53,747 nt of DNA, taken from contig JAKQPD010000388.1 in the NCBI GenBank assembly GCA_029564935.1, forward strand, positions 1 to 53,747. The letters are read 5' to 3'. A model generated the notes under the pieces. The model did no database searches. It was not told the origin of the DNA and was given only the letters and a program-made list of their open reading frames with translations. The translations under genes and the position numbers were made by a program. Each line of letters opens with the position of its first letter. The stretch's first letter is position 1. Shown here in pieces: positions 1 to 53,747 of this stretch. Origin of the DNA: Bacteroidota bacterium (GTDB lineage: Bacteria > Bacteroidota > Bacteroidia > Bacteroidales > VadinHA17).

Positions 1-2132
1 TCAATCACTTCCGGGAGATCCATTCCAATTTTTTTCAGGAATTCAATTTTTGGAACTCCGTTACTGTTCCAGCCTCTCCTTTTATAAACGGCATCAAGGA
101 GCTTTTCATACTGATCTTCCCTGTATTTCCTGATTATTTTCATCTTTTCCTCCACAGAAAGTGTTTCAGTATCTGTTCCCAGGTTCTTCTTAAGCTGTGT
201 GTCATATCTCTCAGCCCGGGATTCATACTCTTCTCTGGTGACAGGACCGGCTGCCCTGAACGGTTGCCTGTCATGAATCCTTGTCCCGTAACCTCTCCGG
301 AGGTTGAAAACCCTCTGGAAATTGTATACTCTTTCGGAATCTTCCACCAGCCTTTGCTTATCGAATTCCCTGCCTGTGACCGCTTTGTATATTGTAACAT
401 AATTATCCACATGTTCAGGCACCTTTTCCGGTTCATCAGAATGAGCATTGCTTTCAGGTTCAACATCATTCCAGGGAAGTTTACATAATCCGACGAGTCC
501 GAACCAGGTCCTGAACATCGGGAAATAGTGCAGGGCATCGGCCTTTTTTTCAAATGTTGGCAGCTGATTATTGACCATATCCATGAATATCAGCCAGGCT
601 TCATCGTGCTGGGGTCCTTTATTTGTCATGGCATAACCTCCCTGCTGGGCCAGCGATTCCTTCGACATATACTGCGAATATTCAAGGCCCTTGTTTTCCA
701 TTGCAATGTCATTGAGAAAAGAAGCTTCACCCCATCCCCTGGCAATAAAAAGTTCCTTCATCTTTCTTACACCCAGACCTGCCGTCAGACCAAAGCCCTC
801 ACCTCTGGCAAGCCGGTGCAGCAGTTCAAGTGCATCTTTCTGATTCCCGAAGCGCAGATTAAGACCTCCTGTCCTTTCCAGGTTGAGGATGCCATTTTCA
901 AAACATTCCATTATGAAAGCCGTGATCGTACTCCAGGCAATGGTGCAGATACCATAAGTATCACAATAAAAATTAGCTTCAATAATATATCCCGGATCAA
1001 ATATTCCGCAGTTTGATCCTAGCCCGGCTGCATTTTCATATTCCGGACCATCAACAATAACTTTTTGTCCCCTGCACGGGCCTGTAGTGATCTCAAAATT
1101 GTCAACCGCTTTGCTGCAAGCCATATTACAACCTATCCAGCAGCCGTCAGGTATATTCTGTGTAAAATTTCTTTTCCAGACAGATGAATCAATCTTATAT
1201 GCATCGGGATGGCTGCCGTATTTATAGTTCATTACCGGAAGCAGATCGTGATCGTTCATGATCTCCATAAGGTGAGCAGTACCTACCTGTCTCATCTGAC
1301 ACTGATGATCGTCGAATTCCCGGATCTCCCTGTTAAAACGCCTGCCTCTTTCAATGATAGGCTCCAGATCAGCTACATTGTTCAGATTCCCCTTTACACC
1401 GGGGATCTTACAAACCAGGGCTTTTATCCTTTTATTTCTGAAGACAGTTCCGATACCTCCCCTTCCAGCCTGTTTCTGCCTGACTTTCTTCCTTTTGGGA
1501 TCATAAAAACTGAAATTCAGCATCCCGATGAGAGAATGCTCCGCGGCAACACCTGTTGAAACAACCCCGATGTTTTTCTTATCACCCTCATTTTCAGCAA
1601 AAAAATCAGTCAGCTTTTCTGCAAGGCAGTGACTCCAGCCGGTTTCTCCGCCAGCTTCATATATAGCCACAAAGTGATTTACCCCGTCAATGAATACAAT
1701 TATGTCTTTTTCTGCTTTACCCTGGATCTCAATTGCATCAAAACCCGAGAATTTCAGGAAAGGACCAAAAAAACCTCCTACGTTACTATCCATCACGGAG
1801 TTTGTCTGTGGTGAAATACTCACAACAAGAGATTTCCCTGTCCCCGAATACTGGGTTATTCCACCAATTGGCCCTGATGAGATAATGATCTCATTTTCAG
1901 GATCATCCCACTTCGTGTCCGGCTTTGTTGCATCCCATAGCAACCTGAGCCCGTATCCTTTCCCTCCTATAAACTTCTCCTTCATTACGGGAGGAACAGC
2001 CTTTTCCCTTACCACTCTCTCCCCTGCATTTATATACAGGATCTTATCCGTGTAACCGCGATAGAGAGGCGTCCAGGTATAATCCTGTCTTGCAAGAAGC
2101 TTGTAACCTGAATTTTGATGATCTTTTTCCAT
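1..2132 (-). CDS. aor: Aldehyde:ferredoxin oxidoreductase (partial, 3' end off the window)
   Basis: Cytoplasmic tungsten- or molybdenum-pterin enzyme that interconverts aldehydes and carboxylic acids with ferredoxin as electron partner. About 710 codons are visible and no in-frame stop is reached at the left edge, so the gene is partial. The protein opens MEKDHQNSGY. The N-terminal AOR domain shows GGKGYGLRLLWD (about residue 56) and SSGPIGGITQYSGTGKS (about 85), the pterin-binding side. Probable [4Fe-4S] ligands are Cys331, Cys335 and Cys339 in CWIGCNMAC plus Cys550 in GLVGLCKLPW. The C-x3-C-x3-C spacing differs from the C-x2-C-x3-C of classical archaeal enzymes and fits the longer bacterial AOR/WOR-like branch. 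A possible -7 box (TAAATTTG, minus strand, 2168-2175) lies 36 bases upstream. It is divergent from the FKBP gene. The real substrate cannot be told from sequence. Confidence 0.93.
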   Translation of the reverse strand, partial: MEKDHQNSGYKLLARQDYTWTPLYRGYTDKILYINAGERVVREKAVPPVMKEKFIGGKGYGLRLLWDATKPDTKWDDPENEIIISSGPIGGITQYSGTGKSLVVSISPQTNSVMDSNVGGFFGPFLKFSGFDAIEIQGKAEKDIIVFIDGVNHFVAIYEAGGETGWSHCLAEKLTDFFAENEGDKKNIGVVSTGVAAEHSLIGMLNFSFYDPKRKKVRQKQAGRGGIGTVFRNKRIKALVCKIPGVKGNLNNVADLEPIIERGRRFNREIREFDDHQCQMRQVGTAHLMEIMNDHDLLPVMNYKYGSHPDAYKIDSSVWKRNFTQNIPDGCWIGCNMACSKAVDNFEITTGPCRGQKVIVDGPEYENAAGLGSNCGIFDPGYIIEANFYCDTYGICTIAWSTITAFIMECFENGILNLERTGGLNLRFGNQKDALELLHRLARGEGFGLTAGLGVRKMKELFIARGWGEASFLNDIAMENKGLEYSQYMSKESLAQQGGYAMTNKGPQHDEAWLIFMDMVNNQLPTFEKKADALHYFPMFRTWFGLVGLCKLPWNDVEPESNAHSDEPEKVPEHVDNYVTIYKAVTGREFDKQRLVEDSERVYNFQRVFNLRRGYGTRIHDRQPFRAAGPVTREEYESRAERYDTQLKKNLGTDTETLSVEEKMKIIRKYREDQYEKLLDAVYKRRGWNSNGVPKIEFLKKIGMDLPEVI

Positions 2133-2252
2133 ACCTGAACATATATTTTCAATGGCTGTTCAATTATCAAATTTAATGAATCCCGTGATTTTTTACCATG
2201 ATATTAATCAGTTTGTTACATCAGTCTTATTGGAAATGGCCCAAAACCTGTT

Positions 2253-2260
2253 TATCTTTG
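2253..2260 (+). promoter_or_regulatory. Putative -7 promoter box of the FKBP-thiF-thiS-ftsB group
   Basis: TATCTTTG matches the Bacteroidota -7 consensus TAnnTTTG. A TTGG at the right distance upstream is a weak -33 match. It would start transcription about 12 bases before the FKBP start codon, giving a very short leader. Confidence 0.45.
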
Positions 2261-2278
2261 GTTTTTTAAACCGGGCTG

Positions 2279-2776
2279 ATGAATCATTTTAAGATAACCG
2301 TAACATTCATTCTTCTCCTGATGATTTTCGTTTCAGGATGCAGTAAAACAGGAACATGGGAAAAACAGGAACAAAAGCAGATTGATGATTACATAAAATC
2401 GCTTGGTGATACTACCTATGTACTTTATCCGAGCGGGCTGTATTTTATTAATCTGATTGAAGGATCCGGACGATCTCCGGTTGATCGGGATACTGTTTAC
2501 TTTAAGTATGAAGCCAAATTCCTTGATCATGTGACCTGGGATACAAATGAACCTGTTACTGTTCCCTACAAACATGTAATGGGAACTAATACCGGACCTG
2601 TAATACCTGGTGTGGATGAAGGATTAAGGTATATGAAGGACGGAGGCAAGGCCAAATTACTTACTCCTTCAGCCCTTGCATACGGTCATGAAGGTGTGTG
2701 GCAATATGTCCCGGGTTATACTCCTTTGCTCTGGGTTATTGATATTGACAGTGTAAAAGCTGGCCCGGGGAAATAA
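2279..2776 (+). CDS. FKBP-type peptidyl-prolyl isomerase lipoprotein
   Basis: Predicted peptidyl-prolyl cis-trans isomerase that assists folding of exported proteins. The first 21 residues form a lipoprotein signal peptide ending in the lipobox VSGC, so the mature protein should be anchored to a membrane on the periplasmic side. The FKBP fold runs from about residue 60 to 160: the DTVYFKYEAK strand, the VIPGVDEGLRYMKDGGKA segment typical of the family, and ALAYG followed by the closing strand LLWVIDIDSV. At 165 residues it is a single-domain member. It heads a run of plus-strand genes with 20-30 base gaps. The start was chosen because the signal peptide follows directly. Its client proteins are unknown. 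Confidence 0.9.
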   Translation: MNHFKITVTFILLLMIFVSGCSKTGTWEKQEQKQIDDYIKSLGDTTYVLYPSGLYFINLIEGSGRSPVDRDTVYFKYEAKFLDHVTWDTNEPVTVPYKHVMGTNTGPVIPGVDEGLRYMKDGGKAKLLTPSALAYGHEGVWQYVPGYTPLLWVIDIDSVKAGPGK

Positions 2777-2805
2777 TAAAACCATTTTCTGAGGTCTTTC
2801 CTTAC

Positions 2806-3393
2806 ATGAATATTTTCAGGATCAGGGATCATCTTTCACGCTTCAGGGTCGGGATCGCAGGTGCAGGAGGCCTTGGCTCAAATTGTGCAGCGTCGCTGGC
2901 CCGCAGCGGCATCGGCACGATTGTAATCGCTGATTTCGATATTCTTGAACCCGGAAACCTTTACCGACAGTATTACTTTACATGCCAGCTTGAAATGTTC
3001 AAGGCCACAGCCCTGAAGGAGACAATCGCACGAATAAATCCCGATACCCTTGTTATTGCACACACCGTGCAGCTTAATCCTGAAAATATTCAGATGATCT
3101 ATTCAGGATGTGATGTAATTGTTGAAGCACTGGATGAAGTTGAAATGAAGGATATGCTTGCTGAGACCATTCAGGAAAAAATGCCGGGAATACCCCTGAT
3201 AATGGGTTCAGGACTTGCCGGATGGGGAAACATTGAATCCCTGAGGTGCAGGAAGATCGATGATACTCTTTATGTCTGCGGCGACGAGACAACCGAAACA
3301 ACACCCGATAACCCGGCTCTTGCCCCGAGAGTGAGCATCGTGGCAAATATGCAGGCTGATATGGTCGTCGGGATCCTGATGAATAAGAAATAA
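2806..3393 (+). CDS. thiF: ThiF family 2 adenylyltransferase (sulfur carrier activating)
   Basis: E1-like enzyme of the MoeB/ThiF superfamily that adenylates the C-terminal glycine of a sulfur carrier protein, probably for thiazole synthesis in thiamine biosynthesis. The N-terminal nucleotide-binding loop GIAGAGGLGSN is at about residue 17, and IADFDILEPGNLYRQYY follows with the Asp and Arg that contact ATP. At 195 residues it matches the short family 2 form (about 200) and lacks the C-terminal rhodanese domain and the double CxxC zinc site of longer MoeB-type enzymes. The ThiS-like carrier gene starts 20 bases downstream, which supports the pairing. No other thiamine genes are in the window, so the carrier could also serve another sulfur-transfer pathway. 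Confidence 0.85.
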   Translation: MNIFRIRDHLSRFRVGIAGAGGLGSNCAASLARSGIGTIVIADFDILEPGNLYRQYYFTCQLEMFKATALKETIARINPDTLVIAHTVQLNPENIQMIYSGCDVIVEALDEVEMKDMLAETIQEKMPGIPLIMGSGLAGWGNIESLRCRKIDDTLYVCGDETTETTPDNPALAPRVSIVANMQADMVVGILMNKK

Positions 3394-3413
3394 TTACCAA
3401 CGGGAAGACTGTA

Positions 3414-3617
3414 ATGAAAATAATGCTTAACAACAGGGAGGAGGAGTTCAGTATAGAAACGTTGAGCGTTAATCAGCTCCTGGCATTGCGGAAACTATCT
3501 TTTAAAATGAGAATCATTAAGATAAACGGACGGTTAATACCGCGGGAAAAGTATGAGTCGACTTTTATAAAGGAAGGTGACAATGTGCAGGTCATATATC
3601 TTATGAGCGGAGGATGA
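3414..3617 (+). CDS. thiS: ThiS/MoaD-like sulfur carrier protein
   Basis: Small beta-grasp carrier of 67 residues ending in Gly-Gly (LMSGG), the tail that is adenylated and then thiocarboxylated. The features expected of ThiS are present: a short MKIMLNN opening strand, the INGRLIPR segment in mid-protein, and EGDNVQVIYLMSGG at the end. It follows the ThiF-like activating enzyme with a 20 base gap, so the two probably form an activating pair. ThiS is favoured over MoaD because of the family 2 ThiF partner, but no thiG or thiH is nearby to confirm it. Confidence 0.85.
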   Translation: MKIMLNNREEEFSIETLSVNQLLALRKLSFKMRIIKINGRLIPREKYESTFIKEGDNVQVIYLMSGG

Positions 3618-3642
3618 GAAAAATGTTATAGATTTGCACTAA

Positions 3643-3981
3643 ATGTTAAGGTTTAAATTCATTGACCGGATCCCAGCATCTTTCAGGAATAAATATTTCC
3701 TGACTATCATTATTTTCCTTATCTGGATAATCCTTCTCGATTCAAATAATCTTATTTCGCGGTTCAGGGACATGAGGGAGCTCCGCCGGCTGAAAACCGA
3801 CAGGGAGTATTACATGAATAAAATTGAGGAGGACCGCCGGAAGCTTCTTGAGCTGAAGACCGATAATGATAATCTCGAGAAATTTGCCAGGGAACAGTAC
3901 CGGATGAAAAAACCGGATGAAGATCTCTATATTGTTATGACTCCCCGTGAAGACCGCAAACATTCAAGGCGGCTAAACTAA
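3643..3981 (+). CDS. FtsB/DivIC-like septum formation initiator
   Basis: Bitopic cell-division protein of the FtsB/DivIC family, which acts in the divisome with FtsL and FtsQ at the inner membrane. Residues about 18-34 form one membrane helix (YFLTIIIFLIWIILL), preceded by a short basic cytoplasmic tail. A coiled coil runs from about residue 40 to 85 (MRELRRLKTDREYYMNKIEEDRR and onward). The segment LEKFAREQYRMKKPDEDLYIV is the hallmark FtsB end. Its length, 112 residues, is normal. The last 4 bases overlap the end of the convergent glycosyltransferase gene, leaving no room for a separate terminator. Confidence 0.88.
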   Translation: MLRFKFIDRIPASFRNKYFLTIIIFLIWIILLDSNNLISRFRDMRELRRLKTDREYYMNKIEEDRRKLLELKTDNDNLEKFAREQYRMKKPDEDLYIVMTPREDRKHSRRLN

Positions 3982-5237
3982 GAGTTCTTATCAAGCATCC
4001 TGAAATGGTTCAAAAGATCCTGCGCAGCTGAAGAAGCAGCATTTTGCCCTGCAGCTCTCAGCAAACTGAGTGCAGCAAGTGTAACGGGCTGTTTTTCATA
4101 AAGCCCGTCATGAACATGATTCAGGTATTTGACTATCCTGAACATGTTGAACCAGCCAAAAAATCTTTTTGTAAATGATCCATGACCTGAAGTATTGGAT
4201 TTTATTTCATTGATTTTTTTTAGCCATTCTTCTTCATTAATAAAAGATCTTAATCCCGGAGGAAGTCTCTGATAATATTCTGACGTAATCTGCAGGTCAG
4301 AGTAATAAAGACCTCCGGCAGAACTGAATAATATGGCGAGCTCCGTGAATGCATCAAAATTATATGTCAGGTACTCATCATTTTGTTCCCTCATCAGCTT
4401 CGACATAGCGGCTCCTGTACCGAACGGGACCCTTAATGATTCCCGGCATGACGGATAAACAGTTGTCGAATTGAGGGTGAAATAGCCGCCGGCAGGTATC
4501 AGCTTCTGAATAAAATAGAAGTCTTCACCAGCCTGCCTTCTGTTCATTCCGCCTGCCCTTATGTATGACAAAGCCTTAACTGCTATTGCTGAACCGACAG
4601 TATGGCAGGCATCGGGGAAGCCGGCAAATTTCAATGCCCATAAATAGTATCGCAGGTGCAATTCATACTGGATTATATATCTGGCGATTTGAGAGTCAGG
4701 ACTTTCTCCTGTAAGGTGCTCAAAGTAAATTGAACAGGCTTTGTTCTTGTTATTATAAAGCAGGTTCTCAGCTATTGCTTCAAAATAGTTCTTTTCTACC
4801 TTACAGTCAGCGTCAAGACAAACAATAACACCTTCCGGCCTGTCTATTGAATCGAATCGTCTGACAGCTTCATCCATTCCGGTCTTCCGTGCCAGACCGA
4901 CTCCCCACCCGGGAATTTCGGGAATGCCTGTATCAAAAACCAGAAGCCTGAAGAAATTATCAGGATTCTCCTTTACCCATATGTTAATGTTCTCAATGCA
5001 TTTCCGGTGATTCAGAATTGCTTCTTTTCCCGCATCAGATCTGAGATTGACTATTATTATTATTTCTACCCTGCACCGGGGTGGATTGCATGATGCAAGT
5101 GAATCAAGAAGAGTTGTAATACCCGGCTCATTATAAGCAGGTACTACTGCAACTATACCTGTATCATCATCAGGGATCTCTTCGAATAACCGTGGGAAAA
5201 GAGACTTTTCTGCCAGCCATTTTGCGGCAAAACCCAT
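3978..5237 (-). CDS. Glycosyltransferase family 2 protein
   Basis: Predicted inverting glycosyltransferase with a GT-A fold. The nucleotide-sugar binding start is AVVPAYNEPGITTLLDSL (about residue 30). LDADCK near residue 140 is the metal-binding DxD, and GEDFYF near residue 240 carries the acidic pair expected of the catalytic region. No membrane helix is obvious in the 419 residues, so it is probably cytoplasmic or peripheral. It starts 5 bases after the upstream Skp-like gene and is probably co-transcribed with it. Substrate and acceptor are unknown; a role in cell-surface glycan or glycoprotein decoration is only suggested by its envelope-protein neighbours. Confidence 0.8.
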   Translation of the reverse strand: MGFAAKWLAEKSLFPRLFEEIPDDDTGIVAVVPAYNEPGITTLLDSLASCNPPRCRVEIIIIVNLRSDAGKEAILNHRKCIENINIWVKENPDNFFRLLVFDTGIPEIPGWGVGLARKTGMDEAVRRFDSIDRPEGVIVCLDADCKVEKNYFEAIAENLLYNNKNKACSIYFEHLTGESPDSQIARYIIQYELHLRYYLWALKFAGFPDACHTVGSAIAVKALSYIRAGGMNRRQAGEDFYFIQKLIPAGGYFTLNSTTVYPSCRESLRVPFGTGAAMSKLMREQNDEYLTYNFDAFTELAILFSSAGGLYYSDLQITSEYYQRLPPGLRSFINEEEWLKKINEIKSNTSGHGSFTKRFFGWFNMFRIVKYLNHVHDGLYEKQPVTLAALSLLRAAGQNAASSAAQDLLNHFRMLDKNS

Positions 5238-5242
5238 GGTCT

Positions 5243-5848
5243 TTATTTCTGACCCTTCGTGGTTTTATATTTCAGGTTGATAGCCTCGGTGACCCTGTCA
5301 GTGATATCAAGAGCTGAATCTCCATAAAGTACTACACTTCCGAAGGATTTTCCAAGGATATACTGAAAATTGAAGTCCAACTTGTTCTCTTCCAGAAAAG
5401 TTGTAATATAATCTATTATCTGCCTGTTCATTACCTGTTCTTCCTCAAGAAGGTTCGACTGAAGATTATCTCTGAGTGTGATCAGATCCTGCTGTTGTTT
5501 AAGAAGTCCCTGTTCCATTTCTGCTGCCGTAGCTCTTGTAACCAGACCTTTTGTCACTTTTTCCTGGAAATCCTTTGCATCTTTCTCATACTTTGTACCC
5601 TTGGAATTCAGTTCAGCTTCCGCCTTCTTCTGCTTGGCCATTAATTCTTCCCTCCTGTCAAAAAACATATCAAAATGCATAATTACAGAATCGATGTTCA
5701 CAAATGCTATTCCTTGTGAAGTGACATTGGCGGGAAGAGCATCCTGATCAACGATTTCCGGCTTCCTGTTTCCGGTAAAATGAAGAATATAAAGAAGTGC
5801 TGTTGCAAGAAATAAAACTGAAAAAAGAGCAATGGAAAGTTTCTTCAT
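5243..5848 (-). CDS. OmpH/Skp-like periplasmic protein
   Basis: A protein of about 201 residues with an N-terminal membrane or signal segment (KKLSIALFSVLFLATALLYIL), then GIAFVNIDSVIMHFD, the strand typical of the OmpH/Skp family, then a long charged coiled coil (about 70-130) and a C-terminal part (LDFNFQYILGK) that resembles the trimerisation core. Skp-type proteins are periplasmic chaperones for outer-membrane proteins. An earlier in-frame ATG at 5872 is rejected because a perfect -7 box at 5880-5887 would place transcription start at or just before it; the ATG at 5848 leaves a leader of about 25 bases. It lies 88 bases after the PorP/SprF gene. It is separate from the two ompH genes at 26.6-27.7 kb and more diverged. 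Confidence 0.75.
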   Translation of the reverse strand: MKKLSIALFSVLFLATALLYILHFTGNRKPEIVDQDALPANVTSQGIAFVNIDSVIMHFDMFFDRREELMAKQKKAEAELNSKGTKYEKDAKDFQEKVTKGLVTRATAAEMEQGLLKQQQDLITLRDNLQSNLLEEEQVMNRQIIDYITTFLEENKLDFNFQYILGKSFGSVVLYGDSALDITDRVTEAINLKYKTTKGQK

Positions 5849-5879
5849 CACAGATAAGTATTTGTTAAACATTAGTCCG

Positions 5880-5887
5880 CAAATATA
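5880..5887 (-). promoter_or_regulatory. Putative -7 promoter box of the Skp-like gene
   Basis: Minus strand TATATTTG followed by CGG, a perfect TAnnTTTG match of the same TATATTTGCRG form seen before rplY and HU. No clear TTTG is seen near -33. It would give the Skp-like and glycosyltransferase genes their own promoter inside the cluster and decides the Skp-like start codon. Confidence 0.55.
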
Positions 5888-5936
5888 AAAACAATTAAAT
5901 AAAAGGGACTAACTAAAGGGAGTAAATTATGATGAT

Positions 5937-6926
5937 CTAAAATTCAGGGCACGGGATTGCTCTGATTCTTCTCTTGTTTGATTTGAGGGACATTGAGGTG
6001 AACTCGTAGATTATCGAAAGTTCGTGAGCTCCGGCGGTTGAGCTGATAAGGTTGGATATCGTAAAATCATAACTGTAACCGAAATGGAACTGGCTTGTTT
6101 TGATACCGACAAGACCTATAATTGCATCGCCCGCCTGTGATGTAACAAATGGTATTCCTCTGTACCACAGTCCGAAAATCAGCGGATCACGGTAATAATA
6201 TACACCCACATCGGTCTGATAAAATTTTGCCTGTTTCTGGAAATTGACAGCTACTGAAAGTACTTCCTGCAGTTTGACCTTCAGCCTGGTTTTTCTCAAA
6301 ATCTGGGTACCTCCGAAAAGATTAAATTTTATCGGAACATTAGCATCATCACCATAAAATGAGGTTTTTGGTACAAGAAGATGGTCAAGTGTAAAACCGG
6401 CCCAGATCCTGTCATTATATACCATTGCCGAGGTAGCAAAATCGACATCTGCGACATTATCAAATGGCGGAGGGTAAACCGAAGGTGTTGTACCGCTGCC
6501 TGTAAGCTGACTGTTAAAGACAAGTTTATATATATCCAGCCCGAGATAATAGAATTTGAACATTACTCCGGGCCTTATATGCCAGTCACGGTTGATATTG
6601 AAGTCATAGGAATATAACAAACCGATATTTGTTGTGCTGAGATCTCCCGAACCGGCAACATCATATGTTGCAAGAACTCCGATCCCCGAATTGAAATTAG
6701 GAAGTGCCTTGTCAAATGAAATGCTGTAGGTATGAAAAACACCCGGTACAGCAGGCCATTGATTTCTGTGGTTCATTCCCAGCCGATATTCCTCAGTTGC
6801 CCCCGCAAATGACGGGGCCAGATATAGAGGATTCGCATAAAACTGCGAAAATGTGGGATCCTGACACTGGCTATCTACAAAAATTATATAAGACAGCAGA
6901 ACGATATAACAGACCCTTTTTAGCAA
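5937..6926 (-). CDS. PorP/SprF family type IX secretion membrane protein
   Basis: Outer-membrane beta-barrel of the PorP/SprF family, linked in Bacteroidota to type IX secretion, gliding and surface attachment of proteins with type B (CHU_C) sorting domains. A signal peptide covers about residues 1-20. The family signature follows at once: QDPTFSQFYANPLYLAPSFAG, then NHRNQWPAVPG. Alternating strands continue to the end (FHFGYSYDFTIS, HELSIIYEF). The 329 residues are a usual length, with a short basic tail after the last strand. The CHU_C-like domain protein lies next to it upstream, the usual partner arrangement. No other PorP copy is in the window. Confidence 0.9.
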   Translation of the reverse strand: MLKRVCYIVLLSYIIFVDSQCQDPTFSQFYANPLYLAPSFAGATEEYRLGMNHRNQWPAVPGVFHTYSISFDKALPNFNSGIGVLATYDVAGSGDLSTTNIGLLYSYDFNINRDWHIRPGVMFKFYYLGLDIYKLVFNSQLTGSGTTPSVYPPPFDNVADVDFATSAMVYNDRIWAGFTLDHLLVPKTSFYGDDANVPIKFNLFGGTQILRKTRLKVKLQEVLSVAVNFQKQAKFYQTDVGVYYYRDPLIFGLWYRGIPFVTSQAGDAIIGLVGIKTSQFHFGYSYDFTISNLISSTAGAHELSIIYEFTSMSLKSNKRRIRAIPCPEF

Positions 6927-7104
6927 ATTGCAAAACTTAACTTTCTAATTGCGAAATTACCGAAATCAACCAATCTTTGATTTTTCCGTTGTACGGATTT
7001 TATCACCAAAAGTTAAAGTTATTAACAAATATTTTTCCGCAGGACCAGGCAGATCCGGTTAAATGTTTGCATCCCACCTATTTATGCAACAGAAGATAAG
7101 ACAA

Positions 7105-8433
7105 TCAGTATTTGAGTAAAGTAAGATCCCCCATTTTTGTGAAGGATTCTCCATTTATATAGTTACCCCTGACTTTCCATATATATACTCCGGACTGGCA
7201 CAGACTGCCTTTATAATAGCCATCCCATCCGATATTAATATCATTACTTTCAAAAATCAGCATACCGCTTTTACTGAAAATCCTGAGCTGATATTCCGAT
7301 ACTCCCGAAGAAACAGGATGAAATATACTTGCCGCATCATCGGCTGAAGAAGAATAATGACCGCCAAGCGGGCCATTCAGGTTTGGCAGAAATGCATTTG
7401 GAAAATCAATAAAATTTCCCTTGCCGGTAAAGGCATTCGACACTGTCAGTGTATCCGTGCATCCATCTTCGGAAGTTACAATAAGGGTGATGTTATAATT
7501 GCCTGATTGTGAGTAAATATGTACCGGCTCAAAAAGACCGGAAGAATTGCCATCTCCGAAATCCCATCTGAATTTTACTGCAAGAGTTGAATAGTTTATG
7601 AAGCTGATCCGGTTCTCACTGAGGCCGGGATCTCCGTCAATTATCTCAAAACGTGCAGCAGGCCTGGGATTAACTTTAATGATACCTGATGAAACTGACT
7701 CTGAACCGTCAGAATGGAACTTCTGCAGCGTTACTTTATATTCACCCTCAACATCAAATATCCACTCAGGATCTTCTTCGTCTGAACTGCCACCATCGCC
7801 AAACGACCATCGGCATCGCTCAAACGGATCTGTTCCGGCCCGGAAGATAACTTTCAGAGGGCAGCACCCTTCCCTGACTGAAGCTATTATATTATCAGCT
7901 ACACTTGCTGAAATTCTGAGCTTTCCGCTATCGGGACCGGTACGGGGAATAATAATTTTCTCAGCAATGGTCCCGACCTCTGGTTTTTCAGGAATGCCGG
8001 ATCTGTTATCTTTGGCCTCATCAGCAAAAGTGGCAGTGATAATCCCTTCTTCAGTATCACGGGAAACCGGTCGCTTTTCTGCGATTATATCCGGCCGGTC
8101 TGGTTTCCGGTCACTGTATTCAGCAACCGGTTCCGGCATGGCCGGAACAACAGCTACTTCTGTATCACTATATGGAACCTGTGCGGGTACAGGATTGACT
8201 TCAGACCTGCCGGTCAGGTAAATTATCAGAGCTGCAGCACCGGCTGCAGCAACTGCTCCCGCATACCAGATATTAAAACGTGAAGGATTGAAGCGGAGGA
8301 ATTCTTTCCGTCCCAGCCTTCTGAGAAGCACTTCTCCCGAGGATTCAGAGGGAATAACCTCAGCATCCTCAAGCTTCTTCCTGAAAAGCTCCCTCAGCAA
8401 CTTATCTTCCTTCCTGGCCTTCACTTTATGCAA
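7105..8433 (-). CDS. Membrane-anchored PKD-domain protein with CHU_C-like C terminus; putative sigma regulator
   Basis: A 442-residue protein with unusual architecture. Residues 1-53 are charged and probably cytoplasmic (ELFRKKLEDAEV, RRLGRKEFLRFNPSRFN). One membrane helix spans about 55-73. A low-complexity Pro/Glu linker reaches about 175. Two PKD domains follow, each with its signature (WSFGDG at 209, WDFGDG at 290). The last 100 residues (NFIDFPNAFLPN, then YQLRIFSKSGMLIFES, GWDGYYKG, GVYIWKV) match the gliding-motility/CHU_C type B domain. It has no cleavable signal peptide, so it should stay in the inner membrane with its PKD/CHU_C part in the periplasm. It begins 10 bases after the ECF sigma gene, the position of an anti-sigma factor, yet no zinc-type anti-sigma or FecR motif is seen. 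The regulatory role is inferred. Confidence 0.8.
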   Translation of the reverse strand: MHKVKARKEDKLLRELFRKKLEDAEVIPSESSGEVLLRRLGRKEFLRFNPSRFNIWYAGAVAAAGAAALIIYLTGRSEVNPVPAQVPYSDTEVAVVPAMPEPVAEYSDRKPDRPDIIAEKRPVSRDTEEGIITATFADEAKDNRSGIPEKPEVGTIAEKIIIPRTGPDSGKLRISASVADNIIASVREGCCPLKVIFRAGTDPFERCRWSFGDGGSSDEEDPEWIFDVEGEYKVTLQKFHSDGSESVSSGIIKVNPRPAARFEIIDGDPGLSENRISFINYSTLAVKFRWDFGDGNSSGLFEPVHIYSQSGNYNITLIVTSEDGCTDTLTVSNAFTGKGNFIDFPNAFLPNLNGPLGGHYSSSADDAASIFHPVSSGVSEYQLRIFSKSGMLIFESNDINIGWDGYYKGSLCQSGVYIWKVRGNYINGESFTKMGDLTLLKY

Positions 8434-8443
8434 CCTTGTTTAT

Positions 8444-9010
8444 CTACCGGTTGTCAGCCGGATAATTAACTTTCATTGTCCTTAATTCTTCAAGCTTCTC
8501 CCTTATTACAGCTTTCGCCCTGCTGTACTGCGATTTGGATGTATTGGTATCAATCTTAAGCATCTTTGCAATCTCTTTATGCTTATACCCTTCTATTGCA
8601 TAAAGATTGAATACCATCCTGTAACCGGCAGACAGGTTATTCAAAACGTTAAAGAGCTCATCAGATGTAAAATAATCTTCCTCAAAGCTCGAAATACCTG
8701 TTTCTGACGATACAAAGTCCTCAATATCTACATTATACCTATATTTAAGGTTTTTATGATAATGAGTTATTGCAGTGTTTACAGTAACTTTTCTGAGCCA
8801 GCCTGTAAAAGAACCCGTCCCTGAAAATTCATTAATCTTGAAAAATATTTTCAGGAAACTGTCCTGAAGAATATCCTCTGCCTCAGCCTTGTCGGATGAG
8901 TACCTCAGACAGATTCCAAGCAGGAATCCCGAATAACGTTCATAAAGCTGCTTTTGAGCCTTACGGTCGTGCTTTGCACAACCTTTGATTATCTGACGGT
9001 CGCCCATCAT
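8444..9010 (-). CDS. ECF-type RNA polymerase sigma factor
   Basis: Sigma-70 family factor of the extracytoplasmic function group, which redirects RNA polymerase to a small regulon. Region 2 is at about residues 20-85 (YERYSGFLLGICLRYSSD, AEDILQDSFLKIFFKI, then GWLRKVTVNTAI). Region 4 is at about 120-175 (LSAGYRMVFNLYAIEGYKHKEIAKML, a helix-turn-helix). The 188 residues are a normal length and there is no region 3. The start is MMGDRQ; ATG codons at 9010 and 9007 are both possible. It is first in the minus-strand group with the PKD/CHU_C protein and the PorP/SprF gene, so it may control genes for surface proteins or secretion. Its target promoters are unknown. Confidence 0.9.
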   Translation of the reverse strand: MMGDRQIIKGCAKHDRKAQKQLYERYSGFLLGICLRYSSDKAEAEDILQDSFLKIFFKINEFSGTGSFTGWLRKVTVNTAITHYHKNLKYRYNVDIEDFVSSETGISSFEEDYFTSDELFNVLNNLSAGYRMVFNLYAIEGYKHKEIAKMLKIDTNTSKSQYSRAKAVIREKLEELRTMKVNYPADNR

Positions 9011-9193
9011 AAGGTGAGGACAATTTTAAGACACCCGAGAGAAAAAAATGGTTGCATTGCCGGGTAATATTTTAAATAAAAAATTTGACTTTCCTTTGTA
9101 CCAGTGTATTCAATGACAAAGGTCATCAAAAAATTATTCGATACAAGCTTTATTCGCATTGAAAAATGAACAATTTTCAACAATTTAACTGCC

Positions 9194-10105
9194 ATGTTTA
9201 ACAAATTCATCGCTTCAATCCTTCCTTACTTCCCGAAAAACCTTATCTGGATATTTTCCAAGTCATATATATCCGGCAAATCAGTTGACGATGCCATGAG
9301 GGTTTCGAAAGAATTTAACAGCCAGAATATCCTGGTCACCCTTGACGTTCTCGGTGAATTCATAAAAGATCTGGATGAAGCCGGGAAGAATAAACAGGAA
9401 TATCTCGAGCTCATTGATATTACTTTTAAGAACGGGATTAATTGTAATTTTTCAGCCAAACCAACAAGCTTCGGATTGCTTATTGATAAGGAAGCCTGTT
9501 ATCGTCATATGAGAGAAATAGTTGCCAAAGCTGCATCATATAACGGATTCATCAGGATCGACATGGAAGATTCTCCATGTACTACCGCCGAAATTGAACT
9601 ATTCCGCAGGCTGAAGCAGGAATTCCCGTCAAATGTGGGGATCGTTCTGCAGGCTTATCTCAGGAGAACCCTTGATGATCTTAAAGGGCTTGCCGATCTG
9701 AACTCTGAGGCAGCGCCGCTGAGTATACGTCTGTGCAAAGGTATTTATATTGAACCCGAAAAAATTTCATTTAAGAAATACGATGAGATCAATCAGCACT
9801 ACATCGAAGATCTCGAATTCATTTTCAGGAACAGGATACATGTAGGAATTGCCACCCATGATAAAAAGCTTATTGACACCGCCTACAGACTAATTTCACA
9901 ATATAATGTCCCGAAACATCTTTATGAGTTTCAGATGCTTTACGGAGTTACACCGAACCTGAGACAGAGCATTGTGAACAACGGACATTCAATGAGAGTA
10001 TATGTTCCGTTCGGAGAGAAATGGTTCGGCTATTCAACCCGCCGTCTGAAAGAGAATCCGAAAATTGCCGGGCACATTATCAGAGCCTTGTTTGTAAAGG
10101 GCTAA
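9194..10105 (+). CDS. Proline dehydrogenase (monofunctional)
   Basis: FAD-dependent proline dehydrogenase that oxidises proline to pyrroline-5-carboxylate, passing electrons to the quinone pool. The beta-alpha barrel is visible through the strands NILVTLDVLGEF, FIRIDMEDS, GIVLQAYLRRT and LSIRLCKGIY. The C-terminal motif EFQMLYGVTPNLR is the family form of the FAD/substrate site, with the arginine pair YSTRRLKENP near the end. At 303 residues it is the short monofunctional type, without the P5C dehydrogenase domain of PutA. It stands alone: the divergent neighbour is the ECF operon, and a heptamer repeat array begins at the base after the stop codon. Confidence 0.9.
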   Translation: MFNKFIASILPYFPKNLIWIFSKSYISGKSVDDAMRVSKEFNSQNILVTLDVLGEFIKDLDEAGKNKQEYLELIDITFKNGINCNFSAKPTSFGLLIDKEACYRHMREIVAKAASYNGFIRIDMEDSPCTTAEIELFRRLKQEFPSNVGIVLQAYLRRTLDDLKGLADLNSEAAPLSIRLCKGIYIEPEKISFKKYDEINQHYIEDLEFIFRNRIHVGIATHDKKLIDTAYRLISQYNVPKHLYEFQMLYGVTPNLRQSIVNNGHSMRVYVPFGEKWFGYSTRRLKENPKIAGHIIRALFVKG

Positions 10106-10290
10106 GGGCGGCGAGCGGCGAGCGGCGAGCGAGGTTCAGAGAGCACAGGGCGGAGAGCGCAGAGCGCAGTGCACAGGGCGAAGGGCACAGAGCACAGGGC
10201 GAAGGGCACAGAGCGGAGAGCGGAGAACGAAGGGCACAGAGCACAGGGTGGAGAGCGGAGAGGGGTGAGTGATGAGGAATGAGTGGTGAG
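10106..10290. repeat. Degenerate heptamer tandem array
   Basis: About 185 bases of 7-base units such as gcgagcg, gcacaga, gcacagg, gcgaagg and gcggaga, strongly purine-rich on the plus strand, grading into gtgatga-type units. It begins directly after the proline dehydrogenase stop codon and ends just before repeat element A. The open frames across it on both strands come from the repeat and code for nothing recognisable. Confidence 0.85.
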
Positions 10291-10302
10291 GGAAAATGGC
10301 AT

Positions 10303-10626
10303 CCATATTAGAAGTTTTGAGGTTAAAAGTTTCCCCTCCTTTTTAAGGAGGGGTGGCCAGACGCTAAAATCGTCTGACTTGCAGGAATATAAATTGTCTG
10401 GCCGGGGTGGTTAATTAGATTTTGAGGAATTAGTCCACTTCAGCTGAATCCATTTAATGGAATCAGATAAATTCAAAAAGTCTTGGAGGAAGAAAGTTCA
10501 GAAGACAACAAAGTTCAACCACCCCGGCCGGGAAAGGAGAAGTGTAACCATTTCAAAATCAGAAATCCCGGCCACCCCTCCTTAAAAAAAGGAGGGGAAA
10601 CTTTGTTCCCAAAACTCCTGTCAAAG
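10303..10626 (+). mobile_element. DUF559-associated hairpin element, copy A (degenerate)
   Basis: A decayed copy of the element seen intact at 35733-36428. The left end has the palindrome cccctcc/ggagggg (10333-10353), then ggccagac pairing with gtctggcc (10396-10403) and the inner end ggggtggtt. The right end mirrors it with aaccacccc, a ggccggga/tcccggcc hairpin and a second cccctcc/ggagggg palindrome (10575-10597). Outside these, plus-strand tcaaaag-like and gtcaaag sequences are inverted relatives of each other. Between the ends lies a short relic of the DUF559 gene. It fills the gap between two convergent genes together with the heptamer array. Confidence 0.8.
10434..10514 (+). pseudogene. 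Relic of a DUF559 nuclease gene inside element A
   Basis: A 27-codon stretch reads STSAESI, stop, WNQINSK, then SLGGRKFRRQQS. It lines up codon for codon, without gaps, with residues 23-49 of the intact DUF559 protein at 35887-36264 (STSAEAVLWNQLKSK, NLGGRKFRRQQS). One leucine codon has become TAA. Both the N-terminal coding part and everything after QQS, including the catalytic region, are deleted, and the right-end repeat follows directly. It cannot make a functional protein. Confidence 0.85.
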
Positions 10627-10633
10627 ATAAAAC

Positions 10634-11350
10634 TTACTTATTCCCATAGGTGTCCAAATACTTTTTCCATATCATCTTCAGCTCCTGGTCAGTCAGACTT
10701 GGCTGGAGCGGGGGCGGCTTTTCCGGGAAACCGTTCATCAGGAGGTAAACAGCGGGTATTATCATAAATGGACTTATTCCCAATATCCTGTCGGCAGGTA
10801 TCTGCCCTTTTGTATAAGCTTCTGAGCGATGCTTCTGTCTGAGATATTCATAATTCGAAGCAGGATCACCCAGTTTACCCTGGCTTATCTTACCCTGGTA
10901 AGCTGATAATTCAAGGTTATACATGGCATTCTCAATCTCCTGATCCGGCTTTCCGGAGGGATTCAGTAATTCCGATCTGAGATTCCTGAACCTGGGCACT
11001 ATGACTATCTCTCCTATGGAAAGAGTATCGGTATACATATATACTCCGGCAATGAATTCCCTTCCTTTCAGGGTATCGCTTATCATAAAAACAGCCGGTT
11101 TATATCCGAGCATGCTGAAAGTAACAGTGTCGAGCCGGTTAACATAAAATGCAAATCTGCCTTCATTATCACTAACTGAAGCAAATGCCCTGTTTATCAT
11201 TATCTGTGATCCGGCCAGCGGCGACCGGGCATCGGCATCAATTACAATACCATGAAAAAGCAAGGCATTTCCGGTATTCACCGCTTCCTGTCCCCACGAC
11301 ATACAAATGACTGTCAGGAATACGAGAAAACAGGAAACCCAGCTCTTCAT
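10634..11350 (-). CDS. Secreted protein with carboxypeptidase-regulatory-like domain
   Basis: A 238-residue exported protein. Residues 1-20 are a signal peptide (SWVSCFLVFLTVICMSWG). Residues about 30-115 form a CarboxypepD_reg-like beta sandwich (FHGIVIDADARSPLAGSQIMIN, DNEGRFAFYVNRLDTVTFSMLGYKP), a domain common in Bacteroidota envelope proteins. The remaining half is helical, with no family recognised, and contains a hydrophobic stretch (ISPFMIIPAVYLLMNGF). It has no TonB-dependent barrel. The nitroreductase gene ends 12 bases upstream, so the two are probably co-transcribed. Function is unknown. Confidence 0.75.
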   Translation of the reverse strand: MKSWVSCFLVFLTVICMSWGQEAVNTGNALLFHGIVIDADARSPLAGSQIMINRAFASVSDNEGRFAFYVNRLDTVTFSMLGYKPAVFMISDTLKGREFIAGVYMYTDTLSIGEIVIVPRFRNLRSELLNPSGKPDQEIENAMYNLELSAYQGKISQGKLGDPASNYEYLRQKHRSEAYTKGQIPADRILGISPFMIIPAVYLLMNGFPEKPPPLQPSLTDQELKMIWKKYLDTYGNK

Positions 11351-11362
11351 GGCAGTAAGCTC

Positions 11363-11935
11363 TTACAGTTTAATTATTAATTCGTCGAGGCGACGCTTTG
11401 GAACATGATGATTTTTCTCAGCATCTCTCCAGTATTTCACATCACCATCCTTTATTTCATCGATGATAACGTTCTCTACAGGTTTCCCCAGGGCAAGTAT
11501 GAGAAGGATTTCATAGTGCCCGGGTATGTTAAGTTCATTCCTGAGCAGTTCCTTTTTAATTGAGGCTATCATACAACCACCAAGCCCCGCTTCAGTAGCG
11601 CCAAGCATAATACTCTGTGCAGCAATTCCATGGTCAACCCCGAAAACCTCATAAACGGATTTGTCACCAAGTATAATTATATATGCTGAAGGTCTTTCGC
11701 CAGCCGCGGGACCATCCCAGTCCTTCAGGTAGGCAGCCCATACAACCGACGGGAATACCCTGGCACAGTCATCCGGTGTATTATAGATCAGGAATTTCAA
11801 AGGTTGTCTGTTTGCCCCCGAAGCAGATAATCTTGCAAGGTCCACAAGTCCTTCCAGTGTTTTGTAATCTATGTTATAAGACTCATCAAATCGTCTGTAT
11901 GAACGGTTTTTTCTTACAAGATCCCTGAGCGGCAT
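11363..11935 (-). CDS. Nitroreductase family protein
   Basis: FMN-dependent oxidoreductase of the nitroreductase fold. The N-terminal RKNRSYRRFDES is the usual FMN phosphate-binding arginine motif, SASGANRQPLKFLIY (about 55) is the second flavin contact, and VDHGIAAQSIMLGATEAGLGGCMIAS (about 120-145) is the family core helix. The C-terminal ILLILALGKP matches the closing strand. At 190 residues it is a typical single-domain member. The physiological substrate cannot be read from sequence; such enzymes reduce quinones, nitro compounds or enoates with NAD(P)H. A possible -7 box lies at 11995-12002. Confidence 0.88.
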   Translation of the reverse strand: MPLRDLVRKNRSYRRFDESYNIDYKTLEGLVDLARLSASGANRQPLKFLIYNTPDDCARVFPSVVWAAYLKDWDGPAAGERPSAYIIILGDKSVYEVFGVDHGIAAQSIMLGATEAGLGGCMIASIKKELLRNELNIPGHYEILLILALGKPVENVIIDEIKDGDVKYWRDAEKNHHVPKRRLDELIIKL

Positions 11936-11994
11936 GATTTTACATTTTCTAATTAATACTATCCTGGCTTACCTGATTAGCGGCAGTCAATAAA

Positions 11995-12002
11995 CAAAAA
12001 TA
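11995..12002 (-). promoter_or_regulatory. Possible -7 box for the nitroreductase gene
   Basis: Minus strand TATTTTTG fits TAnnTTTG, about 60 bases before the nitroreductase start, in the gap after mqnD. No TTTG is seen near -33, so support is moderate. Confidence 0.3.
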
Positions 12003-12024
12003 GTAAATAAAAATCTCCAGGTTT

Positions 12025-12858
12025 TCAGGATGTCAGAAATATCTTATCCGGCATTTCAGGCAAAACACCTTTTTCACGGCCGATCCTGAAAAGCTCAGTA
12101 ACCGAATGTTTTCCTTCCGATCCCAGATCAAGTGAGAAATTGTTGACATACAGCTTAATATGTTTTTCAAGCACAGACTTTTTTATTTCCCTGGCATTGG
12201 ATCGGATGAAATCAAATGACATAACAGGATCCCTGAAAGCATACTCAATGCTTCGTCTTATTATTCTGTTTACTTTAAGAGCTATGTCTTCATTGACTCT
12301 CCTGTTTATTACAATAAGTCCCAGGGGTACCGGGAGCCGGGTAAGTTCTTCCCAGTATTTTCCCATATCAGCCACCATTATTAATCCTTTTTTCCCGTAG
12401 GTGAACCGTGTTTCGTGGATTATTAATCCCGCATCTGCTTCATCATTAAGGATGGCATCGACAATATCTGAAAAAAGGTATTCGGTCTTATTCACGGCAT
12501 CGGGCCAGGCGAGGCTGAAGAGAAGGTTGGCAGTTGTATATTTCCCGGGAATTGCAATCCGTGATGAGGTTATACCATGGGAATCCATCATTTTCTTACT
12601 TATCAGAAGGGGCCCGTTCCCGAAACCCAGCGCACTGCCCGAATCAAGTATCAGATAATCCTTTGCAACATATGCAAAAGCCCCCGAACTTATTTTTGTA
12701 ATATCACTGGTCCCCTCGAATGCCCTTTTATTAAGCTCTTCAACATCGGAAAGGAAATAATCGAACTGCAATCCTTCAGTATCAACCCTTCCATGGACCA
12801 TAGCTTCAAAGATGAAAGTATCATTCGGGCAGGGTGAGAATCCAAGTGAAAGTTTCAT
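12025..12858 (-). CDS. mqnD: 1,4-dihydroxy-6-naphthoate synthase (MqnD)
   Basis: Futalosine-pathway enzyme that converts cyclic dehypoxanthine futalosine to 1,4-dihydroxy-6-naphthoate, a late step to menaquinone. It has a periplasmic-binding-protein-like fold without a signal peptide. The N-terminal SPCPNDTFIFEAMV is the family signature; DITKISSGAFAYV and LGFGNGPLLIS follow, and IHETRFTYGKKGL with a nearby TRLPVPLGLIVINRR lies in the second lobe. At 277 residues it is a normal length. It starts 4 bases after mqnB and is surely in one operon with it. The pathway replaces the classical men route. Confidence 0.92.
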   Translation of the reverse strand: MKLSLGFSPCPNDTFIFEAMVHGRVDTEGLQFDYFLSDVEELNKRAFEGTSDITKISSGAFAYVAKDYLILDSGSALGFGNGPLLISKKMMDSHGITSSRIAIPGKYTTANLLFSLAWPDAVNKTEYLFSDIVDAILNDEADAGLIIHETRFTYGKKGLIMVADMGKYWEELTRLPVPLGLIVINRRVNEDIALKVNRIIRRSIEYAFRDPVMSFDFIRSNAREIKKSVLEKHIKLYVNNFSLDLGSEGKHSVTELFRIGREKGVLPEMPDKIFLTS

Positions 12859-12862
12859 AGTT

Positions 12863-13516
12863 TTAAACAGTTGTTAACAGGAATTCCTGTAATTTAGTTG
12901 TCAGATTATCCAGAGCGGGCCTGATTTTCCATTTATTCCTGTCCCGGGGTTCCACCATATTTGATATCCCTCTGAGCGAAATAAACTGTACATCAGACAT
13001 GCGGCATACATAAAAAAATGCAGCGCCTTCCATTGTCTCAATATCCGGATCATATTTCATTCTCAGCCGTTCAATTGTCCCTGCAGTCCCTGACACAGTG
13101 TTAACAGTTATTGCGGTAACAGGATTTAATATCCCTGTCGCTTTTATTAGAAGATTATTATCAGCAATTATTCTGCCTTTACTGTAAGGGAATCTGTCAG
13201 GCTCTTCAAGTCCTGCTTCAGCAAGGGTCAAAAAACCATCACCGGTCTCTGTTCCGGAATCAGCAAAACAATCCGAGACCGGCATTACAACATCTCCAGG
13301 TTTAATACTTTCTCTGAAACTGCCTGCCAGACCTATATTTATGACAAGATCAGGAAGTCGATTTGAAGAAATCCATTTTGTAAGTGACCAGGCAGTCGCT
13401 ACACTACCTATTCCTGTGATAAGAGTACTTACAGACATATCACCAGGAACCTGTATCCGGCTAGCGACATCTGCTTCTACATGTGTGGCGGCAACAATAA
13501 GGACCCTTACAGACAT
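12863..13516 (-). CDS. mqnB: Futalosine hydrolase (MqnB)
   Basis: Nucleosidase of the PNP/UDP phosphorylase superfamily that splits futalosine into hypoxanthine and dehypoxanthine futalosine in menaquinone synthesis. VLIVAATHVEAD opens the chain, LITGIGSVATAWSL (about 35) and LVINIGLAGSFRESIKPGDVV (about 57-77) form the base-binding core, and DIETMEGAAFFYVC (about 160) carries the Met-Glu pair that binds ribose. ISNMVEPRDRNKW near the end contains the catalytic acid. The 217 residues fit MqnB rather than the longer MTA/SAH nucleosidase, and the adjoining mqnD confirms the assignment. The 348 bases upstream carry no other gene. Confidence 0.9.
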   Translation of the reverse strand: MSVRVLIVAATHVEADVASRIQVPGDMSVSTLITGIGSVATAWSLTKWISSNRLPDLVINIGLAGSFRESIKPGDVVMPVSDCFADSGTETGDGFLTLAEAGLEEPDRFPYSKGRIIADNNLLIKATGILNPVTAITVNTVSGTAGTIERLRMKYDPDIETMEGAAFFYVCRMSDVQFISLRGISNMVEPRDRNKWKIRPALDNLTTKLQEFLLTTV

Positions 13517-13864
13517 TGAGATCTCTTCATTAAGTGACTACCCTGTTTAATTCATAAACTATAACAACAAACAATTATCTAAAATTATCAAATAAATATT
13601 TACCCGGAATCCGAAAACCAATTTTTTACTCCGGTTTCATGGGGATTAGGAGGTTATTCTACCTATACGCTTCTACCTTTTTTTCTCCGGCCTCCATCTC
13701 TGCAAGCTGAAATCCACCCCTAAATCCCCCTGGGGGGTTGGGGGGTAGAAATCCTCCCCGGAAACGTAGTAACCGAATATAATCAATTCATGAATAATGC
13801 AAGCTGAATATATTTAAAAAGATCAACTTAAATAACTATTATTGCATCTTAATTACTCTGCCAG
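13517..13864. other. Intergenic region between mqnB and queD/ptpS
   Basis: A 348-base gap between divergent genes. It holds A/T-rich flanks that must contain the promoters for both sides and one GC-rich imperfect palindrome at 13714-13746. No RNA gene, riboswitch fold or further coding sequence was recognised. Confidence 0.6.
13714..13746. repeat. GC-rich imperfect palindrome
   Basis: cacccctaaatccccc is followed by tgg and then ggggttgggggg, an imperfect inverted repeat in an otherwise A/T-rich spacer. It resembles the CCCC/GGGG palindromes at the ends of elements A-C in style but not in exact sequence, and has no paired partner nearby. It may be a solo repeat or a remnant. Confidence 0.5.
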
Positions 13865-14278
13865 ATGATTTACCTTACCCGGCGCGAAAGATTCAGTGCT
13901 GCACACAGGATGTTCAGGCAGGACTGGACAGATCAGGAGAACATGGAGGTTTTTGGTAAATGTTCAAATCCGAAATGGCACGGACATAATTATGAACTTT
14001 TTGTTACAGTGAAGGGTGAAATCCCGGAGAGTCATGGGTTCGTAATGAATCTCACTACTCTGAAGGAGATAATCCTTGAAAGGGTGATAGAAAAGCTTGA
14101 TCATAAAAATATAAATCTCGAGGTGGATTTTATGCAGGGGAAGATTGCCACAACAGAAAATCTGGCAATAGCAATCTGGTCAGAACTAAAACCATATATT
14201 GAAAAACATGGAGCTATACTCCATTGTGTAAGAATAAGTGAAACAGAAAATAACTCGATAGAATATTATGGCGAATAA
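13865..14278 (+). CDS. 6-pyruvoyl-tetrahydropterin synthase / QueD family protein
   Basis: A T-fold enzyme of 137 residues acting on dihydroneopterin triphosphate. Zinc ligands are visible as His15 (AAHR) and the pair in WHGHNYEL (about 40-45), with a catalytic-type cysteine just before (FGKCSNP). The segment LDHKNINLE and the C-terminal EN of [11 protein letters not shown] are family features. The gene overlaps folE by 11 bases, so both are translated together; FolE supplies its substrate. It could be QueD (queuosine) or a PTPS-type enzyme for another pterin. No queC, queE or queF is nearby to settle this. Confidence 0.87.
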
Positions 14279-14924
14279 AACTGCAAAAACCGCATCATGC
14301 GACAAGGCTGAGGAACCTGTCCGCAACGGTTATACCAAAACAGAATCGTGGGATGAAGATAACATCAAAGAACTTTCAGGGATTTATTACAGGGTACTGA
14401 AACTGCTCGGAGAGGATCCCGACCGTGAGGGCCTGATAAAGACCCCGGAAAGAGTTGCAAAAGCCATGCATTTTCTTACAATGGGTTATTCGATGAATGC
14501 CTGCCAGATCCTCAATTCCGCTAAATTCAGGGAAGACTACAAGCAGATGGTTCTGGTAAAGGATATAGATATTTATTCGATGTGTGAACATCATATGCTG
14601 CCATTTTTCGGGAAAGCTCATGTTGCTTATATCCCTGATGGCTACATTACCGGACTTAGCAAGATCGCCCGTGTGGTGGAAGTATTCAGCAGGAGGCTTC
14701 AGGTGCAGGAAAGACTGACTGTACAAATCCGCAATACAATTCAGGAATGCCTCAACCCCATGGGTGTCGCAGTGGTCATTGAGGCACAGCACATGTGTAT
14801 GCAGATCAGGGGTGTTCAGAAACAGAATTCGGTAACAACAACCTCGGCGTTTACCGGTATATTTCTTTCAAACCTGAACACACGTGAAGAATTTATTCAT
14901 CTGATTGGTTCCAGACTACACTGA
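14268..14924 (+). CDS. folE: GTP cyclohydrolase I
   Basis: Converts GTP to 7,8-dihydroneopterin triphosphate, the first step to folate, queuosine and pterins. The catalytic core is clear: [13 protein letters not shown] (about 63), [23 protein letters not shown] (about 100-123) with zinc ligands Cys and two His, [23 protein letters not shown], and the final [10 protein letters not shown] with the third zinc ligand and the GTP-contacting arginine. The first 40 residues are variable and charged. The ATG lies inside the end of the upstream pterin synthase gene. At 218 residues it is a normal type IA enzyme. Confidence 0.95.
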
Positions 14925-14931
14925 TAATACC

Positions 14932-15813
14932 ATGAAAGCATATGTATTTCCGGGACAGGGAGCACAGTTTCCCGGCATGGGCAGGGATCTGTATGAACGA
15001 TCCGCACTGGCAAAGGATTTATTTGAAACTGCAAATGGCATTCTTGGATTCAGGATCACCGATCTGATGTTCAACGGATCCGGGGATGATCTTAAACAGA
15101 CGAGGGTTACCCAGCCTGCAATTTTCCTTCATTCTGTCATCCTTGCTTCTGTTATTGGCGATGGTTTCAGACCGGACATGGTTGCAGGCCATTCACTCGG
15201 GGAATTCTCAGCCCTTGTTGCAGGCAGATCAATATCATTTGAGGACGGACTTGCACTTGTTTCCAGAAGAGCTATGGCCATGCAGAAAGCCTGTGAAATG
15301 AACCCGTCAACAATGGCTGCCGTGATCGGAACTGATGACAGAATAGTTGAAGAAACCTGTAATGAGATCGGGGAAATAGTGGTTCCGGCTAACTATAACA
15401 GTCCCGGACAGATAGTCATTTCAGGATCAAATGAAGGTATCGATAAGGCTATTGAGGTTCTGAAATCAAAGGGTGCAAAAAGAGCAATAAAGCTTCAGGT
15501 CGGAGGCGCCTTCCATTCTCCGCTTATGGAACCGGCAAGAGCTGAACTTGAGGAAGCGATCAGAAGTACGAACTTCAACGTTCCGGTCTGCCCCGTTTAC
15601 CAGAATGTTGATGCCACTCCTTCATTAGATCCGGAAAAAATTAAAAGCCGGCTTGTTGCACAACTGACATCACCGGTGAGATGGACACAGAGCATTATAA
15701 ATATGATCGCTGACGGTGCAGACAATTTTACAGAAGTCGGCCCGGGATCAGTCCTGCAGGGACTGATAAAAAAGATCAATAAAGACGTAACAACACAGAG
15801 TGCAGTTTTCTGA
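14932..15813 (+). CDS. fabD: Malonyl-CoA:ACP transacylase
   Basis: Transfers malonyl groups from CoA to acyl carrier protein for fatty acid synthesis. FPGQGAQFPGMG opens the chain, the nucleophile serine is in VAGHSLGEFSALVA (about 90), and the catalytic His is in GGAFHSPLM (about 198). The last part, FTEVGPGSVLQGLIKKI, is the usual end. The start chosen is the ATG at 14932 giving MKAYVFPGQG, 7 bases after the folE stop; an upstream in-frame GTG at 14905 would overlap folE and add residues unlike the family. At 293 residues it is normal. Octamer repeats begin soon after the stop codon. Confidence 0.94.
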   Translation: MKAYVFPGQGAQFPGMGRDLYERSALAKDLFETANGILGFRITDLMFNGSGDDLKQTRVTQPAIFLHSVILASVIGDGFRPDMVAGHSLGEFSALVAGRSISFEDGLALVSRRAMAMQKACEMNPSTMAAVIGTDDRIVEETCNEIGEIVVPANYNSPGQIVISGSNEGIDKAIEVLKSKGAKRAIKLQVGGAFHSPLMEPARAELEEAIRSTNFNVPVCPVYQNVDATPSLDPEKIKSRLVAQLTSPVRWTQSIINMIADGADNFTEVGPGSVLQGLIKKINKDVTTQSAVF

Positions 15814-15837
15814 AAGTTACCGCTTCGCCTTTTCGCC

Positions 15838-15908
15838 GCGGTGCCTCTGAGCCTTTACGCCTCTGAGCCTTTACGCCTCTGAGCCTCTGAGCCGCTGCGC
15901 CACTACCC
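15838..15908. repeat. Octamer tandem array, left part
   Basis: Units of 8 bases alternate as gcctctga and gcctttac, giving a 16-base superperiod, and end with gccgctgc gccactac. The array starts about 25 bases after the fabD stop codon and stops where element B begins. The matching array on the other side of element B (16246-16329) has related units. Confidence 0.8.
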
Positions 15909-15910
15909 CT

Positions 15911-16242
15911 TACCCCATAGCTGTCAACTTAACGGAGTTTTGTAGATAAAAGTTTCCCCTCCTTTTTTTAAGGAGGGGTGGACGGGATTGCTAATCTTGA
16001 AATGTTTACAATTGTCCTATTCCCGGCCGGGGTGGTTAAAACGGAATTAGCAAACTTGTACTAATTTCTCCGAACAAAAAAACCACCCCGGCCAGAACAT
16101 CTCTATTTCTGCACATTAGATAATCTTGTGGTCTGGCCACCCCTCCTTGAAAAAAGGAGGGGAAAGTTATTTAGCTACAATCCAGATAATTACAATTGTT
16201 TTCGTTATTATTGTATTGAGGCTTAGGTTGACGGCTATGCCC
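15911..16242 (-). mobile_element. DUF559-associated hairpin element, copy B (no gene, inverted)
   Basis: About 330 bases with the same ends as elements A and C but no nuclease gene. Outer inverted termini are catagctgtcaacttaa (15916-15932) and its relative ending ggttgacggctatg (16226-16239). Palindromes cccctcc/ggagggg lie at 15956-15978 and 16140-16162. Here the left internal hairpin is the cggga/tcccgg type and the right one is the ccagac/gtctgg type, the reverse of A and C. The loop sequences align with those of C when read on the minus strand, so the element is in the opposite orientation. About 50 bases separate the two inner ends. It splits an octamer tandem array. Confidence 0.8.
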
Positions 16243-16245
16243 TGA

Positions 16246-16329
16246 GCCTTTGCGCCATTGTGCCGTAATGCCGTTGCGCCATTGCGCCGTTGTGCCGTTG
16301 CGCCGTTGCACCGTTGCTCCCTTGCGCCC
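16246..16329. repeat. Octamer tandem array, right part
   Basis: About ten 8-base units, mainly gccgttgc with variants gccattgt, gccattgc, gcctttgc and accgttgc, running up to the stop codon of the minus-strand ATP-grasp gene. Its first unit, gcctttgc after cctgag, resembles units of the left part, which suggests one array interrupted by element B. Confidence 0.85.
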
Positions 16330-19302
16330 CTACACCGGTCTCATGATCACTCCCTTATGCCTCTTTCCATCAATCCTTATGTCCAGTGGCTTCTCAAACC
16401 GTATATGCCTTACAAAACCGTCTTCATAAGAAGCAGCTCTCAGATTAAGGTAATCAACATCATAAAAACCTTCATTTATAAATGGATTGATCGTAAAATA
16501 ACCTACGCCAAAAGACGTGAGATTCTGGAAAAAATGTGTACCCTGACTTGGATCGATGCGGTAATTCTTCAATCCCGACTCAACTATCAGTCTTGCCGCC
16601 GAGATCTGAGCCCATTTCACCGGGATGCCCAGCCACGGATCGGTGGAACCCCAGCGCCCGGGACCTATCAGTACATATCCTTTCCCTTCCTTAACAAATG
16701 AGGTATTAATATTGTCAATTGTGGTCGCAAGATCCCTGTTTTGAGATGCATTGAACGATTCCGGTTTTACATATATCAGGTCATATATTCCTTTGAAAAT
16801 CCCATGCCCGAGTGCAGATTCGGATAAAAGAATTGTCTCATGGGGCTTGACATTTTCAAGATTTATATTAAAGGTTTCATCCGAATGGACTATCGGCCGT
16901 AACTGAAGGAAATTGAATACCTTAGGTGTGCCTGCCGGAGTTTCCAGATTACATGCAAACTCTATTTCGATCGGATTGTTCATTTCTCTCTGCCCCAGAT
17001 CAAGCAGTGTTGTAAGTATCTCGGCAAGCGGAAAGAGATTATGCTGTAAAATTCCGGCAAATGTGATTACACGCTTACCCTGGCCCATTATACCATCCCT
17101 CAGGATATTGTTTGCATGATCATATGTGGAGGCAAGGTATCTCATTGCACTGTCGTTGCCTGCATCTTTTATATCAATCCGCGGGATATTTATACCGTCA
17201 TCGGTTGAAGGAACGAAGCTGTTTATATTGAGATCCAGCGCACGGAAAATTTTCTGTGTATCACGAAGGGCTGCTTCGGGCGACGAAAGCTGTAATATTT
17301 TCTTCGGCATCTTCGGACAGAAACGCAACGATAACCCTCCCTCCACTATCAGCTTGCCAAGTCCGAATGCAACATTGGCAATTCCATCTTCAGCTTTTTC
17401 CGAACCTATCGGGTAATAATTTATCGACCTTGCAACACCTGAAAACGTCGGGTAAAAAATATCTCCATGCCTGCTGCCACATACCTCCTGAAGCACAATA
17501 CCCATTTTTTCCTCGTCGATCACATTGCTCGTGGCAGTCATATAAGCTTTGCTGACCTTATAAAAAACAGAGGCATAGACCTCTTTTATTGCATCAGATA
17601 AAGCTTTAACCATTAATTTGTTATCAGCCAGCCTCGGGATCATATAAGTTGAATATACTCCTGCAAATGGCTGATAATGTGAATCTTCAAGTTTACTGGA
17701 CGATCTGACGGCAATCGGATGATTACGCGATACTGCCAGATAAGCATAAAAGTCCTGGCAGACATGTCCGGGCAGCTCTGCACTCAGGAACTTTTCAAGA
17801 ATTTCATTATCGGAAAGGTCGGAAAGTGCAAAGGAGTACAGGTTGTTATGGTCCATGAACTCATCAAAGATGTCGGTGCTTAAAACAACCGTACGCGGAA
17901 TTGTTATAAGGACATCAGGGAATTTGTTGAAGAGCTTATGGTTCTTTATTATCCTGTTAATGAATGCAAGGCCTCTCGCTTTGCCTCCTATTGATCCTTC
18001 CCCTATCCTTGAGAATATCTGGTACTCATCGAAACTCGATTTATCGAACTTGGCTATTACACCTCTTCCCTTTCCAAGGCGGAAGCTTGAAATTGCAACA
18101 TACAGGAACCTTCGCATCTCGTCAACCGATGGAAAATCCTCCTTGCTAATATATTTAAACATCTGGGCTACCGGGAAAAGCGCCCTTGCATTCAGCCATT
18201 TCGAAAAATGATTCCTTGTAGCATGATATTCAAGTACATTATCGGGAATCGTAAGCAGTTTCTGCTGAAGGCTCTGAAGATCAGTTGCGATGGCAATAGG
18301 TTCGAGCGTGACAGGATTCCTGAAAACAAAAGGTCCGAATGCAAGGTTCTGAATAATGAAGTTCCTCAGTTCGAGCGAAAGCGTTTTGGAATATTTGTAA
18401 ATGAATCCTGCACCCATCTCCTCAGCTCTTTTCTTATGATCAAGGTTTGAAGACTGAAGCAGGAACGGCACCTTGTCGTCATCAGCCATTACAACCTTGC
18501 AGAGTTCAATGCCTGCATTCTCGTCCTGTACGTTATCCCGTTTATAACTGATATCTGAAATGACCCCGAGTACGTTGTATTTATATTTCCGGTAAAGGAC
18601 GAGGGCGTCATTGAAATTATTTGCCAGAAGTATTTTAGGCCGTCCCCGCATCTTAAGCATTCGCTGATGCTCATTAAGCGCTTCCCTCTGAAAATCGAGC
18701 GACTGAAGGAGGACAATACGGTAAATATTTGGCAGGTATGAGGAAATATATCTTATTGAGTTCTCGATCAGAATTATGGCCTGCACACCGATATTTTCGA
18801 TATCGTTTTCGGCATTCATCTTATCCTCAATAAGTTTGATTATAGCCAGTATGAGTGATGCATCTCCAAGCCAGCAGAACACATAATCTATTGCACTCAG
18901 ATCCTCGCCCTCGAGCCGGAGCGATACTTCCCTCGAAAAATATGTAAGTACGACAATGGGAATGTTCTCATATTCATTTTTGATCTTCTTGGCAAGTGCA
19001 AAAACATCTGCCCCCTTTACACTCACCATCGAAATAATCAGATCAATATTCCCATCCTTCAGTATCCTGAAGGCATCATCCGCATTATCTGTCTGTACGA
19101 AAACAGGAGGATAGCGAAGGTTCAGAGAAACATATTCATTGAAAATCTGTTCATCTATCCTTCCGTCTTCCTCCAGCATGTAATTATCATAATTACTGCA
19201 TATCATCAACACCCTGTGAATCCGTTTCTGCATGAGCAGGTCAAAGGGAGTATCGGTGAAGTCATATTTCTGGAGGTCCAGTATTCCTTCGACGATTGAC
19301 AT
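16330..19302 (-). CDS. Receiver-like / PEP-synthase-type ATP-grasp protein (short paralogue)
   Basis: A large cytoplasmic protein of about 990 residues. The N-terminal third has two receiver-like segments, one ending in a DLIISMVSVKGAD strand and a second with ILLANNFNDAL and GVISDISY, whose Asp may be a phosphate acceptor. The middle is a PPDK/PEP-synthase type ATP-grasp: GSIGGKARGLAFINRII, AVRSSSKLEDSHYQPFAG, then EIEFACNLETPAG and FNFLQLRP. The end has LIGPGRWGSTDPWLGIPV and SQGTHFFQNLTSFGVGYFT. No phosphohistidine motif and no PEP-binding barrel are seen, so it is probably not a true PEP synthase. The ATG at 19302 is preferred because longer frames from 19368 or 19356 overlap the upstream gene. 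Product unknown. Confidence 0.8.
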   Translation of the reverse strand: MSIVEGILDLQKYDFTDTPFDLLMQKRIHRVLMICSNYDNYMLEEDGRIDEQIFNEYVSLNLRYPPVFVQTDNADDAFRILKDGNIDLIISMVSVKGADVFALAKKIKNEYENIPIVVLTYFSREVSLRLEGEDLSAIDYVFCWLGDASLILAIIKLIEDKMNAENDIENIGVQAIILIENSIRYISSYLPNIYRIVLLQSLDFQREALNEHQRMLKMRGRPKILLANNFNDALVLYRKYKYNVLGVISDISYKRDNVQDENAGIELCKVVMADDDKVPFLLQSSNLDHKKRAEEMGAGFIYKYSKTLSLELRNFIIQNLAFGPFVFRNPVTLEPIAIATDLQSLQQKLLTIPDNVLEYHATRNHFSKWLNARALFPVAQMFKYISKEDFPSVDEMRRFLYVAISSFRLGKGRGVIAKFDKSSFDEYQIFSRIGEGSIGGKARGLAFINRIIKNHKLFNKFPDVLITIPRTVVLSTDIFDEFMDHNNLYSFALSDLSDNEILEKFLSAELPGHVCQDFYAYLAVSRNHPIAVRSSSKLEDSHYQPFAGVYSTYMIPRLADNKLMVKALSDAIKEVYASVFYKVSKAYMTATSNVIDEEKMGIVLQEVCGSRHGDIFYPTFSGVARSINYYPIGSEKAEDGIANVAFGLGKLIVEGGLSLRFCPKMPKKILQLSSPEAALRDTQKIFRALDLNINSFVPSTDDGINIPRIDIKDAGNDSAMRYLASTYDHANNILRDGIMGQGKRVITFAGILQHNLFPLAEILTTLLDLGQREMNNPIEIEFACNLETPAGTPKVFNFLQLRPIVHSDETFNINLENVKPHETILLSESALGHGIFKGIYDLIYVKPESFNASQNRDLATTIDNINTSFVKEGKGYVLIGPGRWGSTDPWLGIPVKWAQISAARLIVESGLKNYRIDPSQGTHFFQNLTSFGVGYFTINPFINEGFYDVDYLNLRAASYEDGFVRHIRFEKPLDIRIDGKRHKGVIMRPV

Positions 19303-19315
19303 AAGCCTTCTTTTG

Positions 19316-22300
19316 TTACCTGTTAATAGTGATGAGAGCAATTCCTTTCTTTCCATCCATCCGCACAAGGAGCGGTTTTTCGAACCTGATATGTCTGAAG
19401 AAGTCTCCCTGACTGACCAACTCCTGCCCTTTCAGTTTCTCCCAGTCTACCTTTCCTTCTTCAAGTCCTTCATTAACCGAGAAATATCCGACATTCATTG
19501 CGGTTACATTATGGAAGAAATGAGAGCCAAGTGATGCGTCGAGGTAAAAATCACGCAGGCCAACCTCAACTATAACCCTGGCATGTGATATCTGAGGCCA
19601 TACAACAGGTATTCCAAGGAACCTGTCCTTTGTACCCCAGCGCCCCGGCCCTATGAGTATATAGCTTCTGTTCTCAGCAGCCATAGTATCATTGATCCTT
19701 TCAACCTCGTCAGCCATTTCAAGAGTGCGCAGATTGTCAAACTTCTCCGGCTCAACATAAACAACATCCGTAATATTGTTCAGAATTCCGTTTCCCATAC
19801 TTTTTTCGGCCTTCAGGAGAATGTCATTATTGTTAATACCAGTCAGATCAATATCATAGCCAGCAGTACTCCCGGTAAGAGGCTTTATCTGAAGAAGGTA
19901 GAAAGTTGCGTTGCCATCCTTGTCTTTTGTAAGATCTACTGCAAACTCTATCTCCGAAGGATTTCCGATGGCTTCCTCAACCACCTCGAGTATTGTGTTA
20001 AGGGTGGAAGCCAGAGGCATATAATCATATTTCAGGATATCGGCAAAATTGATGACCCTGGGGCCTGAGGCATCAAGCCCGGGAACAATTGTATCATTGT
20101 CGATGTTAAGTACTGAAGCCGTATGATTCAGGGTACCATGTTTTTCAGCCTCACTGATATCAAGACTTATCAATCCTGCTTTTTCACCCTCCAGCAGGTT
20201 GATCTCCTTCCTGCTCATATCAACAGCATAAAAGCTGACCTGAGAATTCTTGTATAGATCGTGATGTGATATTACATCCATATTCGGGTAAACAGGCGAG
20301 AACCTGAAAGCTCTATCACCTTCGGCCACATAATGGCCCATTCCGACAGCAACAACAGCCACTCCGTCCTCCGGTTTCATATGAGAGACCGGATAAAAAT
20401 TAAATGACTGGGCAGTTCCGCTGATATGTGGATAATAAGTATCATCAAATCTGTTCCCTGCCACTTCCTGAATAACAACAGCCATTTTTTCGAGCTCTAT
20501 CTTATAATTAATTGCCTCGAAATAGGTCCTTGCACTTTTTGAATATATAGATGAGAACACCAGTTTAATAGCCCCTGTAAGCTGTTTAAGCCTCACCTCG
20601 AATTCAGGATGATTGTTCGGGAGGATATAGGTATCGAAAATTCCTGAAAAAGGCTGGCTCAGGGAATCTTCAAAAAGGCTCGACGACCTTACGGCCAGTG
20701 GCTTGTTAATGTGCTTCAGGAAGATCCTCAGTTCCTTTTCAAGGGTGTAACTGAGGTTGCCTTCAATGAAAAACTTCTGAAGTATCGGATAATCTTTTAT
20801 TTCCTTGATCTTATCCCAGAAATGATTTCGCTCCATGAACATATCGAATTCATCGGTACCGATGATGGCGGTTATTGGAGTTTTAACATTTATCCCAGGC
20901 AGAAGTCTTCCGAGCTCAAAGCTGTAGATAAGAGTATTTATGAATGCCAGACCCCTTCCCTTTCCCCCTAGTGATCCGCTCGACAGACTAACAACATTCG
21001 ACTCATCGGTAAGTGCAGATTCCTCGAAATTTACAACCCTCCCCTTGTTCTGTTCACGCCGTCTTTTCCTTATAAGATCCAGCAGATATTCCCTCAGTTC
21101 CTTTATGCTCTTAAAATCCGAAACCTTTATCGGATTTATCTGCCAGGCGATCTTTACTTCCCCCCTGGCCATAAGCCATTGTGAAAAATGATTACCCAGT
21201 GCATGATATTCAAGTGAATCTTCAGGAATGGTCTCCAGATAGGCTTCAAATTCCTTCATCGACTTTGCAACTGCAATCTGGCGCCCCTTATCGTCCCTGT
21301 AAACAAAATGACCGAATCCAAGATAATAATTTATGAAGGTCTTCAGATCCTGCATCAGTCCTTCCGAGTTCTTGTTAATGAAATTCGATTTGATTGAATA
21401 GGCATACCTGGCGTTTTCCGGATCAGATGACTGGATCACTGTCGGAAGTTTGGGCAACCTGGTTTTCACATACTGAATCAGTTCATATCCCGCCGTATCA
21501 TGAAATTTCCCGTTTCGCGGGAAACAGATATCGGAGATAACGCACAACAGATTATCCTCATATTTGTTGAAAATTGTAATAGCATCCTCCCAGCTGAGCG
21601 CCAGCAGTATTTTTGGCCTTGTCTTGAGCTTTAATACTTTATACAGTTCGTCGGTTGAAACATCCTCGATAAGGTTCCTTGTCTGCTCCATCACCAGGGT
21701 ATAGAGCATCGGCAGATAACTTGAATAGTATTCTGCCGAATCCTCAACCAGAAGGATCACACCGGTAAGTCCTCTCTTTGTATCATTATCAACATTTACA
21801 CGGTCCTCGAGCAGATTGACCATGGCAAAGAATACTTTCGATTCCCCTGTCCACACGAAATAGTTATCTATCGGTACTCCTACAGCTTTCTGCTTCCTTA
21901 TATATTCAACATCTTCGGGATAATTAAGAAGCAGGTAAACCGGCATATAGGGGTACTTATACTTAATATTCCTGCAAAGTTTTACCGGCATTTCCTTATC
22001 GAGGCCGACCATTATTATGACCATATCATAATGGCGTGCTTTCAGGCGGTTAAAAGCTTCCTCTTCACCCGATACCCCTGTCAGCCTTGGGAGGCTTGTA
22101 AGGCTCATCTGGTGGTATTCGCCAAGCATATGGTCGACAAAACGGCCTTCTCCCTCTATTGAATAAGCATCATAAAGGTTTGCCACGAGAAGGATTTCCT
22201 TTACCTTAAAAGGCTGAAGGTCATGAAAAACATCACGCTCTGCATTATGGCGTTCAAGGAACTTTTGCAGCAACTGCCTCGACGACAGAAAATGGACATC

Positions 22301-22762
22301 CTCAACATCTTCTCCCGGCAGGGTCCTGCCAAGAATTATATCCCTGGCCTTGGTACTGTTTATAAAACCAGTGATCAGATTGGCGATATTAAGGATCAGG
22401 TCCCTCTCTTCCTTCAGAAAAGGTCCTTCATATTCATCCCTGAACTCTTCCGTATAATAAACCTGGACTATCCCTTTATCATCATCAATTGTATTGAATT
22501 CCTGTTCCATCTTCCACCTGGATTCCCTGAATCCCGGAGTCTCGAACTGTTTATCGCGGTAAATGATCCTTGCTTCGGTATATTTCGGATACTGCCAGGC
22601 TGCAGGCAGTAGCAGGACAATACGCTGAAGTGTCTCCTCAATGGGTTTGCATTCCTTAAGTATATAGGTGGTCTGGTTAATACACCCAAGCTCCTTAAGC
22701 CTTTCATGCTGTTCGTGAAGCAAACGGTGATATTCCGGGCTGATCTGGTTTTTATCTTCCAT
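19316..22762 (-). CDS. GAF-like sensor / receiver-like / PEP-synthase-type ATP-grasp protein (long paralogue)
   Basis: A 1148-residue relative of the next gene with an extra N-terminal domain. Residues about 28-145 (LLPAAWQYPKYTEARIIY, then VQVYYTEEF and FLKEERDLILNIANL) look like the GAF-like sensor found in some histidine kinases. Two receiver-like segments follow (MVIIMVGLDK at about 247; ILLVEDSAEYYSSYL at 336 with CVISDICFP at 407). The ATP-grasp core has GSLGGKGRGLAFIN at 596 and AVRSSSLFEDS at 690, then a FYLLQIKPLTG strand. The C terminus has LIGPGRWGTKDRFLGIPV and GSHFFHNVTAMNVGYFSVN. No swivelling phosphohistidine domain is seen. It probably heads the two-gene unit; korB ends 79 bases upstream. 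Catalytic activity is unknown. Confidence 0.82.
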   Translation of the reverse strand: MEDKNQISPEYHRLLHEQHERLKELGCINQTTYILKECKPIEETLQRIVLLLPAAWQYPKYTEARIIYRDKQFETPGFRESRWKMEQEFNTIDDDKGIVQVYYTEEFRDEYEGPFLKEERDLILNIANLITGFINSTKARDIILGRTLPGEDVEDVHFLSSRQLLQKFLERHNAERDVFHDLQPFKVKEILLVANLYDAYSIEGEGRFVDHMLGEYHQMSLTSLPRLTGVSGEEEAFNRLKARHYDMVIIMVGLDKEMPVKLCRNIKYKYPYMPVYLLLNYPEDVEYIRKQKAVGVPIDNYFVWTGESKVFFAMVNLLEDRVNVDNDTKRGLTGVILLVEDSAEYYSSYLPMLYTLVMEQTRNLIEDVSTDELYKVLKLKTRPKILLALSWEDAITIFNKYEDNLLCVISDICFPRNGKFHDTAGYELIQYVKTRLPKLPTVIQSSDPENARYAYSIKSNFINKNSEGLMQDLKTFINYYLGFGHFVYRDDKGRQIAVAKSMKEFEAYLETIPEDSLEYHALGNHFSQWLMARGEVKIAWQINPIKVSDFKSIKELREYLLDLIRKRRREQNKGRVVNFEESALTDESNVVSLSSGSLGGKGRGLAFINTLIYSFELGRLLPGINVKTPITAIIGTDEFDMFMERNHFWDKIKEIKDYPILQKFFIEGNLSYTLEKELRIFLKHINKPLAVRSSSLFEDSLSQPFSGIFDTYILPNNHPEFEVRLKQLTGAIKLVFSSIYSKSARTYFEAINYKIELEKMAVVIQEVAGNRFDDTYYPHISGTAQSFNFYPVSHMKPEDGVAVVAVGMGHYVAEGDRAFRFSPVYPNMDVISHHDLYKNSQVSFYAVDMSRKEINLLEGEKAGLISLDISEAEKHGTLNHTASVLNIDNDTIVPGLDASGPRVINFADILKYDYMPLASTLNTILEVVEEAIGNPSEIEFAVDLTKDKDGNATFYLLQIKPLTGSTAGYDIDLTGINNNDILLKAEKSMGNGILNNITDVVYVEPEKFDNLRTLEMADEVERINDTMAAENRSYILIGPGRWGTKDRFLGIPVVWPQISHARVIVEVGLRDFYLDASLGSHFFHNVTAMNVGYFSVNEGLEEGKVDWEKLKGQELVSQGDFFRHIRFEKPLLVRMDGKKGIALITINR

Positions 22763-22841
22763 GTAGCGGTTTAAGGGGAATCCTGGTTTAAAATTACTAA
22801 AATTCCCTTTATACGCACAGGCAACGGTATGATACCTTTTG

Positions 22842-23864
22842 TTATTTTACTTTCCAGGTCGATCCGCTGTTAAGGAGGTCATTTAAGCATTTAATTTTTG
22901 AATCCTTCCGGATGTTATTAATCTGTTCTGTCAGATCATTATCATATGTATTACCCTCAACCGATCTTATTACACCCAGCGCGACCGGATAATTGGGGTA
23001 CCTCATATTTGCCAGCATATAATGTAAACCCGGGTTAGGTTCTGATGCATCGTGTACAAGAATATCCTTACGTGTAATATCGTTCTCCCCTATCTTTACG
23101 ACTTTAAGTTTCAGACCTTCAAGTATCAGGCCTTTGTCATTTTCTTTGCCGAAGATCATCGGCTCACCGTGTTTCAGGGTGATTGTCCTGTCATCCCTGA
23201 AATCTTTATTTGTGACTGTATCGTGTATACCGTCGTTGAATATTACACAATTCTGCAGAACTTCTATAACCGAGGTTCCCTTATGCTTTGCCGCCTGGAT
23301 GTATATCTGGGTGGAAAGCGTTACATTGGCATCAACAGTCCTGGCAAAAAACCTGCCCTTTGCTCCCACTACAAGTTCCCCGACTGAAAATGGTTCTTCA
23401 ATTGTACCAAAAGGTGATGTTTTTGTAACCAGTCCTTTTTCGGAAGTGGGAGAATACTGCCCTTTTGTAAGCCCGTAGATCTCGTTATTGAACAGAATTA
23501 TATTTACATCTATATTGCGGCGGACAGCATGAATGAAATGGTTCCCTCCTATTGCCAGGGCATCGCCATCACCTGTTATCTGCCATACCGAAAGTTCCGG
23601 ATTGGCTATTTTAACTCCGGTAGCTATGGCAGATGCCCGGCCATGAATGCCGTGAAACCCGTAAGTATTCATATAATAAGGAAATCTTGAAGAGCAGCCG
23701 ATTCCTGAAATGAAGACAAACTTCTCTCTGGGTATTCCAAGTTCGGAAAGAGCTTTCTGAACAGCATTCAGAACGGCATGATCACCGCATCCGGGGCACC
23801 ATCTTACTTCCTGATCGCTTTTAAAGTCTTTGGGTGTATACTGATAAGTTTGAAGTTCAGTCAT
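22842..23864 (-). CDS. korB: 2-oxoacid:ferredoxin oxidoreductase, beta subunit
   Basis: Thiamine-diphosphate-binding subunit of a KorAB-type enzyme, which decarboxylates a 2-oxoacid (probably 2-oxoglutarate) to the acyl-CoA and reduces ferredoxin, or runs in reverse. WCPGCGDHAVL (about 22) and GIGCSSRFPYYMNTYG (about 55) carry the conserved cysteines near the cluster and cofactor. The TPP motif is GDGDALAIGGNHFIHAVRRN at 97 with IILFNNEIYGLT after it. The 340 residues match the family. It lies 1 base after korA, so translation is coupled. There is no separate ferredoxin-like delta subunit gene nearby. Confidence 0.92.
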   Translation of the reverse strand: MTELQTYQYTPKDFKSDQEVRWCPGCGDHAVLNAVQKALSELGIPREKFVFISGIGCSSRFPYYMNTYGFHGIHGRASAIATGVKIANPELSVWQITGDGDALAIGGNHFIHAVRRNIDVNIILFNNEIYGLTKGQYSPTSEKGLVTKTSPFGTIEEPFSVGELVVGAKGRFFARTVDANVTLSTQIYIQAAKHKGTSVIEVLQNCVIFNDGIHDTVTNKDFRDDRTITLKHGEPMIFGKENDKGLILEGLKLKVVKIGENDITRKDILVHDASEPNPGLHYMLANMRYPNYPVALGVIRSVEGNTYDNDLTEQINNIRKDSKIKCLNDLLNSGSTWKVK

Positions 23865-23865
23865 A

Positions 23866-25710
23866 TTAATTCCCCTCCAGAATTTTAATACATTTTTCTT
23901 TTATTTCAACTGTTGTGAAAGGCATTCCCTTGACCTTATTTATCTGTTCATACCTGAACCCGGGAAATACTGAACGGAGGTATGAGGCAAACTGACCAAG
24001 GTTCAGTTCGGCCACGGCAATAGTTTTGAACCTGCTGAAAACACTTTCGGTATTCTTTGGCAGGGGATTAATATAATTGAAATTGACAATGCTTACCTTA
24101 TAACCTTCATTTTGTAATTCCTTTACAGCAGTTATCAGGTATCCGCGTGATCCTCCCCAGCCTGCCAGGAGCAGATCTCCGGAATCTTCACCGACAATTT
24201 TTATTTCGGGGATCTTTGCGGCAACCCTGGCCACCTTCTCAGCTCTGAAGTTCACCATCAGCTCGTGATTATCCGGGAGGTATGATACGGTACCTTTAAC
24301 AGTTTTTTCAAGTCCCCCGATGCGATGCTCAAGTCCCGGCGTCCCGGGTATTGCCCAGTAACGTGCAAGAGTATCGCAATTCCGTTTATAGGGATGGAAC
24401 GGTATCTCGCTTGTATCAGCAAACTGCGGGGTAATATCAGGAATATCCTTCATATCGGGTATTCTCCATGGTTCTGATCCGTTTGCCAGGTATCCGTCGG
24501 TAAGGAGGATGACCGGTGTCATATGTTCAAGAGCAATTCTTGCCGCCTCATAAGCATATTTAAAGCAATCGGCAGGTGTGCTTGCCGCCAGTACCACAAC
24601 GGGGCTTTCCCCGTTACGGCCATAAAGAGCCTGTAAGAGGTCTGCCTGTTCTGTTTTTGTCGGCAAACCGGTAGAAGGACCTCCACGCTGAACATCCACG
24701 ATTACTATCGGGAGTTCTGCCATTACAGCGAGTCCTATGGCTTCAGATTTAAGTGCAAGACCGGGGCCGGAAGTGGTTGTAATTGCCAGGTTACCGGCAA
24801 AGCTGGCTCCGAGAGCAGAACAGATACCGGCGATCTCGTCTTCAGCCTGGAAGCTTTTAACTCCGAGATCTTTCCGGGCTGCCAGCTCTTCGAGAATGCC
24901 GGTAGCAGGAGTTATAGGGTATGATCCGATGAAGATATTCATGCCTGCTTTTTCTGCAGCCGCAAGGAAACCCCATGCAGTGGCAGTGTTCCCGTTTATA
25001 TTTCTGTATGTTCCCGGCGCAATCTGTGCCGGCTGGATCTTTATTACCGGCGTCAGGGCTTCAATAGTCTCGGCATAATAATAACCTGCTCTTAAAGCAA
25101 CTTTATTTGCCTCGGCAATTTCAGGTTTCTGGGCAAACTTCTTATCGAAGAACTGTTCTGTGTATTTCAGTTTCCTGTCAAAGAGCCAGTAGACCATACC
25201 CAGTGCGAACATGTTTTTTGTTCTCAGGACTGACTTTGGATCGAGCCCGAAATTCTTAAGAGCCTCTTTTACCATTGAAGTAATAGGAGCGGCAATTATA
25301 TTGTATGTTTCAAGCTTTTCTTCCGCGACCGGATCGCCCGTATAACCAGCTTTTTCAAGGTTTTTCTCCGTGAAGTTATCCTTGTCATAGATGATAGTCC
25401 CCCCCTGCTTAACCATTGCTGCATTTGCCTTGATGGCTGCAGGATTCATAGCTACAAGCACATCGGCATAATCGCCGGGAGTTTCTATTTCCGAATGTCC
25501 AAGATGTACCTGGAATCCTGATACACCTCCTACGGTACCCTGAGGAGCCCTGATCTCGGCAGGATAATCAGGGAATGTTGTTAAATCGTTCCCATAAAGG
25601 GCTGCAGTATCGGAAAACAGGGTTCCCGTTAGCTGCATCCCGTCACCGGAATCACCGGAAAAACGGATAACTACTTCTTCTTTTGAAACAACTCTCGTAT
25701 CCTTACCCAT
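23866..25710 (-). CDS. korA: 2-oxoacid:ferredoxin oxidoreductase, alpha subunit (gamma-alpha fusion)
   Basis: Partner of korB. The 614 residues join the gamma domain (about 12-190: IRFSGDSGDGMQLTG, FPDYPAEIRAPQGT, ADVLVAMNPAAI) to the alpha domain (from about 235: MNIFIGSYPITPATGILEEL, FQAEDEIAGICSALGASFAG, TTTSGPGLALKSEAIGLAV, DVQRGGPSTGLPTKTEQADL). The gamma-alpha order and length are those of the 2-oxoglutarate ferredoxin oxidoreductase KorA group. The C-terminal transketolase-like domain ends in LGQFASYLRSVFPG. It starts 14 bases after murI and runs directly into korB. Substrate is assigned by family only. Confidence 0.92.
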   Translation of the reverse strand: MGKDTRVVSKEEVVIRFSGDSGDGMQLTGTLFSDTAALYGNDLTTFPDYPAEIRAPQGTVGGVSGFQVHLGHSEIETPGDYADVLVAMNPAAIKANAAMVKQGGTIIYDKDNFTEKNLEKAGYTGDPVAEEKLETYNIIAAPITSMVKEALKNFGLDPKSVLRTKNMFALGMVYWLFDRKLKYTEQFFDKKFAQKPEIAEANKVALRAGYYYAETIEALTPVIKIQPAQIAPGTYRNINGNTATAWGFLAAAEKAGMNIFIGSYPITPATGILEELAARKDLGVKSFQAEDEIAGICSALGASFAGNLAITTTSGPGLALKSEAIGLAVMAELPIVIVDVQRGGPSTGLPTKTEQADLLQALYGRNGESPVVVLAASTPADCFKYAYEAARIALEHMTPVILLTDGYLANGSEPWRIPDMKDIPDITPQFADTSEIPFHPYKRNCDTLARYWAIPGTPGLEHRIGGLEKTVKGTVSYLPDNHELMVNFRAEKVARVAAKIPEIKIVGEDSGDLLLAGWGGSRGYLITAVKELQNEGYKVSIVNFNYINPLPKNTESVFSRFKTIAVAELNLGQFASYLRSVFPGFRYEQINKVKGMPFTTVEIKEKCIKILEGN

Positions 25711-25724
25711 GTCAACCTTTCGTT

Positions 25725-26525
25725 TTATTGCCAGATATCTGCTTTTTTCAGATTGATCTCTCCCTCAAAGAACATCCTGGCGATCTTTTCAAAATATGTC
25801 GTATAATCGGAAACATAAAACTGGTCCTTAACTTTTCCCGAGTCATTAAGAAAGTTATTTTTCTCAAGAATATCCCTCAGAATAACAGAAACCAGTCTTC
25901 CTGAGTCAATCACTTCAATATTAAAATTAAATATTTTGCTGATCTGGTTCCTGATTATCGGATAGTGTGTGCAACCCAGTATCAATGCCTGAATCTCCTG
26001 AAGCGAAGCATCCGAGAGGTATGTACGGAGGATCGCATTGCTTATATCGTCAAAAATAAATCCTTCTTCTATCATGGGTACGAGCAAAGGCGTAGCCAGT
26101 GATATTACACTGGTTCCCGGCGATTTTATCCTGATCTTGTTTTCGTATGTCCCGGAGCTGATAGTTCTCTTTGTACCTATCACTCCTACCCTCGAGTAAT
26201 CCCTGGTCCCCAGATAGTCAACCACAGGATCGATCACATCCATGAGAATTGTTTTACTGCCATACTCCTCCTTAAGGGTATCATAGGCTGATGCTGATGC
26301 TGAATTGCAGGCTACCAGAACCACCTTTGCTCCCTGGTCAAGCAGGAACTCGGTTATCTTACGGGAATAGTTCTTTATCGACTCTGCTGATTTATCACCA
26401 TAAGGAAGATGTGCCGTATCACCGAAATAGATAAGACTCTCTCCGGGAAGGACCTGCTTTATAGCCTGTGCAACGGTAAGACCACCGACTCCTGAATCAA
26501 AAAGACCGATTGGCTGCTTATTCAC
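25725..26525 (-). CDS. murI: Glutamate racemase
   Basis: Makes D-glutamate for peptidoglycan. The two catalytic cysteines are in LVACNSASA (about 72) and LILGCTHYPII (about 183), and the N-terminal IGLFDSGVGGLTV with DTAHLPYGDK holds the acidic partner. The preferred start is GTG at 26525, giving VNKQPIGLFDSG. An earlier in-frame ATG at 26552 lies inside the terminator hairpin of the upstream ompH gene and would add a hydrophobic stretch not typical of the family. The resulting 266 residues are normal. It is followed 14 bases later by korA. Confidence 0.9.
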   Translation of the reverse strand: MNKQPIGLFDSGVGGLTVAQAIKQVLPGESLIYFGDTAHLPYGDKSAESIKNYSRKITEFLLDQGAKVVLVACNSASASAYDTLKEEYGSKTILMDVIDPVVDYLGTRDYSRVGVIGTKRTISSGTYENKIRIKSPGTSVISLATPLLVPMIEEGFIFDDISNAILRTYLSDASLQEIQALILGCTHYPIIRNQISKIFNFNIEVIDSGRLVSVILRDILEKNNFLNDSGKVKDQFYVSDYTTYFEKIARMFFEGEINLKKADIWQ

Positions 26526-26537
26526 AATACAGTATAT

Positions 26538-26574
26538 TAAAAAAATGACCATCCGCCAGCTGGGAGATGGTCAT
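26538..26574 (-). terminator. Rho-independent terminator after the second ompH gene
   Basis: On the minus strand, ATGACCATC pairs perfectly with GATGGTCAT (9 base pairs) around a 12-base loop and is followed by a run of seven T. It lies 18 bases after the ompH stop codon. It separates the bamA-ompH-ompH group from murI-korA-korB and shows that the ATG at 26552 is not a likely start. Confidence 0.8.
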
Positions 26575-26591
26575 CGATTATTCATAGTACT

Positions 26592-27104
26592 TTATTTGAT
26601 ACCAAGCTTGGATTTGGCCAGTGCCATGATATTGGTACTTTTGGTCTCATCGAAATAAAGAACCGACCCTTTTGCAATATCAAAGACATACAGGAAACCA
26701 TTTTCCTTGCCTACATCCTTGATAGCTTTGTCTACCTTATTATATATAGGCTGAAATAATTCAACCTGTTTATTCTGCAATTGTTCCTGCGCATTAACCT
26801 GGAACTCCTGAATTCTTCTGTTCAGGTCAACAAGTTCCTGTTCCTTGGACTGCCTTACAATTTCTGTGTAGTTCTTGCTTTCCTTATTAAATGCATCGCT
26901 TTTATTATTGAGTTCAACCGACATCAGCTCAAGGTTGTTTACCAGTTCCTGGCGGAATTTTTCCAGGTTGGCATTTGCAGTATCAAACTCAGGTAATGCT
27001 CTGATTAACTCGTCACTGTTAATATGACCAAACTTTAAATTCTGGGCCTGCCCTGCAGAAACCATAATGAGAACAAGAGCTGCTATTCCAAATATTCTTT
27101 TCAT
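26592..27104 (-). CDS. OmpH/Skp-family periplasmic chaperone (second copy)
   Basis: A periplasmic chaperone of 170 residues that delivers unfolded outer-membrane proteins toward the Bam complex. Residues 1-20 are a signal peptide ending AGQAQ. LKFGHINSDELIRALPEFDTANANLE is the typical entry into the coiled coil, which runs to about residue 120 with abundant Glu, Lys and Gln; FLYVFDIAKGSVLYFDE and the final ALAKSKLGI close the body. It lies 42 bases after its paralogue. A -7 box at 27134-27141 suggests it can also be transcribed alone, and a strong terminator follows. Confidence 0.9.
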   Translation of the reverse strand: MKRIFGIAALVLIMVSAGQAQNLKFGHINSDELIRALPEFDTANANLEKFRQELVNNLELMSVELNNKSDAFNKESKNYTEIVRQSKEQELVDLNRRIQEFQVNAQEQLQNKQVELFQPIYNKVDKAIKDVGKENGFLYVFDIAKGSVLYFDETKSTNIMALAKSKLGIK

Positions 27105-27133
27105 TATAAGTTGTTTATTAATATTAAATTATG

Positions 27134-27141
27134 CAAAAGTA
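27134..27141 (-). promoter_or_regulatory. Putative -7 box between the two ompH genes
   Basis: Minus strand TACTTTTG fits TAnnTTTG and lies about 30 bases before the ompH start. No TTTG is seen near -33. It may allow extra expression of the second Skp-like chaperone. Confidence 0.35.
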
Positions 27142-27146
27142 GTTAT

Positions 27147-27662
27147 TTAATTCTTAAAACCTAATTTTTCGAGAACCTGATCACTGATATCAAATTTCGG
27201 ATTTGCAAAAAGGATATTGCCGCCTGCCGCGGAATCGAAAATAACTGCATAACTTCCTTCAACAGCTATATCCTTGATTGCTTTAAGTATCTCATCCTGG
27301 ATCGGTTTGACAAGCTCCTCCCTCTTTTTGAAAAGGTCACCTTCCATTCCGAAATACTTATTCTGGAGCTCTTTCATCTCCTTCTCTTTATTTATTATTG
27401 CCTCTTCTCTCTTTACTTTCATGTCCTGCGAAAGAAGCGGCGCCTCGTTCTGATATGATTTGTACATCTGCTCAACAATTGCATAACCGTCGGCAACCTC
27501 TTTTTCCCATTGTTTTGAGAGATTATCGAGCTGTTCCTGTGCCGTTGTAAATGCGGGAATATTCTTCCTTATGTACTCGGTATCGACAAATGCATATTTC
27601 TGTGCAACAGCCATGGCTGATGACAGAACCAGTAACCCTATTATAAAACTAATTTTTCTCAT
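27147..27662 (-). CDS. OmpH/Skp-family periplasmic chaperone (first copy)
   Basis: A 171-residue paralogue of the following gene with the same plan: signal peptide (FIIGLLVLSSAMAVAQ), entry strand KYAFVDTEYIRKNIPAFTTAQEQL, a long coiled coil rich in Lys and Glu (about 40-115), and the closing IFDSAAGGNILFANPKFDIS with VLEKLGF at the end. It follows bamA by 19 bases, the usual Bacteroidota order, and probably feeds substrates to BamA. Two adjacent Skp-like genes are common in this phylum and may form hetero-oligomers, which is not shown by sequence. Confidence 0.9.
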   Translation of the reverse strand: MRKISFIIGLLVLSSAMAVAQKYAFVDTEYIRKNIPAFTTAQEQLDNLSKQWEKEVADGYAIVEQMYKSYQNEAPLLSQDMKVKREEAIINKEKEMKELQNKYFGMEGDLFKKREELVKPIQDEILKAIKDIAVEGSYAVIFDSAAGGNILFANPKFDISDQVLEKLGFKN

Positions 27663-27681
27663 GATTTTAATTTTTAACCTG

Positions 27682-30195
27682 TCAAAACTGCTGACCTATA
27701 ACAAAATGAAATTGTGATTTATTTGCGTTATTAAACCTTGTCGGATCCGGCACATTATCAAAGCCGTACCCCCAGTCGATTCCAAGAAGTCCGAACATCG
27801 GAAGATTGGCTCTCAGCCCTATACCTGCAGACCGGTTCATCCGGAATGGATTATATTCACTGAGCTTGTTCCAGGCTCTTCCCGATTCAAGGAATGCCAG
27901 ACCGTAAATTGTAGCCTGCTGATTAAGTGAAATCGGGTAGCGTACCTCAAATGTAATCTTTGAATAAACGTTCCCTGACGGTGCACCATTGGCAGCTGTG
28001 GGAGTGAGTGATCCGTTTGTATATCCCCTGAGCGCGATTATTTCACGCCCGTAAAAACTGTAACCTGTCATACCGTCGCCTCCTATATAGAAGTTCTCAA
28101 ACGGAGATGGTCCGATGGCATTGTTGTAATGACCGAGGTAGCCGAATGCAAACCGAGCACTGAGAACAAGCTTATCATCTTTTGTAAGAGGGAAATAGTT
28201 CTCCGATTTGAATACCCATTTATGGAATTCTATCCATTTGTATTTCTCTTCATCAGGTACGCCCGTCATATCCTTCCCTGAAATATATGTGTACGGAGGT
28301 GTCGCCTGCAATGACAGTGTATATGACGATCCCTTCCTCGGATAAATAATGTTCGGTCCTACTGAAAACCTCTGTAGCTTGGCCATCAGGCTTATCAATG
28401 TCGATTCGCCATTCTCAAAGAGGAACTGATAATAGCTGTAATTATTAAGATTGTATTTCTGATAGCTCAGTTCACCGTAAACTGAGAAATAATCATCCGG
28501 CCATTCAAGTCTTTTCCCGAGTCCGATGGATGCACCATCAATAAGCATGGACTGCCGGCCATCTTCTCCTTTTTTCTTTCCGTTTGTCATAAGTGACCGG
28601 TAAAGGGAAACTGAGAAAGAATTTGCCCGTTTACCCCCAAGCCATGGTTCCATAAAAGAAACTGTATATGACTGGTATATTCTGCCGTTGGACTGAGCTC
28701 TGATGCTGAGCGACTGGCCGTCTCCCGAGGGATAAGGTCTCCAATCCTTCAGGTTGAAGAAATTTTTCATTGCGAAGTTGTTGAACCTCACTCCGACGGT
28801 CCCGACAAGCATGCCGGCTCCCCATCCTCCGGATATCTCAAACTGGTCGTTGGCTTTTTCTTCAAGCTTATATAAAAGATCAACAGTACCGTTTGCCGGA
28901 TCGGGCATTGGTGTGGGATTAATTTTTTCGGGATCAAAATGTCCAAGAACCCCAAGTTGTCGTATTGATCTTAGGATAAAATCTTTACTGAACAGGTCCC
29001 CGGGAAGAGTATATAGTTCCCTCCGTGCCACATGCTCATTTGTCCTGGTATTCCCTGCTATTATAACATTATTCACATATGCCTGATCCCCCTCAAAGAT
29101 CCTTACCTCCAGGTCAACCGAATCGCCTTCAACCTTTGATTCGACTGGTGTCAGTTGTGAGAAAAGGTAACCATAATCGAGGTAGAGATTACTTACAGCG
29201 TCTTCGGCACCGCTGGTTCCTTTAAGCCTGTCAAGAATAAGAGACTGATTGTAAACCGAACCTTTCTCAACATTGAAAACCCTGTCAAGGTCTTCTTTCC
29301 TGTAAACACTGTTCCCAACCCAGTCGACATTCCTGAGAAAATACTGATCCCCTTCATCAACCTTGATCACCAGTCCCACCCGGTCTTCAGATATGTTATA
29401 TAAAGAGTCGGATAATATCGTGAAGTCCTTAAACCCGTTATCATTATAAAAGGTGATCAGCTTTTCCTTATCTTCATCATATTTCTCACTGATGTATTTC
29501 GAAGGTTTAAAGAAATTCAGGTTTTTCTGCTTGGTCCCCTTCATCTGGCGGCGAAGCTTTTTATCCTCAAAGCTTTCATTCCCTATGAAGGCTATATCAC
29601 CGATCTTTACTCTCTCTTTTTTATCAATATTGATACTCAGAATAACATTATTTGGCTGGTCGGGATCATCTTTCTGAACAAAATCGACAGTTGTATTGAA
29701 GAAACCTTTTTCAATATAATGATCCCTGATAATTTTCCTTGTATTATCAAGTATATATGAAGTGATCTGAGATCCGACCGGCAGATTTATTTTTTCAGTT
29801 ATATCCTGACTTTCAGATTGTCTTATGCCATAGAATTTTATTGATGATACACGTGGACGTTCCTGGAGCAGAATATCAAGGAACACTGTATCTGATTTCA
29901 TTGATTGAATGGATATTCTGACATCTGAAAACAATCCCTGCGACCACAATCTCTGAACAGCGTTCTTAACAGCCTCTCCCGGTATTGTGATAGTCTGTCC
30001 GGTTCTCAGCCCGGATAGTCCGATAATTGCATTCAGATCAAGATATCTGACCCCTGATACAGAAACTCCTCCGATAACAAAATCATCTTCATTTGTATAA
30101 TCAAATATTTCCTGTTTTTCCTGGGCATTTATGGTCATGCTGAACACTGCCAGAGCAAGCACTGCAAAGATCAGGTTAAGTTCCTTGAATTTCAT
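27682..30195 (-). CDS. bamA: Outer membrane protein assembly factor BamA
   Basis: Core of the machine that inserts beta-barrel proteins in the outer membrane. A signal peptide (about 1-24, ending TINAQ) is followed by POTRA domains to about residue 440, recognised by repeated strands such as VSSIKFYGIRQS, IGDIAFIGNESFEDKKLRRQMKG, FLRNVDWVGNSVYRKEDLDRVF and VNNVIIAGNTRTNEHVARREL. The C-terminal barrel contains YSFYGREIIALRGY, the equivalent of the conserved barrel-loop motif, and ends FHFVIGQQF with the aromatic last residue expected. The start at 30195 is chosen because it begins the signal peptide 7 bases after uppS; an upstream ATG at 30237 overlaps uppS. About 837 residues, normal for the phylum. 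Confidence 0.94.
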   Translation of the reverse strand: MKFKELNLIFAVLALAVFSMTINAQEKQEIFDYTNEDDFVIGGVSVSGVRYLDLNAIIGLSGLRTGQTITIPGEAVKNAVQRLWSQGLFSDVRISIQSMKSDTVFLDILLQERPRVSSIKFYGIRQSESQDITEKINLPVGSQITSYILDNTRKIIRDHYIEKGFFNTTVDFVQKDDPDQPNNVILSINIDKKERVKIGDIAFIGNESFEDKKLRRQMKGTKQKNLNFFKPSKYISEKYDEDKEKLITFYNDNGFKDFTILSDSLYNISEDRVGLVIKVDEGDQYFLRNVDWVGNSVYRKEDLDRVFNVEKGSVYNQSLILDRLKGTSGAEDAVSNLYLDYGYLFSQLTPVESKVEGDSVDLEVRIFEGDQAYVNNVIIAGNTRTNEHVARRELYTLPGDLFSKDFILRSIRQLGVLGHFDPEKINPTPMPDPANGTVDLLYKLEEKANDQFEISGGWGAGMLVGTVGVRFNNFAMKNFFNLKDWRPYPSGDGQSLSIRAQSNGRIYQSYTVSFMEPWLGGKRANSFSVSLYRSLMTNGKKKGEDGRQSMLIDGASIGLGKRLEWPDDYFSVYGELSYQKYNLNNYSYYQFLFENGESTLISLMAKLQRFSVGPNIIYPRKGSSYTLSLQATPPYTYISGKDMTGVPDEEKYKWIEFHKWVFKSENYFPLTKDDKLVLSARFAFGYLGHYNNAIGPSPFENFYIGGDGMTGYSFYGREIIALRGYTNGSLTPTAANGAPSGNVYSKITFEVRYPISLNQQATIYGLAFLESGRAWNKLSEYNPFRMNRSAGIGLRANLPMFGLLGIDWGYGFDNVPDPTRFNNANKSQFHFVIGQQF

Positions 30196-30202
30196 CCTTT
30201 CG

Positions 30203-30949
30203 TTATTTTTCCAAAATCTGTTCACTCGTTTTTCCAAATCGTCTTACTCTGTTCTGGAAGTCAACAATTGCACCATAAAGATCTTCCTTACCAAAATCAG
30301 GCCAAAGTATATCTGTGAAATAAAATTCCGAATAAGCCAGCTGCCAGAGGAGGAAATTACTTATTCTCAACTCACCGCTGGTCCTGATCATAAGGTCGGG
30401 GTCAGGAATACCGTATGTTGTAAGTCTTTTTTCAATCTCTTCCTCACAGATCGCTTCCCTGTCAATCACTCCTGCATTAACATCGCGGACAAGTTTCCTC
30501 ACTGCTTCAGTAATTTCCCATTTTGAACTGTAACTTAGTGCCAGAATGAGTGTAAGTCCGGTTGATCCCGATGTCAGATTGATAGTATCAAACAATTTTG
30601 TTCTTACATTTTCATTCAGTCTGGCAAAATCACCTATGGCAATCAGTCTGATATTGTTCTTAAGAAGATTATCTTTCTCGTTATTAAGTGACTGCACCAT
30701 CAGTTCCATCAGGGCTGATACCTCGTCGTCGGGTCTGCCCCAGTTTTCTGTTGAGAAGGCATAAAGGGTCAGATATCCGATACCCAGTTCAGCAGCGGCT
30801 TCAACGACATTCCTTACCGGCTCCACACCCTTCTGATGGCCGAAAACCCTTTCATGGCCATGCAGTGCAGCCCATCGCCCGTTACCATCCATAATTACTG
30901 CAATATGGACGGGCAGTTTACTCATATTGATCTTATCCCTCAGCGACAT
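30203..30949 (-). CDS. uppS: Isoprenyl transferase (undecaprenyl diphosphate synthase)
   Basis: Cis-prenyltransferase that extends farnesyl diphosphate to undecaprenyl diphosphate, the lipid carrier for peptidoglycan and surface glycans. The active site is plain: HIAVIMDGNGRWA with the catalytic Asp (about 16-28), then HQKGVEP, LTLYAFSTENWGRP (about 72), DLMIRTSGELRISNFLLWQLAYSEFYF (about 190-215) with the arginines that bind the diphosphate. At 248 residues it has the expected size. It sits 3 bases after the DUF6089 gene and 7 before bamA, the standard order in Bacteroidota. Confidence 0.95.
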   Translation of the reverse strand: MSLRDKINMSKLPVHIAVIMDGNGRWAALHGHERVFGHQKGVEPVRNVVEAAAELGIGYLTLYAFSTENWGRPDDEVSALMELMVQSLNNEKDNLLKNNIRLIAIGDFARLNENVRTKLFDTINLTSGSTGLTLILALSYSSKWEITEAVRKLVRDVNAGVIDREAICEEEIEKRLTTYGIPDPDLMIRTSGELRISNFLLWQLAYSEFYFTDILWPDFGKEDLYGAIVDFQNRVRRFGKTSEQILEK

Positions 30950-30952
30950 TAT

Positions 30953-31630
30953 CTAACGTTTGCTTCTCTGATCCACATCAACATATGCCGGACATCCTGC
31001 CAGTTTGTTATAGAATTTCCAGGTAAGCACAATCCCGGCAAAGGAATACCAGTCAGTATTATGGATCAATCCCCGATCTTCTTCGGCTACCATATCATTT
31101 AGGCCGTCAAAGTTATCATAAAAAGTTTTACGAAAGCCATATTCGGCTTCGAGACCCATATTTTTATAAATATTGACCTTGAATCCGAGGGAAAACGGGA
31201 TAACCGGTTCAATTGAATTTGTTACAGTATTTATAAAGACCACACCAGCCCCGGCAGCAAAATAAGGTGAGAAATCCCAGAGCTTTCCCTGTGTGGTATA
31301 AGGAAGGAAATTAAATTCGAACTGGGCTGCAATCTCCGCCACCGATCCCCTGAATGAACTGTTCCTTGTTGTCTGGTAAGCATTATTAAAGTCGAGATCA
31401 CTGGCTCTGAGACCGCCATAAAATATATTAGCTCTGATTGCCTGGCGCGGGTGGAAGTTATACCTGTAAAGGATCCCGGCAGCCGGAAGAGGTGAATACA
31501 TCAGTCTTTCCGGATTGATATCCCCCATGTATGATGAAACCCCGGCAAAGATCCCGTAATCGGCATTACGTTGTCCCCCGGCAGAAATAAAAATACTGAA
31601 AAACAAAAAGATCCAAGGTATTCGTTTCAT
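30953..31630 (-). CDS. DUF6089 family outer-membrane protein
   Basis: A 225-residue exported protein with signal peptide (WIFLFFSIFISAGGQ) and an antiparallel strand pattern of a small beta-barrel. DYGIFAGVSSYMGDINPERLMY near the N terminus and YSFAGIVLTWKF near the C terminus are typical of DUF6089, a family usually found next to uppS and bamA. NIYKNMGLEAEYGFRKTFYD matches the conserved central part. Its function is not established; location suggests a link with envelope assembly. It ends with a hydrophilic tail after the last strand. Confidence 0.82.
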   Translation of the reverse strand: MKRIPWIFLFFSIFISAGGQRNADYGIFAGVSSYMGDINPERLMYSPLPAAGILYRYNFHPRQAIRANIFYGGLRASDLDFNNAYQTTRNSSFRGSVAEIAAQFEFNFLPYTTQGKLWDFSPYFAAGAGVVFINTVTNSIEPVIPFSLGFKVNIYKNMGLEAEYGFRKTFYDNFDGLNDMVAEEDRGLIHNTDWYSFAGIVLTWKFYNKLAGCPAYVDVDQRSKR

Positions 31631-31651
31631 TAAAAAAGATCCCGCTTATTA

Positions 31652-32410
31652 TTATCTGAATGATGGCAATCCACGTGGCCCGGTCTTCAGCTTATACGTG
31701 AGTGTAAAGTTCAAAAAATAATAAACGTCATTTGCCTTGGAAAATTGTGATGTATAACCGTCAAGAAAATCTGTAAAGGCATATCTGCCTCCCAGTTCCA
31801 GTCCGAAGTTAATATTTGGTGAATAGACAAGGGTTGTTCCTACTCCTCCGGGTATGATCAGATCGAATCCGCTGTCGGGGTAGCCTTCAAGTGCCTGCTT
31901 TGCCACAAGGGCATCATTGCCTTTAACATTGTATGAAATGCCACCGATTCCGGCAAAACCATAAAAATCCAGGGATTTTAAGAGTGTCCATATAAACCGC
32001 CCCCTGCGTTTAATGAACAAATAACTGCTTTCAGCCCTGTTCTTTACAAAATAATATTCACCGATAACAGCAGGTTCGAATATAGTTGTGGAAGCTTCAT
32101 AGGGCCGGTTTTCATTTGATCCTCTTTCGTCGGTCGCATGGAATAGCGCATAGGTCATACTACCCCTGAGATTAAACTGTCTGTCAAGTCTGTACTTAAC
32201 ATTTGCATTGATGTCATATCTTGTCTGCAGATAGCTCATGTCCCTGAATCCCAGGTAATTCTTTGTCCTGGAATAACCTCCCACATCGCCAAAGAAAAAG
32301 GATGGTCCTGCTCCGGCAGAAAGCTCCCATCTTCTCATTTTCCATAACTGGGCGCTCGAAAACGGGATTGCAAGACAAAAGATCAGTATTACTAAAATGG
32401 ACCTTTTCAT
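31652..32410 (-). CDS. Outer-membrane beta-barrel protein, DUF6089-like
   Basis: About 252 residues with a signal peptide (SILVILIFCLAIPFSSAQ) and barrel-like strands from WELSAGAGPSFFFGDVGGYSR to FLNFTLTYKLK. The N-terminal half, with GPSFFFGDVGG and FNLRGSMTYALF, resembles the neighbouring DUF6089 protein, so the two are likely paralogues. The start at 32410 is chosen over an ATG at 32437 because a perfect -7 box at 32435-32442 overlaps the latter, and because the signal peptide begins at 32410. It is 21 bases before the next gene. Exact role unknown. Confidence 0.75.
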   Translation of the reverse strand: MKRSILVILIFCLAIPFSSAQLWKMRRWELSAGAGPSFFFGDVGGYSRTKNYLGFRDMSYLQTRYDINANVKYRLDRQFNLRGSMTYALFHATDERGSNENRPYEASTTIFEPAVIGEYYFVKNRAESSYLFIKRRGRFIWTLLKSLDFYGFAGIGGISYNVKGNDALVAKQALEGYPDSGFDLIIPGGVGTTLVYSPNINFGLELGGRYAFTDFLDGYTSQFSKANDVYYFLNFTLTYKLKTGPRGLPSFR

Positions 32411-32434
32411 GATGACAGCTTTTTGTTGCAGATA

Positions 32435-32442
32435 CAAATATA
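32435..32442 (-). promoter_or_regulatory. Putative -7 promoter box of the barrel/uppS/bamA group
   Basis: Minus strand TATATTTG, a perfect TAnnTTTG match, about 25 bases before the barrel-protein start at 32410 and in the gap after nadK. No TTTG is clear near -33. It probably drives the barrel genes, uppS, bamA and the ompH pair, up to the terminator at 26538-26574. Confidence 0.55.
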
Positions 32443-32551
32443 GTAATCTAAATTCTTGTGGTTGCTAATTTCGGACATAAAATTTACAGTCACTCTGAAT
32501 ATTATTAACCGGAAAATGTTGAAAAACAGAAATTCCTGTCACATTAAATAT

Positions 32552-33430
32552 TCAGTTCCGCTTATCGGCACCCCACATAAGTCTGTTTCTCAATGTACTA
32601 TAAAAATCCCTTCCTTTGAGCATTATTGTTCTGATCTTATGGTGGCACTGGTTGATCCTGATTTCCTCACCGATAGGTATCTTCCTGAATCTGAAGTCAC
32701 AAGTTGCCAGACATTCCTCTGTCCTGCCTTCCATAACCATTCTCAGTTCATTTTTCCCCGAAAGTACTATCGGCCTGATCGTAAGATTATGCGGGGATAT
32801 TGGTGAAATGACTATACTTTCATCGGATGGTGAAAGGATCGGACCCCCGGCACTCAGATTGTATGCTGTGGAACCTGTTGCAGTTGAAACGATCAATCCG
32901 TCAGCCCAGTATGTATTCAGGAAAACTCCGTTCACATATACATGAATAATGACCATGCTCAGTAAAGACTTCTGAAGAGTGATTTCATTCAGGGCTGTTG
33001 CAGGTTCTTCACCGAATAAACCTGCAGGTCTGCTTATTTCAAGCATCGTCCTGTTAACTATCTCATATTCACCATTACAAAGCTGATCAACCGAATTGCC
33101 AATTTCCTCATTAGGAATATTGGCAAGGAATCCCATCCTTCCTGTATTAACACCTGCAACAGGTATACCGGAATCCTTCACCTTAAGAACAGTCTCAAGA
33201 AATGTACCATCACCACCGACGCTCATAATCATATCAGGAAGTCCGGGCATCGACTCCAGATTGTCATATGGCTTTATCAGACCTCCATCACCAGCAATCT
33301 TTATATCCCCCGGTTTCCGGAATATCCATATTTCAATCCCGCGGTTGCAGAATTCACTGACAAGCCTCTGCACTCCATCTCTGGTCCTTGTATTATTATC
33401 CTTGCTGTATATTGCAATCCTTTTAAGCAT
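32552..33430 (-). CDS. nadK: NAD kinase
   Basis: Phosphorylates NAD to NADP. The diagnostic GGDGT motif is in MSVGGDGTFLETV (about 70), followed by GVNTGRMGFLANI. The NE/D motif ALNEITLQK is at about 147, and DGLIVSTATGSTAYNLSAGGPIL (about 182-204) is the family's substrate loop. The 292 residues are the usual size for the Bacteroidota enzyme. It starts 5 bases after the CBS gene, so both share a promoter upstream of 34101. The short gap after it carries the promoter of the next group. Confidence 0.94.
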   Translation of the reverse strand: MLKRIAIYSKDNNTRTRDGVQRLVSEFCNRGIEIWIFRKPGDIKIAGDGGLIKPYDNLESMPGLPDMIMSVGGDGTFLETVLKVKDSGIPVAGVNTGRMGFLANIPNEEIGNSVDQLCNGEYEIVNRTMLEISRPAGLFGEEPATALNEITLQKSLLSMVIIHVYVNGVFLNTYWADGLIVSTATGSTAYNLSAGGPILSPSDESIVISPISPHNLTIRPIVLSGKNELRMVMEGRTEECLATCDFRFRKIPIGEEIRINQCHHKIRTIMLKGRDFYSTLRNRLMWGADKRN

Positions 33431-33435
33431 ACTGT

Positions 33436-34101
33436 TTACATATTCAGATATTTCATCAGAAGATCAAACCTCTCGGAATAAAAGCGGTCGAGAGAATCAT
33501 TGGTTGTGATCCATGTCTTCACATCATAGTTATATCTTTCAAATGTCCTGATCACCGAAAGCAGATCGGTTGCATTGACTTTCAGAGTAACCTCCAGCCT
33601 TGTGGAATCAGCCGGAGATGTAATATACATGCTCAGAACCTTTATATTATTGCTTTCGATTATCTGTGCGATCTGCGAAAGGGAATAGTCCCTATCAATC
33701 ATTTCAAGAACTATGATGCCTCCGGGCTGATCCATAGAGGAGATACCTGCAATATGCCTTATAAGATCACTTGTTGTGATGACTCCCATGTAGTGATTCT
33801 TGTCGTTCAGCACCGGAACAACTGTGAGCTTGAGCCTTGCAGCAAGTCCGACAACTTCAAACAAATGCTGATCATCCCTTATGTAAGGCTTAAGCAAGGT
33901 CAGCTCATGATTACCGATAGGCTCCTCGGGCTGGTTCATATCATAAATGTCCCCGTCGGAAATAAGTCCCAGGAAATCCAGGTTATTAACAATAGGTAAA
34001 TGGGATATCCTGTATATCTCCATCAGGTTTAATGCAGTCTGCCCGGTATCCGAGGTTTTCAGCGACGGAATTACATCAGATATCAGATCAAGAGCGATCA
34101 T
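33436..34101 (-). CDS. CBS-domain protein
   Basis: A 221-residue cytoplasmic protein with two CBS domains: the first at about 1-62 (LKTSDTGQTALNLMEIYRISHLPIVN) and the second at about 70-125 (LKLTVVPVLNDKNHYMGVITTSDLIRHIA). The C-terminal 85 residues (GGIIVLEMIDRDYSLSQIAQII, then VTLKVNATDLLSVI) look like an ACT-like regulatory fold. CBS pairs bind adenine nucleotides, so it may sense energy state; the immediate downstream nadK makes a nucleotide link plausible. No enzymatic domain is present. The partner protein is unknown. Confidence 0.85.
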   Translation of the reverse strand: MIALDLISDVIPSLKTSDTGQTALNLMEIYRISHLPIVNNLDFLGLISDGDIYDMNQPEEPIGNHELTLLKPYIRDDQHLFEVVGLAARLKLTVVPVLNDKNHYMGVITTSDLIRHIAGISSMDQPGGIIVLEMIDRDYSLSQIAQIIESNNIKVLSMYITSPADSTRLEVTLKVNATDLLSVIRTFERYNYDVKTWITTNDSLDRFYSERFDLLMKYLNM

Positions 34102-34147
34102 CCGGTTTAATTTTTGTGTAAAGTAATGAAAAAAAAGTCAGTTGTAT

Positions 34148-34155
34148 TACTTTTG
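34148..34155 (+). promoter_or_regulatory. Putative -7 box of pdxJ
   Basis: TACTTTTG fits TAnnTTTG, 42 bases before the pdxJ start in the divergent gap with the CBS gene. No TTTG is seen at the proper -33 distance. Confidence 0.35.
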
Positions 34156-34197
34156 TCATACGAATAACATATACGTAACAAGCCACAAATTTATTTT

Positions 34198-34914
34198 ATG
34201 ACAAAGCTGAGTGTTAATATTAATAAGATTGCTACCATAAGGAATGCAAGAGGCGGGAATATTCCCAATGTTGTAAATGCAGCCATTAACTGTCAGCTTT
34301 TCGGTGCCGACGGTATAACAGTTCACCCCCGGCCTGATGAGAGGCATATAAGATACAGGGATGTAATTGAAATAAGGCCGATAATAAAGACTGAATTCAA
34401 TATTGAGGGAAATCCGACAGACAGCTTTATTAACCTCGTCCTTTCGGTTAAACCCGACCAGGTGACCCTTGTCCCCGACAGACATGATGCCCTTACCTCA
34501 AATGCCGGCTGGGATACTCTCAGGAACAGGGGCTTCCTGACAGACGTTGTTAATACATTTAAAAAAGAAGGGATAAGAACATCGTTGTTCGTGGATACTG
34601 ATCCGGTCAATATTGAGAATGCTGTTATTACAGGAACCGACCGGATTGAACTTTATACAGAACCTTATGCTTCAGGCTTTTCGGGAAATGCGGCCGAAGC
34701 AGCAAAACCTTTCGTCCTGGCAGCAGAACTTGCAAAACAGGCAGGACTCGGTGTAAATGCCGGGCACGATCTGAATCTTGATAACCTGAGTTACCTGCAT
34801 AAAAATATCCCATGGCTCATGGAAGTATCAATAGGCCATGCACTTATTTCCGATGCTCTTTATCTTGGCCTTGAGAAGACTATCCGGATGTATAAAAGAC
34901 AACTGGAAGACTGA
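34198..34914 (+). CDS. pdxJ: Pyridoxine 5'-phosphate synthase
   Basis: Condenses 1-deoxyxylulose 5-phosphate with 3-amino-2-oxopropyl phosphate in the DXP-dependent vitamin B6 pathway. [17 protein letters not shown] opens the barrel; [19 protein letters not shown] (about 40-58) holds the catalytic His and the phosphate-binding Arg; [18 protein letters not shown] (about 90-107) and [11 protein letters not shown] (about 195) with the second catalytic residues follow; [16 protein letters not shown] is the final phosphate site. At 238 residues it is normal. Its stop codon overlaps the next start by 1 base, so the hydrolase is translationally coupled. Confidence 0.95.
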
Positions 34915-35714
34915 TGAAATTATTTTACAGGAAATACGGCGATGGTCCCCCGCTGATTATACTTCATGGCCTGTACGGATCGTCGGATAACTGGGTGACA
35001 ATAGCAAAAGCAGTCAGCAAAAAATATACTGTCTGCCTTCCGGATCTAAGGAACCACGGTCAGTCGCCTCATAGCGATGTTCATGATTATGACTCCCTCA
35101 GTACAGATATTTTCGAACTTGCTTCAGAACACGGACTTGAAAAATTCTATCTGGCCGGACACAGTATGGGAGGCAAGGCAGCTGCATTTTTCGCCGTTAG
35201 ATGGCCTGAAAAGTTGCTGGGCCTGGTTATAGCCGATATTTCTCCGTTTGCCGCACCTGATATCAGAACACAGGAATATCACCAGCACATTTCAATACTT
35301 AATTCAATTATCGGAACTGATATCTCTTCAGCGGGCACACGCAGTGATGTGGAATTACTTCTGAGGGAAAAGATCACTTCATCAAGGACCAGGGGAATGA
35401 TAATGAAAAATCTCCTGAGGTTGCCGGATAACAGATTCTCCTGGAAGATCAATGCTCCTGCTCTTTTAATGAACATTGAAAAAATCATGAGCGGTTTGCC
35501 AAGGCCGGCAGATAATTATACCTCAGTAACCGGATTTCCGGTCTTATTCCTTAAAGGCGAACACTCAGAATATTTGCCCGGCAGCGATATAAACGACATA
35601 CTTAAGATCTTTCCGGCAGCTGAGTTCCGGATAATCAGTAATGCCGGACACTGGGTCCATTCGGATAATCCTGAAGCCGTGATTAAAGCGCTTGTTGATT
35701 TTGGGGATCACTGA
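34914..35714 (+). CDS. Alpha/beta hydrolase (esterase-like)
   Basis: A 266-residue alpha/beta-fold hydrolase. The oxyanion-side motif HGLYGSSDNW is at about 18, PDLRNHGQSPHS at about 43, the nucleophile serine in AGHSMGGKAA at about 83, and the catalytic His in SNAGHWVHSDNP near 245. The sequence is close to the YbfF/acyl-esterase type that removes acyl groups from small thioesters or esters. No signal peptide. It is coupled to pdxJ through a 1-base overlap, common among Bacteroidota, but its substrate is not known. Element C begins 19 bases after the stop. Confidence 0.87.
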   Translation: MKLFYRKYGDGPPLIILHGLYGSSDNWVTIAKAVSKKYTVCLPDLRNHGQSPHSDVHDYDSLSTDIFELASEHGLEKFYLAGHSMGGKAAAFFAVRWPEKLLGLVIADISPFAAPDIRTQEYHQHISILNSIIGTDISSAGTRSDVELLLREKITSSRTRGMIMKNLLRLPDNRFSWKINAPALLMNIEKIMSGLPRPADNYTSVTGFPVLFLKGEHSEYLPGSDINDILKIFPAAEFRIISNAGHWVHSDNPEAVIKALVDFGDH

Positions 35715-35732
35715 GGATTTTACAGAGTGCAG

Positions 35733-36428
35733 TGAATTGCCGTCAACATTTGGAGTTCTGGGTCCAAAAGTTTCCCCTCCTTTTTTTAAGGAGGGGTGGC
35801 CAGACAACGAAATCATCTAACCTGCAGAAATATAAATAGTCTGGCCGGGGTGGTTTATTCAATTTTTATTTATTACATTTATTCTAATGGACAACAAACA
35901 CCTCTTCAACCGAAAAAGACTTAAGCCTCTAAGATCATATCTGAGAAATAAGTCCACTTCTGCTGAAGCCGTTTTATGGAACCAATTAAAGTCAAAGAAT
36001 CTTGGAGGAAGAAAATTCAGAAGGCAACAAAGTATCGGTAATTATATAGTTGATTTTTATTGTCAATCAGAAAAGTTGATAATTGAGCTTGATGGAGATC
36101 CTCATGGGGATTCAATTCAGATTCAGAAAGATATTACCAGGGACAAATATCTTGAAGCATTAGGATTCACTGTGCTCAGGTTTGAGAACAGGTTTGTGTT
36201 TCAGGAACCCGAAATTGTTCTGAATGAGATAAGGAAGGGTTTTCGAAAAGAGATTAAGTTTTGATAAATAAACCACCCCGGCCGGGAAAGCAGAAATGTA
36301 AATATTTCAAAATCGACAATCCCGGCCACCCCTCCTTTAAAAGGAGGGGAAACTTATTTATTTATAATTCAGATAATTACAGAGTTTTCGCTATTAAAAT
36401 ATCCCTTAAGCTGACAGCTATGGGGTAC
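35733..36428 (+). mobile_element. DUF559-associated hairpin element, copy C (intact gene)
   Basis: The complete copy of the repeat family, about 700 bases, between the convergent genes for the hydrolase and uridine kinase. Outer termini are a gccgtcaac segment (35739-35747) and an inverted gctgacagctatgggg (36410-36425). Each end has a cccctcc/ggagggg palindrome (35774-35796 and 36329-36349), then a long-loop hairpin: ggccagac/gtctggcc on the left and ggccggga/tcccggcc on the right. Inner ends are ggggtggtt and aaccacccc. The hairpin loops match those of copies A and B, so the structure, not just the stems, is conserved. The DUF559 gene is the only cargo. No target-site duplication was recognised. 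Confidence 0.82.
35887..36264 (+). CDS. DUF559 PD-(D/E)XK endonuclease-like protein
   Basis: A 125-residue protein of the DUF559/Vsr-like nuclease superfamily. Predicted active-site residues are Asp56 in IVDFYC and the Glu67-x-Asp69 pair in LIIELDGDPHG. The N-terminal STSAEAVLW (about 23-31), GRKFRRQQSIG (41-51) and the C-terminal RDKYLEALGFTVLRFENRFVF are the conserved helix and strands of the family. There is no transposase, DNA-binding or methylase partner. It sits alone inside element C, like an orphan homing- or repair-type nuclease. Whether it mobilises the element is inference; an unrelated host role in DNA repair is also possible. Confidence 0.85.
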   Translation: MDNKHLFNRKRLKPLRSYLRNKSTSAEAVLWNQLKSKNLGGRKFRRQQSIGNYIVDFYCQSEKLIIELDGDPHGDSIQIQKDITRDKYLEALGFTVLRFENRFVFQEPEIVLNEIRKGFRKEIKF

Positions 36429-36436
36429 AGGGTTTG

Positions 36437-37042
36437 CTAAAGATGCTTTTCAAGAAGGGAGATAATCACTCCGATACCAACTTCATTCTCGCCTCCGCCG
36501 GGGATAATGATGTCGGCATATCTCTTTGATGGTTCAATAAATTGCAGGTGAGAGGGTTTAACCGTATCGTGGTACCGCTGAAGAACCATCTGTACAGTCC
36601 TTCCCCGTTCAATGATATCCCTCTGTATAACCCTTCCCAGCCTGTCGTCAGCATCAGCATCAACATAAACCTTGATATCGAGCATATTGCGAAGGTCGGG
36701 ATCAGTCAGGATCAGAATACCTTCGACAAGTATGACTTTCGCAGGTCCCATGGTAATTGTCTCCTCCGCTCTGAGACAGGTGAGGTAAGAATATACCGGC
36801 ATTTTAATTGTATGACCCTTTTTAAGCTCATTAAGATGACTTACCAGAAGAGGGAACTCCACAGAATCGGGATGATCAAAATTTATCTTCTGCCTTTCTT
36901 CAATCGGTATATGGCCGTTATCCCTGTAATATGCATCCTGGGGGATGACAATCACTTCTCCATCACTGAATTCCTTTACCAGTTTATTTACTACGGTAGT
37001 TTTTCCCGAACCTGTTCCTCCTGCTATTCCTACAATGAGCAT
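36437..37042 (-). CDS. udk: Uridine kinase
   Basis: Phosphorylates uridine and cytidine in pyrimidine salvage. The P-loop GIAGGTGSGKTTVVNKL is at about 5-21; PQDAYYRDNGHIP (about 37) and INFDHPDSVEFPLL carry the nucleoside-binding residues; ILVEGILILTDPDLRNMLDIKVYVD is the Walker B area, and RVIQRDIIERGRT holds the lid arginines. At 201 residues it matches the bacterial enzyme. It stands alone, with element C at its 3' side and nonamer arrays in the divergent gap to manA. A -7 box at 37074-37081 is likely its promoter. Confidence 0.95.
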   Translation of the reverse strand: MLIVGIAGGTGSGKTTVVNKLVKEFSDGEVIVIPQDAYYRDNGHIPIEERQKINFDHPDSVEFPLLVSHLNELKKGHTIKMPVYSYLTCLRAEETITMGPAKVILVEGILILTDPDLRNMLDIKVYVDADADDRLGRVIQRDIIERGRTVQMVLQRYHDTVKPSHLQFIEPSKRYADIIIPGGGENEVGIGVIISLLEKHL

Positions 37043-37073
37043 TTATTTGTAAATTTGTGATACTGAAATTTAA

Positions 37074-37081
37074 CAAAAATA
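37074..37081 (-). promoter_or_regulatory. Possible -7 box of udk
   Basis: Minus strand TATTTTTG fits TAnnTTTG, about 32 bases before the udk start. The -33 region falls in the first nonamer units, so the repeat array lies directly behind this promoter. Confidence 0.35.
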
Positions 37082-37088
37082 GTAAAAA

Positions 37089-37260
37089 GTGCCTACAGTG
37101 CCTACAGTTCATAAAGTTCATAAAGTTCATAAAGTTCATAAAGTTCATAAAGTTACAGGTTCATGGTCCCGTAACACTTATAACTTCATGCACTTTAGCT
37201 CACTCTAGGCACTTTAGGCACTTTAGGCACTTTAGGCACTTTAGGCACTTTAGGCACTTT
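37089..37260. repeat. Nonamer tandem arrays between udk and manA
   Basis: Three sets of 9-base units: gtgcctaca twice (37089-37106), gttcataaa five times (37107-37151) and aggcacttt six times (37207-37260), with a 55-base unique spacer before the last set. The first set reversed (tgtaggcac) resembles the last set, so the outer parts are inverted relative to each other and could pair into a long hairpin. It occupies the divergent gap, the only array here not between convergent genes. Confidence 0.88.
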
Positions 37261-37293
37261 ACATACTTCAGGTACTAACTATTTCGAACCAAT

Positions 37294-38301
37294 ATGTCGG
37301 AACTCTATCCTCTTAAATTTGAACCTTTGCTTAAAGAGAAAATCTGGGGAGGCAGCTCCCTTGTGAACCGTTATTATAAAAAAGGTCATCCGGGCCTTAA
37401 ATACGGGGAAAGCTGGGAATTATCCGCGGTTTCTGATAATATATCGGTTGTCAGCAACGGGTTTCTTGCAGGCAACAATATTGAAGAGCTGATAGAGGTC
37501 TATATGGGTGATATAACAGGTGATGCGATATATGACAGATATGGCAATGAATTTCCCCTTCTCATAAAGATAATTGAAGCAAAGATAGATCTTTCAATAC
37601 AGGTACATCCGGGGAATGAGCTGGCAAAGAAAAGGCATAAAGCCTATGGCAAGACAGAAATGTGGTATATTCTCGAGTGCGATAAGGATGCAAAGATCTA
37701 TTCAGGATTCAGGGAGCCTGTTACAAAGGAAATATATCTCAATGCGGTTGAAAGCGGGGATCTGCTGGGACTGTTGAATGCCGATATTGCGGCTCCGGGG
37801 GATGTATTCTTCACTCCTGCCGGAAGGATCCATGCAATAGGCGCCGGAAATCTCCTTATTGAGATCCAGCAGACTTCTGATATAACCTACAGGATATTCG
37901 ACTGGGACAGGCCAGGGTACGACGGTAAACCAAGGGAACTTCACACCGATCTGGCTGTAGATGCTATCGATTATAATGCTGCAGGGAGCAATAAATTATC
38001 GAAAATACCCGTCATAAATAAAACAGCGAATCTTGTGAATTGCGAATTTTTTGTGACGAATATTATTAATTTCAACGAGCGAATAAGCAAAGATTATAAC
38101 CTCATCGATTCATTTGTTATATATATTTGTACAGAAGGTGAATTCCTTATCCGCTGGGACGGTAATTCGGAACCTGTGATAAGGGGAGAGACTGTACTCC
38201 TTCCGGCAATGATCAAAGATGTTGTCCTTGAGCCATCACCTCAGGCAACCCTGCTTGAGGTATTCATTACTGAAATATCTGATAAGTATAAAATAAACTA
38301 A
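37294..38301 (+). CDS. manA: Mannose-6-phosphate isomerase, class I
   Basis: Zinc-dependent isomerase that interconverts mannose 6-phosphate and fructose 6-phosphate, supplying GDP-mannose for surface glycans or allowing mannose use. The metal site is in LSIQVHPGNELAKKRHKAYGKTEMWYILE (about 98-126, with Gln, His and Glu ligands), and the fourth ligand in FFTPAGRIHAIGAGNLLIEIQQTSD (about 170). The YRIFDWDR segment follows, and a second cupin half ends the protein. At 335 residues it is the short class I form usual in Bacteroidota. The MORN lipoprotein gene starts 9 bases later. Confidence 0.92.
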   Translation: MSELYPLKFEPLLKEKIWGGSSLVNRYYKKGHPGLKYGESWELSAVSDNISVVSNGFLAGNNIEELIEVYMGDITGDAIYDRYGNEFPLLIKIIEAKIDLSIQVHPGNELAKKRHKAYGKTEMWYILECDKDAKIYSGFREPVTKEIYLNAVESGDLLGLLNADIAAPGDVFFTPAGRIHAIGAGNLLIEIQQTSDITYRIFDWDRPGYDGKPRELHTDLAVDAIDYNAAGSNKLSKIPVINKTANLVNCEFFVTNIINFNERISKDYNLIDSFVIYICTEGEFLIRWDGNSEPVIRGETVLLPAMIKDVVLEPSPQATLLEVFITEISDKYKIN

Positions 38302-38310
38302 TCCGTGATA

Positions 38311-39075
38311 ATGAAAACATTTTCAAACCTGTTTGTTGCCTTAATTCTGATCCTGGCAGTTGCTGCATGCACCGGGAAAGGCTCCGGTAAGAAAACAACC
38401 GGGAATGATACTATTACCGTGCCTGATACAGGTTATACGGGGATCAAACAATATATGAGCGGAAATCATCTTGTTAAAGAGGTTACATTCAAAAACGGGG
38501 TCAGGGAAGGATTAACGAAAACATTCTATGCGGGAGGCCAGGTTTACCAGACCTTCTGGTATGAGAACGGCCTGAGGCAGGATTCGGGCAGGTATTATTA
38601 CACGGAAGGCCAGCTCTTCAGGACAACCCCATATAAGAACGATACAATCGATGGAATACAGATACAATATTACAGGACAGGTAAGCTTAAAGCCCGGATC
38701 GGCTACAGCAAAGGATTACGGACACCCTATCTTGAAGAATATAATTCAAATGGCAGACTTGTAAAAGGATACCCCGACATCACAGTAACCGCAAATGACG
38801 AATATAAAACAAAAGGAGTTTACCGGATAACACTTGCATTATCGGATAAGAGCACCAAAGTGAAATTTTTCCTGGGTGAATTTACCGATAACAGGTTTGA
38901 TACCACCTTTATTAAGCAGCTTGATACTGTTGAGGGGATAGCCCGTATCAACCTCCGAAAAACAGGAACACCCACACAAGATTACGTAGGAGTTATCGGA
39001 GCCCTTCTTACTCCTTACGGAAACAGACACCTTGTTTATAAAAGGATTGATCTGCCCTATAATGACCTCAAATAA
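38311..39075 (+). CDS. MORN-repeat lipoprotein
   Basis: A 254-residue exported protein. The signal peptide ends in the lipobox VAAC at about residue 22 (ALILILAVAAC), so it is a predicted lipoprotein. MORN-like repeats follow (VTFKNGVREGLTKTFYAGGQ, FWYENGLRQDSGRYYYTEGQ, TPYKNDTIDGIQIQYY). The last 100 residues are a separate beta-rich region with no family assigned. The ATG at 38311 is preferred to a GTG at 38305. MORN repeats in bacterial lipoproteins are of unknown role and here stand between manA and engB. Confidence 0.78.
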   Translation: MKTFSNLFVALILILAVAACTGKGSGKKTTGNDTITVPDTGYTGIKQYMSGNHLVKEVTFKNGVREGLTKTFYAGGQVYQTFWYENGLRQDSGRYYYTEGQLFRTTPYKNDTIDGIQIQYYRTGKLKARIGYSKGLRTPYLEEYNSNGRLVKGYPDITVTANDEYKTKGVYRITLALSDKSTKVKFFLGEFTDNRFDTTFIKQLDTVEGIARINLRKTGTPTQDYVGVIGALLTPYGNRHLVYKRIDLPYNDLK

Positions 39076-39084
39076 CTGACGGAT

Positions 39085-39687
39085 ATGATAATCCGTTCAG
39101 CCCGTTTCGTAAAAAGCAGCACAGAATTAAGCCAGTGTCCCTCAGATCATCTGCCTGAACTGGCATTTATAGGCCGGTCGAACGTCGGTAAATCATCTCT
39201 GATAAATATACTGACAGGATTCGGAAAACTGGCAAAAACATCGGGTGAACCTGGGAAGACCCGGACAATAAATCATTTTCTCATTAATGACAACTGGTAC
39301 CTGGTCGATCTTCCGGGTTACGGGTATGCAAAGGTTGCAGCAAAACAGAGAGAAAAATGGACAAAAACCCTAAAAGAATATATAATCAGAAGAGAGAACC
39401 TCCTTTGCCTTTTTGTTCTCATCGATCCCCGGCATAAACCCCAGAAAAGCGATATAGAGTTCATGGAATTCCTGGGAATTAACAGCGTCCCGTTTGCCAG
39501 AGTGTTCACTAAAAGCGATAAGATGAGCCACGACAGTCTGAACAGATCAGTCAGGGATTATGATACAATTATGCTTGAAAACTGGGAATCACTGCCAGTT
39601 ACTTTTATAACTTCAACAGTGACAAAGGCAGGAAGAACGGCCATTCTGGATTTCATCGAAGAATCTATGAACAATTTTTCAAAATAA
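39085..39687 (+). CDS. engB: Ribosome-biogenesis GTPase EngB/YsxC
   Basis: P-loop GTPase needed for assembly of the large ribosomal subunit. All G motifs are present: G1 GRSNVGKSSLIN (about 30), G2 threonine in KTRTINHF, G3 DLPGYGYA (about 74), G4 TKSDK (about 145) and a G5-like ITSTVTKAG. At 200 residues it matches EngB (YihA). The start gives MIIRSARFVKSS, usual for the family. It lies 9 bases after the MORN gene. Confidence 0.95.
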   Translation: MIIRSARFVKSSTELSQCPSDHLPELAFIGRSNVGKSSLINILTGFGKLAKTSGEPGKTRTINHFLINDNWYLVDLPGYGYAKVAAKQREKWTKTLKEYIIRRENLLCLFVLIDPRHKPQKSDIEFMEFLGINSVPFARVFTKSDKMSHDSLNRSVRDYDTIMLENWESLPVTFITSTVTKAGRTAILDFIEESMNNFSK

Positions 39688-39709
39688 GAATGATTTTATC
39701 AGGATTGAT

Positions 39710-39717
39710 TAATTTTG
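39710..39717 (+). promoter_or_regulatory. Possible -7 box of prs
   Basis: TAATTTTG fits TAnnTTTG and lies about 38 bases before the first prs start codon, in the gap after engB. No TTTG at -33. Confidence 0.35.
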
Positions 39718-39754
39718 CAGGCAATAATCCTAGTAAAAAATCAACATAACGGAA

Positions 39755-40693
39755 ATGTATGGTAATGCACCGATGAAACTCTTTGCCTGCAGGTCATCAC
39801 TCCACCTTGCAGAAAAGATTGCCGGGGAACTCGGAATTGAACTTGGAAAAAGTTCAGTGACAAATTTCAGTGATGGTGAATTTCAGCCATGTTTTGATGA
39901 ATCTGTAAGGGGCGATATGGTCTTTATAGTTCAATCAACAAATCCTCCTGCCGATAACCTTTTTGAGCTTCTGCTTATGATCGATGCAGCCAAAAGAGCA
40001 TCAGCATATAAGGTCATAGCTGTAATTCCATATTATGGGTTTGCAAGGCAGGACAGGAAGGACCGCCCGAGAGTATCCATAGGGTCGAAGCTGTCTGCCG
40101 ACCTTCTCAGCGCCGCTGGTGTTGACAGGGTAATTACTATGGACCTGCACGCCGACCAGATACAGGGTTTCTTTAATGTACCCGTCGACCACCTGTTCGG
40201 CTCTGCAATATTTGCACCATATATTCAGGATCTTAAGCTCGAAAATCTTGCAGTATCCGCACCCGATATGGGAGGATCAAAAAGGGCAAATGCTTATTCA
40301 AGACACCTTCAGTCGGAAATTGTACTGTGCTATAAACTCCGGAAAAAACCAAATGTGATCGAAGAAATGTCGGTCATCGGAGAAGTGGAGGGCAGAAATA
40401 TTGTGATTATCGACGACCTCGTCGATACCGCCGGAACAATTGTCCTGGCAGCAAACATGATGAAGGAAAGAGGAGCAAAAAGTATAAGGGCCTTCGCCAC
40501 CCACCCGATATTGTCCGGAAATGCTGTTGAAAGAATTAATAATTCGGCTATCGAAGAACTTGTTGTTACAGATTCGGTACCGCTGACAGTTCATTCCGAA
40601 AAAATAAAAGTCCTCTCTATAGCCGGTATTTTCGCAAATACAATTAGCGCCGTAACTACTAATCAGTCAATAAGCACTCATTTTGTATTCTGA
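39755..40693 (+). CDS. prs: Ribose-phosphate pyrophosphokinase
   Basis: Makes PRPP from ribose 5-phosphate and ATP for purine, pyrimidine, histidine and NAD synthesis. FSDGEFQPCFDESVRGDMVFIVQS (about 38-60) holds the regulatory and substrate side; RQDRKDRPRVSIGSKLSADLL is the ATP flag region; the PRPP loop is VIIDDLVDTAGTI at about 212-224; MDLHADQIQGFF carries the active-site His. At 312 residues it is normal. Two starts are possible, ATG at 39755 or 39773 (MKLFACRSS); the later one is closer to the usual family N terminus. Confidence 0.94.
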   Translation: MYGNAPMKLFACRSSLHLAEKIAGELGIELGKSSVTNFSDGEFQPCFDESVRGDMVFIVQSTNPPADNLFELLLMIDAAKRASAYKVIAVIPYYGFARQDRKDRPRVSIGSKLSADLLSAAGVDRVITMDLHADQIQGFFNVPVDHLFGSAIFAPYIQDLKLENLAVSAPDMGGSKRANAYSRHLQSEIVLCYKLRKKPNVIEEMSVIGEVEGRNIVIIDDLVDTAGTIVLAANMMKERGAKSIRAFATHPILSGNAVERINNSAIEELVVTDSVPLTVHSEKIKVLSIAGIFANTISAVTTNQSISTHFVF

Positions 40694-40712
40694 TTACTTT
40701 GACATATATTTG
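40682..40712 (+). promoter_or_regulatory. Strong Bacteroidota promoter of rplY
   Basis: TTTG at 40682-40685, a 19-base spacer, then TATATTTG at 40705-40712 followed by CAG: an exact match of the -33/-7 consensus at the right spacing. Its -33 element overlaps the prs stop region. The transcript should begin near 40718 and carry a leader of about 75 bases containing a hairpin. Confidence 0.75.
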
Positions 40713-40750
40713 CAGTCCGATTTTTAAAAGTGTCAAACGTGTAATGGGAG

Positions 40751-40766
40751 GTTGCCGGGTGGTAAC
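40751..40766 (+). promoter_or_regulatory. Leader hairpin before rplY
   Basis: gttgcc and ggtaac form a 6-pair stem (one G-U) around the loop gggt, 27 bases before the start codon. A small hairpin in a ribosomal-protein leader could be a feedback or translation-control site. No known L25 leader motif was recognised. Confidence 0.35.
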
Positions 40767-40793
40767 TTTGAGTAGCACAATAACAAAAAGCAA

Positions 40794-41480
40794 ATGAAGA
40801 CTATAGAGATTAAAGGATCTTTCAGGAATGAGGTGGGGAAAAAATCTACCAGAGAGATCAGGAAGACCGGTAGTGTACCGTGCATTATTTACGGAAAAGA
40901 AAAAAACATCAACTTCAGTACCCAGGAGAACAGCTTCAGAAATCTTGTTTATACGCAAGAAGCCCATCTGGTTAACCTTGATATTGAAGGAAAACAGTTC
41001 AAAGCTGTTCTGCACGACCTGCAGTTCCATCCTGTAACTGACAGGATCCTGCACGCCGACTTTATCCAGGTTTTCGATGACAAACCGATAGTTATGGATG
41101 TTCCTGTTTTAATAACAGGCGACTCAGCCGGTGTCAAGGCAGGAGGAAAACTCAGCATTAAAAGAAGAACTCTTAAAATAAAAGGACTTGCCGATAACCT
41201 TCCGGATCATGTGGAGGTCGATGTAACTGACCTTAACATACATCATTCGATCAAGGTTGGTGACCTTGCAATTGATAAAATAGAATTAGTTGATCCGAAG
41301 ATCTCAACAATTGTAACTGTCACAACTTCAAGGGTTGCCCTTAAGACTGAAGAAGAGCTGGCTGCCGAAGCTGCTGCTGCTACTGCCGGAGAAGGCGCTG
41401 AAGCTGCTGCCGAAACACCTGCCGCCGACGATAAGGGTAAGGACAAAGACAAGGGCAAGGAGAAAGAGAAGAAAGCTTAA
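40794..41480 (+). CDS. rplY: Ribosomal protein bL25/Ctc
   Basis: 5S rRNA-binding protein of the large subunit, long Ctc form. The N-terminal L25 domain (about 1-90) shows EVGKKSTREIRKTGSVPCIIYG and the strand VTDRILHADFIQV. A second Ctc domain (about 95-185) has DVPVLITGDSAGVKAGGKLS and DHVEVDVTDLNIHHSIKVGDL. The last 45 residues are a low-complexity Ala/Glu then Lys/Asp tail. At 228 residues it fits the Bacteroidota form. It begins a run with pth and the S4 protein and has its own strong promoter. Confidence 0.95.
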   Translation: MKTIEIKGSFRNEVGKKSTREIRKTGSVPCIIYGKEKNINFSTQENSFRNLVYTQEAHLVNLDIEGKQFKAVLHDLQFHPVTDRILHADFIQVFDDKPIVMDVPVLITGDSAGVKAGGKLSIKRRTLKIKGLADNLPDHVEVDVTDLNIHHSIKVGDLAIDKIELVDPKISTIVTVTTSRVALKTEEELAAEAAAATAGEGAEAAAETPAADDKGKDKDKGKEKEKKA

Positions 41481-41503
41481 TTCAATTTCAATAAACAGGC
41501 ATC

Positions 41504-42127
41504 TTGAAATATCTGATAGCTGGCCTGGGAAACATTGGTGATGAATATGCCGGTACACGGCATAACATCGGATTCATGGTGTTGGATGCTATGGCAAAGG
41601 CATCCAATTCTTCTTTTACAGATAAACGTTACGGATATATATGCCCGGTAAAATACAAGGGAAGGGAATTCATTCTTCTCAAACCTTCAACATATATGAA
41701 CCTGAGCGGAAATGCCGTAAGATACTGGCTCAACAGGGAAAAAATCGAAACCGGGAAGCTCCTGGTTATTGTCGATGATATTGCCCTTCCCCTTGGAAGC
41801 ATAAGAATGAGGCCGAAAGGAAGTGCCGGAGGCCATAACGGGCTGGAACATATAAGCTCGGTTCTTGGTACAGATGAATATGCCAGAATAAGAATAGGTA
41901 TAGGCAATGGCTTCCGCAAAGGTTCCCAGGTAAATTATGTCCTGAGTACCTGGAACCCTGAAGAAAAGAAATTCCTTGAAGAAAGAATTGAACTTGTCAT
42001 CGAAATGATAAGATCTTTCGGAACAATAGGTACGGAACTTACAATGACAACATTCAATAAAGCAGGAAAGATCAAGCCCGCGGCGGAGAAAAAAGAAAAT
42101 AAGGGGGATAAAGATTCCCCTGAGTAA
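41504..42127 (+). CDS. pth: Peptidyl-tRNA hydrolase
   Basis: Cleaves peptidyl-tRNA released from stalled ribosomes. The catalytic His is in TRHNIGFMV (about 20), with Asn at MNLSG near residue 67 and the Asp in VIVDDIALPLG near 93; GSAGGHNGLEHI (about 107-118) is the family loop. The start codon is TTG at 41504, which gives MKYLIAGLGNIG, the usual N terminus of Pth; no ATG is in the right place. The end is a basic, charged extension. It is 23 bases after rplY, a usual pairing. Confidence 0.93.
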   Translation: MKYLIAGLGNIGDEYAGTRHNIGFMVLDAMAKASNSSFTDKRYGYICPVKYKGREFILLKPSTYMNLSGNAVRYWLNREKIETGKLLVIVDDIALPLGSIRMRPKGSAGGHNGLEHISSVLGTDEYARIRIGIGNGFRKGSQVNYVLSTWNPEEKKFLEERIELVIEMIRSFGTIGTELTMTTFNKAGKIKPAAEKKENKGDKDSPE

Positions 42128-42138
42128 AAACAAGTCCC

Positions 42139-42531
42139 ATGTCAGGAAACGAACCCGTCAGAATAGATAAATTCCTGTGGGCAGTAAGATTGTTCAAAAC
42201 AAGAACTCTCGCTGCCAGTGCCTGCAAAATGGGAAGGATCCTCATAAATAATAACAGTATCAAACCTTCAGCAAAGCTTGATGGTGATGAAATCCTTACA
42301 GTTCGCAAACCTCCGGTAACATATACCTTCAGAATTAAAGGGCTTACCGGCAACCGCGTCGGTGCAAAACTCGTACCTGACTTCCTCGAAGATATAACCC
42401 CTGAGGAAGAAAAAATCAAGCTCGACATAAACCATTCGGCTCCTGTTGCTTACAGAAAAAAAGGAAGCGGACGCCCCACTAAAAAGGAGAGAAGAATAAT
42501 TGACAGGTGGAAAGATGTCTTTTTTTTATAA
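42139..42531 (+). CDS. S4-domain RNA-binding protein (HslR-like)
   Basis: A 130-residue heat-shock-type S4 protein. The S4 domain (about 7-70) has RIDKFLWAVRLFKTRTLAASACKMG, ILINNNSIKPS and LDGDEILTV. In Escherichia coli the relative HslR binds stalled 50S subunits carrying peptidyl-tRNA, which fits its place 11 bases after pth. The C-terminal part is basic with GSGRPTKKERRIIDRW. No start problem: MSGNEPVRIDKFLW agrees with the family. Confidence 0.87.
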   Translation: MSGNEPVRIDKFLWAVRLFKTRTLAASACKMGRILINNNSIKPSAKLDGDEILTVRKPPVTYTFRIKGLTGNRVGAKLVPDFLEDITPEEEKIKLDINHSAPVAYRKKGSGRPTKKERRIIDRWKDVFFL

Positions 42532-42600
42532 ATTGCACTTGTTCATTACCCGCTTTCTTTTATTATATAATCACCAGCTGATGCATCTTTTACAACAGGG

Positions 42601-43929
42601 ATGGGAAGGGAAAATATAGAACAATATTCAAGGCGGTATGCATTGCTGAAAGCTTTTGCAGGTTTCTGGCATAACAATATCTTTTACAGAAGGGTTATAG
42701 TCGTCGGACATGAAAATATCAACCCTGACCACCATCTGATCTTTGCACCTAACCACCAGAATGCCCTTATGGATGCACTGGCCGTACTGTTCACACATAA
42801 AGGCCAGCCGGTATTCCTTGCCAGAGCAGATATCTTCAGAAGAAAAAGTATAGCTTCAGTCCTTTACTTCCTCAAAATATTACCAGTTTACAGGATCAGG
42901 GACGGATTCAGCACCCTGAAGGGTAATGATGAGATCTTTGACAAAACTGTAGATGTGATCCGGCATAAAAACGGACTCGTAATACTCCCCGAAGGAGATC
43001 ATGCAGGCTTCAGGAGACTGAGACAACTAAAGAAAGGTATATGCAGGGTTGCCTTCCATGCCGATGAAGCGTCGGGGTTCAGTATGAAGATCAAGATCAT
43101 CCCTGTAGGTCTGGAATTTACTAACTATCAGGGATACAGACAGGTTCTTACTGTAGTTTACGGAAAACCTGTGGAGGTAGCCGAATATCATGAGCTCTAT
43201 AAAAAAACACCCGAAATTGCACTTAACGAACTGAGGAACCGGCTGGCCCGGGAAATGAAGATGCTTATGGTCCATATAGAATCTGAAGAAGACTATGAGG
43301 CAATAGATGAACTAAGAAGCCTTGTTAACGGACAGTACAGCTACGATGTGAAATTCCCGAAACTTTTCAGGGACAGGATCCTTATTGATAAGCTCAACAG
43401 GCTCAAAAACGCTAATCCCGAACTTTATAGAAAAATTTGCTCACTTACCTTGAAAGTCAAACAGAAAGCCCGGGAATTAAAAACCGATTACCTGCTTCTG
43501 AACAAGAAAAAACATCCGGTCGGATGGCTGATACTCGGTATGATAGGATTGATAGTCACCTTCCCCCTGTTCATGTACGGTAATATTTTTACACTTACCT
43601 TCCAGGGAATACCTAATACCCAGATCCCGAAAATACATGACCTCCAGTTTCATTCATCAATAAGGTACGGCATTTCACTGGGTCTTGCTCTGATCTTTAC
43701 TCCTGTTTTGCTGGCAATATGCCTGCTTATCATTAAACCCTGGTGGCTCGCAATATTAATATTCCTTGCCCTGCCGGTATCCGGACTCTTTGCTGTAAAT
43801 TACGGATTATACCTGAAACGAATAATCGGAGGTTTCAAAATAAGGAAATACCTGAAGAACAACGATCCGGATTATATCTCACTTAAAAAAGCACATGATG
43901 AATTACTTAACCTTGTCAGTACCTTGTGA
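42601..43929 (+). CDS. PlsC-like 1-acylglycerol-3-phosphate acyltransferase
   Basis: A membrane acyltransferase of 442 residues in phospholipid synthesis or remodelling. The acyltransferase motif is NHQNALMDAL at about 51, with five residues between His and Asp rather than the four of classical HX4D, a form seen in this Bacteroidota subfamily. ILPEGDHAGFRRL at about 130 is the substrate motif. Two hydrophobic segments near the C terminus (WLILGMIGLIVTFPLFMY and ISLGLALIFTPVLLAI with the following one) anchor it in the membrane. It overlaps the next gene by 4 bases. Acyl donor (CoA or ACP) is unknown. Confidence 0.85.
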   Translation: MGRENIEQYSRRYALLKAFAGFWHNNIFYRRVIVVGHENINPDHHLIFAPNHQNALMDALAVLFTHKGQPVFLARADIFRRKSIASVLYFLKILPVYRIRDGFSTLKGNDEIFDKTVDVIRHKNGLVILPEGDHAGFRRLRQLKKGICRVAFHADEASGFSMKIKIIPVGLEFTNYQGYRQVLTVVYGKPVEVAEYHELYKKTPEIALNELRNRLAREMKMLMVHIESEEDYEAIDELRSLVNGQYSYDVKFPKLFRDRILIDKLNRLKNANPELYRKICSLTLKVKQKARELKTDYLLLNKKKHPVGWLILGMIGLIVTFPLFMYGNIFTLTFQGIPNTQIPKIHDLQFHSSIRYGISLGLALIFTPVLLAICLLIIKPWWLAILIFLALPVSGLFAVNYGLYLKRIIGGFKIRKYLKNNDPDYISLKKAHDELLNLVSTL

Positions 43930-44738
43930 TAATGGGAAATGATCAGATCTTTTCGGGTAAAACTGCCTGGATAACAGGAGCCTCCTCAGGAATTGGAGAA
44001 GCACTTGTTTATGCATTTGCAGCCAGGGGAGCCGTTGTTATAATCTCATCAAACGATGAAGCCGGTCTTGAGAGAGTCAGATCAGCCTGTAAAGACAGAT
44101 CTTCAGAAATTATAACGGCGCCATTCGATCTTTCAGATACATCATGTATAAATTCTCTTGTTGACAATAATCTGGCGAAAACGGGAAGGATCGACTATCT
44201 GCTGAATATCGGGGGAATAAGCCAGAGAGCTTCTGTCGAAGAGACTCCGCTGTGGCTCGACAGGAAAATATTTGAAATAAACTACTTCGGAACGATCGCG
44301 GTCACTAAAGCCGTTCTCCCATACATGATCAGGCAGAAATCGGGACATATTGCCGCAACAAGCAGCATATCAGGCCGGTTCGGATTTCCTCTCCGTTCAG
44401 CCTATTCTGCATCCAAACAGGCGCTTCATGGTTTCTTTGAAACCCTTTATCTTGAAAACAAAAAGAATAACATCAGAACTTCAGTCATAATCCCCGGAAG
44501 AGTAAGAACAGCAATTTCACTGCATGCTCTTGATCCTGACGGAAAAGAGCATGGCAGACTGGATGAGGGACAGGCAAAAGGGATAACTCCCGAAAAAGCC
44601 GCTGAAACCATTATAAGAGGCATAAGAAGGAATAAAAGAGAGATTCTTGTCGGAGGCAGCGAACTTACAATGCTGTATATCAGAAGATTATGGCCGTGGC
44701 TCTTTTTCAGGATCGGAGATAAGATCAAATCGACATAA
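43926..44738 (+). CDS. Short-chain dehydrogenase/reductase
   Basis: Classical SDR oxidoreductase of about 268-270 residues. The nucleotide-binding motif is ITGASSGIGEALVYAF (about 14), the NNxG-equivalent is LLNIGGIS (about 85), the catalytic serine lies in ATSSISG and the YxxxK pair in SAYSASKQAL (about 155). The C-terminal region contains RRLWPWLFFRIGDKI, a hydrophobic tail. It could start at GTG 43926 or, better, at ATG 43932 (MGNDQIFSGK). Overlap with the acyltransferase suggests a lipid-linked substrate, but this is inference. Confidence 0.88.
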   Translation: MIMGNDQIFSGKTAWITGASSGIGEALVYAFAARGAVVIISSNDEAGLERVRSACKDRSSEIITAPFDLSDTSCINSLVDNNLAKTGRIDYLLNIGGISQRASVEETPLWLDRKIFEINYFGTIAVTKAVLPYMIRQKSGHIAATSSISGRFGFPLRSAYSASKQALHGFFETLYLENKKNNIRTSVIIPGRVRTAISLHALDPDGKEHGRLDEGQAKGITPEKAAETIIRGIRRNKREILVGGSELTMLYIRRLWPWLFFRIGDKIKST

Positions 44739-44752
44739 TAAATACACAAAAC

Positions 44753-45832
44753 ATGAACGGATTTACAATAACAGGTATCCAGCAGATAGGCATCGGGGTT
44801 GTAAACCTTGCCGAAGGCTGGAATTGGTATATCGATAAGTTCGGAATGGACTGCAGGATCTTCGAAGAGGAAGCGGAAGCCAGACTAATGCTCCCCTATA
44901 CGGGAAACCTGCCGAGAAAGAGACATGCGGTTCTTGCTGTAAACCTTCAGGGTGGAAGCGGATTTGAGATATGGCAATATAAAGGCCGCGAACCACTTGT
45001 AAAAAAAGAAGAAATAAAATTAGGGGATACAGGAATTCTAGTATGTAAGGTGAAGGTAAAAAATATCGGCGCTGCATATAAAATCCTTAAGGAGAAGGAA
45101 TGTCTGATCACCGGAGAACCTGCTGATGATCCGGCAGGAAATAAGACATTTTTCATTAAGGATCCTTTCGGCAACCTGTTCCAGCTGACAGAACACAGTG
45201 ACTGGTTCATGAATGAAGGAAAAATAACCGGAGGGCCCTTTGGAGTGATAATCGGTGTAACAGACATTGAGAAGGCCAGAACCCTATATTCCGATATACT
45301 TGGATATGACCGGGTTGTATATGATGTAACTGGAATTTTTCCCGATCTTGCCAACTTACCGGGAGGCAATGAAAGTGTCAGAAGGGTCCTTCTCAGAAGT
45401 TCCGTACCCTTCTCAGGTCCTTTCAGCAGGATGTTCGGACAGAGCATGATTGAACTGGTAAGCACTCCGGGAAAACCCGGAAGCAAAACATATGAAGGCC
45501 GCTTATGGGGAGATCCTGGTTTCATTCATCTTTGCTTCGATATTACCGGAATGGACAACCTTAAAAAAAGATGTGAAGAAAAAGGATATCCATTTACAGT
45601 CGACAGCAGGGCAAGCCACCCCGGCAACAGTTTCGATATGGGTGAAGCAGCCGGACATTTTTCCTATATCGAAGATCCCGACGGGACCCTTGTCGAATTT
45701 GTTGAAACCCACAAGCTGCCAATACTGAAAAAGTTCGGATGGTACATGGATCTCAGGAAACGTAAACCTGAACCTCTGCCCGACTGGATACTTAAGATGC
45801 TCAGATTCTCAAGGGTGAGGGGGAAGAAGTGA
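44753..45832 (+). CDS. Two-domain VOC (glyoxalase-fold) protein
   Basis: A 359-residue protein with two VOC domains: the first at about 1-135 (GIQQIGIGVVNLAEGWNWYIDKFG, ending FFIKDPFGNLFQLTEHS) and the second at about 150-320 (VIIGVTDIEKARTLYSDILGY, ending FSYIEDPDGTLVEFVETH). The His/Glu ligands typical of the fold are suggested by GFIHLCFDI and LVEFVE. Such proteins act as dioxygenases, epimerases or resistance proteins; the reaction cannot be assigned. Its TGA stop codon is part of the first unit of the heptamer array that follows, so the array runs right into the gene end. Confidence 0.8.
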   Translation: MNGFTITGIQQIGIGVVNLAEGWNWYIDKFGMDCRIFEEEAEARLMLPYTGNLPRKRHAVLAVNLQGGSGFEIWQYKGREPLVKKEEIKLGDTGILVCKVKVKNIGAAYKILKEKECLITGEPADDPAGNKTFFIKDPFGNLFQLTEHSDWFMNEGKITGGPFGVIIGVTDIEKARTLYSDILGYDRVVYDVTGIFPDLANLPGGNESVRRVLLRSSVPFSGPFSRMFGQSMIELVSTPGKPGSKTYEGRLWGDPGFIHLCFDITGMDNLKKRCEEKGYPFTVDSRASHPGNSFDMGEAAGHFSYIEDPDGTLVEFVETHKLPILKKFGWYMDLRKRKPEPLPDWILKMLRFSRVRGKK

Positions 45833-45945
45833 GGTGTGAGGCGTGAGGTGTGAGGCGTGAGGTGTGAGGCGTGAGGTGTGAGGCGTGAGGCGTGAGGTGT
45901 GAGGCGTGAGGTGTGAGGCGTGAGGTGTGAGGTGTGAGGCGTGAG
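45829..45945. repeat. Heptamer tandem array at a convergent junction
   Basis: Sixteen full 7-base units, gtgaggt or gtgaggc mostly alternating, plus a partial gtgag. The first unit includes the TGA stop codon of the VOC gene. Immediately after it comes ttaagtgcctaaagtg, which carries the gtgccta motif of the array at 37 kb. It fills the gap to the convergent dipeptidase gene. Confidence 0.92.
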
Positions 45946-45953
45946 TTAAGTGC

Positions 45954-47156
45954 CTAAAGTGATGCTGTTTCAACGACTTTGCGGAAGACACGCATAATAT
46001 TGCCTCCCCATATCTTGCCTATTTCTTCTCTTGAATAACCCCTGCGCAATAATTCGATTGTAATATTCTTCATTTCTGCAACCGATTTACAGCCATCTAC
46101 TCCACCGCCACCGTCAAAATCGGTACCAATACCTACATGATCAATGCCGGTTACCTGAACAACATGGTCAATATGGTCTGCAACATCGGCAACGGTTGCC
46201 AGTTTTCTGTATCTGGTATTGATTTCCCGGCGTTCCATACGGTAGGATGCTTTCTGGTCATCAGTCAGGTCTTTCAGATCATTGTATTTTAATTTCAGTT
46301 CGGCAAGCTTTGCATCAAGTTCGGGATTCGGTTCGGGGGTCTTAATATAACTGCTCAGAATGCAAATCTGTATCACCCCACCGTTCGCCTTAAGTGCAAG
46401 CAGCATATCGTCAGTGAGGTTACGCGGACTGGAACATAAGGCCCTCGAGGAAGAATGAGAAGCTATTACCGGTGCTTTGGTCACTTTAATCACATCATAG
46501 AACGCCTCATCGGAAATATGGGACACATCCACCATCATTCCCAGACGGTTCATCTCCCTTACAACTTCCTCTCCAAAATCAGAAAGCCCTCCATGCTCCG
46601 CTCCTTTCGGATCAGTGGAGGAATCACATATGTCATTATTACTTGAATGACAAAGTGTTATATATCTTGCTCCCAGATCGTAGTACTCTTTTATCCTGGA
46701 AAGATCTTTTCCGATTGGATAACCATTCTCAAGACCAATATATGATGCAATTTTTTTGTCTTTTTGTATTTTGTAGGCATCATCGGGGGATAATGCAAGT
46801 TCCGACATCGATGAATTCTTTCTTACATTTTCATGGATAGCGTCGAAAATTTCAAGTGCCTGACTGTGAACATAGTCATATGAGGTGTCAATCCTGGGTC
46901 CCTGACCAATGAAAACCGCAAAGAATTCTGCATCGAGACCACCTTCAGCCATTCTTGGAAAATCCACACATCCCTCCTCGTGCCTCACTCCAAGATCGAA
47001 TCCGGAACTGACAAGACTCATTGGAGTATCACAGTGCGTATCGACAATAAGAAAATCTTCATGTATTTTATCTGCCTTCTTTGCCAGCTTTTCATCATTG
47101 CTGCTGCAGGCTGATACTATTAACAGTACAACCAGGATGACCGTTAATTTTCTCAT
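45954..47156 (-). CDS. Membrane dipeptidase, M19 family (lipoprotein)
   Basis: Zinc dipeptidase of about 400 residues (renal-dipeptidase type), likely anchored to the membrane through a lipobox VSAC at about residue 18 after the signal LTVILVVLLIVSAC. Metal-site motifs are LIVDTHCDTPMS (about 40), ITLCHSSNNDICDSS (about 165), VDVSHISDEAFYDVI (about 207) and VIASHSSSRALCSSPRNL (about 225); GIDHVGIGTDFDGGGG (about 340) is the last. It probably breaks down dipeptides from medium or peptidoglycan. The ATG at 47156 begins the signal peptide, so longer frames from 47180 are less likely. Confidence 0.92.
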   Translation of the reverse strand: MRKLTVILVVLLIVSACSSNDEKLAKKADKIHEDFLIVDTHCDTPMSLVSSGFDLGVRHEEGCVDFPRMAEGGLDAEFFAVFIGQGPRIDTSYDYVHSQALEIFDAIHENVRKNSSMSELALSPDDAYKIQKDKKIASYIGLENGYPIGKDLSRIKEYYDLGARYITLCHSSNNDICDSSTDPKGAEHGGLSDFGEEVVREMNRLGMMVDVSHISDEAFYDVIKVTKAPVIASHSSSRALCSSPRNLTDDMLLALKANGGVIQICILSSYIKTPEPNPELDAKLAELKLKYNDLKDLTDDQKASYRMERREINTRYRKLATVADVADHIDHVVQVTGIDHVGIGTDFDGGGGVDGCKSVAEMKNITIELLRRGYSREEIGKIWGGNIMRVFRKVVETASL

Positions 47157-47240
47157 AATTACCGCTGATATGTAATGCAAGATAATAAAATCAAAAACCG
47201 TGAATCTTTAAATATAGTTAATTAACACTAATTAACATTC

Positions 47241-47298
47241 CCCGGACAGGCGCCGGGAAGCAGAAAAAATGCCCCGTCCGCCAGTTGGCGGACAGGGC
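47241..47298. repeat. Twin GC-rich hairpins in the dipeptidase-lnt gap
   Basis: A small hairpin with cccgg/ccggg (47241-47256) is followed by a nearly perfect palindrome (47271-47298) in which gccccgtccgcca pairs with tggcggacagggc around a 2-base loop. It is GC-rich in an A/T-rich divergent spacer. It resembles a dispersed palindromic repeat rather than a terminator, because there is no T-run and the flanking genes diverge. Confidence 0.55.
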
Positions 47299-47415
47299 AG
47301 CCATGAAAAGAATGGAAAAATTGCTTTTTGGACAGTAAAAAGCCTTATTTATAAAATGTAAAAGTATATCAAATAAAGATATAAACAATTATATTGAGGC
47401 ATTTTTCTCAGGTCT

Positions 47416-49050
47416 GTGATATCCGCAGGAAATAAATATAAACTGACCGCCCTCTCAGTTACCGGAGGGATCCTGTCTGCGCTGGCCTGGACCAGCTGGT
47501 GCCCGGGGCTAATCTTACTTATTGCATTTGTTCCTTATCTCCTGATAGAAGAGCATTTTTCAGTCAACAGGCAGAAATACATTTTCACATCTTACTTTAC
47601 AGCCGTTCTTCCCGGATTTCTGATATTCTGCATTATTACTCTCGCCTGGGTGAGAGCAGCCAACATACCGGCTGCGATTGCAGTAATTATGGAAATGTCG
47701 TTCCTGATGTCATTTATCTTCTGGCTGGCGCATATTGTCAGATTAAAAGCAGGAAAAACAGCGGGAACAGCCGCATTAGTATGTTTCTGGCTTTCATTTG
47801 AATATCTCTGCCATCACTCAGTGTATCTGTCACCCTGGGTAAACCTTGGCAACGGGTTGTCGAAAGATATCCTGTTCATTCAATGGTACGAAGTGACAGG
47901 AGTGGCCGGCGGAACCCTCTGGATACTATTATCAAACCTGTTCCTTACATTTTTCCTGATCTCTCTTTCAGAAAAAAGAAATAAATCCGGGATATACCTG
48001 TTTATCTGGGTGTTGATTATTACGGTACCCTCATTTTTTTCAGTTCTGAGATATTACACAATAGACCTGCCGGAATCACCTGCCAGTGAAATAGTTATAG
48101 TTCAGCCCGACATTGATCCCTTTACCGAAAAATATAAAATACCTTTTAAGGAGCAACTGACCGGTGCTCTTGAAATGGCTGATGATTCTGTTACTGAAAA
48201 AACCGGCTGGCTGCTTCTGCCCGAAACCATGGTAGATGATCCGGTCGATGAAAATAACCCCGGCCAGGATGAATACCTGATCCTTCTGCGAAACTTTGCC
48301 CGCAAGCATCCCGGTCTGAATATTCTTTCCGGATTGGTCAGCTTCCGTGCTTATCCTCAGTCAGATAAGCCCCCGACAAAATCAGCGAGAATTATTGATG
48401 ATTCCGGTATTTACCATGATCATTTCAACTCGGCATTCAGAATTGATACCGGTGAAAATCCGGACATTTATCATAAATCAAAACTTGTTCCGGGTGTTGA
48501 AATGCAGTTCTCGGAGGGCATCAGGAAACTTGCCCAAGCAATACTCCCCGATATGGGTGGAACCATTTGGGGTTACGGTATACAGGGGACCAGAGACTGT
48601 TTTTCTCATTCCGTAAGCGGTCAGATAATTGCACCGGTAATTTGTTATGAATCGGTTTTCGGGAATTTTGTTGCGGAATATGTAAGAAACGGCGCTGAAT
48701 CAATCTTCATTATTACTAACGACGGATGGTGGAAAAACACGAACGGTTATTTACATCATCTGTATTATGCATCTCTGAGGGCTATAGAAACAAGAAGACC
48801 TGTAGCAAGATGTGCAAATACAGGTATTTCATGCTTTATCGATATAAGGGGGAAAAGAACCCTGGAAACAGGATGGCTTGGCAGGGAAATTCTGAAAGGG
48901 AGAATTATTTCAGGAAAAGGCAAAACATTCTATGTCCGCCATGGCGATTATATTTCAGTTGCTGCTGTTATCGCCAGCTTATTGATAGTTTTATTTACTG
49001 TTATAAAAACACTCCGGATGTTACATAAAAATAAAGTGAAGGTGAAATAA
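47416..49050 (+). CDS. lnt: Apolipoprotein N-acyltransferase
   Basis: Inner-membrane enzyme that N-acylates the cysteine of lipoproteins, the last step of lipoprotein maturation. Six or more hydrophobic segments fill residues 1-215. The nitrilase-type catalytic triad is visible: Glu in LLPETMVDD (about 273), Lys in YHKSKLVPGVEM (about 355) and Cys in VICYESVFGNF (about 416). A final helix (VAAVIASLLIVLFTVI) closes the protein. The start is GTG at 47416 (MISAGNKYKL); no ATG fits. At 544 residues it is a usual length. It agrees with several predicted lipoproteins in the window. Confidence 0.93.
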   Translation: MISAGNKYKLTALSVTGGILSALAWTSWCPGLILLIAFVPYLLIEEHFSVNRQKYIFTSYFTAVLPGFLIFCIITLAWVRAANIPAAIAVIMEMSFLMSFIFWLAHIVRLKAGKTAGTAALVCFWLSFEYLCHHSVYLSPWVNLGNGLSKDILFIQWYEVTGVAGGTLWILLSNLFLTFFLISLSEKRNKSGIYLFIWVLIITVPSFFSVLRYYTIDLPESPASEIVIVQPDIDPFTEKYKIPFKEQLTGALEMADDSVTEKTGWLLLPETMVDDPVDENNPGQDEYLILLRNFARKHPGLNILSGLVSFRAYPQSDKPPTKSARIIDDSGIYHDHFNSAFRIDTGENPDIYHKSKLVPGVEMQFSEGIRKLAQAILPDMGGTIWGYGIQGTRDCFSHSVSGQIIAPVICYESVFGNFVAEYVRNGAESIFIITNDGWWKNTNGYLHHLYYASLRAIETRRPVARCANTGISCFIDIRGKRTLETGWLGREILKGRIISGKGKTFYVRHGDYISVAAVIASLLIVLFTVIKTLRMLHKNKVKVK

Positions 49051-49106
49051 AAAACGTATTAAAATACGTCTTTTAATACGTTTTTTAATACGTTTTTTAA
49101 TACGTT
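49051..49106. terminator. Bidirectional terminator and 12-base repeat between lnt and dsbD
   Basis: aaaacgtattaaaa (49051-49064) pairs perfectly over 14 bases with ttttaatacgtttt (49071-49084) around a 6-base loop. The second arm is repeated twice more as ttttttaatacg, a 12-base period. It starts the base after the lnt stop and ends 5 bases before the dsbD stop, so it can act as terminator for both convergent genes. It is unusual in having three copies of one arm, allowing alternative pairings. Confidence 0.75.
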
Positions 49107-49111
49107 GATGA

Positions 49112-51094
49112 TTACCTTGTGGCGTTAAACAACCTTACCCCCTCGTCGAGCCATTTTTTGTATTCTCCAGCATTAAGATTGGTCGGCATTGGATCATTCA
49201 GCGGATTACCCTCGTGATCGGTTATCACATAAAGAGGCATGGCATTGGTCCTGAACTTTGAAATTTCAAGGTCTTCATTGATCTTCCCGATTGTTTTTTT
49301 TGTCTTCCCGTCCAGTTCGGAAACTATCCATTCATTTTCCGGAACCTGAGTCCTGTCGTCAAGATAGAGAGCAATTATCACAAAATTTTCCTTTAGTCGT
49401 TTCAGCACTTCAGAATCGGACCAGACTCTTGCTTCCATCAGCTTACAGTTTGCACAGGCATGTCCCTTGAAGTCAAGCAGAGCCGGTTTTCCCTTTTCCC
49501 TTGCACATTCGAGACCCTGTTTGTAATCATAATAGGCTGTCAGACCATAAGGCATTCTGAATTTATCGCCATACTTCGGTTCAGAGCAGAGACTGTTTGC
49601 GGTGACAGTGTTGAACGACGGGAATCCCTGACTTTGAACTGCATCAGCTGATGGTGCTGCCTGTTTGCTGAACCACGAGGTTTCCTGAGCCGGGAGAAGA
49701 GCTGTTATCCCTCTGAGAGGAGCTCCGAACAGACCTGTTACAAGGTATACTACAAAGGTAAAAACCGCCACAACAAGGAAGAACCTGAATGTTCCGATAT
49801 GCTTTACTTCGCTGTCATGGGCGAATCTTATCTTCCCGAGAAGATAAAATCCCAGAATGGAGAACAGAACAATCCAGATTGAGAGGAACAGATCCCTCGA
49901 GATCAGTCCGAGTGAATAGACACTATCAACTGTTGAAAGGAATTTAAGACTGAAGGCGAGCATTATAAATGCCAGAACGACCTTTACCGAGTTGAGCCAT
50001 CCTCCCGATTTTGGTAATTTGCTAAGTACAGACGGGAAGAGGGCAAAAAGAGTGAAAGGGAGCGCGAAAGCAAGGCCGAAACCGAACATCCCTATGGTTG
50101 GTCTCATTACGTCGCCTGTTGCCGCTTCAACAAGAAGGGCTCCTACGATAGGACCTGTACAGGAGAATGAAACGATAACCGTTGTAAGGCCCATAAAAAA
50201 TGCAGCAAGTAAGCCTCCCCTGTCGACACGGGCATCTGCGCCGGCAACAAGCTTGTTCGGAAGGATTATTTCAAAGGCGCCCAGGAAGGATATTGCGAAT
50301 ACAAGAAACAGAGCAAAGAACAGGATATTCGGGATCCAGTGGGTACTCAGAGTATTTGCAAAACCGGCTCCTGCACTTGTAAGAGATACGATCAATCCCA
50401 GGGCTGTATAAATTATGATTATGGAGATACCGAAAATAACCGCGTTAAGTGTTGATTTGCTTTTATTCTCCGAATTCCTTGAAAAAAATGCAACTGTCAT
50501 CGGGATCATCGGGAATACGCATGGAGTAAGTATGCCTGCAAAGCCTGCAAGCATTGAGATCAGGAAGAATCCCAGCAAACCGCGCCCCGTCGATCCTACA
50601 CCACCGGATCCGGTTCCGCCAGCAGCTTTGCCGGCAGCTGATCCGCCAATCTTAACTTCAAATTCAACATCTTTGGGAGGAGAACAGGTTACATTATTAC
50701 ATGCCATAAAGTTAACAACACCTGTAACTGTAAACGATGGCTCTTTGCCGGTTATCTTCTGCCTGAACTCTGCTTTATCACTGAATGACTTGATCTTCAT
50801 ATTAAATGCCTCATCCAGTATCTCTTCAGGCTTTGTGACTTCAAAGGCTCTTCCTTCGAGTGTATAGGCAGGAAGGGTATCGAAACGGATTGTTGTCGGA
50901 ATGGGTCCCCCTTCCGGAATATCCATCGAATAAATATGTGATCCTTCCTCAATGGTTGCCGTCAGGATAATTTCATAGGAATTATCTCCTTTCTTTTCAT
51001 AACCGAAGCTCCATGTTGCCGGATCAAAGATCTGAGCCTGTCCGGAAATAGCTGCCAGACTGAAAATCAACAATATATACCTGAATTTACTCAT
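49112..51094 (-). CDS. dsbD: Thiol:disulfide interchange protein DsbD
   Basis: Transfers reducing power from the cytoplasm across the inner membrane to periplasmic thiols. A signal peptide (about 1-20) precedes the N-terminal DsbC/DsbD-like domain (about 25-150, with the pair CNNVTCSPP). Eight membrane segments follow, from FLISMLAGFAGILTPCVFPMIPMTVAFF (about 180) to about 460, carrying the cysteine-proline motif and a second conserved SCTGPIVG. The C-terminal thioredoxin domain has ALLDFKGHACANCKLMEARVW with CxxC. About 660 residues, normal. It lies 5 bases after the shared terminator and is probably single. Confidence 0.92.
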   Translation of the reverse strand: MSKFRYILLIFSLAAISGQAQIFDPATWSFGYEKKGDNSYEIILTATIEEGSHIYSMDIPEGGPIPTTIRFDTLPAYTLEGRAFEVTKPEEILDEAFNMKIKSFSDKAEFRQKITGKEPSFTVTGVVNFMACNNVTCSPPKDVEFEVKIGGSAAGKAAGGTGSGGVGSTGRGLLGFFLISMLAGFAGILTPCVFPMIPMTVAFFSRNSENKSKSTLNAVIFGISIIIIYTALGLIVSLTSAGAGFANTLSTHWIPNILFFALFLVFAISFLGAFEIILPNKLVAGADARVDRGGLLAAFFMGLTTVIVSFSCTGPIVGALLVEAATGDVMRPTIGMFGFGLAFALPFTLFALFPSVLSKLPKSGGWLNSVKVVLAFIMLAFSLKFLSTVDSVYSLGLISRDLFLSIWIVLFSILGFYLLGKIRFAHDSEVKHIGTFRFFLVVAVFTFVVYLVTGLFGAPLRGITALLPAQETSWFSKQAAPSADAVQSQGFPSFNTVTANSLCSEPKYGDKFRMPYGLTAYYDYKQGLECAREKGKPALLDFKGHACANCKLMEARVWSDSEVLKRLKENFVIIALYLDDRTQVPENEWIVSELDGKTKKTIGKINEDLEISKFRTNAMPLYVITDHEGNPLNDPMPTNLNAGEYKKWLDEGVRLFNATR

Positions 51095-51185
51095 GACTGA
51101 TAATGATATTGTTCATAAATTTGGTATGCGGTAAACAAAATTCCGGTGAAAATGTTGAAGATACCTTTTTTCTTAAAGAAACGGA

Positions 51186-52745
51186 TCAGTCGAGATCTAT
51201 TTCATTATTATGTCTGTCGAAGAAATGGTATTCAAGGAATTGTAATGATTCGACAGCCCGTACCCTGAGAAGTATTTTATATCTGAGGTCCCATCTGAGG
51301 CAGATGGGGAAAAATCCTTTTGTAAGATAGGATGCAACAAAGGGATGGACGTTAAGGTAAATAATTCTGGTCTTGATTTTTCCGACATTAAAAGCAAGGT
51401 TTTTTTCAAGAACGTCGGAAAAAAGTATTGTAGGTTTAATTTCGCCTGTTCCCCTGCACGACGGGCATTTTTCATTTGTTACGATGTGCATTTCTGGTCT
51501 GACTCTCTGCCGGGTTATCTGCATCAGTCCGAATTTTGTCAGCGGGAGAATATTATGTTTTGTCCTGTCATTGGCCATTACCTCCTTCATTTTATCGAAG
51601 AGTACCTGTTTATTCTCCGACGACTGCATATCGATGAAATCAATGACAATAATACCCCCCATATCTCTCAGTCTCAGCTGACGGGCGATTTCTGTAGCTG
51701 CCTCGAGGTTGACCTCAAGGGCATTTGATTCCTGGTCATTGCCTGTCCGGGATCTGTTCCCGCTGTTTACATCTATTACATGAAGGGCTTCGGTATGTTC
51801 AATAATCAGGTATGCGCCGTGTTTGAAGGAGACCGTTTTACCGAAAAGTGCCTTTATCTGCTTACTGACCCCGAAATGATCAAATATCGGAGCACTTCCC
51901 TGATAAACCTTAACTATTTTAACCTTTTCCGGGGCAATTTCCTTAATATACCTTCTTATCTCCTCCGCAATAACTGTATCGTTTACATGTATATTGGTGA
52001 AGGTAACATTTAGAATATCCCTCAGGATTGTCGTGGTCCTGTTCATTTCCCCGATAAAGAGCTTCGGGGTTTTTGTTTCTTTCTTAAGGGTACTGAAAGC
52101 TGCTTCCCATTTCTTTACAAGTTCCCTGAGTTCTGCATCAAGGACTGCAACCTTTTTACCTTCCGCTGCAGTTCTTACAATAATCCCGTAGTTTTTTGGC
52201 CTGATACTCTGAAGGAGTGTCTTAAGTCTGTTCTTCTCATCCTGGTTTTCAAGTTTGGAAGATATTGAAACCTTATCAGAGAATGGGATAAGAACAAGGT
52301 TTCTTCCGGCAATTGAGATCTCCGAGGAGAGCCTCGGACCTTTGGTGGAAATCGGTTCCTTTGTGATCTGAACAATAACTGTCTGTCCTGCTGTAAGGAC
52401 ATCCGTTATCTTTCCGTCTTTATCTATATCGGGTTCTGATTTAAACTTATGTACCGGCCCAGGCTTTCCCTGTCTCTGAAGCGCCGATAAGTAATATTTA
52501 TGCTGGGTCCTGAACTGGGCTCCCAGATCAAGATAATGAAGAAAGGCATCACGCTCATATCCTACATTAATGAAAGCAGCATTCAGCCCCGGCATTATCT
52601 TTCTGACCTTGCCCAGGTATATATCTCCCACTGAAAAACGGACAGTCCGTTTTTCCTTATCTAATTCAGTAAGCTGCTTGTCTTCCAGTAATGCAATCGA
52701 GACCTCCGAATCACTTACGTCGATGATCAGATCCTTGTTTACCAC
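51186..52745 (-). CDS. rng: Ribonuclease G/E family endoribonuclease
   Basis: Single-strand-specific endoribonuclease in RNA maturation and turnover. A bisected S1 domain is at about 35-125 (GDIYLGKVRKIMPGLNAAFINVGYERDAFLHYLDL). The catalytic core has HVIDVNSGNRS (about 325) and IIVIDFIDMQ (about 365), the Asp pair that binds magnesium. CPSCRGTGEI (about 440) is the zinc-link motif for dimerisation. At 519 residues it is the RNase G size, without the long C-terminal degradosome scaffold of RNase E. The promoter is not clear; a hairpin at 52800-52829 lies between it and the small basic gene. Confidence 0.93.
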   Translation of the reverse strand: MVNKDLIIDVSDSEVSIALLEDKQLTELDKEKRTVRFSVGDIYLGKVRKIMPGLNAAFINVGYERDAFLHYLDLGAQFRTQHKYYLSALQRQGKPGPVHKFKSEPDIDKDGKITDVLTAGQTVIVQITKEPISTKGPRLSSEISIAGRNLVLIPFSDKVSISSKLENQDEKNRLKTLLQSIRPKNYGIIVRTAAEGKKVAVLDAELRELVKKWEAAFSTLKKETKTPKLFIGEMNRTTTILRDILNVTFTNIHVNDTVIAEEIRRYIKEIAPEKVKIVKVYQGSAPIFDHFGVSKQIKALFGKTVSFKHGAYLIIEHTEALHVIDVNSGNRSRTGNDQESNALEVNLEAATEIARQLRLRDMGGIIVIDFIDMQSSENKQVLFDKMKEVMANDRTKHNILPLTKFGLMQITRQRVRPEMHIVTNEKCPSCRGTGEIKPTILFSDVLEKNLAFNVGKIKTRIIYLNVHPFVASYLTKGFFPICLRWDLRYKILLRVRAVESLQFLEYHFFDRHNNEIDLD

Positions 52746-52799
52746 TTAAAAATCAGAACTAAAATATCAACACCTCCAATACCCTCACCTAAATACAAC

Positions 52800-52829
52800 A
52801 AACCTAAAGATCGTCAGACCTTTAGGTTT
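52800..52829 (-). terminator. Strong hairpin between the small basic gene and rng
   Basis: aaacctaaag pairs perfectly with ctttaggttt (10 base pairs) around a 10-base loop. It lies 34 bases after the small gene's stop codon and 55 before rng. The run after the stem on the minus strand is only moderately T-rich, so it could be a leaky terminator or a processing/attenuation site setting the ratio between the abundant upstream transcripts and rng. Confidence 0.6.
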
Positions 52830-52862
52830 AGTATATCAAATCAAAGACCACTTCGCGATCTG

Positions 52863-52952
52863 CTATTTCTTCTTATGTCTGTTCTTCCGCAAACGTTTTT
52901 TACGTTTGTGAGTGGCCATCTTATGTCTCTTCCTCTTTTTTCCGCTTGGCAT
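52863..52952 (-). CDS. 29-residue highly basic protein, probably ribosome-associated
   Basis: A very short gene: MPSGKKRKRHKMATHKRKKR followed by LRKNRHKKK, 29 residues of which about two thirds are Lys, Arg or His. It begins 7 bases after the HU stop codon and keeps an exact frame. Tiny basic proteins of this kind occur widely in Bacteroidota next to HU or rng and resemble ribosome-associated peptides such as bTHX or the bS22/mS38 (AURKAIP1/COX24-like) type. I recognise the protein as conserved in the phylum but not its exact role; a place in the small subunit is inferred. It is far below normal gene-calling size limits. Confidence 0.75.
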   Translation of the reverse strand: MPSGKKRKRHKMATHKRKKRLRKNRHKKK

Positions 52953-52959
52953 ACAAAGA

Positions 52960-53247
52960 TTATTTCTTAACGTGTGATTTTACTTTAGTAATAAATGATT
53001 TGGCCGGTTTAAATGCCGGAATATTATGAGCCGGGATAATTATTGTGGTGTTCTTTGAGATATTCCTGGCTGTTTTCTTTGCTCTTTTCTTAACGATGAA
53101 GCTTCCGAAACCTCTCAGATATACATTATTACCATTTACCATTGAGTGTTTTATAGTCTCCATCAAGGCTTCAACCGTTTTCTGAACAGTTACCTTTTCA
53201 ATACCAGTGTTCTTGGCAATTTCATTAACAATGTCTGCTTTAGTCAT
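52960..53247 (-). CDS. HU/IHF-family DNA-binding protein
   Basis: Nucleoid-associated protein of 95 residues that bends DNA as a dimer. The N-terminal helices MTKADIVNEIAKNTGIEKVTVQKTVEALMETIKHSM match the family, VYLRGFGSFIVKKRAKKTARN is the signature before the DNA-binding arm, and IPAFKPAKSFITKVK is the usual end; the arm has IIIPAHNIP, slightly different from the RNP form. A strong -33/-7 promoter precedes it. The small basic gene and rng follow on the same strand. Confidence 0.93.
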   Translation of the reverse strand: MTKADIVNEIAKNTGIEKVTVQKTVEALMETIKHSMVNGNNVYLRGFGSFIVKKRAKKTARNISKNTTIIIPAHNIPAFKPAKSFITKVKSHVKK

Positions 53248-53583
53248 TTTTATAGGTGTTTAAATTCAACAAATTATTTTGAGTATTCGTTTTTTTCAAC
53301 CCTGCAAATATAAAAATATTATTTATTTAAAGCCAAAGAGTTAAATAATAATTTTTTATACTGAGATTTTATTAGTGCCTTAATTCCAATGAAATAGAAA
53401 ACTCAGTAATTGGGTTAACATTATCATCTGTCAAAATCGCGGCTCAGCAAAGTTACTATATTAACGAATATAATATGCTGATAGTGTGGAATATTTCCAA
53501 TATATCCCTTCCTGGTTGGATTAAGACGTTTTTTTCTTAATTTTACATTCTTGTTCCTGTATTAACAATAACTTCATAACTAC
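53248..53583. other. A/T-rich divergent spacer between HU and ssb
   Basis: A 336-base gap. The HU-side promoter is at 53305-53337. On the ssb side TTGG (53516) and TAATTTTA (53538-53545) are only weak matches to the promoter consensus. No other gene, RNA or repeat was recognised. Confidence 0.55.
53305..53337 (-). promoter_or_regulatory. Strong Bacteroidota promoter of HU
   Basis: On the minus strand, TTTG (53337-53334), a 21-base spacer, then TATATTTG (53312-53305) followed by CAG, the same form as the rplY promoter. Transcription should begin near 53299, giving a leader of about 50 bases before the HU start codon. Confidence 0.72.
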
Positions 53584-53747
53584 ATGTCAATCAATAAAGT
53601 GATATTAGTGGGCAATGTCGGGAAAGATCCGGTTGTTAGATATTTCGACAAAGGTGTGGCAAAAGCCACCTTTCCTCTTGCCACAAGCGAGACATATACA
53701 AACCAGCAGGGAGAAACCATAACATCCACAGAATGGCATAACATTGT
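53584..53747 (+). CDS. ssb: Single-stranded DNA-binding protein (partial, 3' end off the window)
   Basis: The first 54 codons of SSB, which coats single-stranded DNA in replication and repair. [21 protein letters not shown] is the classic start of the OB fold, followed by [19 protein letters not shown] and TEWHNI, which carries the Trp of the DNA-binding face. The gene runs off the right edge, so the OB-fold end and acidic tail are not visible. It is divergent from HU. Confidence 0.93.

Follow-up and report, generated by a model that had tools for sequence, protein, structure and literature searches.

A hairpin-framed DUF559 nuclease gene as probable cargo of an IS4-type cassette in a Bacteroidota genome

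A contig of 53,747 bp from a Bacteroidales bacterium of the VadinHA17 lineage (GenBank assembly GCA_029564935.1), referred to below in its full length as the window, carries a 688-bp element (35735-36422) in which a DUF559 gene is enclosed by paired C-rich hairpins and, outside these, by terminal repeats of the IS4-family type. Copies of this element are bounded by duplicated target sequences, the site occupied in the window is empty in relatives, and DUF559 genes of other Bacteroidota are statistically linked to hairpin modules of their own. In our opinion, it is rather probable that the element consists of two nested layers, namely an IS4-type cassette that would be moved in trans and a DUF559 core that would act on its own hairpin modules. 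A wider reading, to which we give slightly less than an even chance, would make DUF559 nucleases the drivers of a widespread and undescribed class of C-rich hairpin repeats, similar to REP/RAYT systems, with a hydrolytic endonuclease replacing the transposase, clade-specific modules, REPIN-like doublets and in-frame insertion; this class would occur in Bacteroidota and on plasmids of Cyanobacteriota, Deinococcota and Sphingomonas, and would be present in the window as cargo of an IS4-type cassette.

Anatomy and mobility of the window element

The element is located in the intergenic region between an alpha/beta-hydrolase-like gene and a uridine-kinase-like gene (udk), both named by inspection. 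From the outside to the inside, each end consists of an outer repeat, hairpin 1, hairpin 2 with a long loop and a GGGGTGG/CCACCCC box. On the left, these are a degenerate terminal inverted repeat of the IS4-family type (35735-35751, forward strand; pattern published in PMC2266710, available text), hairpin 1 (CCCCTCC/GGAGGGG, 35774-35796), hairpin 2 (GGCCAGAC/GTCTGGCC, 35798-35846) and the box GGGGTGG (35847-35853). The gene, encoding 125 aa with a predicted Vsr/EDxHD-type endonuclease fold, occupies 35887-36264 and is followed by the box CCACCCC (36273-36279), which forms with the left box part of a 17-bp inverted repeat, by the right hairpin 2 (GGCCGGGA/TCCCGGCC, 36280-36327) and by the right hairpin 1 (CCCCTCC/GGAGGGG, 36329-36349). 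All of these features are given on the forward strand, and the right outer repeat (36406-36422), recognised by comparison with the genome consensus, lies on the reverse strand. The outer repeats of this copy are 17 bp long and each has 2 mismatches against the 13-bp core of the consensus. They are bordered by a probable target-site duplication, gagtgcagtg at 35725-35734 and gggtacaggg at 36423-36432, identical by eye at 7 of 10 positions.

The hairpins 1 were located by pattern search and folding, and the hairpins 2 by sequence and folding. When folded as single-stranded DNA, the two ends gave z values of -4.2 and -4.4, and 0 and 1 of 200 shuffled sequences, respectively, folded at least equally well. 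Six CCCCTCC..GGAGGGG palindromes are present in the window, compared with a mean of 0.00 in 100 dinucleotide shuffles; 125 were counted genome-wide, and the reversed pattern used as a control was found 0 times. Besides the DUF559 gene, the only ORF of at least 80 aa that overlaps 35735-36422 is one of 83 aa on the opposite strand (35565-35816), and neither encodes a transposase. An Rfam search gave a single match with E 0.46, far under the gathering score of the family, and a PADLOC search a single partial match, to DpdF (E=1e-5). Intergenic low-complexity short tandem runs are situated near the window elements at 10080-10280, 15800-15910 and 37080-37265. The initial annotation had described an intact DUF559 gene between two complex ends, each with the palindrome and a second long-loop hairpin, inverted outer termini, the lack of a transposase and two other copies in the window. 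All of these descriptions hold, and the termini, real and degenerate, which had been left unnamed, can now be assigned to the IS4-family type.

One of the two other copies (10333-10597, forward strand) is a sister element with an internally deleted DUF559 gene, of which a piece corresponding to 35942-36033 remains, and with outer ends that were not recognised. The other (15916-16239, reverse strand) is gene-less and has both outer terminal repeats; its hairpins are at 15956-15978 and 16140-16162, and within these outer hairpin bounds (15956-16162) the inner boxes are separated by 47 bp.

Comparison of 25 window proteins with 80 kb of the genome G013 showed that 24 of them match in window order over approximately 40 kb, and one large protein hits a paralogue of a neighbour. 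All three window elements are missing from this colinear region: the window has 528, 516 and 722 bp between the flanking genes, compared with about 117, 13 and 122 bp, measured between alignment ends, in G013. Neither the CCCCTCC palindrome nor an exact core of the terminal repeat was found in these 80 kb. The hydrolase-udk intergenic region was fully read in 10 relatives, and the element was absent in 10 of 10. A 241-aa ORF is present between the two genes in nine relatives (L150-L164) and is missing both in the window's genome, G000 (35714-36437), and in G013; the partial locus of G007 contains an unrelated C-rich repeat downstream of udk.

In G020 (L059, 1200-2200; G020:C24), leuS contains a DUF559 element with C-rich ends that lies in frame, the open frame reaching 1086 aa. 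In G031 and G033, the two other genomes of the family in which leuS was found, the gene is free of such an element; the junction is not fixed to the base, because the relatives differ in that loop. The empty sites, the leuS insertion and the coexistence of gene-bearing and gene-less copies support the mobility of the window element, which had been claimed in the initial annotation, and argue against the possibility that every copy sits at one orthologous position in all relatives.

The DUF559 nuclease and its C-rich modules

The 125-aa product belongs to DUF559 (PF04480, E=1e-34) and evolves under purifying selection, with dN/dS of 0.07-0.19 in 8 of 11 pairs (the other 3 being saturated) and of 0.17 between two intact type-A copies of the window's genome. 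The residues invariant in 49 sequences include E27, D56, E67, H73, D82 and R85. The predicted structure (mean pLDDT 84) is best matched by NGO0050 of Neisseria (3hrl, E=2e-8) and also by I-Bth0305I (3r3p, E=2.8e-4), a representative of the EDxHD homing family according to the available text of PMC3943268; the match to Vsr is weak (1cw0, E=0.075). In a search with the sequence profile, only 3hrl and 3r3p (E=6e-5) passed 0.001. To our knowledge, hydrolytic nucleases with a fold of the Vsr/EDxHD type hydrolyse DNA and do not join it; therefore, joining would have to be carried out by host functions.

The framing of DUF559 genes by symmetrical ends was scored as the best match of the upstream flank with the reverse complement of the downstream flank, with a cut-off of 13. 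Full flanks were available for 114 of 138 DUF559 genes, all from Bacteroidota, and for 216 control genes. The cut-off was reached by 85 of 114 DUF559 genes (median 16) and by 9 of 216 controls (median 9), and among the nine are one gene that was counted at two loci, a stretch of low complexity and the flank of the window's DUF559 gene itself, which was reached via a different ORF. The objection considered in the initial annotation, that the ends might occur equally often beside unrelated genes, is correct insofar as most copies have no gene, but it does not agree with the rarity of framing on both sides among the controls. In an earlier set of 50 genes, the median score with the own partner was 17.5, compared with 9 for partners of other genes, 10 for the direct orientation and 9 for shuffled sequences. 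The own downstream end was the single best partner of the upstream end in only 15 of 50 cases, since genes of the same clade share modules.

After removal of loci duplicated between collections, 75 framed genes were kept, and the similarity of their modules tracks the similarity of the proteins (Mantel r 0.563, permutation maximum 0.170, p<=0.0005, n=75). Inspection by eye showed that most modules are built in a common way, from a C box, a short spacer and a C/G hairpin. Both neighbours are shared by 63 of 9316 pairs of DUF559 loci, duplicate loci included, versus 114 of 351 pairs for udk. Judging from these comparisons, the DUF559 core with its clade-specific C-rich modules is a layer separate from, and more general than, the IS4-type cassette.

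Gene-less copies of modules were studied in two other DUF559 clades by counting them in 31 genomes, with gene presence judged by eye. Module copies are more numerous where the gene of the clade is present (Mann-Whitney p=5e-4 and 1.2e-3). As exceptions, 13 (G010) and 9 (G009) copies were found without the gene of one clade, and 17 (G000) and 15 (G006) without that of the other. In the first clade, 19 of 20 fetched sites are doublets in inverted orientation, whose outer ends are separated by 111-142 bp; 14 of these 20 sites had been preselected as pairs, and among the remaining 6 doublets were found in 5 (hairpins by eye, ends by script). In the second clade, whose sites were not selected by pairing, 14 of 20 passed a strict doublet test. 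No IS4-type ends were detected at these 40 loci of the doublet clades, and target duplications did not exceed chance (1/27 with 1.41 expected and 2/14 with 2.04 expected in the two clades). One stem pair of the first-clade hairpin was G-C in 73, A-T in 37, A-C in 2 and G-T in 0 of 112 matches counted by hand, with a search pattern that permitted all four combinations; these matches are copies rather than independent events.

Outside Bacteroidota, 37 plasmid records with DUF559 matches were obtained and 16 of them opened; one, in which DUF559 is a domain of a large protein, was excluded. Symmetrical ends with a score of at least 13 were found at 8 of the 15 loci, in Picosynechococcus (2), Pseudanabaena (1), Deinococcus (2) and Sphingomonas (3, among which L382 was counted with the upstream flank widened by 150 bp); 7 of 15 loci are unframed, and five neighbouring control genes scored 8-11. 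Two Deinococcus plasmids (L375, L376) have similar hydroxyphenylacetate gene clusters, with the framed gene in a different gap of each. In a single Sphingomonas strain, one framed DUF559 gene was found on each of three plasmids (L374, L382, L384), and the insertion sites are between sufB and sufC, between transhydrogenase subunits, and between a GatB/YqeY-domain gene and dnaG. On a Synechocystis plasmid (L370), a DUF559 frame overlaps a neighbouring frame beside the BREX gene pglX, as if inserted there. Downstream of the DUF559 frame of Sinorhizobium (L377), there are C-rich palindromes which we take to resemble the RIME1 repeats of rhizobia. Viral contigs yielded two DUF559 loci at 42-43% identity.

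The E. coli homologue ycjD has C-rich repeats on one side and no symmetrical ends. No clean empty site was accepted for ycjD, both opened strains without it having another gene block in its place. In the tkt-ypfG gap (L195, 2500-2541; L282-L286), a C-rich repeat is found in some E. coli strains, and repeats which we presume to be BIME-like in others, including a K-12 strain; this repeat was rejected as a clean insertion, since it replaces the BIME-like stretch (6 strains).

The main rival to a nuclease acting on its own modules is that DUF559 is a mere passenger, or else a resident gene retained for a function of its own (such as Vsr-like repair in conjunction with a methyltransferase), and that another enzyme spreads the modules. 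The four genomes in which modules persist where the gene of the clade was not found (G000, G006, G009 and G010) agree with this explanation, and so does E. coli, where the fabI-ycjD-sapF stretch is covered by at least 80% in at least 3333 of 5426 genomes. However, neither end sequences that track their own protein clade across genera nor framing in most of the genes examined would be expected of a passenger, and we therefore consider this role possible and rather unlikely.

Gene-less copies, IS4-type ends and the question of the mover

When the 15.9-kb copy was used as a blastn query, at least 112 rows were obtained, at least 35 of which, the query included, are at least 180 nt long (hand count), and the window copy has at least 34 gene-less sisters in the genome; the numbers of sister copies are lower bounds, because the search scored 40 of 101 candidates. 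Loops as well as stems are conserved among the copies, with a mean column identity of 80% in 28 rows. The initial annotation had noticed this conservation and explained it by selection on the folded form or by recent common origin. Since the rows are copies of one element from one genome, the conservation of loops alone shows common origin rather than selection.

Interiors were mapped in 30 copies, obtained from 33 anchored ones by subtraction of 1 duplicate anchor and 2 gene-bearing copies. In 24 of the 30, the interior maps to the DUF559 gene (p<0.05 versus shuffles), mostly onto 35940-35976 of the forward strand, a stretch matched by the interior, about 48 bp long, of most gene-less copies, and in 28 of 30 the orientation is consistent with the end types. 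Longer pieces of the gene are retained in 3 copies, including the 10.3-kb one, and end at 36032-36033. The copies without the gene thus appear to have arisen from the gene-bearing element by internal deletion. At least three palindromes were found in 8 of 9 genomes with a type-A gene or remnant, the gene's own ends being included in the count, versus 0 of 22 genomes without it (Fisher p=1.1e-6); the ninth genome, G005, has none.

Outside their hairpins, the copies end in a common terminal repeat with the consensus CATAGCCGTCAACTTAA. In the available text of PMC2266710, the IS231 subgroup of the IS4 family is described as having ends CAT-------AA--TAA and direct repeats of 10-12 bp and as being almost confined to Firmicutes, and the ISH8 subgroup as having ends CAT-----------T and 10-bp direct repeats. 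Consensus copies match the IS231 pattern (table 1 of the same source), the window's own ends being degenerate, and the ISH8-type pattern given there fits the consensus too. The host belongs to Bacteroidota, outside the Firmicutes range of the IS231 subgroup proper. The assignment of the outer ends to the IS4 family is well supported, whereas, because of this range and the ISH8 fit, that to the IS231 subgroup is not.

Duplications were sought in 32 copies, 9 of which were dropped for lack of a recognisable end. Exact duplications of at least 5 bp within 3 bp of the ends were found in 10 of the 23 others, whereas 200 shuffles gave 0.9 such copies on average and at most 4. The longest duplication is 11 bp; the gene-bearing window copy, with its imperfect flanks (7/10 by eye), is not among the ten. 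A complete 1632-bp IS4-family element with the same ends was found in G017, a genome of the same genus (L318, 575-2206; G017:C197). Its transposase matches the NCBIfam IS4-family model (E=7e-51) and Pfam DDE_Tnp_1 (E=1.5e-22) and has the Y-2-R-3-E-6-K motif. In the 441 contigs of the window's genome, no IS4 transposase with cassette-type ends was found, the only match to PF01609 (DDE_Tnp_1) having other flanks. Insertion sequences are often missing from fragmented assemblies.

Further small elements with the same ends were fetched, namely four with one palindrome (135-136 bp) and three with neither palindrome nor gene (100-187 bp). The four (L320-L323, all in the window's genome) combine the outer repeats with one CCCCTCC palindrome, giving the appearance that the DUF559 core has gone and left one of its two palindromes behind; they may be either ancestral empty sites of the core or recombination products of its two palindromes. 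Among 147 DUF559 loci or remnants, at least one IS4-type end within 400 bp was found at 12, of which 8 belong to the window clade and 4 to others (clades by eye). Each of the latter (L103, L094, L219 and L247) has one IS4-type end at a distance of at most 400 bp from the gene, which may be a chance neighbour or may mark a further nested cassette.

Owing to the terminal repeats, the duplications of about 10 bp and the full IS4 element with the same ends in a congener, the spread of the window copy and of the sisters without the gene is most likely explained by a cassette on which an IS4-type transposase, and not DUF559, acted in trans. The suggestion of the initial annotation that the DUF559 protein may move the window's repeats is consequently disfavoured, the outer ends and duplications being those of an IS4-family DDE transposon. 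Its extended form, in which DUF559 moved everything, the gene-less window copies included, would fit the gene piece kept in most of these copies and the abundance of palindromes in genomes with a type-A gene or remnant, even with the own ends counted. Nevertheless, we consider it improbable: IS4-type repeats and duplications bound copies of the window type, three small elements with the same ends have neither gene nor palindrome, and the two other DUF559 clades, which are without IS4 ends, show no duplication.

It might also be supposed that the modules are REPs mobilised by Y1 transposases (RAYT/IS200-type) and that DUF559 hitch-hikes on them. Y1_Tnp matches are indeed present in 28 of 31 genomes searched, and 13 of 19 Y1 genes with full flanks have inverted repeats on both sides. 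The ends of the Y1 genes are unrelated, however: in comparisons of their 13 modules with the 75 DUF559 modules the best scores are 6-9, and 73 of the latter reach 13 or more against another DUF559 module. On these grounds of sequence, Y1 transposase is disfavoured as the mover and this explanation is very improbable. That a lone gene is merely accompanied by ordinary bidirectional terminators, the symmetry of the hairpins being meaningless, is hardly credible and is refuted as a full explanation by the rarity of such symmetry among control genes, the 125 repeats of the palindrome, with copies bearing outer ends and duplications, and the in-frame insertion in leuS; there are indeed intergenic stem-loops beside T runs, and termination of transcription by them is possible as a side effect.

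The nested arrangement, known systems and significance

In the proposed two-layer arrangement, the outer layer would be a non-autonomous cassette with IS231-like repeats, on which an IS4-type DDE transposase would act in trans with duplication of about 10 bp of the target. In this way, the window copy would have arrived at its site, and its internally deleted, gene-less sisters would have multiplied. In the inner layer, the DUF559 endonuclease most likely would recognise its own modules and cut or nick them, probably as hairpins or cruciforms, after which host repair would copy or delete the module-bounded DNA, leading to spread or conversion. Framed genes, doublets and the lack of target duplication would result from such cutting and host repair. 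Both the action of the nuclease on the modules and the role of the IS4 transposase as the mover we infer from the sequences.

The outer layer resembles known mobile insertion cassettes and MITEs of the IS4-family/IS231-like kind, of which MIC231, an IS231-like mobile insertion cassette, is an example. Common features are ends of the CAT-------AA--TAA type, duplications of about 10 bp, the absence of an internal transposase, an unrelated cargo gene and a full IS4 element in a congener. Differences are that the window cargo is itself a hairpin-ended DUF559 core, that no cognate transposase was found in the fragmented assembly of the window's genome, and that IS231 proper is reported to be almost confined to Firmicutes (PMC2266710, available text).

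The inner layer may be compared with REP/RAYT and REPIN systems, in which a small gene is also flanked by inverted palindromic modules whose type tracks the protein. The gene-less inverted doublets with no target duplication found in the two other DUF559 clades are a further likeness. In contrast to these systems, the protein is a Vsr/EDxHD-type nuclease (PF04480) and not a Y1 HUH tyrosine transposase, and there is no relation between DUF559 modules and the modules of Y1 genes tested from the same genomes. The REP/RAYT analogy, drawn already in the initial annotation for the window's repeats, is apt for DUF559 genes in general, with regard to framing, clade-tracking modules and doublets. By this analogy, the chances are about even that DUF559 has for the inner modules the driving role that RAYT has for REPs.

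Among proteins with a tested function, I-Bth0305I is the nearest structure by both profile and fold. It is likewise encoded by a small nuclease gene, and the DUF559 relative in frame within the conserved gene leuS is another similarity. However, DUF559 loci are dispersed over many unrelated sites instead of one allelic site, unlike EDxHD homing endonucleases, no intron or intein was seen, and the 125-aa protein hardly exceeds a catalytic domain. Caulobacter VsrA and E. coli YcjD share the Pfam domain, and Vsr belongs to the same fold superfamily with a weak match. Palindromic repeats inside genes, such as REPs and Rickettsia palindromic elements, have been described (PMC3733652, available text) and are similar to the leuS case in their in-frame insertion within a coding gene, but the repeats are described there without a nuclease gene. 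In the literature found, judged mostly from titles and the openings of abstracts, no link of DUF559 to such repeats was noticed; DUF559 is not mentioned in the available text of PMC5771137 and occurs in that of PMC12907096. As far as these searches reach, the DUF559-module system is undescribed, and the IS4-type cassette is of an already known kind.

Many bacterial genomes contain C-rich palindromic repeats for which no mover is known. If DUF559 is the partner of such repeats, a testable role would be obtained for an uncharacterised family that is present even in E. coli K-12 (ycjD), and the range of mobile elements would include a class driven by a simple nuclease. The window also illustrates how one mobile unit may be carried within another.
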